A DNA stretch of 64,000 nt from Albula goreensis (taxonomy: Eukaryota; Chordata; Actinopteri; Albuliformes; Albulidae), in assembly GCA_022829145.1 (NCBI GenBank), contig CM040743.1:8318646-8382645 (forward strand). The letters run 5' to 3'. A program made the translations under genes and the position numbers. Within the stretch, counting starts at the first letter, position 1. Each line of letters begins with the position of its first letter. Below the pieces are notes generated by a model that had not been told where the DNA came from, ran no database searches, and saw only the letters and a list, made by a program, of their open reading frames with translations. Below are positions 1 through 64,000 of the stretch, one piece after another.

Positions 1-495
1 TGAGAGCTGCTAGGGTTACCAGATTTCTGTAGTTCCGTGACTGGTATAAAATCGGTGAGAACTCTGCAGATGATGTTTACATTTCATGTTACTTACTCAT
101 GGATACACAAGGGAGCAAAACATAACCTGCAGGCCGATGTTAATCTGAAACTGAGCAAACGCACTGTTGTATTTGGCTGCATTAGCCGGTTTTGGAAGGA
201 GCTGAGATAAAGTATCAAATCAGTGCTCCTGTTTGGATAGTAGTTGGAATGGGCTGGATTTGTGTCTAATAGTGGCTAATGATAAAAGAAGTTTAAAATA
301 TTTCGACAAGGGACCCATAACCTTGCCAGAAGATACTAGTCATTGGTGAGTGTTGGTGATTTCTGTCCTAAATACAAACATCATGACAGTCATGGCATCT
401 CTATCCCAACCACCATCAGCATGAGGTACGGTCATCAAATAACCTCAGCACTTCCTCAGCTCTGAACGCTGCTTCAACCTCTTTTTATTAGGGTG

Positions 496-557
496 TTTAT
501 GACCTCTCACAGACCAGCCAATGGGGTTTATGACCTCTCACAGCCCAGCCAATGGGG
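496..557. repeat. Two tandem copies of a 31-bp unit
   Basis: A 31-bp unit beginning TTTATGACCTCTCACAG occurs at 496 and again at 527, with a single obvious difference (GACC against GCCC). It includes the core CCAGCCAATGGGGT, which holds an inverted CCAAT box (CCAAT on the sense strand). Confidence 0.85.
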
Positions 558-2917
558 TAGAACCTTCTCTCAACCCATCTCTTATCGCAGGCTATTAACC
601 CCGCCATAACCCTCTTTAAGCCTCCGGTTGTACTCCCTCCTCTCGGTTAATCTTATCTCTCCTCCTCCATATTCCCTGTATTTCCTTTCCCTTCTTCCCT
701 GTCAGCGGCCACATACAACAGTATGTTTAATTTTCTTTATTAATTTCACCTGATTCTACTTATGGATTAATTGCGGGCCGTGGTGAGTTGAATCATGTGA
801 TTCAGTGCAAGGCGAGAGCAAAAGCTCACACCAACCCTGCATCTGAAATTGAATACAAATCAGTGCCTAGTAAATTCAAACGAAAGCATACTGCTCTTAT
901 GTCAACGCAGTGCCTACTGGCCAGTGCAGTACATGTGTTTTCAGACATACTAGGGTCGTCATTTCCTTCAGTCTGATAGCAGGGAAGATTACAACTGACG
1001 TACATCCTTCATCAAACTTCACAGAAACTCTGCCGTCTTCTTCTTTGGTATCTATCCACCCAACGGCCTTGTGGGATAGCACTGTGTGCAGTCCTTGCAC
1101 ACTGCGGAATTTTGACGGAAACAGTAAGCCATCCAGGTAATGCTCACAGACTGATTCAGCCGGTTTGAGATTTCGGACACACTACATATCTTGCGCACTG
1201 ATTTTTCCTACTATACAGGGCATAGTGTGCGATTTCGGACGGGGCCCAATACTGTCCTGCCTCACAGCATGTTGAAGCCTCTGATTTTTGTTATTCTGAT
1301 GTTATTGCCAAAGCTGCCTCAGGTTTTTCTGTTTATCTGTGGGTTTTTTTTTTTTTTGCTTTATTTGGTAATTGGTGCTTTTAATAAGGCTCTGCTGGAG
1401 AGATGGTGCACCATGCTGCCTGTTCCTGTAATTTCCATCCAAATTCATTCCCCCCCACCCCACCCCCGCTCCTCTTTTATGTCTGTGTTTGTCTTTCACC
1501 CAAGAAGGTTTTTTTTTCTTTGAAGTGTACTCCTGTTTCTCTTGTTAAAAGCATAATTGTCCCAAGCAGAGAGCAATTAACAAAATTAATTTGAAAAAGG
1601 CTTGATGAAAAGCCACTGGTTCTCAGCTCTCTCTCTAGTGCCATGGGCCAGCACTATTACATAATGAATGGCTTAATTGATTTATAGTTTGTTTAAAACT
1701 TTTAAACAGTATTTGTGGATTTGGTTTTTTTTTTACCAAAGTGAAATGCCCCTTTAATGAGCTGAAACAGGTGTTTTAGTCATGGAGTAAACCAAAGCTT
1801 GCACACCCGACCCTTTTGAATATAGCCAGACAGTGCTGATAGTGTCTGTCCAGAGCCAGGAATTTATCTTCCATTGTGACCCAGGTCAGGACTCATGAGA
1901 GAAACAACCAAAAGAGAGAAGGACCATGTTTGGCTCAAGCAAAGAGAGAAGCGTTTAGTTCTCCAGGCCCCTACTCTAGGCCAATGAGTTCTCTCTTCAT
2001 CTGTCCAAACTGAGAGCAGTGCTGTGCTTTTTTTCTCTTGGCAGTTCAGAGATTGCGTGTGTACCCCAGCCTCTGCGCCTCGCTTGTGGTTGTTTTCACT
2101 TCTGCTTTTCTGAACCTCTTTCTGCCCAGTGTGGAGAAGAGACTCAGCCAATAAGAAGCTGCAGCCAAGTGTCGCTCCCCTCACCATGACCTGTGACCTT
2201 TCACTCCTGCTGCCAGCAGGCCATTTCACAACCCTTCTCGGTCCTAGGCCTTTTCCATGTTCCTGATTGGTGGGTTTCTGACCTGGGCCCCTTCACCCTG
2301 TTTCTTATATGGTTGTGACTGTGTGGGGTGTGTAGCAGAGTGCAAAGCAGGAGACAGCACACTCTTGTACTCCATCAAACTTCCAGAAAAAAAACTTTGC
2401 ACGTTGTAATTAACATAGAAGTGCATTGAAAATCAACCATTTTGTATGCAGTTTCACAAGCAGATAAGAAGGCTGAATGCCTTAATGTAATATAGTGTAA
2501 TGCCACAAAGCATTAGTTTGTTTAGAATCTGTAAATATGATCTTTGGAGTTGCTTTGAATCCCATGACTCAGTAATCTGATGCTTATGACATCATAACAT
2601 CAGAATGCGCTGTCAGAATGAGTCCCCGAGCCGTAGTCTGTGCCTGCTGTCTTTAACACTGAGATGTGTGGCACAGCTGATATATCTGCCATTTGTCAGC
2701 GATGCCTGGAGTCCTGAGCACCCCTTGCATCAATGGAAGACATTGTAAATATTTGGAAACTTTGAATTACAGTATTACATATCTGAAAATGACAGCTATT
2801 TGAACATTTCTTATTGAGTGTGATGCGATATCTTGACGCAGTGCATTATATGTAAATAAATTCTCTTTTGTTAAGAAAAGGTTGGAACGTGTGCGAAGCT
2901 CCTCCTGTGTCAGGGGT

Positions 2918-2950
2918 GGGACGGGCCTGGGACGGGCCTGGGACGGGCCT
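2918..2950. repeat. Three exact tandem copies of an 11-bp GC-rich unit
   Basis: The unit GGGACGGGCCT is repeated exactly at 2918, 2929 and 2940. The surrounding sequence is not repetitive. Confidence 0.9.
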
Positions 2951-3251
2951 GACCCGGGTAAAGGGCTCTCGGCAGGCTGGTGCCAGGTCCATCTACCCCT
3001 CCTCCACTCAGTTGTTATGTCTTATGGAAATACATTTGTGTGGTGAGGCAGGATTTTTCCCACCATCCCCAGAGAAAAGAGTGCTCCCTGTTTTCCTTTC
3101 CTGTCTTTCTGACAGGTGAAGCCAACAGAAAGACCCCCTTTTTTTTTACAAAGAAAAGTAGACAGGATTTAGTAAAGAAGCCTTCAGTTCCGTGGCCACT
3201 CTCTCCAGTATCTCAGGCCCTCTGTAGGCCAGGCAGCCTGGAGATAAATCT

Positions 3252-3690
3252 GTGCCATCGGGGCATACTCTCTGTCCTTACCCCAGGGAGAAAGCAGCGG
3301 GAGCAGGGCTTACTCTGTCCTTAGCCCAGAGACAGATCCATGCTACCAGGGTTTACTGTCTGCTCATAGCCCAGGGACAAGCCAGTGCTACCAGGGCTTA
3401 CTCTGTCCCAGGGAGAAATTTGTGCTTCCATGGTATAACTGTTAACTCATAGTCCTGGAATGAGTGTGTTCTACCAGGCTTGCTCTCTGCCGTTACCCCG
3501 CTGTGGAGATTGAGCTGCTGGGGCCTCCTGTCTCTGCTCAGCACAGAGAAATATTCATGCAAGGGCTTACTCTGTGCCCCTGGCCTACCCACAAATTCAT
3601 GCTGCTAGGGCTGTTTCCTCTGCTCGTAGCCCCAGGGTGAGGTTGTGCTACTGGGGCTTACTCTCTCTTAGCCCCGGGACAAATTTGCAC
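3252..3690. repeat. Degenerate minisatellite, about ten units of roughly 45 bp
   Basis: A motif close to GCTACCAGGGCTTACTCTGT, then CTCATAGCCCAGGGACAAATTCAT, recurs about ten times. Units start near 3252, 3297, 3342 and 3387 and continue to about 3690. Copies have diverged by substitution and small indels, so the array is old. It has no consistent reading frame. Confidence 0.75.
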
Positions 3691-3960
3691 TCTGCTTGAG
3701 AGCAGGAGAGCAGAGGGAGAGAGAGGGACATGCAGGGTGACTTAGACAGCCAGACAGGAGCAGCAGCAGATGCGCAGAGAGGAGGCTTCTCACAGTGAGC
3801 CAGTGAGTTCTGTAGACCAATGACAGGTGTGGATAGGAGCTGGTGGGTGGCGAGGGGATGAGGGTGGGGGTGGGGGCCTAAAAAAAGGCCCCCTGTCCCC
3901 CCACCTGTAGGTTCGTCAGCTGTTGGGAGCCCGTCAAGAACGTCAGCTGTTTCTGAGCAG

Positions 3961-3995
3961 ACGTGTGTGTGTGTGTGTGTGTGTGGGAGGATGGT

Positions 3996-4028
<33 letters not shown>

Positions 4029-4041
4029 GGGTAGGGAGGAT

Positions 4042-4092
<51 letters not shown>
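3961..4092. repeat. (TG)n microsatellite in three blocks
   Basis: Three (TG)n runs are separated by copies of a short GGGAGGATGG-like spacer, which suggests the whole run-plus-spacer unit was duplicated. The last run, up to about 4091, is the longest. Confidence 0.95.
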
Positions 4093-4093
<1 letters not shown>

Positions 4094-4270
4094 GGGGTGG
4101 GGGAGGGTGGATGTGCAAGTGATGGTATCAAGTCTGAGACGACGGTTTCTCGTGTTCTCAGTGTGCGTGTGTGTATGCGTGTGAGGCAGTAAGTATGATT
4201 ATGGTGGTAGGTCGTTTTCTGTGCCTAAGACTCTGTTCCTGGTCTGTGCCTGTTTGTGTGTGTCTGTGTG

Positions 4271-4326
4271 AGAGAGAGAGAGGGAGAGAGAGGAGGAGAG
4301 GAGAGGAGAGGAGAGGAGAGGAGGAG
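4271..4326. repeat. (GA)n / (GGAGA)n purine tract
   Basis: An (AG)n run is followed by pentameric GGAGA repeats. The strand shown is almost pure purine for about 56 nt. Confidence 0.9.
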
Positions 4327-5251
4327 TGCATGCAGGGCCAGCTCCACTGCACACAAAATGCCTCCTGGCCCGTGGGGATTTGTGTACACTCCGCACAGGG
4401 GCTGGCCTGTAATTGTGGCTGAGCAGTTTTGACACCTCTGTTCTGACCCTCTGGTCCCTGAAGCTGGGTGTACGCGTGTGACTAGGAGGCGGGGGTGGTG
4501 GTTGGGGGGGGTTGGCGGGGGGAGGCTGCTCTGACCACCCCGGTCCTCCAGCTCTGCTGCATGGGTCCGATTCAGTAGGAATTAAAATGTCATCTGTAGC
4601 CATTGACAAACAGCATCAGGGCTTGGTTCTCATATGTGGAGGGCTCCGGTTGTGTGCTGCGGAATGGAAGGTGAGCTTTCATGAACCTAGTCATGGGTGG
4701 ATACTCCTTAAGCTGTCAATATCCGCCTTGTTCAGACCAATCAAAATACTCTCCGTCTGCAGCAAAAACTGGATGATTGGTTCATATATTTTGAGTCACT
4801 GACACCATGTACCGTCCCGTCATTACCTTCAAGGGCAAAAAAGTAGCACTGAATCACTACAATGTAGCCTGCTAAAAATCACATGTACATGCACTGAAAA
4901 ACAATCTACCTCTAACCTCAATTTAAAGTTGCAGAAACCTTGCTTTTGTGTTTTAGAAGCAGGGTTATAATACCGTTTATAAAACTGGGTATGAAGAGGC
5001 AGATGGTATCGGGGTTTCCTTTGTGACTCAGCACTTAACTGATCAATTAAAGCCATTGATTATACAGCTAATTCCCTCACCCAATTTCCTGTATCTGATT
5101 TTGCAGTTGATTTTAAAGGTAAAACAAAAAGCAAGTACCTGTGGCTGTACAGGACCAGCACTCTGACATAGGTCTGTGTCATTAGACCTGAGACTGGACT
5201 GGAAGGCAAAAACAGTAATGGTGGGTAGTAGAAGCTTTCATTTCACAAACA

Positions 5252-5263
5252 TGACGTCAGCTG
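5252..5263 (+). promoter_or_regulatory. Overlapping CRE and E-box (TGACGTCAGCTG)
   Basis: A perfect CRE (5252-5259) overlaps a CAGCTG E-box (5258-5263), the type bound by myogenic bHLH factors. The two could not easily be occupied together. Confidence 0.35.
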
Positions 5264-7231
5264 AAGAGGGCTGTTGTCTTTCCTCCTTCCTGACAACCTT
5301 GATATTGATTGATGAATATTAACCTTGATGTTGATTGATTAGTAGTAGCCTTGTCATGAACCCAACCCTGGCCTGCTTGCAAATTAGAACAGCACCAACT
5401 TTACAGAACTGGGGAGAGTTCATATACACACACTCGCATTAAAGGCCACAAAGGGCCTAAAGGTTTTTCAACGTCAGGGATGTTTCAGAGTTTGTAACTG
5501 CTTGATATCAAGTTTGACATTCAGACACACACTAATACGCACTCATATACACACTGTGTTTGGAACCAGTGCGTTTTTATCAAACAAGTTCTTGACAAGC
5601 CTTGAGATTTAGCTGGCGCAGTCGTGCTCATTTCTCTGCAGGGAAGCAAGATGTCTGACATGTCCTCAGTCCAAGGAGTGATCAGATGCCTTTGAGTGAA
5701 ACTGAACTTCTTGCCATAAATCCAGAAAGAAGCTGGGTTCTGTGATTTCCCTAATTTTGTTTGCACTGCGGTATAATTTCAGCAGCGTCTCAGCCTGTGG
5801 ACTGTTTAATTAGTTCTTGATATCAAATCAGATTTAACTTTTACTTTGTAGTTTTGCAGTTTGACGCCAACAAGTGCTGGAAAGTGGACTCCAGGGAAGG
5901 CGATTGGTTCATAAGCACCAGCTGTACACCAGCAACCATGGCCAGCGGCCCCGACGATATCTAATAAGACCTCAGTCTTATTGGAAGACCCGTTTAATTT
6001 TAACATTCACGGTAAACATGGCCCATATAATGTAAAATCCCCCCGTCTCTGTTAGAGACGCGCTGGCGGGCCGGCTTTGCGCTCGGAAACAGAACGACAT
6101 ACGGAAGCTGCGGCAGTCAGTCCCAGGGGGGGTCCTCTCTGGTGACCGACCTGGTGAAAGCAGGGCCTCCTAATACTGCGTGACAGAGCGCCTGCAGCAT
6201 GTACAGCTGTGTGCGCTCGGTGACTGAGGCGGTATGGGGAGGAGGGGGGAGGGGGCATGCAGAAACTTAGTGGCCTGAAGATGAGCTCTGGGTTGTCTCC
6301 TCACTTTAGTTTTTTGATTCTTCTTCGGCACTTGGCCACTCAGGCATTTCTGCTGTTTTCATGAGCTGCTTGGCCTCCGCCGCACAGAACAATGGATGAA
6401 CAATAAATGAAGTTATGGGAATTACAGTGTGAGTCCTCCTGGCATTTAAGCATCCCCCTCTAAATGCTGTTCTGTTCGGAGAATTTAGGGATCCCAGCAT
6501 CACCACAGTACCTCCCCCCAATTTATGCATTTAGCCATTGTACACAGTTAAAACAGAAATACTTCATGTAATTTATCCCAAATTGTGTTTTGCTTTAGCT
6601 GTACAGACACTGGTGGTTTGAAAAGAGAAGTATTTGACATTTTCATGTGTCCAGTATTTCAGTCCAGCTGTGACATTCATGGAGGATTTAGTGTCATGTT
6701 ATTGTTTCAATTGAAGGGACAAGGCCGGATAATGCATTTACTTCCCGAATCAGATGGGGACAAATCCTATACATCAATTTTATCTTTGGTTCTGACATAA
6801 TTCCCGGGCGTGACATCTGTCAGTCAGAAGCACAGCAGCTCTGTCGCGGGTCTGCGTAGCCTTGGTTACAGCGCTGCCCGTTGCGACGTTTGACCTTGGG
6901 ATAAGGCTCTGCCAGTTGATAAAAGACCTGATTAAAGTGAAATGGGATTTCCTCAAATGAAGTTAGGACACCATCAGTGACTGAAGGTGGAAATGAGACA
7001 TGAGGCTTAGGGTTTGCTTGTGTAATACCCCTAAAGGACAAAATCTTAAATCTGACATGAGATAAGAATAGATATAATTCTAAGTAAAGCTTTATGTATT
7101 TAATCATGTGTTTATTTGCGAGAGATGAGTTGGTAAGCAAACAAAAGCCTCCCTAACAGGTCTACTAACGTATACCTTCATTCCATAAACACTGAGATCA
7201 GTAATAAAAAAATAATAATAAACTAATAAAT

Positions 7232-7300
7232 CATTTTATTTTTGTAGCACCTTTCATGCATTACAGCCCAAAATGCTTGACATATATCAAAGGAAAGCAA
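7232..7300. repeat. Probable remnant of an interspersed element
   Basis: The stretch TTTGTAGCACCTTTCATGCA followed by CCCAAAATGCTTGACATA resembles a short, very common vertebrate or fish interspersed repeat (a 'tagCRCCTTTCA…AAAGTGCTTTACA' type end), and is followed by an A-rich tail. I recognise the type but cannot name the family. Confidence 0.45.
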
Positions 7301-8216
7301 AAAAAAAAAACACTAAAACAATAATATTGTGAAACAAAATGGAACGTCAAAGTCATCCATTTCAGAACTGAACTGGTGCAAATGCATATCCTATGAGACG
7401 GAGAATTAGACAGAGACCATTATTATTACCCATGAAGTTCATGGCAAACATTTCTAAGGGTACAGGTTTTAGCAGAAATAGTCAATGACTATGACTTTGA
7501 CTTTTTTTTGACAAATTTACAGTGGCCTGAAATGCAGTTAAAAAATATTAGCGGAGCTTCTTATCAATTGATTTCTGTAAAGATTGACATGTATATAATA
7601 TATGTATAAAACTCCAGCTTTGAAGTGATATAATTTTAACTTTATAACTTTGATGACTGGATGAGGAAACTTTTGCTACTCAACCGATCGAGTGCAAAAT
7701 GGAAACTAGATTGTATCTCTCCTTGTTGCAAGAAAAGCTCCCAGACTTTGCTCGCACTTGTCCTTCATGGTTTGTAAGCCACTGATGTCACCAGCAAAAG
7801 GATCATTTCTAGAAATCTGCAGAGCTTCCTTTTTCTGAGGAAAGACTCCATGGCCTGCTGTGGTGAAATTGTGCCATTTTGTGACAGTGTTCTGAGGTTG
7901 GAGGAAACCATGACTCTCTGTTTTAGAATTTCCTTCACTGTATTTTTGCCTTCACCTCTGACTTCTGCCAAGTATCCAAACATTGAGGTAAAGGTCAATC
8001 TTTTATTGTTACATTTTATTGGAAACCAAAACCACTTAATTGACTTGAACCCTCTTGAATGCAGTGAGGATTCAAGCGATGACAATAGCTGTTGGCTTGT
8101 AGGCTAGTGTATTCGTGAAGAATGCACAGGAGCTATAGTTGGTGCTATCTTTCCTGTACCGTGACATAGAGTATGTAAGGCAGCTACCATCTTGTGGGTG
8201 AGTGTATTTGAGAAAA

Positions 8217-8370
8217 GGGGCAGCAGTGTAGTTTATTGGTCAGATAGCTGAGCTAGTAAGTTCACTTTCCAGGTAGGGCACTGCTGTGTCCTTGAGCAAT
8301 TGCTTGATTAAATGTCTTATGAAAGTATAAAGTATGTAAGTCATTCTGGATAAGGGTGCCTGTGAAATAC
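8217..8370 (+). mobile_element. Degenerate tRNA-derived SINE (fish type)
   Basis: The element begins GGGGCAGCAGTGTAG, as in fish tRNA-derived SINE heads. Its middle reads AGGTAGGGCACTGCTGTGTCC followed by TTGAGCAA. The end is TAAGTCATTCTGGATAAGGGTGCCTGTGAAAT, the usual 'gtcgctctggataagagcgtctgctaaat' 3' tail shared by many teleost SINEs and their partner LINEs. It is strongly diverged and non-functional. Confidence 0.75.
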
Positions 8371-9151
8371 ATGGACATTTTTTTTAGCTACAATGCTAGT
8401 ACAATTTGGAATTGGGTGATATTTTATGCATTTGTTAAACATATAGTCCTTGGACCTTCAAGAAACATGTATGATGGCTTAATTAAAGTAACAGCAGTAC
8501 TGCAGATCCTTGGCAGACAAATGCAGTACATTATGAAGGATGAAATAACATGTTTACGTAAAAAGTTATGTAAAAATGGGACTCATCATTTGACTTAAGG
8601 TTAACCCTCTGGCAAAAATTCCTTCGTAAATGCTTAGGAATGATTTATGCCGTTGCTATGCTGAGGTGTTATGATGACATTATACATGCTTCCTGAGGGC
8701 TTTAAAAATGTATGCTTCGTTTGATGAGCAACTGAAAGTTTTAAAATAAAACTTGAGCCCAGTCAGTTTTTTTCCCCCAAAAATCTTTGTTAGTTTAGTG
8801 TAGTCTGTCTTTTGAGAGTTTGAGTACTGGAGGAGGGGGACCCAGCCCTGCAGTTCAAGGTAAAGCAGGGATTCTGTAGCATGCCAGCACTCAATCAGAC
8901 AATAAAGGTAATTTCTTGCCCAGGGAGGGAAGGTTTACTGAGTCTCACTGGCACAGCACCCCCTCTGGTCAGTCAAAGTGTGACAGTCTCCCTGCTGTGG
9001 GAAAACAGTGGGACTGGAGCTGCTGAAGTAGACTGACTTAGTATGTCTGCAGAGTAGTGCTTCTGGACAGAAAACAGGCCCCATGTCTGGCCCGAGTGGA
9101 GAGATTGGAGAGATCATGGCACTGCTTAGCAGAGCAGAATGATGGTCGCTT

Positions 9152-9152
<1 letters not shown>

Positions 9153-9197
<45 letters not shown>

Positions 9198-9222
9198 TGT
9201 GTGTGTGTATGTGTGTGTGTGT
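9153..9222. repeat. (TG)n microsatellite
   Basis: About 70 nt of TG dinucleotides interrupted twice by ATG. It is followed by a TG-rich decay zone to about 9275. Confidence 0.95.
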
Positions 9223-10936
9223 TTATTTGTGTGTGGGTACACGCTTCAATGTGTGTGCATGCCTGTGTGTGTAAATGTTTAGGTCTATTTTTTTCATCTT
9301 GTATGTTTGTTTGTGGTGGTGTTGTTTTCCAAACGGTACAATCCGATTAAGAGAGAGTGAGTGAGAGAGTAAAACGAGAATGTGAGGGAGACAGAGAGAG
9401 AGAGACAGAGAAAGGAAAAAGTCCAACAATATTTCCAGGAAAACCAAAAAAAAAAAAAGTAAAAATAATAGTGCTTGTTTGTAGTATTCATTTACTCCCC
9501 GCCTCCCTCTTGCTCGGGGCATGTGGCCCACCCTGTGGCAGTCCTGGCAGGGCTGGGATCTGTCACCGGGACTGTGGGGAAGGCCATCGCCCAAATCCCA
9601 CGCTCCGGCCACGGGCCAGCCAGATCACCTCCGAGAGGAGGGGAGAGGAAGAGAGGCCAACCCAGGGGCATGCCACGCCAAATGCCGTTTTTTTTTTTTT
9701 TTTTTTTTCAATTTAAATGCATATTTTAAATTTTATTTACACAGTGCTCCACTGTATGACAGAAATTTTTGTAAATTTTCTTGACATCAATAACTATCAC
9801 ACAATGTGTGTATCGGTATGCTGAAAGTGATTTTTCAGCCGATCTGAACGGTAATGGCAGATGTTAATGGCATGTTTCATTTTTGATTGTTAACCTCTTA
9901 GACATTTTTCAAGTCATATCGGTCATATCAGCTCAATATTGTGAAAAAGAAATTTTTCCAGGAAACGTTTTCAAAAAATGCTGTTTTATTATGGTACAGT
10001 AGACCTACAAGTTTTAGTTACATGGTTTTGTGATGAAATGTTATTACACAATGTAATGAAATATTGACAGCGCACAAGGAATGATGCAAACTATAACACA
10101 ATAACACATAATAACACAAACACTTGTTTCACCATAGCAACCAGTGACTTGCATAGATGTTCGGAAGGGGGCGATTTAATTTTTTTAGGTAATCCCAGCT
10201 ATCAAACTCTTTTGGAGGCGCAGCTTGGCCAATTGAGGGCAAATGGGCCGTTGCCCGGCAACAATAGCACGAAGGTGTGCGCGTCCCTGTCGGCGACTAC
10301 ATTCTGTTTTATGGAATAGCATGCAAATAGCGTGTCCAAGCGAGTATGTTTTAGTTTTTTTTGGCCGTCATTAGGGGGTGGGGGGAGAGAGTTTGGCAAG
10401 CTCTTGCAGAAATTCGTGATAAGCTATCAGTGCTTACCGTTACTGATGAATGGGCCGGGGAGGAGCTGCTGGCCCGGGCGGCGTTAGCACGCCCAAACGC
10501 CTGGGTTTTCCACCACACTTTCCAACCCGCCCGTGTGCTCGGCAGCTGTCGCGGTGGCCGTGCCGGTGGATGGGTGAAATATTTGGCTGTTGTCTTTTTT
10601 CCATCTCTTCACCGTAGCCGGACGTACCGATTCCCAGAAACACGCCGCACTGTTCCCCTCATGCCACACCCCTCCCCCCGCCAGTCATGGTCACGCTGTT
10701 GGTTAGCCTGGGGGGTAACCAGGCCGCTACACAGCAGCCCCTCCCGAAACCTGGCGCACACAAAGGCCAGGCTGTGGGATGGAGAAGGTGTTCCTCTGGA
10801 TGCCAGCCATTCCTCACTCAAAGCCTCGGGGCCCAGACAACAGCCGTCAAACATGGGGTGCGGGGGGGAGGGTGGAGGGGGGCCATGTGCGGCCATACAG
10901 TATGTGCCAGCCCTTTAGATTCCAGCCCTCCGACAG

Positions 10937-11114
<178 letters not shown>

Positions 11115-11117
11115 GTG

Positions 11118-11418
11118 TTTAGGCTTGAATTTGAACAAAAGGTGTGTCAGCAGCTGTGTGTGTCTTTGTGTGTTAATGCATTTATTGTGAGAGTTGGACA
11201 AAACGTGTGCTACGATAAGTGTGGACCTGTGTATGTGTGTGTATGTGTGTATGTGTGTGTGTGTCAAGTGTGTGTTTAGGTTTGGAGTCGGACAAAAGGT
11301 GTGCTAGCAGCTGTGTGTATCCATGTGTGTTAATGTATTTATGTGTATGAGTTTGAGTGTGTGTGTGTGTGTACATGTAGGTTTTGAGTCAGCCGGACAA
11401 AAGGTGCACCGGCAGCTG
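11118..11418. repeat. Higher-order repeat, three copies of a core with a CAGCTG E-box
   Basis: Three related segments start at about 11118, 11275 and 11377. Each reads approximately TTTAGGTTTGGAGTCGGACA, then AAAGGTGTGC and AGCAGCTG. Each copy holds a CAGCTG E-box (11151, 11308, 11413). TG-rich sequence separates them, so this looks like segmental duplication within a decaying TG tract. Confidence 0.75.
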
Positions 11419-12063
11419 AAACCGCAGTAATGGCGGCTGGAGAATGTGAGGAGGGATTGTGCGCACGTGCACGAGGTCAGGGGCGGTGGGGGGTTAATGG
11501 CAATGGGCACCACTTTACTACGGTCCACCCCACCCCCCCTCCCCAAAACCTTCTCAGTTACCATGTCAGACGCTGATGAATTGGAGGCAGTTGCTTGAGA
11601 GGGTGATGAGAAGGGGTGGGGGGTGTAGGGGGTCGGGCGACGGGGGGTGACAGGGCAGGAACTCCCCGAGGTTCTCACTTCTGTTTCGGCACCCACTGCT
11701 GAGGGGACAGATCTCCCAAGCTCATAGCCATGTTCCACAGGGGTTCATTTTAGGACCGAGCCACAGCACCGATCTCAGGGGGTCCAGTCCCTTTGGAACT
11801 GCCTGCCGGCATTTTGGAATTCGCTTTGTGGAGCTTGACAGTCCTTTGGGTCAGAAAAGTCTCGTTAACCTGGTTGGAGTGCAAGTCTACCTTAATTGGA
11901 TGAGTCCCTGAGTGGTAAGACCGGGTGAATGCGAAATTCATACCTCTTAGATTTGGTGTATCTGAAATCTCAGAGGATCATTTTGTTCTAAGTGTATGAT
12001 AAAATGAATTTTCAACTTAAAGAGCCTCAATGGTTTTGTAAAAATGATTAGTTGTCTTGTGGA

Positions 12064-12071
<8 letters not shown>

Positions 12072-12094
<23 letters not shown>
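12072..12094. repeat. Poly(T) tract
   Basis: An uninterrupted run of more than 20 T. It could be the reverse complement of a retroelement poly(A) tail, but no adjoining element is recognisable. Confidence 0.8.
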
Positions 12095-14929
12095 ACCTTG
12101 CATGTCTAATTGTACCTTTGAAATGAATTTTTAGCTGGCTTGGAAAAAGAATAAATTCTGAAAAGGTTTTGAAAACGAGCCCCAGGGACAGTGTACAGTT
12201 TAACGCACTGAACACTCAGCGGCGAAATGGCCCTGGAAAAAAAAAATTCTCCCCGAGATCTTTGGCTGATTAACGAGAAGCAGAATTTATGTATGTTATA
12301 TGGTATACATATACATATTATATATGTCTGCTAATAATTTACATGCAGCCCGCTGAGGCCTGCTTACACAAATGAGTCTGTCATAGTTTTAATACCATCA
12401 GGGCCATGGCTTACTGTTGTAGATGTGGTACTGCAGCTGTGTCGGTACGGCTAAGAAATTACATTCTGCATTAATCTGGCTTTGACTACTGGCCCTTTTG
12501 TGAGTCAGTCTCACTGTGTTTGGGTAAGACAAAGGATATGAAAAGGTATTTTGGTTTAACAGGTAAAAATCACCAGCTCCCCCCATTCCCATGAGACAGT
12601 GTGTTTAATGACTCCACTGCCTGGTTTTGTCTTTAGGTTTGTTGAGAGTGAGGAATGAATGAGGAATTTCAGACCATCCACCACCCCCCCCACCCCCAGC
12701 CTCACGCTCTTTTATCCATTTAACGCACGACAGATTCATTTTCAGATCCAATTCACTTAAGGTTTGAATTAATGGAAACGTTCCCTCAGGTTTTTGGAAA
12801 TGCGTTAATGCTTTCAGGGGCATCGGGGACTCGGTGCCGGAGCGATTCGCTTGCCGTCAGGTGAAAAAAAAAAAAAAAAAAACAACAGCGGGCCCCATCT
12901 CTGGATGCATGCATAAACAAGCCTGGCACACGGAGTTGGCCATGTTGTGTTGATGGGCAGAAAAGCATCCTGCATTCCTGAAATCCTATGGCAACACATT
13001 TTTGGCAGGAAATGGCGAATCAGGGGTGAAATAGAGTGTGAGTGATCTGCTCAGTGGAGCTACAAGGGCTGATGATAAGTGCCGGCCGTCTGTCCAATCA
13101 CAGGAAATCCGATTTAGCACAGCTGTGTGATACTGCTCGTGAACCAGGTCTCCTGCCTAAAGAAGGGCTCTTCGGACATGGGTTGTGTCAGGTAGGAGTG
13201 AGGGAACCATGCCAGATTCTCCCTCAGTACCTCTCTCTTCTGTGGCAGGGATGAGCTAAGAGAAACTAAAGCAGGCATTTTGCACCATCCGTTCCGTATT
13301 TCAGTAACTGCGTAGTGAGAGGGGTTTTTGGGTGCTGCGTTTATTGTTTCAGCTTTGCGTAATCCGCGTTGACTCAAACCAACTTCAGCATTTCATGCAG
13401 CATCTTTATGCCAAGGATCTAAAGTCAAGGAGAGCTCAGTTAAGCACCTTCTCCTTGCCACAGTAGACTGGTTGGGATTCAGACCCATAACCTCTTAGCA
13501 ACAGATCGAGCCTACTCTGTGTTCAATAGGACTAATTACTTAACTTTGGGCCAAAATGAAAAAAAGAGTAAAGAAAAAAATTGTGGAAAAACAATTCACG
13601 AGAAAAGCAAAAAAATATTAAATTTAAAAAATACTCAAGAAACTGAAAAATTGAACGGTAGACCAATGTAAAAAAAAAAAAAAAAAAAAAAAAAGGATCA
13701 TGAAAAATAAAAAGATTAATAATTCAATATAAATAAAAAATATGAAAGCAACTTCTACCCACTAACAGTGCTGTGATGCAGACTGTAGTGGGTTCAGTCG
13801 TCTTTGGTTGGAGATGCCGGGAACGTCCCTTGAGCCTCAGCCATTCTCTGTCTGTCCGCTCTCAGAACGCGACGTGACGTCTTTTCAAACTCGAAAACAG
13901 ATGAGACGTAGGAGCTCCCAAAAAACTCATACCGTGTGAGTGGGCGAGCGAGCCGCTTTCCTGTGCCTAACTCAACATTATAAGGGTCTCTCTCTCTCTG
14001 TCAGTTTGCCTCGCGCTAAAGTACATGTGTGTTGTGTGAAACACAGTACAGTATCACACAGTTTATGAAGATCTTGCATATGTTCAGCATATCAATTTAT
14101 TAATCTCTCTATGTGCTCTCTGACTTTGAACACGGCAAGTTTTCAGGGGTCTGTGATGAATTTAAGCTGAATTAGTAGGAAAAAAAAAAACATTTCCCTG
14201 AAGTGACTTGCTGTGCGTGACTTGCTGTCACAGTAAAAACAGTGAATCACAGACCACAAATGTTTTCAGGGAAAAGCAAGATGCGCTGTCACCAAAATTA
14301 ATATTTGCCTAAACTTTTCTAAATGCCTAAACAAAAGATCGCAAGGACCTGTGAAATAACTGCACCCTGGTTGAAGACCCCTCAACGTAATAAAATGTTT
14401 GGAGAGTACAAAGGCTTCTAGTATGCTGTGCCTACCAAATGCTAACAAAACAAACAGTGGGTGTCTGTATCCCCAGGTAACAGCTTGACAAAAAATGCTA
14501 TGACATCTTTATCCAATACTCCCACAGACCATAATGACGTCTGTATCTACCGCAACGCTACATGAAATTATGTATAAAATCAGATGACATATGCAGTAGA
14601 TTGTATCAGGTATGCATGTGATATTTCATATGAAAAATTGATAATATGATGGATATAACCATTTAATGAGTAAGTTTAGGAACCCCGGGAAGCGGTTTAC
14701 ACTGGTACAGTGTTTTGTTTGGCTCTTTGTGACATTTTTACTAGAGAGCAGCTCTTTGGCATCAAAATAACTCCACCTGAACTGGCGTGTCAGGAAGTGT
14801 AACAAAAATAAACACGGAGTTAAAAAAAGGGGGGAAAAAAGTCTCACAATAGCTTGATTATTTTTAGAGGGCTGACCAAAGTTTGGAGCTGGGTTTTTGA
14901 CGTAGATGTTCAGCCTCACGTGGCTCAGG

Positions 14930-15740
14930 AAGTCCCCGGCCTCCTGGACCCGCATCTGTCCCGTGGCCTCTTGATCGGCGTGGCCCTTCTGTGTGAGAGC
15001 CGTGGGCTTGCATTCTTTCCGTGTAGAGGAATGTGCCGGACTGGGGCGACTGGTGTCACGGCAACGTCAGCGGCAGCCTTTGAGAAATCTCGATCGCAAT
15101 CTCCACCTGACGCATCAGGTGAGCGGCCGACCTGCAGGGACACAATAAAGGGGGCGGGGCTTTGTGTACTAAAATATGGATGTTTGGGGCGTTGGGGTGG
15201 GGGGGTTGAGAACGGCGGTCCGACTGTAAGGTGGGTGTGGAGCCATTGGGTTGACACACCCAACTTGTTAGGTGTAGGCGACGCCCCACCCCGCCACAAA
15301 GCAGGGGTTACGTTCTGCGGCTGGAGCCTTACAAAACACAGCCTGACGGAGCCGTCATGGCAGGTTGTCGTCAGACAGGTCGGGCCGCATTGCAGAGGCG
15401 CTCGTTTCTGTGATGTGCTGGTTTCCCACAGGCCGGCGTCATACGAGACTCGGTCCGGGCGTCATCCACACTTTTATATCGCCTCAGTGGCCCGTGGCGG
15501 GGAAGCCAATCCTGCTGTCGCTGGCGTTAAACCTCTCCCAAAACAATCGAGCTCATGCTGATCCTTGGGCAGCGCTGTCTTGGATAACGCCTGCCAGGGA
15601 CTTGAGTTTCAGTATGAACGGCTGCGAATGCTCCGTGGCTCTCGAGTCAGGTTGCGTGACACGGATGCTTTCCGCACGAATCGATGTTCTCGGGGCCTGC
15701 AGGGTGTGACGTCGTTACTGAGGTGTGGAGCCAGGAGCTG
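14930..15740 (+). promoter_or_regulatory. CpG-rich block, candidate promoter/noncoding exon
   Basis: CpG dinucleotides are clearly denser here than in the AT-rich flanks, for example TCGATCGCAA, GCGGCCGACC and CCGTGGCGGGG. A strong donor-like CAG|GTGAGC lies at 15118/15119, inside the richest part. Together these are what a noncoding first exon of mef2d would look like. No TATA box or transcript evidence fixes a start site, so this is an inference from composition and one splice-like motif. Confidence 0.3.
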
Positions 15741-16165
15741 TGATGGTTAAAAAGATGAATAGAGGCCTACGTAGCAGGCCCAATTACGCACTAAATAGAG
15801 TAATCTGGTTTTACCGCAGTTTAACCAACCAATCAAACCTGTTCTTATTTTCAGTTGTCTTGTTTGTGTGCGTGTGTGCGTGGACATGTTTTTTGGTATC
15901 ATGGTTACATGTCTTGCTCCCGTTGCTGTGGTTCCTGGGACATGTAATAGCCTGTATGTATTCTCGAAGAATGTAAAGCAGAAGTGCACATACTGACAGT
16001 GTGGCCAAAGGTAGCTGTACCAGAGAAGAATTTGCATTCGAGGTTCTGTAGGAAGGGAAGGGGCAGCACCGTAGCTAACATGGTAAGTGAAGCTGTGAGA
16101 GTTAAGAGATAGGGTCAACAGTGATGACAGAGTGGTGTTTGGGATGTGGGAAAGCCTGTATCCAA

Positions 16166-16211
16166 ACACACACACACACACACTTAAGCACCCTAATATA
16201 CAGGCACCTGT

Positions 16212-16263
<52 letters not shown>
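16166..16263. repeat. (CA)n followed by (TG)n, able to form a hairpin
   Basis: A short (AC)n run at about 16166-16183 is followed 30 nt later by a pure (TG)n run at 16214-16263. The two are complementary, so the transcript could fold locally. Confidence 0.85.
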
Positions 16264-16264
<1 letters not shown>

Positions 16265-16344
16265 GGTGTCTGTCTGTGATGGTGTCATTGGGGTGTGTGT
16301 GAATGTGCGTGTGCATTGTGAGCTGTCACTATGAAGAGGCCACA

Positions 16345-16541
16345 GAGGGACATTAAGGGGCCTTTACCCAGGGGGTTGCCGGGTTGAATCCGTCAAGAGC
16401 TCTGACTCTGCAGCTCTGTTCAGGGTACATGGCCTGCCTTGCCTCAGTGCAGTGCCCAGCTGCGCAAGTCGCTAACACCTAACATGTAACTCACTCTGAA
16501 TAAGAGATTCTGCTAAATAAATAATGAAATGCCTTTAAATA
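16345..16541 (+). mobile_element. Degenerate tRNA-derived SINE
   Basis: A B-box-like GGGTTGAATCCG is followed by TACATGGCCTGCCTTGCCTCAG. The tail reads GTAACTCACTCTGAATAAGA followed by GATTCTGCTAAATAAATAATG, the standard fish SINE end ('…ctctgaataagagcgtctgctaaat'). The promoter half is badly decayed. Confidence 0.7.
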
Positions 16542-17889
16542 TTTTAGCGGTGACAATGTTGAGAGAGTCCCTGTGTCTTTTTGCAAGGCATATTGCCAGG
16601 TCTGAATTGTGTATATGTGTGTGTGTTGATATGTGCGTCTGTGTTTATTGATATGCAAGCTTGTGGTTGTGTTATTTTGTACATGGGTATCTGCCTGTCT
16701 GTGTGTTCCTGCAAGCTCTGCTTGCCTTATACATGCTACAAATGTGATCACTTGTAGATGAAAATAATTTTTAGAAATGTCTTTTATGGTATTACAAAAA
16801 AAGTGCGTATGGGCAGATACATTGGTGACCGGTTTAATTTGCTTGCTAATTAATAACATTTGTGTGTGACCCAAAAAAAAAGCCTTTTGTTGGTTGAGTC
16901 ATCGCTCAGAGATACACAGATAGATAGCTTCTGTATCACCCTCCTCCTCCCTCTCCTGTGACATCAATGTGAGTAAAAAAAACACAGGGCCACCTTTGTA
17001 CCGGCGGGTTTTTGTATCACTGTCCGACAAATTAACGGTTTAAGGAACACTGATCCTCAAGGACCCATTGAAAAGAGGGCTTTTGCAAAAAACAAAGAGT
17101 CTTTCAGAGAAGGTTATAATGAAAGGGCATTGACGTGAGGGGGAAAGTACCACTTAAAGAAGGGGGGGGTGTTGTTTGAGATCCTGGAATATAGAAGTGA
17201 CCCCCGCCCCCACCCACCCCCCACCTCCCCCAAGGGCTACAGCTCTCTGTAAGATCCCATTTGAGAAGAGCCGGAGGCTTTGCTTTCAGGAGAGGATCAG
17301 TGGGTGCCATTATCATAGACCATGCGTGTCCTATTCAAACTTCTAATTAACGCAGCTGTTTCTATGGACAGACCCTTTTGAGAAACAAGATTGGGGAACG
17401 TGGTTAGCTGCGCGTAGAGGGGATCAACCAGGCCGAATCTCTGTTTGTCAGCCTCCAAGCACGACGTGTCTGCGCAGTTATACTTCCCTGAGCCTCACAT
17501 GCTGGGCTCGAGATGGTAATACGCACATTGATAGGTTAACACACTGATGTGAGACAAGTGCACCCAAGTTTTAGGGGTGCTCTTTACTACTGAAGCAGCA
17601 GCCCCTTAATTCATGAGCCCAGATGTCGTGTAGGTGTGGGTTCCAGTTGGATGCAGCGATTCAGGACAACTCGGCTGTTAATCTGTGCCAGAATGATAAA
17701 AATAAACTTGTCGGCGTAAACTCGGTAGAAACCAACAAGATTGCAAGAGCCAAATCTCTCGAGCAGTAACTTCCCTTTTCCAAGTTCTGTGGAACTGCAG
17801 CTCTCAGAGAGGCTGGAGGGGATGGGATGGGTCATGAGATGCTCTGAGTGTCTGAGTAGCAATGTGCTGAAACGGCCAGGGAAATAGAC

Positions 17890-18005
17890 TGAGAGTTCCC
17901 AGGTCTGGGCTCTACCATTTTACCCATGATCAAGGTGCTGTACCTCAGCTGCCTTCACTAAATAACCAACTGTATCAATGGCTGGAGTGTAAATGAATGT
18001 ATACC
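17890..18005 (+). mobile_element. SINE fragment (body region)
   Basis: The segment TACCCATGATCAAGGTGCTG followed by TACCTCAGCTGCC, and AACTGTATCAATGGCTGGAGTG followed by TAAATGAATG, matches the body of the same SINE type ('cccttgagcaaggtacttaacc … tataaatgg'). Head and tail are missing or unrecognisable. Confidence 0.5.
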
Positions 18006-18947
18006 GTATTATTCACTCTTACCGTACATTGCCGTGCATGCTGTGTGGTTACCTCAGATTTTGATCTGAGTCAAACTAAGCACCAATAAGCCAGTTACAA
18101 TTCCTAGTAATACGTAGACTGTACATGAGGTTCTTTTGACATTAAAATGATTAGGTGTATGTAGTAATAAAAATTCATATTAGGTCACAAAGATTGACAG
18201 CTACATCTTAAGAGTGAAAACTGTGTTGTCCTCCAGTACATAAAAAGGCAGTTTTGGCCTTTGGAAGCGGGCGGTCGCCATGGCACTTGGACACCAGCTC
18301 TGCTGTCTCTCTTCCCAGGCCTGGGCAGGCCTGTCTGCGCATGTCTCTGTAGCCCTGTTTAAAAGGTGCATCTGTGCTCAGGCTCTGTGGTCGGAGCGTA
18401 GCTGTTTTGACTGTGCAGATAAAGATCTGGCCCCAGACAGGAAGCGGCCTGTGAGTGCTGATGACGCTGAGGTTTTGTGGCCGGAGCGGTGTGGTCTTGT
18501 CTGATGAAGGTGGCTGCTCACATAGCGAGGCCATCGCGGCCCGATCAAACCACCGCCCTCGACAGGCCAGGTCGGGGTCCTGCTCCATCATCTCAGGAGG
18601 AGGTAGGGGCGTGTCCTGCAGACAGGCCCGTACTTCCTCTTTTTCCTTATCCATCAGTAGTTCCTCTGAACAGCAGTTATGTATGTTTTGTCATTGCATA
18701 ATCGCATCAACCTGAAATTCAACCATTTTTTTATGTAATCAATATTCAAAACTTATTTTGAATTTTTGACCCATGAAGTTCTTCAGGGTTTGGGAGCTGA
18801 ACAGCTGAGTTTTTTGGATGTATGTTTATCAGTTGCATGTTAAAAAGGTCCCACAGGTTTGGAAAGTAATTGTGCATTTCTGTCTAAGAGAAAAACTTTT
18901 ATCTACAATCAGTGCATTCAAAGCACACACATGCCTGTGTATGTGGA

Positions 18948-19006
18948 CACACACATATATATATATATGTATATATATACATATACATATATATGCACAC
19001 GCACAC
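18948..19006. repeat. (CA)/(TA) microsatellite, self-complementary
   Basis: CACACACATATATATATATA is followed by TG/TA repeats and then CACACGCACAC. The (TA)n core is self-complementary. Confidence 0.85.
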
Positions 19007-19519
19007 ATACATTCGCTCACACATTCTCCGTGCCTAGGCCAAAAACAGGCGGGTCACTAGGTTGACTCATTTTTCAGCAGAAGTGGGAACAGAAAGTGAG
19101 GGCGGGGGCTGGCGTGTAAATCATACGATGGCGAAAAGGGCCTTCCTGCCCCCTACCCCCTCACCACCCCCCAGCTCTTCGCTAAAGAGCAGCAGTGTTT
19201 GGTTGAGAGCAGTGGGAGAGCACAGAGGGATGCAAAGTTCTAAGAAAATTATTTATTATTAGTCATTTTGTCATTGCTACTGTTATTAGGTTTTCTTCCT
19301 CCACACCTATGATATATTATAAACTCTGTTTGGTAGAATTTTTATTTATTTAATGATTTATTAATGTAATTATGAATCATTTTTTTATTTATTGCTTTGG
19401 GAACATTGATGTGTCTTTAAACAGGCATGCGAGTGAACCACGCACTGAATTTGTATAAACAGCTCACAGAATGAGGAAGTAATGACGGCTCTGTCCTGTA
19501 GTGCCGCCCCCTTCAGCCG

Positions 19520-19559
19520 CTCTCTCTCTCTCTCCCTCCCTCTCTCTCTCTCTCTCTCT
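19520..19559. repeat. (CT)n microsatellite
   Basis: About 40 nt of CT repeats with CCCTCCC interruptions. It lies just upstream of the paired MEF2 sites. Confidence 0.9.
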
Positions 19560-19597
19560 ACCATGTGCTCTCTCTCTCTTATGTACACAGTCTGGAT

Positions 19598-19621
19598 TTA
19601 TATATAGTGCTCTATTTTTAA
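19598..19621 (+). promoter_or_regulatory. Two adjacent MEF2 consensus sites
   Basis: TTATATATAG (19598-19607) and CTATTTTTAA (19612-19621) both match the MEF2 consensus YTAWWWWTAR exactly and are separated by four bases. The first also resembles a TATA box. They lie about 1.3 kb upstream of the start exon. MEF2 genes are known to be autoregulated in some vertebrate tissues, so this pair is a reasonable autoregulatory candidate. The motif matches are seen directly. The function is inferred. Confidence 0.45.
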
Positions 19622-20404
19622 GGCCCTACATTTTCTGATCCGCAAATAGTAAGTTGCAGGTCTTAAAATGCTTGCCGGCTGCCTGTGTTGCCATTCCAGG
19701 GTTATATTTGTTCATTCATTCATTCTTTCATTCATTAGTTCTCTCTCTCTCTTTTAATCTCTCTCCTTCCCTCTTACTCTGTCCCTCAGTCACACACACT
19801 TGCGCGCACGCACACACACCATCTCTCTCTCTCACTCTGTTTATTTCACGCATATGCTTTCCGTGCCACTCGTGACCAGAGGCCCGCCGTCAGTGCTGGG
19901 CGTGGGCCAGGCGTTTACAGAGCCGCAGACTGAAGGTGGCCGCCCCCTCACCAGTCAGCCCGGTGAACACATGTGCATCAAGTGCACGCTGTCAAATGCA
20001 CACAGTCACTCATAGCTTTACTTCCAATAAGACCCACTTAAGTCTCTGGAAGTGCAATTCAGTCAGAACAGACATGGCATTGTAACGTTATGTGCTTTGA
20101 CTGTGCTGTGTTTTATTGGAGTTGAGCTAACGTGTCAATTGTTCTTTTGACTCCGCAATAGAGAGGCACATATCCTAAATATGGCCTGAAGTCTGTTTTG
20201 ATTTAATCGCGCATGCCCTGAAAGAAGACGAAAGTGCATTTGATTGATTCTGTCCAGTGGAATGACTCAATTTGAGGAGACGCAAAGACCTATGAGAGTG
20301 TTCAAACATACTGGGCTTTGGAAGGTTTCACATGGGAGTGTGTGTGTGTGTGTGTGGGGGGGTTTGCTGCAGTGTCCGTTCTCTGTATTTATTAAGTGGT
20401 TTGC

Positions 20405-20645
20405 GTTCCCAGGTATCCGGTTTACTAATGCTACGCTGCGTTGAGGTAGCGTAGTGCAGTTTTGTGAAGTTCGCAGCCCCGCGGATGTCTTAACGAGGCC
20501 GACAGCGAGGACACGCGCTCTCATTACGCGCCGCGGTGCAAGCTGTCCTCGCTGCAACACCAACCCCCAGGGGAAGGCCCCCCACTGCCTCCGCCCGCGC
20601 ACTGGCATGTCACTCCTGCTCGGCGAACAAGTGGCACCCGAGCTG
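20405..20645 (+). promoter_or_regulatory. CpG-rich candidate proximal promoter
   Basis: About 20 CpGs occur in roughly 190 nt (20460-20645), including ACGCGCCGCGG and CCGCCCGCGC, against a CpG-poor background. The segment ends about 290 nt before the start exon. It may be an alternative promoter, a flanking CpG shore or a conserved enhancer. No initiator or TATA element is evident at its 3' edge. Confidence 0.3.
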
Positions 20646-20853
20646 AAAGAAATGTCTGCTTTCTGCACATCTGCGCTGACAAAAAAAACTACTCATCTCA
20701 GCTAAAATGAAAATTACAGAGAGAGTTCAGCGGATGCAGAGTGCACAACTGCAAAATAAATAATAAAAAAAAATGTGATTGAGATATTGGCATTGATTTT
20801 CATCATCCCTCTCTCCTTCCTCTCTCCCTTCTCCTTCCTCTCTCCCTCTCTCC

Positions 20854-20895
<42 letters not shown>

Positions 20896-20933
20896 TCTCC
20901 TTCGCTCTGTCTTTCTCTCTCTCTGGTTTACAG

Positions 20934-21312
20934 GAGTAACGCAAGTCCAGCTCTAACCGTCCGTCCAGAGAGGGGGGAGAGGAACCTGAATCCGGTCACG
21001 CGCCCCCTCCCTGCTTCAGCCCGGACCATGAACTAAAGCCCCCCCCTCCACCCGCCAGCCTCTGCTCTTATTCCTTCCTCCTTCATTTTTCTTTTCTGGC
21101 CCCCACCCCCCCACACCCCCGTGGGAGTGCGGGAACACCCAGCCCCGGTGGACCGTAGGCAGGGGGAGAACGAACGAACAGGCCAGAGAAAAAAACCCCG
21201 GTCACCCGGCAACGCAACCGCCACATCCCCTCTCCCCCTTCCCCCCCGCCCCGCTGCCTCGTCTGAGAGCCACGCCCGCCTGCGACCCGCCTGCCACCCA
21301 TCCGCCGCAGCC
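20934..21312 (+). other. mef2d: mef2d 5'UTR part of the start exon
   Basis: The exon begins after a textbook acceptor: a (CT)n-rich polypyrimidine tract at 20808-20929 ending TTTACAG at 20933. The UTR is about 379 nt, GC-rich and C-rich. It contains only one upstream ATG, at 21028, in context ACC-ATG-A with A at -3, and that frame closes after one further codon (ATG AAC TAA, 21028-21036). The main ATG at 21313 sits in GCCGCAGCCATGG, a strong Kozak context. Confidence 0.8.
21028..21036 (+). other. Two-codon upstream ORF (Met-Asn-stop)
   Basis: ATG AAC TAA lies 277 nt before the main start codon, with A at -3. It is the only ATG in the visible 5'UTR. Minimal uORFs of this kind can terminate ribosomes early and tune reinitiation at the downstream ATG. 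Confidence 0.6.
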
Positions 21313-21366
21313 ATGGGGAGGAAAAAGATTCAGATCCAGAGAATCACGGACGAACGCAACAGACAG
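21313..21366 (+). CDS. mef2d: mef2d coding exon 1: start of the MADS box (residues 1-18)
   Basis: The 54 coding nt give MGRKKIQIQRITDERNRQ and end at CAG|GTGAGT, phase 0. GRKKIQI is the N-terminal DNA-contacting arm of the MEF2 MADS box. RITDERNRQ, rather than MEF2A's RIMDERNRQ, is the MEF2D (and MEF2C-like) form. The ATG was chosen because all MEF2 proteins start at this residue and because the Kozak context is strong. The exon end at codon 18 is the position conserved in all vertebrate MEF2 genes. Confidence 0.98.
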
Positions 21367-22831
21367 GTGAGTCTCCGCCCCCCTCTCCCCTTCCGCTTCC
21401 TGCGCTTCCTCCCCCGGTAGTCTGGCCTCCAGACACTCCATCACATACAGAGCATCTGGACGGCACAGTGAGCTGTTCCGGCCATGGGGTCCTGTGGTCC
21501 GCATGGTTCCAGCAGATTTCTGATGGTGGATTCGGTTCGTCATTTTACAAGCATGCACAATTGCGGGACTCCTAAAAAGACGTAGCTGACTGGTAACATG
21601 AGTAGCATGTGCAGCTTACATCTTTTTTATGTACAGTCCATACGGCTGGATGATTTACTGAGGCAATTAAACACCTTGCTCACAGGTACAGTGGCAGCGC
21701 AGTACCTACGAATGAAATCTGAGTCACAAGCTCAGTTCCCGAACCATGACGGATGAAGCTTGTGTCGCTACACACTTTGTAAAGCAGGGTTGGGGAGATC
21801 ACATTTTGTGACAAGACATTCTAGTGCTGTATTGCGAGATGAGTTTGTGACGATTCGCAAAGGAGGTGCAACCAAGGACAGAACATTTATTGTCACGTAA
21901 ATTGTCCTTGGATCTTGCCCCCAACCTTCTGGTGAAATTCCCATAATGCATCATATCGGAATGTTACTGCCTCTGCAGTAGAAAGGTGGAACTCTCAGTG
22001 AGGTAATGCTCATGTGAGACTGTGCTTCTGGGGGTTTGGCCAGCCACAGCAGGCAGGTGAGAGACCCCACCCTCAGTGGCTGTGTCGCATGTAACAGGGA
22101 GGTGAGAAAGCCAAAGGGTCTCTGGAGTAAGGGTGACGTTGAGTACTCAGCCTACTTCGTCTGACTCTGGTCAGCCGATCGAGTTACAGGTCATGTGACT
22201 TAGTCATGTATGAGTCATTGGTCTATTGCAGTTGGTTGTGGAAGCTGATTTCCAGAACTAAGATTTGTGTGTGTTTGCTTGAGATTCTGTGTTTTCTGGT
22301 CACATGAGAGATCATTCTGTTTGTATGTTTTTCGCTGGTTGTTTCCCAGAGCGGAGGTCTGCTCTTGTGTTTATGTGTGTGTGCGTGTGTGTGTGTGTAT
22401 TTGTGTGTCGGTGGGTGTATTTATTTGTGCGGTTTGTGCTAATGTCAGTAAACAAGGATCTCGCTGCTGGTTAGTTTGTTGGCCACAAAATGAGAGTAGT
22501 CTATTTATGAACATAAGGCGACAATTAATGAATGTGGGGACAAGTCAGATTAAAAAAGGAGTAAAATTCTTTAAATTGGTGTGTTTTGATGCCACGGTTA
22601 CAGTTACCCTCATTTCAGGTTTCCCAGAAACCAATCACATCCAACTTAAGACTTATGAGGACACATCTAAGCCTGACAAATGACTGTCCCCAGTGTAGCA
22701 TAACACCACCCAGTCTATAGGATGCTCTTGGCTAAAAAAAAATCATGCTCCTGTGTTGGTGAGACTCTTCCGAGCTAGAAAATATTCATGTGAATCTGAA
22801 CAGTATGTAGACAAAGGCAAAATTTGTCCAT

Positions 22832-22879
22832 CATGAACTCTAGGAGACTTTGATTTTGTCACATGAACTCTAGGAGACT
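22832..22879. repeat. Two copies of an 18-bp motif, period 30
   Basis: CATGAACTCTAGGAGACT occurs identically at 22832 and 22862, followed by TTTGATTTTGTCA after the first copy only. Confidence 0.85.
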
Positions 22880-23599
22880 GTAGTCAACACTTCGATTGAA
22901 CAAACACAGCTAAAGTTTGTACCTCTATCAGCCAAAATTCAGATCCTGGCTAAGAGCAAGAATGCCGACCCGGATGAGGCCTGAACCGACCGTAATTCAA
23001 GGCCCTCCCCAACCCTCATCCCCCCAACGTAGGGCCCTACCTCGTCAAAAAGCCACGGGTTAACTAAAGCGAGGTGTTTTTACACTGCTCTTGGGTTCTC
23101 CAGCGATCGCCCCTGTAACCCCAGAGGCCTGGATTACAGCTACTATCATCATTGTTGCCACCTTTTCACAGCTCTGCCAGACCGTTTCCCCGTCAGCTCA
23201 GAGCTCTGCCTGCTGAGGCCTTCCTTCTCCCCAACGTCCGTCAGAATGCCAACAAAGGCAGAGCGAACACAAAACGCCCCGAGACCTTTTGGCAACATTG
23301 TGGTTACATTCCCAATTGATTGGGAGATAATGACCGTGGCACAGTCAAACGACCTTAGCCTGTCGTCAAACTGGACTTTCTACAGTGTTATTTTTTATTA
23401 TTATTATTTTAATGTTTATTTGAATAGGGACAATACCAAGCGACATGGCTTCATTACTGGCAGTTTACACCAGGCTTACATAACTGATGTTCTGCATACA
23501 GAGATTTTAGCTGTTGCTAGTTTCCAACTCCTGTCCCTAGTTAGGCTTTTTTTTGTTTTTATTTTTATTTAAAATAAAACACAAAGTGTGTCATGTGTT

Positions 23600-23790
23600 T
23601 CAAAGTGTTTTTCTATTTCAAAATGAAGAGAACACATTTCTAATGATGTGTGCACTTGTCTTCTAATACCATAAAATTACTCAGATAAAGTTCTTGTTGA
23701 AATGTAAAATCTGTTTTGACTGAATTGTAAATGCCCCTAAAGATAGTATGGGCCAGATTCAATCAAATGAGCTTAGTTTCCTCTCCGCCA
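23600..23790. mobile_element. Diverged direct copy of a foldback element
   Basis: This segment aligns with 24575-24740: AATGAAGAGAACACATTTCT against AATGAAAAGAACGCATTCCA, AATGTAAAATCTGTTTTGACTG against AATGTAAAATCTGTTTGATTG, and a shared 'gattcaatcaaatg … cttagt' element in opposite orientation at the end. It looks like a second, older insertion of the same non-autonomous element family. Confidence 0.55.
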
Positions 23791-24084
23791 AGTCATCAGC
23801 AGCATCGTCCCGTCCATTTAACATACATAGATCTTATTTTGAAGTCATGCCGTGACGGGAGTGTATCTATGTGTTTTAGTCAGTGTTCAAACCCCACACC
23901 AGCTCTGTTTCTCCTTTATTCTTTCTCATCTGTCTCCCTTTCATCCCTACTGTCCCAAATGAACGTGCAAAAATGTGAAAGGAGACTGGGGTTTCACATT
24001 TCACCTTCCCACTGTTTTTTATTCATTTGTGTGTACCATAAATATCTTCCACCACTGTATTTTCTTAAGTTCTTAGTTAGTAAA

Positions 24085-24300
24085 AGGTAATTATCTTAAA
24101 GGTTCTGATAGATACTAAAGGGTTCTCTAAAGGGTTCTGTGTAGAACAAATATCAATGAAGGGTTCTTTGCCCTACAATGAAGTTTCTTTGCTCTACAAA
24201 GAACCCTTCATTGATATCAGCATCTAAGAAGAACCTTTAAGGGCACCCCACCTCTAAGGGACAAATGGAGAACCCTTAAGGGCACTAGATAGAACATTTT
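24085..24300. mobile_element. Palindromic (foldback/MITE-like) element
   Basis: A perfect 21-bp inverted repeat lies at 24150-24170 (ATATCAATGAAGGGTTCTTTG) and 24197-24217. Imperfect pairing extends outward through TAAAGGGTTCT / AGAACCTTTAAGGG-type motifs. The whole segment could form a long hairpin. There is no ORF, as expected for a non-autonomous DNA transposon. GGTTCT-rich foldback elements are common in fish genomes. The family cannot be named here. Confidence 0.7.
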
Positions 24301-24489
24301 TTTGTTGCTAAAAAAAATAGACACAATTTAGTGACTTAATATGGCTTAAAAATCAATTAACCAATCAGTCATTCAAGAATATGGGACAGACACCAGGGCT
24401 ACACACAGGAATGCCTCTCAGAGTGTGGATGCACAGTGCCTACAGCCAAATGCTTAAGCAGTTTCTCACAGTATAACTCTGGGGTTACA

Positions 24490-24740
24490 TACAATCAAAT
24501 GCACTTAGTCTCCATAAGGCCATTTATAATTCAGTCAAAACTGGCTTCAGCCTCTCCAAGGGCATGCGCTCTCCTGTTCTAGAATGAAAAGAACGCATTC
24601 CAAAGGACTTGCTTGCTTGTCTCTAATAAAATATAACACACTCAAAGAAAATGGTGTTGTAATGTAAAATCTGTTTGATTGAATTTCATGTTTCCTTAAA
24701 GAGACTAAGTGCATTTGATTGAATCTGGTCCTGGGTTTTA
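24490..24740. mobile_element. MITE-like element with 21-bp terminal inverted repeats
   Basis: CAATCAAATGCACTTAGTCTC near 24496 and GAGACTAAGTGCATTTGATTG near 24698 are perfect reverse complements. Partial complementarity continues inward (ATTCAGTCAAAACTGG against AAATCTGTTTGATTGAATT). The interior has no coding capacity. A diverged relative lies at 23600-23790. Confidence 0.7.
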
Positions 24741-25270
24741 TTTTTTTCTGGGAAATGACCAGAGATGTTTCTTTTAAAATCAGGTAGGCGGCCTGCTGAG
24801 TCGTGGAATTAAGTTATCACCATGGTTGTCATCACCATGGTGACAGAGGGACTTGTAACATTCTCTGGTGAAGCCAGAGGCCCTACTTTAGCATTGGTAG
24901 TTGCTTGCTGATAATTGTCCTACAATTTCTTTGTAAAAATATTTGAACACACAATTATGTATACTCGCATTCATTTTTAACCAAAATATTTTTTAATACA
25001 GAAAATAATACAATACTGTTGTAATTAAATCTTTGTAAATATGTATGTAATATGATGTTAAAAATTGTCATATTTGCCAACAGAAATCTAACGTAGGCCT
25101 GTAGTTGTGTGTGGAATTTCCTGCCGTTATTGTCCTTGATTCATCTCTCTCAGCTGCTCATTTCTTTAATTTCCTTTGAGACTGTTGAGTGCCTGCCCCA
25201 CTTTCCTTTGAACGTGCATGCGTGTGTGAGCGCAAGTGTGTGTGTGTGCGCGTGCCATTGCATGTGTGTG

Positions 25271-25382
25271 TCCATATGTATGTGTCTGTTTCTTTGTGTG
25301 CTCATCTTTGTCTTCCAATGAGTGTGTCCATATGTATGTGTCTGTTTCTTTGTGTGCTCATCTTTGTCTTCCAATGAGTGTG
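25271..25382. repeat. Two identical tandem copies of a 56-bp unit
   Basis: A unit starting TCCATATGTATGTGTCTGTT and ending CCAATGAGTGTG is repeated without a visible mismatch at 25271 and 25327, so the duplication is recent. It lies inside TG-rich sequence. Confidence 0.92.
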
Positions 25383-25447
25383 TCCCTTTGTGTGTACCTA
25401 AGTGTTTGGTGAAATGTTGAAAGTGTGCATGGGTGGTGGTTGATGCA

Positions 25448-25479
<32 letters not shown>

Positions 25480-25494
25480 TGGTGTGATGTGTGT

Positions 25495-25634
25495 GTGCAT
25501 GTTTGGTGGTGGTTGATGTTGCGTTGTGTGTGTGCATGTTTGGTGGTGGTTGATGTTGGTAGCCAGTTGTCAATGGAAACATCATAGTAAATGAATCAGC
25601 CAGTTGTCAATGGAAGCATCATAGTAAATGAAAC
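25495..25634. repeat. Two neighbouring tandem duplications (about 35 bp and 37 bp)
   Basis: GCATGTTTGGTGGTGGTTGATGTT occurs twice, at about 25498 and 25533. AGCCAGTTGTCAATGG, followed by AACATCATAGTAAATGAA, occurs twice with period 37 (25561 and 25598). Confidence 0.85.
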
Positions 25635-25744
25635 TGCGGTGAGACTGAGTGCAGAGAGAGAAACGGGCTGAGTCTACAGCATCTGACATGGCAAGAGCTC
25701 AGGCAAAGAGCACCAGAGAACCCGTCCTTTTAATCTCCCCCTCA

Positions 25745-25745
25745 C

Positions 25746-25781
<36 letters not shown>
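25745..25781. repeat. (CT)n microsatellite
   Basis: About 37 nt of CT dinucleotides, including TTCTCTCTCTCTCTCTCTCT. Confidence 0.9.
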
Positions 25782-25783
<2 letters not shown>

Positions 25784-26040
25784 TTTTCCTGCTTCCCTTT
25801 GCTTCGCCTTTGATCCTGTCTGACACACAAACCCACAATCCCCTGGCGTGCAGCGTGGTGCACAATGAAACGCCACGTCAAGCGAGAAAACTACAACCAG
25901 AAGGGTCTCTGGGCAGAAATTTGCCACTACCCTTGATCTGTTCCATGCGCTCGTTTCCTAACCTCCCTCTTTGTTCTGACAGTGCGTAGCGCTTCCTCTG
26001 TTTATTGTTGGCGAAAGGTTTTTCAGTCTGTACCAGATAA

Positions 26041-27084
<1,044 letters not shown>

Positions 27085-28387
27085 TAGAACTGGTATGACC
27101 TCTGTTGGGTCTGGAACGAAGATGGTCCCTGGGTTTTGATGCATGGCACAGGCCCTCTTAGAGCTTGCTGTGGTCTCTTGAGGCCTCCTCTGTGAGGTGT
27201 GTGGCCTGCACCATGACGGTGGCCTTGGGGTGTGGGGAATTCTCTCTCCCTCAATGGGCAACACTCCTGCACCCCAGGAGTCCCACCAGTTTCCCAACCA
27301 AGTGGGTCTGGGCTGGGCTGAGGTCATTGGGCCATCATTCCACCCTTATTTTTCATTGAGGGGTGGGAATGGGGGTAGTATCGTGGGAAAGGGGCGGGGG
27401 GACCATGGACCACCTGTGGTTAAGAGCCCGAAAGCCTGTCATTGGGTGGGATTAGGGGCTTACGTGTTCCCATGCGCGACTGGCCAGGAGCCCAGGAGAT
27501 GAAGGAGAGGAAAGCTGCTGCCACCTCTACCAGACTCAGCCAATCAGAGTCCCCCTTTCTCCAGTCAAACCTCACCACCCTTGAGTTGCATTCAGTAATG
27601 AGTTACTGTCAGACAAGACTAGCTTTTTTCAATGATTTTTTTACAGAACAGTACAGAATACAGAAGAGTATTTATTTAACGATGTTGTACAATTTCATAC
27701 GTGACTGTTATTGTAATAATTGTTTTAGGCTTTTCCTTTTGTAATATCACACTATGCGCTATTGCCCTGGGTTGACTGGCACAGTCAGCATTCACACAAT
27801 ACGGGCCGGTTAAGAGCCGTGGGGTACACCGAGGTCCTCTCCTTTAACTGGATATGTAATCCGAGAGCCCATAAACAAGGCTGTTTTAACACTTCTGGTG
27901 GAAAGATGAAGTGGGAAAATACAGGGGACTATGTGACATGCGAATGTGGACGTTAACGCTACATTGTGCTCAAGGCCAACTGAGCACCATGCAGAAACCT
28001 TCTCCTCAGGTCAGGTGACATTGAGAGTATAATGTACTTGCCTTGCCTGCTGCAGCCTGCATAATGCAGCTCTTTTTTTTGCCAGTTTTTCAGTTTTGTA
28101 ACATTTATAAATGTATATACACGTATATACATAGCCTTGTAACATAATAGAGCACACCAACTTTGCCTCAGCGTGTTGAAGTTCACAGGTTTCTTTCTCC
28201 CAATCCATCTCTGTTTCCCTCCCTCTCTTTATTTCTCTCCATATTCATATTTATAATATGCTTCAGTTTCTTGACAACAAATTGGCCACAAATTTTATGT
28301 CAGCTGTTGCCACGACAGTGCTAACATAATCCGTAAACCAGCGGTCAACAATAACAGCGATATCAGCAAGTAGGAAAAATATTCTAT

Positions 28388-28677
28388 TTTTGTCCCTCAT
28401 TTTCGAATTAAAAATACAAACTCAAATATGCTACAGGAACTTGATTGTCAACGCATTAAAATACATAGATGATGTTAGCAACAATTCCCGTTTACCTAAA
28501 ACAAAACAAAATCACCCCTTCCTATAGACAGAAATAATAGCAATATCACCAATATAGCAATTATATTCATAGTATAGCAATAATATCCTAATTTTGTCTC
28601 TCTTTTTCAAATTCAAACTCAAATATGCTACAGGATAACTTGACTGTCAAAGCATTACAATACATAAATGATGTTAG

Positions 28678-28678
<1 letters not shown>
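28388..28678. repeat. Tandem duplication of an approximately 200-bp AT-rich segment
   Basis: AAACTCAAATATGCTACAGG followed by ACTTGATTGTCAACGCATT and ATGATGTTAG occurs near 28419-28482 and recurs near 28615-28678 with a few changes. The preceding TTTTGTCYCTC-TTTTTC also matches. The second copy ends in a poly(A) run. Confidence 0.75.

Positions 28679-28710
<32 letters not shown>
28678..28710. repeat. Poly(A) tract (about 31 nt)
   Basis: An uninterrupted A run directly follows the second copy of the 200-bp duplication. It could be the tail of a retrotransposed element or simple slippage. Confidence 0.9.
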
Positions 28711-28711
<1 letters not shown>

Positions 28712-29084
28712 AAATAACCGGCCCATAGACTCAAAACACAGTCTAACTCTATCTCTGTGGAGCTGTGGAAGTGTTGCAGTATGCTGTGCTGTATGTGCCT
28801 TAGTGTATCGCGGTCGGGCAGAGGGTTGCGGTTGGGGGAGCTGGGCTGCTCCGGGCCACATCAGAGCAAGCCTGACTGGGCCTGGCAGTGTGCTCTAAAC
28901 GGCCTCCTCATGCAGTATTCACATCCCGCTCACTCATGGAGGCCTGGGTCCCTCTTCCACAGGCCTCAGGCTGGGATCATGGGGGGAACACGCTTCCCAT
29001 AGCAGTGGGGAGGTCCCCCAAAGCCAGCCGACAGACCCTGGACCTCATAACGATCTCTGTGTTCATGAAGCACCTCAGAGCTTG

Positions 29085-29325
29085 AGTACTGATCTGGGAT
29101 CAGGTTTCCTCTGTTTGTACCTTGTCCTTATCTGTTATGAGCTAAAATGCAAATTGATCAGGGACTGTGTTTGTAAAACAGTGAAAGTAAAAGTGCTGAT
29201 CCACTGTCCATATTCTGCTTTTACTCATGATGAACTAAAATGCATGACTGGTCCTAGATCAGGGACATGATTCTCATAATGCATCAGGTCAGGATAAAGA
29301 AGGGGTACAACTGATTCTAGACCAG
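29085..29325. mobile_element. Interspersed fish repeat with GATC-palindrome ends
   Basis: CTGATCTGGGATCAGGTTT opens the element. Two internal half-units share GARCTAAAATGCA plus ATCAGGGAC, and the far end reads CTGATTCTAGACCAGCTC. Repeats with 'gatcctagatcagcactc' ends are frequent in several teleost lineages. The copy has no ORF and is diverged. Confidence 0.55.
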
Positions 29326-29614
29326 CTCTGCGGCTTGTTCCTTGTGTTTCCCTGTTTCAAGCTGGAGAACATCCAGGCCACGTGTGAGAACTCACTGTTC
29401 ATGCGCAGAAAAAAAAAAAACGAAAAAAAAAACCCATTTCCCAGCTTACACATTGGTCTCAGTCGTAGGTGTAGTGACACTGACACCAGTAAATTGAATA
29501 GCATTTTAAAAACCCAGGCAGTACTCCGCCTCTCCACCCTCTTCACCCCCTTAAAACGCTACTTGAAAGAGGCGCGTGTGAAGACAGAAGCTTGTATTCT
29601 CAAGCTATGAGCTG

Positions 29615-29815
29615 TTTTTTTCCTTCCCTCCCTCCTTCCCTCCCTCTCTCTCTCTTACTCTCACTCCTTCTCCTCCTCGCTCATGCACGTGTAGGGACTG
29701 TAGGCAGCCTGCTCTCTCCTGCCAGACTTTGTTAATCCGCTTGACTGCAGAGCCTAAGCACGAGAGAGAGAGAGAAAGAGAGAGAGGAAAAAGTGTGAGA
29801 GAGGGGCAGCGAGAC
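29615..29815. repeat. (CT)n and (GA)n tracts in inverted arrangement
   Basis: CT-rich sequence at about 29618-29672 and GA-rich sequence at about 29762-29790 are complementary and lie about 100 nt apart, so the intron RNA could form a stem here. Confidence 0.7.
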
Positions 29816-31752
29816 GAATTGAAAGATGGAGAAATGGAAGATGGACATTTTTTTTTCAACAGAGTGTCAAGGCTGGGAAGATCTTGACATGGAAATGCGA
29901 TGCATACGGGATCCGTTCCTGAAGGGGGTGGGGGGATGGGGGCGGGGGGATGCCGAGTTTCCACAATGCATCCCAGCCAGCGTCGCGCACTGAGGTGCCT
30001 GCAGCAGCAGGAGCGGAGGACAGGTTCTGATCCTGTTTGTGGGTTAAGGTGACCCCGCACTGCCGAGCACTTTCGGCTAAGTTCCACTGCGCCACAGGCC
30101 GCCAGCAAAGCTCCTGGCCGTTGGAGGGGCCTTGCTAGCGTAGACGCAGAGTTACATGGTCATGGACATCCGCTTAAAACGGCGGTTGAGATTTGTGTGT
30201 CAAGCTGGGCATACATGTATGACGTTGGCAGGACATTGAGAGGGACTTACTGTGTGATGTGCTTGAGATGGATCTCATTAGGTGCTTTTGATGCTTATTG
30301 TCTTCCATTGTTCATCTAGGAAGTCTATTGAAATTACTTTTTTTTTCTGCAAGAGAGGCTTGTAAAGATATCAGATGAGCAATTTGATGACAGAACGTTT
30401 AACAAATCAAAAATACAGTGCACACAAGTACAATAAAAATTTACAGTTCATGAAATTATGAAACAGAGATAATGTAAAAATTGTCATCAAAGGGGTAAAT
30501 GTTCTGGTAGTAACCCCGCCCCTTCCCTTGCAGTCGCCCTGGTGATTCTCTCAAGGGCTAAGCCCGATCTGACGGATTCTTCAAACGTCCTTAAGGACCT
30601 GTCACATCCTCACATTCCCTAATCCGTCTCTCGGACCTCTTCGGGAGCCTTCTGCCCAGACGCTGTGCCGGACAGGTCATGTGACCCCTGCGGTTGCCTG
30701 GATACGGTCTCACCTACCTCGCTCCTCGCAGCACCTTGCAGAGCGATCAGATCGGCAGTGCTTAAGGGGAATTATAGCCACAGAATCCCTCCTCCATTGT
30801 CAGCGTGCTTATTGTTAACCAGTTGGCGAAGGGAGCATGTGATAGAACATGGGTTTGCGTTGGGATTCACAGGCCATGGTGAAGGAAGATGTTGCTGTAG
30901 ATATTGTGGTAAAATAAGGAAAATATTTTTGGTGAGCTGAAAAGCTGGCAAGTCCATGTATTAGACGCAGAGACCCTTGGAGTGTTCAAGTCCCGGCCTG
31001 AATCAGTGCTAGATACCTCTATACACGTAGTAAATGACAAGCCCAGATTGTCCGATGGATCTGTTCTCTTCATTATGTATTTTTTTCCCTCATATTTTCT
31101 TTAGTTCTTATTTTCTTTTTAATCCAGACTGGGATAGTCTGTTTATGTGCAGTTATGCAGAGTACAGGTATACAGTTATACGACGTAGGGGAAGTTTCAG
31201 GACTTACTGCAGAAGAAGACTTTGCTTCTCCAGTCAAAGTCCACTCATGTAATAGCGCAGTGGCTGATATGGTCCAGGGAATTTAAAGGAGGGGTGCACA
31301 ATTTATGTCCCTCAGGGCTGGTGAACACCAGCGCTCAAGTATTTCATTTTGTCATTGAAAGTCAAACCAAAGCTGATTGAAATTAAGCCGCACCTTCCAG
31401 CTGCCCTCAGTGTAAAAGATGGTAGGGAAAGGCTAATGTAATGATGCAGGACTTGGCGTGGAATAGGAGATGAGCCTAACAGTGTGTAGAACAAGAGTAA
31501 TGTTGTCATGTCCCCTCCGCCACACACACGGTGCCTGCCAAACCCCCATGTTGGCGGACAGCCTCTCTGGCGGGCTGCATTGAGTGGAGACCCGGGTTCC
31601 GCTCTCCTTCCCCTCTCCCAGAATGCCCCGGGGCCAGCGCCCTGTCGTGCGCGGCAGCGCGCGGGCAAATGGGAAGTGGCATCACGCACTGCTGCTGCCC
31701 ATGCTGTCACAGCGAGCTGGCATCACCCCAGCCACGGCCCAGATTGTGCCAC

Positions 31753-32340
31753 GGAGAGAGAGAGGGGGAGAGCGAGAGAAAGAGGGAGAGGGAGACAGAG
31801 AGAGGGAGAGCATGAGCGAGAGAGAGAGAGAGTGAAGGAGAGAGAGACAGAGAGAGAGGGAGAGTGAGAGAGAGAGACACAGTGAGGGAGAGGGAGGGAG
31901 AGAGGGAGGGAGGAGGCAAGGGCAGGCAACGAAAGGTAGAGTTGAACAAGAGGAAAGAGGGAGGGTGAGGGCGGCGTGTGGAGAGATGGCAGGGAGGAGG
32001 GGGAGGGAAAGGGAGGGGGGGAAGAGGGCTGGCGATTGGACAAGAGAGACACAGAGGGGGAGGGGCTGGATAGAGAGCGGCCCAGCCAGTCACTGGCTGT
32101 GGAGCTCTGCAGGGGAATCTTACCCTGGCAACACGAGGGAGAGAGGGAGGGGGAGAAAGAGAGAGAGAGAGAGGGAGGGAGGGAGAGAGTGGGAGAGAGG
32201 AGGACTGAGGAGGAGAGAGATGGAGAGAGGGAAAGAGGCAGAGAGAGAGAGAGAGGGTAATTGGAAGAGGGTCAGAGGGGGAGAGGAGATGGGGGTGAGG
32301 GGAAGAGAGAGACAGTGAAAAAGGGAGGGAGGGGTGGAGA
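31753..32340. repeat. Extended purine (GA-rich) tract, about 590 nt
   Basis: The sense strand is almost entirely A and G, mostly GAGAGAGGGAGG-type repeats, with short mixed interruptions at about 32030-32130. Long polypurine/polypyrimidine mirror tracts can adopt triplex (H-DNA) structure. The apparent long ORFs on both strands here are low-complexity artefacts. Confidence 0.9.
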
Positions 32341-33524
32341 GTGCTGGGAGAGTGGGAGGTAAGGGGGCAGGTGTTCAAACAGAGCTGCTGGAGAAGCAAA
32401 GCTGATGAGCTGGTTGAGAGTTACCAGCAAGTGCTCATCCACTGCCTAACACTGTGAACCAATGATATACCAAATAGCCAAGATAGCCTCACCAAAACAC
32501 CATTTATTGGACAAGATTAGTGAGGCCCTTGCAGGCACACAGCAGATTTGTCCATTTCGGGGGCCTTGCTACCTGCGGACGAAAGCTGTCACTTAAGACC
32601 CTTAAGGGAGGATGCTGATATGTAGAAATGAGCTCTGATATCTTAGCTCCACGTTCGTTTTGTCTTCTGGCTCTGGTCCTGTAACCTTAGACCCGTAAGC
32701 CCTGAGCTGTCGGGGAAGCGAGTTAGATACTACGGTTCCTGCCCACGGTTCGTTATTCCATTTTGAGACTAACTTGGTGGTCTCTTATTAGTAGAAGAAA
32801 AGTGATAGAATCTCTATGAATATGATGCATTTAACCTGCTAGACTCTATCAGTAAAAGGCCTCTGTTACAATCCAATAAAATGACCTTTTGTGTATACAG
32901 GTTTTTTGTATAGTTTACAGCACACATAACTCCCAAGCATGTACATATTTCCATAAAGACAATAATGGGAACATGAAGTTAAATTCCTGTTTACTTTTTT
33001 ATGCCAAAGTCAGTACAAAGATAGTATGATGAAAAAATAGTGCATAATTAATGAAATTATTAAGTGCATGACGTTTTATGAGGCTCTTTTCCTGTATGGT
33101 GTTGTGTATTCACCACTGATTGAGGAAGCTTGGGCTGGTCTCCTCTCCTATCTGAGAGAGCAGTGAGGTGAAGGAGGTGTTTCTGGATTCAAACCCGTGA
33201 CAGAAAGAGAGGCAGAAAGAGTGGAGCAGGACGTGGGGATCTGCCAGTATGTTCTCACTCCCCACCTGAGCGTGTCTCGCTGAAGAGAACAGGGAGAAAG
33301 GGATGGGAGGAATATTGAGGGAAAGAAAAGCGGAACGAGGGAGGGGGGAAGGAGGGAGAGGAACATGGTGGGCTAGGAGGGTGGGGAGGTGGAGAGGCTA
33401 AGCTACCAGCAGCAAAGTTTCCATGACACCCAGCAGTGCATAACCGCCAGAGATTGTGTGGGACTCATCACACCTCAATTTTCCATCATCTGGCTCTGGG
33501 GATTGTGCATTTGGTGACAAATGG

Positions 33525-33615
33525 CTGATCCAGGATCAGCGTATCCAGCACTAATCCTCTCCTCAGCCATTATTTGAAAATAGCTGACACAGATCCTGGA
33601 TCAGCACTCCTGGGG
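33525..33615. mobile_element. Short interspersed element with GATCC(A/T)GGATC palindromes
   Basis: GGCTGATCCAGGATCAGCG and CAGATCCTGGATCAGCACTCC flank about 50 nt. They are near-complementary and match the end type of the element at 29085. Confidence 0.55.
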
Positions 33616-34515
33616 GTGGGGAACTGTCTGCACCAGCTGGAGGAAAGAAGGGGGGGGAGTGAAGGGAGAGGATGTCAGAGAGAGAGATGTCGGAAAAAAA
33701 AAAGGAGGCAGGTAAAAGTATTTAATATGTGCGGCGTACATACACTGAGACAGATGGTTGAGGTTTTAAATGATAGGTACACGCACACACGCTCGTATGT
33801 ACTGACACAAACATAATCTGTCAATCACATCTTATTTGATATCGACCCATGAAAACTCTTTACAAAGACCTCTGCCACAATGCTGTTTTATTCACAGAAG
33901 TGATTTCCGTCTAGGAGAAAGTATCGGCCCTATAGTCTTCATCTCAAGATGGGAAAAATGTCGACTGACTTCAACAGATTATATATCACCCATTGGATAA
34001 TTCATAGTCATACATTTTTCAAGATATTCAAAAAAATTAAAAATGTATGAAGGAGGGTCATTTTTAAAAACCCATGTTCCTTTCGCGAAGTGGTTTTCCC
34101 CCATTGAGCCGTGTTAAGAACATGACACCGAGCAAAAGTGAAAAGAGAGAGAAAAGGAGAAAGGGATGTGAAGACAGGAGCAGGGGATGAGTATAGCTCC
34201 AGGCAGAAGGACAAAGCGATGTGAAGGAGTTTGAGAGGAAGAGGAGAGAGATGAAGAAGGAGGTGTTGGCAGTGGGCAGTGGGGTATAACCGAAACAGCA
34301 CAGCGCTAACTGCAGCATGGTGAGCCTGGCCTAGCGGACAGAACTGTCCTCGTTATATCCTACTGCAAAAAGATCACAACACTCCCATTCCACCCCCCAA
34401 CACTTTATACCCGCTGAAATCGGAAGCACCACGACTGCTGGTCTCTCTCGCAGATCGATGCGGCGTGCACGTCCGCCATTGAACCCCCCCCCTTAAAAGG
34501 ACTGCGGATCCGGTA

Positions 34516-34617
34516 ACGGGCCGAGGCGCAGTGGCTGGGCTCCACACGTACGGGCCGAGGCGCAGTGGCTGGGCTCCATACGTAAGGGCTGAGGCGCAGT
34601 GTCTGGGCTCCATACGT
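34516..34617. repeat. Minisatellite, three 34-bp GC-rich units
   Basis: Units start at 34516, 34550 and 34584: ACGGGCCGAGGCGCAGTGGC, then TGGGCTCCACACGT. The third copy has several substitutions (AAGGGCTGAGG, GTGTCTGG). Each unit keeps multiple CpGs. Confidence 0.93.
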
Positions 34618-35563
34618 ACGTCCTCTCCCAGGCCTCTCTTCCCCGCGCTCTAATCAATCCCCAGGCCAGAGCAAATATTCCCTCTGAGACGCGGCGGAGA
34701 CGCGGCGGAGACGGCCCCCGTAGGGCTCTGTGTGTGCTTGACCTGTACCGAAGTAATAATGGCTCCACGCGTGAGACCCGCATCGCTTAGCAACAGCACC
34801 AGATCAGGCCAGGTGACAGGGTGAGCGCTCAAATGTAATGTGTTTTTAATGTTTAGTTTCCCTCTTAGGGGACAGGACATGGCGTGTGGCCTTGAAAGCT
34901 GCCGGCTTTTGTATTCGCTTTCTTAGATTATATACATTTTTACTTTTTTTTGGGCACATGTTTGCCTTTGTTCCTTTGCCTCGGGTAACAGTGGTGATTT
35001 ATTAACAGGTATTAAGTACTAGGTATTAAGGTATTATGTTGAAGAAAAAAAACCTGGTATGTTTTTTTTTTTTTCATTTCTCAAGGTAAATGGTAACTAT
35101 CAGGAGATCGTATGCTGAACGGTATTGAACACATGCACTGAAAAGGTTATGTAAGATACGACTTTTATTCTTTCAGTTTGTGTCATGCTCTGAGTCATCC
35201 ATTGCTCTTTCTCTTTTTTTTCCCTTTTTGGTGATAAACGTGGAGGCTAAACTTGCAAAAGTGTCTCGCCAGCATTTTACAGGAAACCGTAAACACCGAT
35301 TGTGAAATACGGAAATATAGATTGTGAAATATAATCTAGAACGACTCCACCACAGCAGGGTGCTCATGATAATGATGATGATGATGAAGATGATGTTAAT
35401 GATGGCTACCATTGTGGTGTCGTGTGGCAGTTGTGTAATTGGCAAAGAAGACGAAAAGGGAGAAGGTGTCAGAAACCAAGTATCTCTTCCATGTCATGTA
35501 TCTGCTCCCCTCTCCCCCCCCTCCTCCTCCACCTCCTCTTCACCCCGCTCTGCGCTCTGACAG

Positions 35564-35701
35564 ACATTGCGAAAGAAGGGTTTTAACGGCTGTGACAGCC
35601 CGGAGCCAGACGGCGAGGACTCCATAGACCAAAGCCCCCTGAACGACGACAAGTACCGCAAGACCAACGAGGACCTGGACATCCTCTTCAAACGATATGG
35701 A
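35564..35701 (+). CDS. mef2d: mef2d alpha-1 exon (mutually exclusive, residues 87-132)
   Basis: The 138 nt encode 46 codons, phase 0 on both sides (GACAG|ACATTG … GGA|GTGAGT). The peptide starts TLRKKGFNGCDSPEPDGEDS and ends DLDILFKRYG, the ubiquitous alpha-1 version of MEF2D. In mammals this exon contains the PKA site RRAS with Ser121. Here the aligned residues are R118-K119-T120-N121, so the acceptor serine is absent. S98-P and S110-P (proline-directed sites) are kept. The exon is spliced as the alternative to alpha-2, 109 nt downstream. Confidence 0.97.
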
Positions 35702-35810
35702 GTGAGTACCGCATCCTTTACTCCTTCTAATCTACCCTGTGTCTCTCTCTCTCTCTCTCTCTTTCTCTCCCCCGTCCCGGTTTCCCTCCTTCCTCCATTG
35801 GGAATCGAAG
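35702..35810 (+). other. 109-nt intron between alpha-1 and alpha-2 with a distant branch point and AG-exclusion zone
   Basis: The donor is GTGAGT and the acceptor ATCGAAG. Good branch-point matches are CTAAT with A at 35730 (29 nt from the donor) and TTTAC with A at 35720 (19 nt). None is seen in the usual 18-40 nt window before the acceptor. Between 35730 and the acceptor AG (35809-35810) there is no other AG. The (CT)n tract fills that zone and offers PTB-type sites. The acceptor itself has a weak purine-rich -3 region (CGAAG). Confidence 0.8.
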
Positions 35811-35948
35811 GCCCTGAACAAGAAGGGGCATCGGGAGTGCGAGAGCCCGGAGGCCGAGGAGCAATACCCCGTCACCCCCCGCACCCAAGAGAAATACAAA
35901 AAAATTGACGAGGAATTTGATAAAATGATGCAGAGCTATAGGCTGTCA
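35811..35948 (+). CDS. mef2d: mef2d alpha-2 exon (muscle-type, mutually exclusive with alpha-1)
   Basis: The 138 nt give 46 codons, phase 0 on both sides (GAAG|GCC … TCA|GTGAGT), identical in length and phase to alpha-1. The peptide starts ALNKKGHRECESPEAEEQYP and ends EEFDKMMQSYRLS, matching the mammalian MEF2D muscle-specific alpha-2 exon (ALNKK…ECESPE…EEKYKKIDEEFDKMMQSYRL). In mammals the alpha-2 protein escapes PKA-driven HDAC recruitment and activates late muscle genes. Including both alpha exons would keep the frame, so nonsense-mediated decay cannot police exclusivity. Confidence 0.96.
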
Positions 35949-38900
35949 GTGAGTACGGGAATGTGGCTGCATCAGAGTGACAAGTGATGAGCGTAACCCC
36001 ACCCCCACACCTTCCCCTCTGAAAAAAATCACTCACCCCTCCCCCCCTCAACTTCCCTCCCTTCCCCAGGGCCTCCTCACTCACAGCGGTGACCCGGGCG
36101 ACCTGCTGGGTGGAAATGGTCAATATCCACAGGTGTATGGATTGATTGTTTCTGATAAACTGAAAAAAAAAATGCAAACTGTTTTTGAGGAATATTTGTA
36201 TTTGTTTCCATATGCTCCATAACTTTACAAACATTGAATCCAGATTTAACTGTCACATGTACTTCCATTAAAGACTTAAGACCAAATCTATATGTGGAAA
36301 AAATCACATACATTTCTGGAGTAAATACATTTTTAATATCTCCTAAAATAGTGTCTAGAAATATATAGCCCAAGAAGCCTTTGTGTATTGGACATTTTTG
36401 CCCAGCGCACTCTCATCACCCCGCTACCTAAACCTAACACATGCGTGGAGGGTTCACTTAAGTAGGACAGAAGCCACTAACGCTAACAAGTTAAATAGCT
36501 GAAAAGCTCATACAATAATCCCACTTCTTATTGGTTCTCTGCTTCCAGAGCGAACTTCCAATGAACTTCCCCAACCAAAACACCCTCGCACCCCCACCCC
36601 CACCCCCACCCAACCCTCACGATTCATTTGATTTTACTCTTTTTACTCCGTGCCTTAAGCGTTCCCTTTGTCTCCGTTTCCTTTCCTCCCCCTGGGCTCA
36701 CCCCGTGGATCTCTCACAGACTTTTGTGGCATTGTGACTGGGTTTTCTGGCTTCGCCACAGGGGGAGACTGAGGGTACACTGTATTGCCTGAGACGCTCT
36801 CAGCTGTGCTCGTGTCACAATGTGTGGCCGGAGCAGTAAGAGCTTTCATTGGCCCGGTCTGGTCAGGTGACCTTCCTTCTCCTTGACATAACGCACTGTG
36901 TTGCGTCTGTCCCCTCTCAACAGCTCTGTTCAGAGCAGCACAGCTATTTGTCAGCTATTTGTCACCACAATAATCAGCTTATCAATTACATATTATAAAG
37001 GCTATGGTAACAGAATAGGCAGTTAACATGTTTAATTTGGGGATTGTTTTACACAATTACATTTTGTGTCACAGTAACACAGTCGATGCTGTTAACAGGA
37101 AGGAAAGCAACAGCTTTGCTTCCCATTTGTGAGACCTGCCACCACCCTGGCGCAGCGATGGCTTCCAGAACTGTATTTACTGAGAGAAAATCCTCTTTTG
37201 AAAGTAATGAAATATGTGTTTCTTCATTTCTGAGAGAAGCACAAACAAAAAAAAAAAAAACACCCCATCCAGTTCAACAGGAACTAATCGTTTGATCTTT
37301 TATTATGGTGTGAATTATATATGTTGTTCCACACACCCACAGAAGCCATGCAAGCTTCGTCGGGGTGTTATACATTTTGCATGACAACCGTGACAGATAC
37401 GCTTACAAAGGCTTTCCCGCCTGTATATTTCCATCCATTTCCATATTAAACAGGCTGCATTCAGTCCGCGTTTGATTGGGGTGGTGTTATGCAGTTAGGA
37501 GCTTTAATGGATTTTCAACAGCGGCCGGTTAAGGGGAGGAGTTCGAACCTGCCCCTGGAGGGAGACAAGACGGGGGCCGGTACTGTTCTGATTTAAGCAA
37601 CCCCCCCCCCCCCACCCTCAAGAACAGCACTGAGTGCCAGTAGGAAAGTGTAGTACACAGCACGGTTCTCACGAGCAGGGCCACAGTCTGCATGTAACAG
37701 CCAGAGGCAGGAGAGCGCAGTCTTAATCCCTTCCCTCCCATCTCTCCGTAAGTGTTTGTGGCAGGTAGGAGCCATGCTGGATGAGTCAGGGAAAGTACAA
37801 AATTTCTGCTGTCTCTCTTCCTTTTTTTTTTAACCTTGGACACCCCCTCCTGATCTCATTTTTGTCGTTTCTTGTCATTCCGGTATCTATTTCGCAAATT
37901 CCCTGGTTTTGTTGCAAGATCCGGATAATTATTTTTATTCTTTTATTATTTTTTAAGAAATGTCCCATTGATGTGTACTCATCAACAACAGAGTTTGGTT
38001 GCTAGGTTTTATGTCATTTTTAAGTCATCACTAAATATGAATGTGACTTCAAGCCAGTTTGTGCAAAGAAAAAGGAAGTGTATATAAAACAACAAATCCA
38101 AAAAAAGGTGGAGGGCAGTAAGAAATAAAGACAGTCTTTTCCTCCTAGTTTGTGTGCATAAAACAGCCTTGGTTTCCTTGTGGATACCCCCCCCCCTCCC
38201 CTCAGGTTTCCCAAGGTGATTTTTGGAGGGCAGTCAGGTGACAGGCAAGAATGCCCGTTATTGGCATCATCTCGTATACAGGCTGATATCAGCCTGCCTC
38301 ACACCACTTATACTGGTTGCCTTGCTTTGTTCCCATTTTCTCTGGAGGACCATCAAAATGAAGCCCCCAGTCACCTGCAGGATAGCTGTGGAGAGATGCT
38401 CCTCTGAGCCCTCACTACTGTCACTCAGCACAGAGACACTGTCCATCTCAATGCTTAAAATGTTATGTGTATGTTATTATGTTACAGATGACCAGTTTCA
38501 AAAACAACAACAAAAAAAAAAAGCTGATGATATTTTTAATAATACCATCAAAGAATTATGCCATAGGAGTGTCAGCTTTGTATCTGTTGAAAGTGTTGCT
38601 TTACATGACCTTGGGGGGAAAAAGAAAAAACCATTGAAATTGATCTTGGGCTAATGCTGCTTCATGTGGTCAGCTGAAAAATCAAAGGAGACCCCCCCCC
38701 CCCCCCAAAAGTTTGAAGAGGGGGGGAACATGCCCTCCAAGGCTTCTGGGACAGAGGGAACCAAACTGGGGCATGAATTTAATTTGTTCTGATATCCAGG
38801 CAGACTCGAGCACGGCTGTGTGGAGGGTGAGAGGAGAAAAATGGGTTAGTTCTGCTGCAGGGAGGATGAGAGACTCCTGGGTTCAGTCCATCACCAGAGG

Positions 38901-39681
38901 AGTGAAATGATCACACACACACAGGAGGGCGATTACATACTGTCTTATACAGCGGGACTGATTGTGGGTCAGACCTTTTGCTCTTTGCAGGGATTATCCA
39001 TTATTTATTATTTATTACCTTATCTTTAAAAAGTTGTATTTATACTCTTCATTATTATTATTATTAGTAGTAGTACTAGTAGTAGTAGCATTTATGAATT
39101 TTATGATCTTAGTTGATGAGCAGGTGATCTAAAAGTTTCTCTGGTAGGATTTCTCAACCACGCATCAATGCAATAGTTATTGTTGATGGCAGTCATGCCT
39201 CTATCCCCTCCCCCTCAGTAATGCCCCATAGCGCCATACCCAAGGACAGCCATAAAACCAAGCGCCCATGAGGTCATCCTGCTTGAGACTGAAGTGCTGT
39301 TTGTGCTGCTTGTCCCCTGCCCCCCAAACCTGTCACTACTCCCTCTGCTTTGCTGCCTGGCCTGCTGTTCTATAACCCATGACCCCCTAAGCCACAAACC
39401 CCAGACTGGCCTAGGGTTGATCACTACACTGTCCATGAGTTGAAGGTGTGACAGGAGAGACAATGAACAGGGACGGATAGCGTCCCAGCTGACAGGTCAC
39501 ATGATCACATACCTCAGATCCATAAAGCACAGACCAATAGAGAGCATCCATTGACAGAATTTAAGAATTTGCTAATGTTAGTCACAATGTAGAAGAGAGG
39601 TTTATGGGTTATCAGTTAAATGGAGGAGGGAGAGTTTAGAGCAGCAAAAGTGCTTTCAAAAGTAAAGGACTTTTCCTGGCC

Positions 39682-39739
<58 letters not shown>

Positions 39740-42654
39740 AATGCTGCCTTTTTGGATATTTTTCTTGTGTCTCTGACTTAGGATTCGAGGGTTAATCTTT
39801 CTAGAGCAATTTTTCATGCCTGTGACTGTGTCTGCAAGTCTTTATAAATCTGCATACGATTACACGTGTCATGAATACACATGTTATAGCCTTGTTTTGA
39901 CAGAGAGAAATGATTTGATAGTAAAATCAGGGTCTTACAGAACTGAAACATAGCCAGTCCATCCACTCACTTCTCTCTTTATGGAGAACTTCAGCTTGCC
40001 AAAGATCTTAGCTTTGAGCTGTGATGGTGCAAGCATTGATTCTGCTGAAGCACAGCAAAACTGTTTTGATATCTTAATTGATCAAACAAAAGCTGCTCGC
40101 TGCACAAATTCCCTATTGGTCCAGTCCTTAAGCCTATTATGAGGTCATTCTGAGAGCCTGACTGTCACTGAAACCCACTGAGAGATCCCATAATTCCCTG
40201 AATCCTGTCACTTTAAACAGATTTAAATTAATGATGTGCTGAATATGTTTGAGCTGAATTTATTCTAACTGAATTAATGAAAAATGTATCCCAGAGCTTT
40301 GTGTAGCATGTCACACGATGGCATGTTGATGACCTGTTGTTTTCTCTTTGGTGTGGTCCACATCTGCATTTATGCTAAGGAGTGAGTGGCGGGTGCCGAC
40401 ACTAAGTAGATGCCGAGAGTAATAGAAATTGAATTAAAAGTTCCAAATTCAAGGTTATATCACAGTGATGACTATAAATACGGGCCTTGAAGTCGACAGT
40501 GCCAACAGCAATTGTTTTAACAACTTCCAGAATAAATTCTTCTACCATTTTATTAGACCTAACCAATCAGTGCTACCTAAAGGACAACAGTCAGAGATTT
40601 GGACAGTCGTATTTGCCTACTGGAAGAGACCTGATTGACAGGAGTGTGAAAAAGCATTCTCTGACAGGATGGCTATAAAATGATCAATCATTCGATTTGG
40701 TCTATAATTTCTGCAGTTGTGAAATCCTCTCTATTTAAACCCAAAGTGAACATGTTTATCATTGTGGTTAGTTCAAGTGCTTGTGATCTTCAGACAGCTC
40801 TTGTTCTCTGACTAGATAAACAGCTCATTCCTCTTTGATATTCTAATTTCCAGGCAATGCTGTACTTAGGAAATGAGCTCTTGTGAAAAACATCCCCTTC
40901 AGCCAGTATATGTCTTGTGTGATTATCCCGATGGTCTACAAAGAAACAATCCCGTGTTAACAATCAATAGCCTGTGTCTAAGCCAATTACAATCTAAAGC
41001 AGCCACTGCAGACATAAATTTGGGTCTGCAAATGTTGGAGTGAGACTGGAAAAATGAAACATTCTTTGTAATAAGGAAAAAAATGAAGATTGATTGGAAT
41101 TCCAAGGCTCTGCCATTGAGGGAGGAAAAAATACAGTAAAAAATTACCATAATGTAAAAAAAAAAAAAAAAAAAAAGGCAACGTAGAGACTCTGAGTCTT
41201 GGGGAAACAGTTCAGCAGATCATAGATCACTACTTATGTTTTACAAAGCGCTGCATTCTGTAATTGGCATCTCCAAAGCCTTTTGTCCAAAAGGTGAGAA
41301 GAAAGAGTCAAAAAGGGGTGAAACAGCAGTTTAAAAAAACCAACTTCTGTAAAGTGGGTCTCATTTGGGACACAAGAGGCCTCGTCTGTCCCACATTCTA
41401 AATATAGAGCCCCAGTTTTTTATTTGCAAAGGAACGAGGTGAAATGGGTTGCCATACGAGCGCAAGTTTTTTTTTTGTTTTTTTTTCCCGTCAGGCTTTG
41501 GATCGTGATGAATCGGCCATTAGTGAAAATGCAAGCTCCGCGACTCCGACGCAGTGGAGCTGAATCAGGTCCCGCTCAGCACCTTCAAAAAACACCTGCC
41601 TCCCACCAGCCTCCCCAACCAGCCAATCGTGGTGCGAATTAACTCGCTCTCGTTTCTCGCTGGGTTCCCCTACGATCCCACGTTAGGCTGCCGGCCCACA
41701 GAAAGGCAATCAGTGTCACGGCCCGTTCTGGCGCGTAATAATCGGGCGATATTACGAAAATCACTTGCTTTCGATTAAAATAAGAACCAGCTCAAAGGGG
41801 TGTGGGCAGGTGGAAATGGGGAATTGTCATGGTGTGGATGGCCGCACTTAACACACGAATTCCAGTTCATCAACTGCACGTAGAAGAAAGGACAACCCCC
41901 TCCCTCCCCCTCCCTAAAAAAAGGGGACATTTCAAAGACATTGTGAGACCATGAGTGACGGAGCTGAAGAAAACTTACAGTAGAAAGAGTGTCGAGTGAT
42001 CAGGGACCCCCCAGTCTGATTCATAAAGATGAGTAGCTTTTTTTCTCTCTTCTGTGTAAATTAGCTGTTACTGGAGAGAGTGGCTGTGCTTCTGGGACCA
42101 CCCCATCCCTCCCAACCAGAGGGGAACTATAATTAGAAAAAACACTATCAATGGAGAACATATGCCAGGCTGCCTATCTGACAGTGTGTAGAAAATGCCC
42201 TGGCTTTTTCATCTTTCCACGTCCTCCGGGTTTTTCGATTTTTTTTTTATTTGAAAGATAACTGTATCACAAGTTTTCACTTGTAGTCTTTCATTGTTGT
42301 TTGATTTGATATAAATCAGTGTAGCATCACTACATGATCTTGTTACATATTATTGGTTAGCGTGGGTTCTCAGCCCAGTATTCTCCTCTGATGTTCTGTG
42401 CAGGTGTATCATGAATTTAAAGCAGAAATTTGGGCCTATGTGCACGTATGTGGACAGAATTTATTTTACCTGGTGTGGTCTTTTTTTTATGGGAGTCTAA
42501 CACCGAACTGCTTGAAATTCTGAGCAAACAGGCCTGCCTTGTGTGTGTTCAGGAAGTGCAAAGAAGAGACACTCCAAGATGGATTGTCAGACTGATTCAA
42601 GTGTACATCTAACACTGTTGTCTCCTCTGGTTTCTCCTCTTTTTTTCCCCTCAG
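35949..42654 (+). other. mef2d intron after alpha-2 (6.7 kb)
   Basis: No recognisable coding sequence was found. An exon-like 63-nt segment at 36070-36132 has splice-like borders but an in-frame stop. Simple repeats include poly(C) runs at about 37603 and 38691, (TTA/TAG)n at 39050-39090 and (TCTA)n at 39682. A moderately CpG-containing segment at 41690-41760 is otherwise unremarkable. Confidence 0.88.
39682..39739. repeat. (ATCT)n tetranucleotide microsatellite
   Basis: About fourteen uninterrupted ATCT/TCTA units, a purity expected of a polymorphic marker. Confidence 0.97.
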
Positions 42655-42865
42655 TCGGCAGTCCCAGCCCCTACTTTCTCCATGCCTGTCACGGTTCCCG
42701 TATCCAATCAGAGTGCACTACCTTTCAGCAACCCTGGCAGCGCCCTGGTAACCACCTCCTTTGTGACATCATCCCTCTCAGATCCCCGCCTCCTGTCGCC
42801 ACAGCAACCAGCGCTCCAAAGGAACACAGTGTCTCCAGGGTTACCACAGCGACCAGCCAGCGCAG
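42655..42865 (+). CDS. mef2d: mef2d coding exon 4: start of transactivation region (residues 133-202)
   Basis: The 211 nt begin in phase 0 after TTTCCCCTCAG and end in phase 1 (GCA G|GTGAGA). The peptide SAVPAPTFSMPVTVPVSNQS and the following DPRLLSPQQPALQRNTVSPG, then LPQRPASAG, are MEF2D-specific. S180 in LLSPQQ is a conserved proline-directed site. The residue aligned with mammalian Ser190 (QRNSVSP) is Thr190. ATG 42682 is internal Met142, not a start. Confidence 0.97.
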
Positions 42866-43953
42866 GTGAGAAAGATGACCAAATTGTCATGGCAATCCAG
42901 TGGGGAACCAAACCAAGAATCTCTTTGAGCTTCTCATGCCTTGCAACAATTTCCTTTATTTGCCTAATCCTGTTTACGAACACTTCAGTTAGCTACATGT
43001 TTACATGTTCTTACTTTACTGACCTTGTCTTCTCCTCTAATGGTAGAATGTAAGACATGGGCAAAACTGGCCAGTATCCCTACTTATTGTTATATCTGTT
43101 TGCTCCAAATATGTCCTCCGTCTATCCTGCATCTTGTACTTTAAGTAACTTTTCTGAAGCGTGGACACATCGCCCGTTTTGATCCTCATGGGACCACTGT
43201 GATAAATATACAAAGGTTCCAAAAAATGTTTGTTCCATCCAAACGTGTTCATGTTCGATAATTCTGTCTCAGATGTGGGTTTGACTCATTACCATGGTAC
43301 CATGCCATGTCTATAAACTCCACAACCATGAAATCAGAAAGGGATATGATTCAAAGGCCAGGTGTCCGCTCTTTTTGCATTCAGCACTGATTTCTGCGCT
43401 GTGTCAGTGTGCTTGGAGTTAACATGCACCTGTGATTGCCTGGGGACATTACAGAGAATGCCGAACCATAATCTAGCTGATTAAAATGTAATATGGAATA
43501 TTCATTCTTTGTGAGATGAATATCTGTTTCAGTGGCACTACGGGTAAATCATCTCTCATTAGAAGTTAAATGCGCCTCATTAAAAAAATGAAAAGCTTGT
43601 TATACTTGAGGAATCGCAATTATAGCTGGAATGAAAGCCAGCGTGCAGTAGGTTACCTCAGGACTGAGGCTGGAGATTTAACATTCAACATAGGGACCTC
43701 GAGGCACTGTCCCATCTGTCTGGGTTTTATCATTGTCATGTTGCATTTTGTGCCTTGAATTGTATTGTATTTGGGTATATATATTTGTCTGAGAGGAGTA
43801 TTATTCAAATGAAAATGTAATTAAAATGATAATTATTATAATTACAATCATTGTCAATTCATAGTAGTAGTATGTCCACTGCATCTAATCGTGTGTATTC
43901 ATGTATAATCATGAATAATCATGAATGATGAGGATTCACGTTTTCTGTCATAG
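42866..43953 (+). other. mef2d intron (1.1 kb)
   Basis: The sequence is unique, AT-rich, and has no coding signal or clear element. The acceptor is TTCTGTCATAG. The last 150 nt are rich in AAT/ATG repeats (AATCATGAATAATCATGAATGATG). Confidence 0.85.
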
Positions 43954-44010
43954 GTGCACTTTTAGGAGGAGATCTGAACAACTCGAACGGGGCATGCCCA
44001 AGTCCAGTAG
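43954..44010 (+). CDS. mef2d: mef2d coding exon 5 (57 nt; ALLGGDLNNSNGACPSPV)
   Basis: The exon enters and leaves in phase 1. With the preceding G it reads G-ALLGGDLNNSNGACPSPV, matching mammalian GAMLGGDLNSANGACPSPVG. The borders are GTCATAG|GTGCAC and GTAG|GTGAGT. The exon is 19 codons and skipping it would keep the frame. Confidence 0.95.
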
Positions 44011-44255
44011 GTGAGTGCCAGTAACCATGACAACCATGCTTCCATGGCGACGGGGGACCTCAGACGATTTAGGGATTCCAGGAGTCAATGAGTGTATCTC
44101 CTTCCTTCATCGCAGGCTGAATGTGCCCAGTGGCCTCTGCAGAACTTAGATAGTGTAAGCTAGTCACTGCCTCACACCTGTAAAACCTGCGACATCTTCA
44201 ACCAGGTTTGCGTCACAGATATTTAGAGTGCTAGTCCCTGGAGCCCTCTGGCTTT

Positions 44256-44415
44256 GGCAGTGTGGTATAATGGTTATGGTGATGGGATTGTAACTCAGAG
44301 GTTTCAGGTTCAGTCCCCAAATGTTGCAGACGTTTCCGCTGTACCCTCTAGCATTATTGTATGGAAATTGCTTCAGTAAATATCCAGCTGTGTAAATTGA
44401 TGGTATTTGAATTTT
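44256..44415 (+). mobile_element. tRNA-derived SINE with recognisable A and B boxes
   Basis: The head GGCAGTGTGGTATAATGGTT contains an A box, GGTATAATGG (44264-44273), that matches RRYNNARYGG. GGTTCAGTCCC (44307-44317) is a B box with one mismatch. The body ATTGCTTCAGTAAATATCCA, then GCTGTGTAAATTGATGG, matches the same fish SINE type as 8217. The 3' tail is decayed. It is the best-preserved SINE in the window and is in the same orientation as mef2d. Confidence 0.8.
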
Positions 44416-47400
44416 GGCAACTGCTCAAAATGTCAAAAAGTAATGTTCCTGGACGTATGTGACCGAGTAGTTTTACCCAACTCTCTTTTAACCGCTTGAC
44501 TCTGTCTGTCATAGAGGGAAGTCATTGTGGCTCTGCTTAGACGGCAGCGAATGTAATCAGGTGGTCTGTTGCCCTGACTGACCCTAAAACACTCTGACTC
44601 TGTAACCCTCAATGACCAGAGGATCGTAGCACTGCGGGGTTTGTAGAGCTCCATGAGAGCGTCTCATTCACGGAGCACGTTTGTATTCTGCTTTGAGATG
44701 AGGAAGTGCCCTGGGTCTGCAGGTCAGGCGATTAATGAAACGTCCTCAAATTAATGGCACGTGGCTTAATTGATGCCCATCTGCATCAATGCCCTTAGCT
44801 CCGGGCCACACCGCAGTCCTCAGAGCTGAACCGAGGCCGTTGGCACACACATTAGTGAGGTAAGCTGGCAGTCAGCGGCGGCTTGCTCTGTGAAGAATGT
44901 GAAAAGGAGTGCTGTCGAAACTGTGCAGCAGCGGAATGGCGCGACCTATTTCTGAACGGCACGATGTTTTCTTTAGGGAGACCATAACAAAAACAATCTC
45001 TTTTTTTCTTCGTTTCCTCCTCCTCCTCCTTTTTTTTTTTTGTTGGAGAGGCACGGTTTGCGTTCTCAGATCAACAAACAACCCCCACCCCCAACCCCAC
45101 CCCCATCCCCACTCCTTGCGGCCCGCATACGAGTGACTGGTTAAAACTGCCATCTCAAAACAAAACAAAAGAGAGACCATGGCGAAAACACGCAGCCAGC
45201 CCACTGCAGACTCCGTTTTGCATAGGGACAAGGGGCCAAATGGACACAAGGCTCAGATGGGCTCAAAATGGCTACTGCATGCTAAGCCACACAAGCTGCT
45301 GCTGGAGCTTTGTCTCCCGTTTTTCTGTTGTGAATTCAGATCGTTGATCATCGTAGCGTGAAGAGTACAGTAATCCCGTGCTCACCTGAAGGAAAAACAC
45401 CTTCAAAGGTTCCCTCCACACGTGACGTTTATGATCTTTTGGGCTTGTGGGGAGCTGTGGTTTTGGGGGGTTGGGGGGAACATTTTGTGTGCGTCTCTGT
45501 CTTTCTGTGTATCTCTGTCCCACCCCACCCCACCCCCTTCCCTCTCCTCTGAGCTGTTTACGAGCTGAGCTCCAGTACTGACTGCCTCAGCTGTTGGGAG
45601 TGAACAGGTGGGACTGAACCCCCCCCCCCCAGGAGGGCCGGAGAGAGGGAGAGAATCTGGGATAGACATGAATGGCCCGGACTAACACCTCCTCTTACCC
45701 CCTCCCGAAATCCCCCCTTCCCCCCGCTTCATCTTCCCCCTCAGCTGTCGCCTCATATCTCCCCTGCCCCCAACCCCCCCACCCCTACCAGCTATTCCTC
45801 TGCCTCTCCTTAAAAGGCACCTGGGCTTCTTCTCAGAGAAAATAAAAGACCCGAGAGGTGTTTTTTAGAAGCTCCAACCCCGTGTGTGTCCCTTCTATGG
45901 GCCGTTTACATGACCCGATCCAAACAACATCATTCTCCCGGCCTAGGGGGGTCACATTCAAACACAGGATTTAGACCTTGATTCAGTCCACGGTTGTTCA
46001 TAGAATTGACTTAAATTTAAAGTGCTACTTTTTTTCCGTCTTTGCAGACTTGTCAGAGAGCACTTGTAAAGAATATTGTGAATCATTTCTTTTGTCAGAG
46101 TTTAGGACAAGTGTTCTTTGAGTCCAAGCCAAAGAAATGTACTGAAATGTATTGGATTTTTCAATATGATATTCAGTTTAAATGATGGTGAATGATTCAG
46201 CTCTTGCTCAAGTAATACCAGTTGGCTTGTCTCAAAATTGGACAGAAGAATGGAAAGTACTAATATGCACAGGGAATAATCACTTGTTTGTGTTGCACAA
46301 GCATGCATATGCAGGTTAATTCACCCACCACAAAACCTTACACATGTACACACATACACAGGTACTTGTGTGCAGTATTGTGGTGTATTATTTTTTAAAA
46401 TGTCTCCCAAAAAGACAGCTTTTCAGGAAGCCGGCAAACCGTTTTATTATTAAATTACTTCAGAAATGTTTTAGTGACATTATATTTTTATTAATCATTA
46501 ATTATTCACATGGCTGTGAAATGCTGACAGAAAGGCTTATCTTACGAAGCCAATGATTTGTTTGTTTTTGCAAACGCCTCTTGACAAGCCCACAGCTGCT
46601 GTTCTTCTTGTAACTCTTCAATGTAAGAATGAAACTATCAGAACATGTCAAGGTGATTTTTTTGAAGCCCATCCTCGGAGATTTAAGGGCCGGTTTGCCC
46701 TCTGCCCCCGTTTTGGGTGGGAGGGAGTCAAACAGGTGCACGGTGGCGGGATGGCACATTTCTGCTGTCACACAGCGCTGTTGGCTAACCACAGCTGTAG
46801 GCTGTTAGCATATCAGTACAGGGCTGTACCAGTGAAGGAGTTCCCTTTGGTAAGGTTACAGGCTGCTCGCTATCGACCTGCTGAAGCCGGCCAAGAGAGG
46901 TCTGAAATATGAGTCCGATCAGTTTACGAAGCGTCCCGCACTTGAGATCTGAGATTCAGATATCACTTTATTGTTTCTTCTAGGGGAGGAAATGAGTTCC
47001 CCACAGTTCCGCACGTGGCAGTTAACTACTTGACCGTTAATGCAACGGAGTAGATTTCTGTGGAGGAGTTTTTAAAAGGCCTACAGTTATAATTGGGCTT
47101 TCCAAGCTGGTGGAGAAAGCAACATTCAGCTCTTTAATAATGGCATCACAAACAAAAATGGCAAAATAAGACAACTTTTTAGGTAATTGAAAGAAAACTG
47201 TGTTGGGTAAGCTTAGCCACAGAGCCATGAAAACACGGACAATACACAACCGATGAGGCAAACATTCTGTTTATGATTCATGCCAAAATGGAGACACAAG
47301 GTCTCTCTGTATGACACAGATGATAAAGACCTGCACATGGACTTGTGTAATGAGTGAAAGCCTCTCTGGAGGGTTGAGATCACCACTGCAGTAAAGTACT

Positions 47401-47554
47401 CCATCAGAGTGTAGTGGCCTACAGTGGGCATGACGATACCTTTGATGATAGTTTTGGAAGCAGCCCTCTCTCCTCCCCTCCCTCATCGCTCCGGTCCCTC
47501 CCCGTCCGTCCCTCAGCTGTCGCGTAGAGGCCTTTGCCCCGGGAATGTCACCAT

Positions 47555-47562
47555 TGACGTCA
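47555..47562 (+). promoter_or_regulatory. Perfect CRE palindrome TGACGTCA (intronic)
   Basis: TGACGTCA is an exact CREB/ATF consensus, set in CCATTGACGTCACCCTG. The function is not demonstrable from the sequence. Confidence 0.35.
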
Positions 47563-47623
47563 CCCTGCCATTCCTGGCATTCCCATGCCAGGCCAGGCGG
47601 TAATGGGGCTGGGATCCGCCTGA

Positions 47624-47650
47624 GAGAGGGAGGGAGGGAGGGAGGGAGAG
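47624..47650. repeat. (GGGA)n microsatellite
   Basis: About six GGGA units in GAGAGAGGGAGGGAGGGAGG. Confidence 0.9.
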
Positions 47651-49065
47651 GGAGCAGGGCACCGATGACCCTGCCATGCTAGCACCATTTTAGAGCCATC
47701 GCGCCATAGACCATGAGCTGGGGGAACCTGGTCCCCAGCCACGCTTGTCAGGGTCGTAACGCAGAGTGGAGTTATTGCTGTGAAATTGTATCCAGCCCCA
47801 GGTGACCAAATCCAGCTTGAGAAATCTTATGGTGTAAAATCAGCCAGAGAGTGGCCTTCTTCATCCCTGTACCTGTAGCGCCACAGGGTCCTTTCATTTT
47901 CAGCGCTGCCAACAAAAACAGCATTTAGACCCAAGGAAACCAGGTGGGGTGATTTAACTACATGCTCTGCCACTTATTTAATCAATCAAATGCTGAGTAA
48001 TGAAAAAAAAACAACAACAAACCTTTGCGGTTTTTCCAAGACCAGACAGGGGGCATCATCTGGGACAGCTGCCGGCTGTGATGTCAAATGTAAACAAGAC
48101 AAAAGGGTACGACTTCACCCTTTAATTTTATTGTCTGAAACCTGTCTCACTTTGAATCATAATTCATACCTTACAAAAGATTTCTCCGTAGGGAGGTAAT
48201 GCTGACACTTTTTTTAGTAAACGCTTGTGATAAAATTTGACTTGAGTATGTATAGTTCAGTAGTTTGTGGTACGTTCGTTGCAGCGTGTTGTCTGTATTC
48301 CTCTCAGACAGCTCGTTAATTAGCATGAGCTTATGTGCTCCCCAGCGGAGGGAGCCTGTGTGTCTGTCTCTCTGTTCTCTGTCTGTCTGTCTGTTTGTCC
48401 AGCCAGCATTGAGATGGAGGGTGGGGCTAGTCAGGTGTGTCTGTCAATCATGCTGGCCAGTTATTATCTAAACATTCAGCTGTGCCTCTTGCCTCCCAGC
48501 CAAATCTCTCTCTCTTTCTCTCTCGCTCTCTCTCTGTCTCGCTCTCTTTCTTTAATTTGTCTCTCCTTTGAATCCTCTATCCATGTATCTCCACTTATCC
48601 CCATGTCTCCTTGCTCCCTCTCTCAACCATTTCTTTTGTGTCGTAGTGATTTCATCTCACATGCTCTTATCCGTGTTAGCATGGTCATTTTCAGGCCTGT
48701 ATTTTGTTAGTGCCCTGCTGTGGCCCCCTTAGAGAGGCATGACCGCCTCCCGGGCCGGGCCTCCAGTGGCAAGTTTGGACTGGCGGGAGCTCTCTTACCA
48801 AATACTGGGAAATGTCCAGGGAAGGCCCTGGTTAACCAAGCCAAGCAGAGGGGAACCATATCCCAGGCTTGACTCACCGTCTAATAATACATGTTATCAA
48901 AGGGCCTGTCAGCGTGTATGAGGCCTGAGCAGGAGGCAGTGAAACACAGAGCCCATTCCGTGCTGCAGAAGAGCTCTCACTGCTGTGGAGAGCCAAGGCA
49001 GCGAGCCGCCATCATGAAATAAAACAAAACTGTGGAGCTTTCAACACAGCCATAATGGAGTATGT

Positions 49066-49102
49066 GTGAGTGAGTGAGTGAGTGAGTGAGTGAGTGAGTG
49101 AG
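49066..49102. repeat. (GAGT)n microsatellite
   Basis: About nine GAGT units, followed by imperfect TG repeats to about 49212. Confidence 0.93.
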
Positions 49103-49387
49103 TACATGTGTCCGTGTGTTTGTAAGCGAATGTGTGCATGCGTATTTGTGTGTGAGTGCGTGTGTGTGTGTATGCATGCATGTACGTGTGTGTGTGTGTA
49201 TGTGTGTGTGTAATGTATTCACAATTGTACTAGTCAGAAAGTGTGTATGAAAAATCATGGATTTCTCATATATTTTTTTCTGCTGTAATTAATTTCAGTG
49301 ATTGGGTACATTATTGTTTGAAAATATACCTTGTCAGAAAATTCATGTTTTTTTTTTTTTTTTTTTATTTGTCAAAATTATTTTCAG

Positions 49388-49566
49388 CAAACGGGTACAT
49401 CAGTGCCAGGGCCTCTCCGGGCCTGCTCTCCGTCTCCAATGGCAACAGCCTGGGGAAAGTAGTTCCGGCCAAGTCTCCGCCCCCGCCCAGCCCTCAGATG
49501 GTGAGCAGCCGCAAGCCGGAGCTGAGGGTCATCACCTCGCAGAGCGGCAAGAGCCTGATGCAGCTG
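49388..49566 (+). CDS. mef2d: mef2d coding exon 6: transactivation region (residues 222-281)
   Basis: The 179 nt begin after TTTTCAG in phase 1, so GCA is completed across the junction, and end in phase 0 at CAGCTG|GTGAGC. The peptide ANGYISARASPGLLSVSNGN, then SLGKVVPAKSPPPP, then RKPELRVITSQSGKSLMQL, matches MEF2D (GNGYVSARASPGLLPVANGN … RKPDLRVITSQAGKGLM). The PAKSPPPP element and the RKP(D/E)LRV block are family hallmarks. The frame stays open past the donor for 42 codons, to a stop at 49690-49692. Confidence 0.97.
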
Positions 49567-50032
49567 GTGAGCGGCGCCGGCCCGTTTGGACCCGAGTCCA
49601 CAAACACAGCGTCAGCACTTTCTCATTTCATCAGTAACAACATGGCACCTAAATCCAAGAAGAACAAAGGAGCCAAGAATGCCTTTGTTTAGTAATTACA
49701 GCCAGCTCTGATTCTTTGGTTGTGAGCATCAAGCCATAGCTCTGTGGAGATTGGTATTTTGTCAACTCCAACCAAAATATTATTCTTTGGTCTCTTATGT
49801 TTTGTGTTTTTTTTTGTCCAGTCAATTTACAAACATAAAGCTTTAAATGTGGTAATTTTACATACATACTTTTTGATTTATTATGGGTGTTGTTTTGGTC
49901 AAGTTCTCTGTTTCTCATTCTAAGCAACATTTATCTTACACATATTTTCATAACTGTATAAGCAATACTAAACAATGTAAAGGAAAAGAAAATATGTTTT
50001 TCTGTTAAATCAAGACTACTTGAGCAGAAATG

Positions 50033-50110
<78 letters not shown>

Positions 50111-50803
50111 TATGTATTTTAATATATAATTTACCTACTGATGCCATAAATTATCAGTGCAGAAACTTTTTTAAAAAATCACACAATCAACTCACTCCTG
50201 CACAGTTTTCTGAACGTTGGTGTAGGGTGGGTATCCTGTTACCCTACATGTTTTTATGGTCTTAACATCAAAAGCAGCAAGATGCCAGTTCTACATTTTT
50301 GTTCCGTCAATGATCTGTCACAGGAGAGTATGCCACTACTCTAAAGATCAGCTGCAGCAGGTCCTGAGGTTGAGATATTGAGAGATTGAAACAAATTCCT
50401 GGATTCAATTCGAACAACTCCATGATATCGTAATGAAAAGCTCTTTCCTTAATGGAAAATGGTATTTAATCAAAAAAAAAAATCTGAGTAAAATCTGGCA
50501 CCATATTATAATGAAGTGACCCTGGATTCAACTCCAGGTCCAAACTGCCAAGACATTACAGCAAGCCCACTGTTACAATATGACTGATTAAGCTGGAAAG
50601 GTTTCTGTTTATTATTTTAATTGAATGTCACTTTCGCTTAATGTGACTGTGCAGTTTTGATTGAACCCAGAAGCCAGTGTGATAGCTCCAAAAAGAGAGG
50701 GTTGGGATTGGGTCTTTGTGATGAGAGACTGGTTTGGTGTAACCAAAACCCACCCCTCACTCCCTGCCCTCCCTGTCTGCCCCCACCCCTCCCACATGCA
50801 CAG
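49567..50803 (+). other. mef2d intron before the beta microexon (1.2 kb)
   Basis: After the donor the exon frame stays open to 49692. A pure (TA)n tract follows (50035-50105). The 3' end is pyrimidine-rich (CCCTGCCCTCCCTGTCTGCC) and finishes CATGCACAG. No other features were found. Confidence 0.88.
50035..50105. repeat. (TA)n microsatellite, about 70 nt
   Basis: An uninterrupted AT dinucleotide run that is self-complementary and prone to cruciform formation and length variation. Confidence 0.97.
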
Positions 50804-50824
50804 ACTGACGAGGAGCTGGAGTTG
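50804..50824 (+). CDS. mef2d: mef2d beta microexon (21 nt, TDEELEL)
   Basis: ACT GAC GAG GAG CTG GAG TTG lies between CACAG and GTGAGT, phase 0 on both sides. TDEELEL corresponds to mammalian MEF2D TEDHLDL and MEF2A SEEEELEL, the acidic beta domain. In mammals it is included in striated muscle and neurons and raises transactivation. A 21-nt exon needs intronic enhancers. The strong pyrimidine tract and consensus donor are visible, but no UGCAUG lies close by. Confidence 0.95.
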
Positions 50825-53006
50825 GTGAGTGAGGTGAATATCTTTCTGCTGACTTTTGTGTGTGTGTCACCATGACCACCATGTAGGTTCATTCACCAGC
50901 CATTCGCGCACGGTTTTGACACCACGGAACGCAAACGCGCACATGTACGTGTGCGACTCGCTGACGCAGATATCAGTGGTGAAGCCAATCAGGAATCCAA
51001 GTGAACTTCCCAATATGCAACTTGCTCTTGATATTCGTAATACAGAAAAAAAACAGTGAATTACTAGCACGTTTGCCTCAGAGAACTGTTCCTTATCGCT
51101 CAGCCGACATGTGAGATAGCCGTGGATGGTGTAAGCGCTGCAGCAGCTCTCTGTAACACCAGGGCGACAGGGGTGCAGGCTTTACCGCCCTCGGGGCAGC
51201 CCAGCCCAGCCCAGCCTTTGGTGGAGGAGGTCCTGAAGAGCGTCATTAGCGATGTGGGCTGTGACCCCATCAGTCTCTCCTGTCCTCCAGGCCCTTTGCT
51301 AGGCTATCATTTGTATGTGTTTGTGCGTATGTGTGTGTGTGCGTGTGTGCCAGCATGTTGCGGCAGGTTCATCTCGTTCGGGTGGACTGGAAGCATTCTT
51401 TATGATGTATAATGCAGGCGTGTGTTTTTTGGCATCTTAACTCCCCCGCCCCGCCACCGTGAGGTCGTCAGGCGTGCCAGTTTTTGGAACATCCACGCGC
51501 ACTTACAGTGCCTTAATGCTCCATTTGGGTAGCAGCATTGCTCTGTCCCAGTTGTCTATTAACACTGAAACACACATACACAATTTCAGTTTTGTATTTC
51601 AGAGTTACAGCCAGGTTTGGTCCATGGTTAGACCGACTGCGTACCGTGTAACTGCAAGTGTGTGTTTCATAAGTGCTATATAGATCAGGTGTGTACCTGC
51701 AATTAATCTTTTGATACTGGTGTAGGGTCTGAATTAGGGCAGAGATTAAGGACAGGGTTCTGGATGGGGGTAGGATTAGATATAACAGCCACAAATTGGG
51801 GGGTGAGGGGTGATGTAACAACTTAATAATTACAATTCTACACACATGAATCCTACACTGAGGTCACATGGTAATCTAAGTAATGAAATTGAGACAGAAA
51901 ATATCTGTTGTCACAATATCCTGTATTTCTTGTTGACCATTGATTGATATGGATTTTAGTTTAGAGCTGCTTTTTGTGTCATATTCATTTAGTTTGTATT
52001 TTGCAAACATTGCATTTGTGCAGTTTGTAATTTTAAGAACTTGGTTCACAGTTAACAAGATGAAACAACATGGTAAGATGAGTAGGAACCATGCATTACA
52101 TGTTGCTAATCGATTGTTATCTAATACTATTTCTCATGTAACATATTTGATTAGTTTGTGTTTTACAGCCATTTGGTTCAGTGAGTGGATCGGTTTTTAA
52201 CAGAGCTTGTTCAGAAAGAGCGGGTGAGGAGTCAGGTGCTCCAAAGGGCCTCCCACGGTGAGGCAGCTCGCCCCGGCCCAGGCCCACACGCAGCGGCTCG
52301 TTCCCCAGCTACGGCTCCGCTACGCCAGGCCTCCCGCCCACACCCCGCTGGGTCACCGCTCCAGCACAGGGGAGATGCGGGAGCATGAATAATGAAACGC
52401 TGCAACGTGGCAGTGCAATACGAAAATAATGCGTCCTCTCCGAGTCTCCCCACACCCTCGCTCTGCACCGCTGCGTCCAGGCACGTCTGCCATGGACAGC
52501 CCACATGCGCGCCCTTTCAGGGAACATGCTAATCTAGAGCGGTAATGTAGAGCGCTAATCTAGAGCGCTGAAATGGCATTTGTGGTGAGCACTTACACAA
52601 CACAGCCAAGGTATGCTCTCTGGTCATTGTTTCATTCTCATGGATCTCTGTGTCTGTGAAGAAATGGGAGATAAAGCATGACTGAAAACTCACTCAGGGA
52701 AACCCTGTCAGTTGAAAGCATTCCCATGTTTGTAATGTTTTTTTTTGTTGCATTGACATGAGTCTATGGGTCCTGAGTGCTTTGAAAAATTGTGCACGTC
52801 CACTGTGTATTGGCATGGCCATTAAGTAAGCGTTAGACAATCACAAAGCCATTCTCACAAGACTGTGCAGAATGTAGCCGGTGGTGTGTTACTGTCGTGT
52901 GTTTGTGACTGATGAGCTGCTGTGAGACCTCTGAGATCACTGGCCCTCCTCTGCCTCTCCTCTCTTAACCCCCTCTCTGTCTCTCTCGCTCTCTCTTTTC
53001 TCCCAG
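50825..53006 (+). other. mef2d intron after the beta microexon (2.2 kb)
   Basis: No coding signal, and mostly unique sequence. There is a short TG-rich stretch at about 51320-51350 and a CpG-containing segment at 52255-52390. The 3' end is a CT-rich polypyrimidine tract ending TTCTCCCAG. Confidence 0.87.
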
Positions 53007-53133
53007 AATCCTCAGCGGTTGGGCGGCGCTCAGGTGGCGCAGACTCTCACCACGCCGGTGGTCTCCGTGGCGACACCCAGCCTCCTGACACAGGGACTGC
53101 CCTTCTCCGCCATGCCGACCGCCTACAACACAG
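53007..53133 (+). CDS. mef2d: mef2d coding exon 8 (residues 289-330)
   Basis: The 127 nt begin in phase 0 after TTCTCCCAG and end in phase 1 (ACA G|GTGAGG). The peptide NPQRLGGAQVAQTLTTPVVS, then VATPSLLTQGLPFSAMPTAYNT, matches MEF2D/MEF2A (NTQR/NAQRL … TTPVVSVATPSLLSQGLPFSSMPTAYNT). It lies in the central transactivation domain directly after beta. Confidence 0.97.
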
Positions 53134-55069
53134 GTGAGGCCCACAGCTGAGCAAAGCAAAGCATCGGGTCATGCGCCACAAGCTAAAAAAATCTTTCCTT
53201 TGGTCAGTGTGGAAAAGGTTATTAGACAGCATGTAGAAGCTGATTTTCTTCAGGCTGAGCTGGTGCTGCATTGTTGGTACTGTGGCTGACCTCGTATGCA
53301 ACCGATGGTGCATAAAGGGCCCGGTAAGAGTGGGGACACGATCACATGCCCTCACCCTAGTCCAGCGCTGGCATCATGGTGACCCCCCCCCCCTGTCACC
53401 CCGTGACCTCCCAGTGCACCCCAGAGCTCCATCTTTGGTCCAGGGCATTTCTGAGTCAGCGCTGAGGACGCCCCTCGGGTCCCTGACCCCTGGAACTTCC
53501 TGATCTTGGCCGGGCTCACGCACTGGGACGTCGCTCTGGGGCACGTTTTTGTGCCATCTGGGGCGTGACCCGCCCCCCCAGGGCGACGCAGTAGCAGAAG
53601 AGTGGCGGAAGCCTGCAATTGGCTGCAGGGCCACAGTTCTGCTGCTAGCAGACCATTAGTGCATTACATTTGAGTACAGCTCAGAGGTATAAACCTTAGC
53701 CTCGGCTATGCTGTATTACGCCCTGCTTTGCGAATTTCGCCACAGGAGGGCACAGTTTAGCCAAATATAACAATAATTTGTTATTGTTTTTTTGACATGC
53801 GTGTTGGACATAAAGCCTGGCTGCTCTAATTAAATTGCCCTTCTGTTCATTTTTCAGGAAATAAACACAGCACAAAATGTTCACTTACATTCTGTTATCC
53901 TGGGTTATGCCCCTCATGAGAATGTAGAAAGTGCAACAAATTGGAAAGTTTCTGCTTCAGTGAAATGGCACTGAAGATAGTGCAAAGACTTGAGAATACA
54001 TAGCTGAGTGTGTCTAGGGAATCGGTGATCACATTATCAGGTTCAAAAGTGTATTAATTTTGACTTAGACTTAGCACAGAGAGGTCTCTAGTCAATCACT
54101 GACATTTTTAGAAAATCAGACTGAAAATTAAACGCTGTTGTGAAACCCATTGACTTTCCAGATTATATGTCTGAATGAAAGTTTTTACCATCACAAGACA
54201 AGCATATTTGCTTGTTAGCTTGCTGAATTAAATGACTGTATTACATACAACAATGCAAGGCAATACTTGCGGGTCTTGCCTGCTCTTATTAATTGCTGAT
54301 TTATTAGCATAATTTTCTAACCTTTCCATCTGGCCCATCTGGCCCTGCAGCTGGGTGTCCATCAGTTAGCTGCAGATTGTCAGCTACAGCACAGTGAAAC
54401 AGTACATCATGTTATACTCTGAAGGCACTGTAGTACAAATAAACCACTGCTCTAAGTGCAGGAAATTGTAAGATGTTCCGTTTGAGGCACCAAGTTTCAG
54501 TATTCAGAGTATTCTTAAGCATTGTCCGCTGCCATGGTAGCCCTCAACTAAAGACAAGTTGGAACTGTAGCCAGTGGCAACGGTACCTCAGGTAGTCAAC
54601 CTGCGGGTGCCACAAACCTTTTGCTACAAGATATGCAATGCCTCTAATATACGCAAGATACAGTCAGTAATTTCCTGTGCCCACTATTTCCCATTTAATT
54701 ATTTTTCAATGTGCTATGTCAATGCACAGAATGACAGTATACTTTTGGAAGCTATAGAATTTGGTCATGGCTAATTTGCATATGCAACCTTGTTTCCACT
54801 TCCTGACTATCTGAATTGCTTGCCCTAAGATGGTTCCCTCTTTCATCTGCCTTCTCTTCCTGTCCCTCCTTTCTTTTCTTGTGTACTTCTGTATCTGTAG
54901 TCTATTCATTATTGCAATTCAACATGTACATATTCACTTTCATTTTTTCCAGCACTAAAATGACTGAATATGTATTAAACGTATTATATAAAGGAGATGG
55001 AACTTGAATATTCATAGAAGGAATAAATATCAAATGTTTTTTTTCTTTCTTCTTCTTTTAATCCTCCAG
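53134..55069 (+). other. mef2d intron (1.9 kb)
   Basis: No recognisable coding sequence. The first 500 nt are C/G-rich, and the remainder is AT-rich unique sequence. The acceptor is CTTCTTTTAATCCTCCAG, with TTTTAAT as a likely branch region. Confidence 0.87.
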
Positions 55070-55206
55070 ACTATCAGTTGACAAGTGCGGATATAACGGC
55101 TCTTCAGGCTTTTACATCGCCGGCTGCCTTGTCACTAGGCAACGTGTCATGGCAACAGCAGCAGCAGCAGTCTGTTTCCCAGCAACAGCCACAACAGCAA
55201 CAGCAG

Positions 55207-55237
<31 letters not shown>

Positions 55238-55265
55238 TCAGCCTGGCATCGCTCAGCAACTTGGT
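55070..55265 (+). CDS. mef2d: mef2d coding exon 9: poly-glutamine exon (residues 331-395)
   Basis: The 196 nt enter in phase 1 (G|AC, Asp331) and leave in phase 2 (TTG GT|GTAAGT). The peptide DYQLTSADITALQAFTSPAA, then LSLGNVSWQ, matches MEF2D DYQLTSAELSSLPAFSSPGGLSLGNV. Next come Q359-364, SVS, QQQ, P and a Q15 run (372-386) coded by mixed CAG/CAA, then LSLASLSNL. The mixed codons make the tract less slippage-prone than pure CAG. The donor was placed at GTAAGT rather than the overlapping GTGTAA. Confidence 0.95.
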
Positions 55266-55960
55266 GTAAGTCCACCACCCCATCTCACAGCACAGCGGCC
55301 CCTTGCAGCAGTCCTCCTGTACTGCAGTTCTAATCGCCAACCTTGCAGCCATGCGATACCCCAGCCACTACACTCTGAAAGTGAAATCATACTGTGTGCA
55401 CCAGCCTCCATGTGACCCACATGGAAGCCTTTTCTTTTGGGTCTCTTTTGTTTTGGATGGGATCACCCAACATCAGTTAAACACATTAAACCACAACACA
55501 TTTCCATTCAACCCACCTGATTTTGTTTTTTTTTTTTCACACTGAAAAAAAATATTAAAACAAATTCTCATTATCATTGGACTGAAATATGTCTACATGG
55601 AGCTTTTGCCAGATTTTGCCTGAATGTTAAGAGGTTAGCATTACCACGTCTATGCCCCTCTGCATTTGCGGCCCCACAGCCTGTGTTGCTTTTTACCACC
55701 ACTAGGTGGAGACATTTTCCCACTTTCTCATAACACAGAGCTGTGTTAGTGCAGTCTCTAAGGTGGTGCTGATGACCTAAATTCAGGCCCGGCTTCCTCC
55801 TGTGCCTCACACATACAGGATACTGGTTCCCAGTACCCGGGGCTTGTCTATGGAGGACAGGACAGGTGGGTGGTGCAGGTACAAGGCGAAGCGCCATAGC
55901 TACAGTGCGCGCTCAGTGGGCCAGCGTAACGGCATGTGTGTGTTCTCTTTTGTTCCACAG
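55266..55960 (+). other. mef2d intron before the 69-nt cassette (0.7 kb)
   Basis: Unique sequence with no coding signal. The 3' end reads TGTTCTCTTTTGTTCCACAG, a good acceptor, with CGTAAC about 31 nt upstream as a possible branch point. Confidence 0.75.
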
Positions 55961-56029
55961 CATGTGGGGCGCGGACAAACAGAGCGTGGAGGTGTCTAAC
56001 TGCATCTCCAGTATCGCTGCCAACCTGAG
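55961..56029 (+). CDS. mef2d: Candidate mef2d cassette exon (69 nt, 23 codons)
   Basis: The borders are GTTCCACAG|CATG and CCTGAG|GTGAAT. The exon enters and leaves in phase 2, so both inclusion and skipping keep the frame. Inclusion gives NL-V-MWGADKQSVEVSNCISSIAAN-LR before PVAHIPHG; skipping gives NL-V-PVAHIPHG. There is no internal stop. I do not recall this peptide from mammalian MEF2D, whose corresponding region runs straight from SNLIPG into the SIKSEPVSP exon. It may be an alternative exon of fish or other non-mammalian vertebrates, or a false positive. Confidence 0.6.
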
Positions 56030-57979
56030 GTGAATCCCTGTCGCACCTTGTGGTGTCACGCTTCTTGTCTTGTCATTTTTTTTTCTCTGTGCGTTTCCAA
56101 ATGGGAGTTGACCCTCCCACCGAAATCCATTTTACAAAAAATCTTAAATTACTATTTTATTGCCACATGCTACACTGTGGACATTTTCCAGGAGGGAAAT
56201 CCTGGAAAAAACACATTTGAGTGAATGTGGGGAAAAACTGTAAAATAAATCCAGGACCCTGTTACAAGGCAACCAAGCTGAACTGGATGTCCATAATATA
56301 TAATATAGATATAACATAGCTGGAGAGCTCACCCATGACACCCTGAAACGGAGGCCTTTTTCCAGTGGAACATAGGCAAGATTGTTCGCTTCATTAAAAG
56401 GTTTATATTAATGGAGAAGTTGAAAGAGAAGAATAGGGAAGTTCTAAAGTGTTTCCATGGCACTTCTCACATTAAGTCAAGGATTCCCCCAATAAAACGT
56501 ATCCTGTGTCTTCTGAAGCACGGCTTTCTGTACCACAGCGCACTTCAAACACTACACTCCTCACCTCGGTCTGGTTGGGCGCGTTGTTATTCGTTATCTC
56601 CAGTAGCCCATTAGAATCACTGGAAACAGCTACTACTGTGCAGCACTGAAAGGTCAGGCCATGTCAGATCAGTTCAGGTGCGTCTAGGACAGTCCTGTCA
56701 GAGGAGGGCCAGTGTGGGCCCTGGCATTCGTTCCAGCCCATAATTAAAACCCTATATCCCTCTGTGCCAACTCAGCATGGTCCAAGGCCTTAATTATTTG
56801 ACTCAGCTGGCTTGAGGAAAACATTACTTCAGCCACGTTGACCCTTCTGAAATTCAGAGTGAGTGTATACAGGTGTTACAGGCAAAGGCGTAGTACATTT
56901 AAAAGTCAGGTATAAGTGAGTTTCAGGTATAGGATTTGTGTAATCTAAGATTATGAGTTAGTGTATTTCAGATGTAGATTTGGTACACTGTAAGGTCAGG
57001 TGTGTGTGTGTGTGTTATAGGTGTAGGTGTGATGAAGTTTAAGGCCAGGAAGTCTTACCCTGTGTTCTATAGCTGCATGTGTCCTGTTTTTGATAGGGGA
57101 GCACTACTGTTTTGAGAATCCAGGTTGCAGAGTAGCCTTCTCACAGCGCATAATGCAGGTCACCATGGGTAGACACACCGCCGACAGCGCTGGCCTCTTC
57201 TCATCGCAGACTTAATCTAACACGAGGAAACACAGGCCAAGTCTCTGCTCCATGTCGTTCTTCGTCGTGCGTCAAGCGAGTGTATCGCGGGTGTCTACTG
57301 TATGTAAGGGCCAATCGGTCCCAGTTTTGTAAGGACCACTTTCTCATGTATAGGCTGAGCATTTGGAGCTCTCAGAAAGTTGTCTGTTGGCCCGCTACTT
57401 GGGTTTCCGACCTGTAGCACATACCCCAGTGCATGCTGTATTCACAGGTCGTCTGAAGTCATGTGGCCTGCTGTGGCTTGAAAGAGCCCTGATGGATGTG
57501 GAATTAAATATTAAAATAAAACGTACTATCAATATAAGAATAGGGACTGCAGCACCTAATAACAAAGGGGTCGGTATACAGATAACTGTAGATTTTGAAA
57601 CGTATCCCAGAGAGGAGGAGAGGGCAGGAGAGAAGGAAGACCACTCGAATCGTCTCTGTGGCAGTGTCTGTCTGCGTCCGTGTTTTCCGGTCTCACCAAA
57701 CGGACCGCCCGTTTTGCGTTGGTGTCCGGCTTGGTGGTGACCCGCAGCAGTGTCGGTGTCCCTTTGTGTGCGTCCATTTGTGCGTCTCGTTCCACACAGA
57801 GCTGCGTGTAACCTACAGCAGCACTGCCCCTGTACAAGGCTACAGGTAGATCAGTGGAGAGAGACGACTCAGCTGTTAGTGCAACCAGACTTTAGTAATT
57901 TAGTGAAGTGGAGAGAGTCGGGGGCTGACCTTCAGCTCCTGTGGTCCTGATCTGGTCCCTAGGAAGTAGTTACAGGGGG

Positions 57980-58212
57980 TTCTTTTCGTTCTTTCTCTCT
58001 CTCACTCTCTTTTCCTTCCCTTTTTATTTAAACTTTTTGCCTTCACTCTTTTTTCTTTCTCTGTCTCTTTCTCTCCTCTCTCTCTTTCTCTCTCTGCTCT
58101 CTCTTTCTCTGCTCTCTCTCTCTGTCTTTCTCTCCTCTCTCTCTTTCTCTCTCTTTCTCTCTCAGCTCTCTCTTTCTCTGCTCTCTCTCTCTCTCTGTCT
58201 TTCTCTCCGGTG
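57980..58212 (+). repeat. Pyrimidine-rich (CT)n/(TTTCTC)n tract
   Basis: About 230 nt of the sense strand is nearly pure C and T, with recurring CTCTCTTTCTCTGCTCTC units. Confidence 0.9.
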
Positions 58213-58519
58213 TTGAATGCCTCATTTCTTTTTCTCGCCCCCTGACAGCATGACCTCGCAGTCAAACTTGCTCTTGGGCAGGGAGGAGTGGCTGAACCGG
58301 TACCGTATGAGTGTATTACTCTCCTGTATTCCCATCCCATGATCCCATGCGCTTCCAGCTACTGTCAGCTTGACACCTGTCCGTCCCCATGGCAACAAGT
58401 CTCCCATTAGCACCCTCATCCAAAGAAAAAAAAGAGAATCACTTCCATAACTGACTGACCATTTCATGCCTGCTCTGGTGCGCAGAGTCCTCATTGAAGT
58501 GTGTCCCAGGATCCATCTG

Positions 58520-58745
58520 GAGCTGTGGGGGGTGGAGGGTGTGGGGGGTGGGGTGGGGTGGGGTTGGGTGGGGTTGGGTGGGGATTGGGGGGTTGGGTGT
58601 GAGGGCTGGGGTTAGGTGTGGGTGTGAGGGGTGTGGGGGGATGGGGTGGGGTGTGAGGTGGAGGGTGGGGTTGGGTTGGGTGGGGGATGGGATGGGATGG
58701 GGTGGGGGGTGTGGGGTTGGGTGTGGGGTTGGGTGTGGGTGTCTG
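58520..58745 (+). repeat. G-rich GGGGTTGGGTGGGG-type repeat block
   Basis: Over about 225 nt the sense strand consists mostly of G runs of 3-6 separated by T, TGT or A (GGGTGGGGTTGGGTGGGG and variants). It contains many possible four-G-run sets and is therefore a strong G-quadruplex candidate in DNA and in the pre-mRNA. Confidence 0.9.
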
Positions 58746-58934
58746 TGGAAGATCAGAGCTGTGTGATCAAGAGTGGGAAACGGGGTACAGCGTCATCACG
58801 ACTAACGCCTTTTCTGTGGAATGAAGCTGAGCGCTGTGTGACAGGCTGTTTTTACCCCTCATGGAATGTGGCGGTGTGCTCATTATGGGTTGTCTCTTGA
58901 GGGGACGTGTCATTGGCTCAGACCTGCAGTGAGC

Positions 58935-59135
58935 CACGCCCTCATCCCTGTGCTCTCTCTGTTTCTCTTTCTCTCTCTGTCTCTCTTCGTCTGTCGTTTT
59001 CATATGTCTTTTCCTCTCCCTTTGCTTCTCTTTCTCTCTCAATGTTTCTGTCTCTCTGTACATCTCTCATTGTATCTTCCAAATTCAAAATTCAATCTGT
59101 CTCTCTGTCAGTGCATCACTTATCTCTCTCTGTGG

Positions 59136-59171
<36 letters not shown>

Positions 59172-59219
59172 TTCTGTGTCTCTCGCTCATCTCTCTTATC
59201 TCCCCCTCCTGTTCCTGAC
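58935..59219 (+). other. Extended polypyrimidine region of the terminal acceptor
   Basis: CT-rich sequence, including a pure (TC)n run around 59140-59166, continues for nearly 300 nt up to CTGACAG|G at 59221. Like the region before coding exon 2, it is much longer than an acceptor needs. Confidence 0.8.
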
Positions 59220-59221
59220 AG

Positions 59222-59627
59222 GCCTGTAGCTCACATACCTCATGGTGCCACGCTGACCGTCAACACCAACCCCAACGTGAGCATCAAGTCTGAGCCCGTG
59301 TCACCCAACCGCGACCGGAGCACGCCCTGCACCTCGTCTGCCTCCTCCGCCAGCGTGCTGACCGTGGCCCCCGGGGGCCAGTTCCCAGGGGCCCTGCGGC
59401 TGGAGCCCACCCAGGGCCGTTCGCCCGTCGACAGCCTCAGCAGCAACGGCAGCTCGTACGAGGGGAGCGACCGCGACGACGGCGGCCAGCCCCAGCAGGC
59501 CCAGGCCCAGGCCCAGCCTCGGCCACCCGACTTCGGCCCCGCTATGGCCCTCCTCAGGCCGTCCGCGGAGGCCGAGCAGGAGGCCGCCAACGTCAAGCGC
59601 ATGAGACTGGACACTTGGGCCACATAG
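59222..59627 (+). CDS. mef2d: mef2d terminal coding exon (residues 397-530, stop TAG)
   Basis: The exon enters in phase 2 and ends at TAG 59625-59627. It starts PVAHIPHGATLTVNTNPNVS, then IKSEPVSPNRDRS, which is the phospho-dependent SUMO motif (psi-K-x-E-x-x-S-P): K418, S423. In mammals Cdk5 phosphorylation of the equivalent serine directs SUMOylation and repression. Next is QGRSPVDSLSSNGSSYEGSD (residues 460-479), resembling the MEF2A/C gamma region. A Q/A-rich insert is followed by DFGPAMALLRP and the C-terminal nuclear localisation signal KRMR (521-524) in VKRMRLDTWAT. Confidence 0.97.
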
Positions 59628-61346
59628 AGAGGGAGAGGGGCGGGCGAATGGAGGAGGGGAAGGAGGGGGATTGGGAGAAAAATCTTTGCGAGAACGCCCC
59701 TCCCACCCACTCCCCCAGCTCTAACAGTCCCCACCCTTCTGTCACTACCACCCAATCCTTGGGCCACACCCCCCTTCCCCTTATGTCACACCCCGCCCTT
59801 TCCCCCACCCACTCTCTCCAACCCACTCCGTGCTAACACTCAAAGGCAGAGCCACCAAACCAGGGATCCACTTTTAAAGGTGGGGGAGTGAAAAGTGATG
59901 GGTGGGGTAGGTTTGAAGGGTTTTGATTGGAGGAAAGTAGGGAGAGGGTGGGGCTTGGGAAATCCTAAACCTGCCTGAGTTAATCATTTTGTTTTTTTGT
60001 TTTTTTTTTGTTTTTCTTTTTCAAGTAACACTCGCTCATGCACACAGGACTTGGAGCTGTGTGTGAGTGTTAGTGTGTGTGTGCGTGCGCGTGTTTGTGT
60101 TTGTGTGTGTTTAGGGGGGTGTGGCCTTCTCAGCACCCTCACATACGTTTGGCTTGTAACCTTTTTTTGTTCTTGCTGGGATTTCAGTCAGATCTTTATT
60201 GTGAAGACTCACAGACTCTCCAGACTTGCGCAAACAGACCCTGCCCAAACAGGAAGGCTGGCCGCTCATTGCGTCTGCATTAGCGCTGCCGTTCACACCG
60301 CGCTTAGCCTTCAGCCTGAGGTTGGCTCTTCAGCACCAGAAGGGCCTGATCTCATGAGGCTTCGCCCTTTGCCAGCTGGATTTCCTCAGTGAGCATGTGC
60401 AGTCCACAAGCATTGGGACACGGGGTCACGGGGTCGAAGGTCACAGAGAGAGACGATTTGGAAAAGCCAGAGAATCCCTCTGCATTGGAGCTGGACACCG
60501 CATCCCTTTTTCAGAAAGCCACCAGCTTTGGCCACACTGGGTCCTCAAGTTTCCATCTGCCCAGTGGATCCACATCACCCCACACTGAACAATGCAAAGT
60601 ATGCTGCAAATTTTAGTTATTGCCACTTTCATAAATGTATTTTGTGCATATATTGTAGAACTTTTAACAAAGGCACACCTACCATCTCTGAAAATGTCAG
60701 CTGTTTAGTGTTTTCTACCGCACACAGACACACAGTTTCATAAATGTGACCAGTCCTGGCCTCACTACTGAAGGTGCGGATGTTCTTTCAGAGGAGGGCA
60801 ACACAAGCTGGACTACTACTGTCTCATCAGAACCAGAATCTCAAGTAGACCTGAGCGTAGCTGCATGACCTGAGTTTACCCAGAATGCATTTGGAGTAGA
60901 TCGAAACCTGCCAAAAGCTGTTCCTGAGACGAGTATTTTGCACTCCTAAATGCCAAGTGTTCCATTCCCCAGAAGGCCAAAAGGAACGCAGAGTAGATCT
61001 GAGGTAAAAAAAAAAAAAAAAAAATGCTGGTTCAAGTTTTATACGTGCAGGATTGTGAACTTTTTTTCTCTTGTGAAGAAATCTGCATCCAGGTGTCATT
61101 TGATTATTTTTTCCCCTCTGGTTAATAATGAGGTTGTTTCTTTCTTCATTTTCAGGGAATTTTGGTCCTCTTGGGGATCTGTATTTTCACAAGCATGACA
61201 ACTCTGAAATATTCACTATCTGCGAGGTGGTTAAAAGAGAAAATCAGATGTCTAAAATTTTGCTTTTAATTCATCTGTTCCATTTGGAATGGGTCATTTT
61301 AGTTTGTTTGAGCTCTTCAGGCTGCTGAAATCAGTGAAAACAGTCG

Positions 61347-61352
61347 ATTAAA
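61347..61352 (+). terminator. Possible proximal poly(A) signal ATTAAA
   Basis: ATTAAA is followed within 15-30 nt by a U-rich element (TTTATTTTTGTTTTTTTTTT). This suits a shorter mRNA form of about 1.75 kb 3'UTR. Confidence 0.35.
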
Positions 61353-61455
61353 TTAAGAGGGTTTATTTTTGTTTTTTTTTTTCCTATGAAAATAACAAAC
61401 ACGTTTGAACCTTAGGAGATTTGGTGTGTTGTTTTGTAAAGAGAAAAAAAAAACT

Positions 61456-61463
61456 TGTATATA
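61456..61463 (+). promoter_or_regulatory. Pumilio response element UGUAUAUA (first)
   Basis: An exact match to UGUANAUA in an AU-rich part of the 3'UTR. Confidence 0.5.
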
Positions 61464-61651
61464 CACAATGTTTTTCGATGTTCCTGTACAGCTAACCTTA
61501 GCTCCATATAATTGAAGGGGTTCTCCAATAGCAGAAAGAAAAGCAGTGGAACTGTGTGTATATTTATATGGCTTCATACGGCAGTGAAATTACTTGTTTT
61601 TAAAGAGGAGATTACGTGTAACATGGCAGAGATGATAAACCATCGGGACTG

Positions 61652-61659
61652 TGTATATA
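61652..61659 (+). promoter_or_regulatory. Pumilio response element UGUAUAUA (second)
   Basis: A second exact UGUANAUA, 196 nt after the first, followed by AAUAUAUUCACAUAUAUUUU. Confidence 0.5.
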
Positions 61660-62633
61660 AATATATTCACATATATTTTGCTGGATATCCCTGAAAACAT
61701 AACAGCGTGTTGATTCTCAGTGGATCTGTCTATATATTTATGTATATGTAAATGTAATATGTTGCAAGCTAGGATGCTGGAGAAGCAGCAACGGCAATAG
61801 CAGGGGAAATGAAACGACTGTTTTAGCGATCTGAAATCATTTACCTTTGATGGAGTGCACTTTAAATTCCGGCCGGCACCCCTCTCTTGAAAAAGCCAGG
61901 TTTTTTTTTTTTGTTTGTATTTTTTGCCCCTTTTTTTATTTTTGTCAGAATAGGAGCGACTGGTATCAGCGCTTGGCCTCTGTAGAAACATCCCTGATTC
62001 AGCCATGCATGATACCACAGCCCCCAACCCATGCTATACATGCTACGCTCATGTTAGCAGGGGGAGTGCGACACCATAGTTTCACATGAGGGGATTTTTC
62101 ACGCTCACGCGGCCCTCCCCAGTCATCTTTTCCTCCATTTTGGCTATTGACTCTCACAGGCACAGCAACTGACTTTAACATATTTGAAGTTCCAGAAAGG
62201 GGCACCGTCTCAACCAGGCTCGTAATCCCACTTCCTGTGGCCAAACCAACAGCCGGCTCTGGCCTAGCCAGCCATACACGTCTGTGGCAGGTGTGGGCAG
62301 CAGGACTGTATTGGTCTGTGGATTTTCACGCCAGTGTGTACTGTTAATTACTCAATCAGAGCAGTCATTCGTATGATCTGATGTTTTAGCTAAATTCAGC
62401 TCATGAATGACAGTTAAAAATTGTGTCCTCATATAAAAAAAAAATAGTGAGTCCAGCAAATTAGTTAATTGAATCTGTTCAACTGGTGGAAGCAAAAACC
62501 TGGATACACGGTCACCCCTTCTCTGAATCAGAGCTGCCAGCCCTGGTCTATGGCTTAAGAGGATGAGAGAAGCCAGGATCCACCTTTTTTTCACGTGTCT
62601 CAGCTGTGCTCCCGTAGGCACAATAGAATAGTG

Positions 62634-62639
62634 AATAAA
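62634..62639 (+). terminator. Probable distal poly(A) signal AATAAA
   Basis: AATAAA lies in GTGAATAAATTATTCAG, with a U-rich stretch (GATGCTTTT, then AGTTTTGCG) 10-35 nt downstream. It is the first canonical hexamer after the stop codon. Confidence 0.5.
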
Positions 62640-62655
62640 TTATTCAGATGCTTTT

Positions 62656-64000
62656 AAAAAAAGTGCAGTTTTGCGCGGGTACACAGCCAGAGATAGTGTG
62701 ACTTTCCCTCCTCTCAGCAGAGGCCAGATTTGAATCAAAACTCTTGCCACGCATTTGGACAGGTAGTAAGCATGTATTTGATGTCCTTATGATAGATTGA
62801 TGTGATGCTGTCTTTGTTCTATTTAGCCACAAATCTTACGTCTCACGTGGTAAGGTTTTTGACTTAATGTTCAAATTAAGTGTTATATACAGTAAAGTTA
62901 CAGAATGGCCAGCTTGCCATTTCTTTTATCATTGTCATTTATATATTGAAAAAGGATACCTCATTAGTGATTGGTGATAAATTGAGTACAATTACATTGA
63001 ACAGGCCCTAAAGTTTGTTCCCTTGCTGTTGTAGGTCTTACCGTACAGAGAGGGAAGGCTTGTGAATGCGGTCTGAAGCTGTTTAGTGTGGATTGAACAG
63101 ATTCAAAGCCATACTGTAGGTTGTTGCTGCAGACTCAAGCTTCTGTCATCTTGATATCTGGTCACGCCCACATCCCATGCCCCACTCCTTTCTTTTTCAT
63201 AGGCTGTGGGACACCTTGCCCCCCAACTTTCAAAAAATGTGAATTTAAAAAGACCTTTGGAAATTATTCATAATTAGATTTGGAGTTGTCAGATTATATT
63301 TAATGAGTTCATATTTTAAATTTGATGCGGTATTGTTTTATCCTCTTTTTTCTTTTGGACCTCTCTCTCTCACTCTCTTTTCATTGACTCTTTATTGAGT
63401 GGGGCCCTTAAAGCTGATATGAGATTTTATGACAGGAGGTCACTCATTAGAATGACAACGCTTTCTCTTGCGCCTTTCAACGCCTGTTAAGAAGGACAGG
63501 GATCACTGTGGATCGCCACAGCTAGGCTATGACCTTCTCCGCCCTCTCCTGTCATTCCTCTGGTCTCTGCCCAGTGATTTACTCACACACAGCACCCCAC
63601 TCTTACCTCTTACCATAGCTTACCACAGCTTACCACAATTTACCACTTACTAGCAATTTACCGGCTGTACACAGTACCAGTGAAAAGGGTTTCAGGGAGA
63701 GGCAGGTGACAGTAATGCTCAGACGAGGCCATGGGGCAGCATTACTGTGGCCGCCTCCCTGTGTCCTCTATTACTCTTTCTTCATTTCAGGGCCTCTTCT
63801 GGGTGTCTTAGCAGACTTAAATGCATTTGAAGAGGGCTCACGAAGCGAATCGGCCCTCACCTCGCTCCTTTGCCTGTGTTTCATTTTTGCCGTGGCTAGC
63901 TGTGTGGCTGTTTTCAGTGGCGCCGGGTAAACGTGATTCTGGGTGCACGCTGTCTGTATAAACGTGCGGTCAGCCTGTGTCGTTCATACCCACCAGCATC
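62656..64000. other. 3' flank, no gene seen
   Basis: The sequence is AT-rich and then mixed, with no recognisable coding region. It holds a short CT run (63361-63380) and a decayed tandem motif at 63596-63660. The neighbouring gene lies beyond the window. Confidence 0.75.
63596..63660. repeat. Degenerate 10-bp tandem repeat (AGCTTACCAC)
   Basis: TTACCTCTTACCATAGCTTA, then CCACAGCTTACCACAATTTACCACTTAC, shows five to six decayed copies of a decamer close to AGCTTACCAC. Confidence 0.8.

Follow-up and report, generated by a model that had tools for sequence, protein, structure and literature searches.

Mutually exclusive alpha exons in a mef2d gene of Albula goreensis: a predicted steric block from a distant branch point

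Exons alpha-1 and alpha-2 of the mef2d gene contained in the window (the whole 64,000-nucleotide stretch of Albula goreensis DNA that was analysed, C3:8318646-8382645) are quite likely to be mutually exclusive by geometry, with the joining of alpha-1 to alpha-2 predicted to be blocked. The best candidate branch point in the intron between them, A35730, sits 29 nt from the alpha-1 donor, and because of this spacing alpha-1 should not be joinable to alpha-2: at 29 nt, donor and branch point would not be accommodated in one spliceosome. Alpha-2 would be spliced from the upstream exon, which ends at 26883, via the distant branch point A35730 and perhaps also A35720, after which the search for an AG would cross 62 nt of pyrimidine-rich sequence lacking both adenine and AG and end at the acceptor AAG (35808-35810). 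As the sequence offers no conventional adenosine branch point, it is most naturally read in steric terms, and I infer from this both the use of the distant branch point and the block. Such an arrangement would give a mechanical reason for the strict choice between alpha-1 and alpha-2 in a central transcription factor of muscle and neurons.

A MADS box, a pair of homologous alpha exons and MEF2D-type downstream exons all point to MEF2D with its alpha-1/alpha-2 pair. The MADS start lies near 21313, a match to the MADS box SRF-TF (PF00319) was found upstream of the alpha pair at C3:8345322 (window position 26677), and the MADS/MEF2 exon ends at 26883 with its donor at 26884. Exon alpha-1 (35564-35701, + strand; 46 aa, TLRKKGFNGC...FKRYG) and exon alpha-2 (35811-35948, + strand; 46 aa, ALNKKGHREC...SYRLS) each have 138 nt, phase 0 and an open translation, which bears out the claim of the first-pass annotation that both are exactly 138 nt in the same phase; its further claim that double inclusion would preserve the frame follows from the same facts (138 + 138 nt). 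The two are tandem homologous exons with 38% identity over residues 2-45. They lie 109 nt apart, separated by a GT-AG intron (35702-35810, + strand, GTGAGT...AAG), inside the 15.8 kb spanning 26884-42654. The next constitutive exon begins at 42655, and later mef2d exons follow near 49414, 55069 and 59286, with the C-terminal KRMRLDTW near 59595. The sequences SAVPAPTFSMPV and KRMRLDTW downstream of the alpha pair are taken to be MEF2D motifs; the labels mef2a, mef2c and mef2d used here are likewise putative. The donors at 26884 (GTACAG), 35702 (GTGAGT) and 35949 (GTGAGT) all miss the U12 donor consensus, and the U12-type signal that exclusion by U2/U12 incompatibility would call for was not found in these introns. 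An open stretch at 36071-36133 was considered as the next exon, which would have provided a 122-nt length-matched control intron, and was rejected as the true next exon starts from 42655; by eye, no counterpart of this stretch was seen in the second mef2d gene of the genome.

The 109-nt intron was scanned for candidates with TNA, a simplified branch motif that was also the one scanned by Corvelo et al. (PMC2991248). Exactly two adenosines occur in this context, A35720 and A35730, the same two that had been singled out as the only good branch-point matches. The best candidate, CTAAT (in TTCTAAT, A35730), lies at nt 29 of the intron and 80 nt from alpha-2, and the secondary candidate, TTTAC (35717-35721 in CCTTTAC, A35720), at nt 19 and 90 nt from alpha-2, both on the + strand like all further intron features. 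CTAAT is enclosed by CTAATCTACCCT (35727-35738), whose counterpart in the second mef2d is CTAACCTACCCT; a shared 12-mer of this kind arose in 67 of 5000 shuffles. Downstream, a pyrimidine-rich stretch of 62 nt (35735-35796) is free of adenine, a feature that goes beyond the earlier description, and includes an imperfect TC repeat of 14 copies with 92% matches (35742-35769). Beyond 35734 the only adenosines are 35797, 35803, 35804, 35808 and 35809, all at most 13 nt from the exon, and none is present in the -15 to -55 region, in which ~96% of human predicted branch points lie (PMC2991248). An adenosine branch point would therefore have to sit at or before nt 33, unless it were one of the adenosines within 13 nt of the exon.

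The AG exclusion zone of this intron measures 104 nt, with no further AG 3' of the donor before the acceptor. The first-pass annotation had also described an AG-free pyrimidine zone of about 80 nt before alpha-2: the zone is AG-free and 64 of the 77 bases between A35730 and the final three intron bases are pyrimidines, but the last 14 nt (35797-35810, ATTGGGAATCGAAG) are purine-rich rather than a pyrimidine tract and end in AAG, where YAG is usual. The purine-rich spacer with the AAG acceptor, GAATCGAAG (35802-35810), is the same sequence in the second mef2d.

According to Keiper et al. (PMC6692369), efficient assembly in vitro requires a donor-to-branch-site distance of ~50 nt; the same paper cites earlier work in which a 35 nt spacing abolished assembly on E1A RNA, and gives a minimum of 52 nt estimated from the human B complex. 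The limit of roughly 45-60 nt assumed earlier for U2-type splicing agrees with the ~50 nt reported there, against at most 29 nt here. Joining of alpha-1 to alpha-2 should be blocked at 29 nt, and is probably blocked at the 37 nt found in the second mef2d, a spacing slightly over the 35 nt that prevented assembly on E1A RNA. Mutual exclusion is described as favoured when a distant branch point lies close to the upstream exon, and for exons of this type the AG is found by linear search over the AG-free zone (PMC1431707); the 104-nt zone seen here is over the 100-nt mark and under the 150-nt candidate set of that paper. With tandem exons of equal phase, branch-point candidates only at less than 50 nt and an AG exclusion zone, the intron has the sequence features expected of steric exclusion. 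That alpha-1 cannot join alpha-2 directly, as had been proposed, holds up as a prediction, with no TNA other than those at nt 19 and 29 and a layout that recurs in the second mef2d.

Part of this layout can be accounted for by composition. An adenine-free run of at least 62 nt arose in just 33 of 20000 shuffles of the C3 intron core and a last TNA at or before nt 29 in 689 of 20000, while all TNA fell within 50 nt of the donor in 2282 of 20000 shuffles for this copy and 3229 of 20000 for the second mef2d on C20, which counts against the steric reading. With base composition alone, the latter arrangement is not rare. The adenine-free run of the C3 intron is unusual, but the locked layout (all TNA at most 50 nt from the donor) is no improbable outcome in an intron with so few adenosines, and A-poverty explains part of it.

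Real introns are a better yardstick than shuffles. The locked layout was found in none of 33 control introns of 70-160 nt from the same genome, among which the longest adenine-free run was 20 nt; these controls are not independent, because the myosin genes that supplied most of them are paralogues. The myosin set was drawn from 67 neighbouring exon pairs at 20 myosin-head loci, of which 28 pairs were left out for want of an acceptable intron, giving 39 introns when the score cut was loosest; 28 of these were 70-160 nt long and the 11 longer than 160 nt were left out. Stricter score cuts gave 24 and 14 myosin introns, again with none locked. Five further controls came from chaperonin genes, one of them fitting poorly (score 1.0), and all control splice sites were predicted with an approximate donor matrix. 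Each of the 28 myosin controls showed a TNA candidate in the -15 to -55 region. Long AG-free zones are not unusual in themselves: in two of these 28 introns the AG exclusion zone spanned at least 90 nt.

Protein searches located alpha-1 exons at five loci in the genome, with a sixth recognised by eye at C1:27.73 Mb (a weak protein-search match), and alpha-2 exons at five loci. The second mef2d (C20) shares the same layout: its inter-alpha intron has 100 nt, a best candidate CTCTAAC at nt 37, an AG exclusion zone of 95 nt and an adenine-free run of 51 nt, after which all adenosines are at most 7 nt from the exon. GTGAGTACC, CTAAYCTACCCT and GAATCGAAG are common to the C3 and C20 introns, with intervening stretches of unequal length; the CTAAY blocks were left unaligned by MAFFT because they are offset by 8 nt. 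A mef2c-like copy on C4 shares the layout as judged by TNA candidates only. Its 147-nt intron has one such candidate, CTCTCAC at nt 30, an adenine-free run of 75 nt and an AG exclusion zone of 142 nt, and all TNA fell within nt 30 in 5 of 20000 shuffles; adenosines outside TNA context (nt 109 and 113-115) stand 32-38 nt from the exon and could provide a weak conventional branch point, so that support from this copy is weaker. Two mef2a-like copies have introns of 73 and 72 nt with TNA candidates at nt 42-43 and 54-55, and are not clearly locked because the candidate at nt 54-55, 18 nt from the exon, would permit near-limit splicing. The idea that every MEF2 copy is locked was therefore rejected, as mef2a does not clearly fit and the C4 copy has non-TNA adenosines near its acceptor.

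The mouse offers a comparison at a different intron length. Mouse Mef2d has the same exon pair, which is mutually exclusive, and a very short intron between them, given as 49 bp in a remark on guide-RNA design in a 2025 paper (PMC12592725), against 109 nt here. In an intron of 49 nt, a branch point that keeps 18 nt or more to the AG must lie within ~31 nt of the donor, and a distant branch point is unneeded. The vertebrate genome searched in this study was that of the window itself, and the mouse comparison uses the published 49 bp. Donor-to-branch spacing would be at most ~31 nt in mouse, in agreement with the 29 nt (C3) and 37 nt (C20) of fish mef2d, although the introns differ twofold in length, and the conserved feature is probably the short spacing and not intron length. 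The short spacing, I infer, is ancient, and branch point and AG were driven apart by pyrimidine expansion, here seen with an imperfect TC repeat; through such expansion 3' of its branch point, an intron that was very short may have come to have a distant branch point with the steric block intact. That vertebrate MEF2D, and perhaps MEF2C, conserves ~30-37 nt between the alpha-1 donor and the alpha-2 branch point, by way of a 49-bp intron in mouse and, in this fish, of a branch point made distant by pyrimidine or microsatellite expansion, seems marginally better than an even bet. If true, expansion downstream of the branch point would be a direct route to distant-branch-point introns. The 49 bp of mouse and the 109, 100 and 147 nt of the fish copies form a natural comparison, both for the spacing rule and for how distant branch points originate.

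Exclusivity could also be imposed by regulators and not by geometry, with PTB-type repression on the CT tract and the muscle activators RBFOX, MBNL and RBM24 deciding between exons whose joining is chemically possible. The tract contains 8 overlapping matches to CTCTCT and 9 to TCTCTC, the alpha-2 acceptor is weak by an approximate score, and all three activators are reported to regulate mammalian Mef2d alpha-2. As an explanation on its own this is nevertheless unlikely, as the branch point it would require is all but missing from the sequence, and regulators pick an exon but do not alone forbid the inclusion of both. RBFOX sites were considered as support and dropped: TGCATG is not enriched in the window (50 observed against 52.8 expected, both strands), and GCATG was not found within 1.2 kb 3' of alpha-2, the first TGCATG on the + strand being at 37378, whereas a downstream RBFOX site has been described for mammalian alpha-2. 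PTB-type repression via this tract may well operate in addition to the steric block.

The block itself would be bypassed if alpha-1 and alpha-2 were joined through a non-adenosine branch point, the possibility of which speaks against the steric reading, or through an adenosine near the AG (35797-35804), such that double inclusion, which keeps the frame (138 + 138 nt), occurs. This is quite improbable given that A35797 is just 13 nt from the exon and outside TNA context, that the arrangement recurs in a second mef2d, and that mammalian alpha-1 and alpha-2 are described as mutually exclusive. Least probable is enforcement by competing RNA secondary structures of the docker/selector kind, which are described in insect genes (PMC5224494) and for which CD55 is reported as a potential human case (PMC5740500). 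The fold of the intron is unremarkable (z-score -0.75, with 47 of 200 shuffles folding equally well), and RNA structure near the alpha pair was dropped, as the surrounding 1 kb, out of the 15.8 kb between the flanking exons, holds no strong inverted repeat and only a single one of 11 nt. None of these three explanations supplies a good alternative branch point.

Steric exclusion through a distant branch point is a known kind of mutually exclusive splicing. A mapped case is that of alpha-tropomyosin exons 2 and 3 (Smith and Nadal-Ginard 1989, cited in PMC1431707 and PMC6692369), and the tropomyosin layout invoked in the first reading of this intron matches it as cited there: tandem alternative exons, a consensus branch point near the upstream donor and a long AG-free pyrimidine tract. 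The branch motif is ggCTAAC in alpha-tropomyosin against TTCTAAT here, and the distance from branch point to exon is 175 nt as mapped in rat alpha-tropomyosin against a predicted 80 nt here. In alpha-actinin and Itga7, likened here by description, a branch point close to the upstream exon is given as the cause of exclusion or as the basis for predicting it (PMC1431707, PMC5062968). Potential steric interference was reported for 57 of 629 human exon clusters by the same spacing criterion, less than 50 bp between donor and predicted branch point (PMC5740500); that set covers human genes, and 'mef2' has no match in the main text of that paper, nor in the main texts, supplements aside, of PMC1431707, PMC2991248 and PMC5224494. 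A branch-point-position cause of MEF2 alpha exclusivity was not found in a search of open-licence literature.

Several minor observations were made on the MEF2 copies of this genome. In the C20 and C4 copies, TGCATG occurs ~470-680 nt downstream of alpha-2. The 3' halves of the two mef2a-like introns are nearly identical, with TGTTGAT and TTTTAT located 30 and 18 nt from the exon respectively, and were possibly kept for minimal-intron splicing or for exclusion. A further mef2c-like copy at C1:64073000-64080000 has alpha-1 from C1:64076123, and no alpha-2 was found there by protein search or on visual inspection of the following ~1.0 kb, so this copy may make the alpha-1 form alone. Strong MADS-box matches at C13:21281157 and C24:1886648, on contigs without alpha-exon matches, may belong to mef2b or SRF-type genes.
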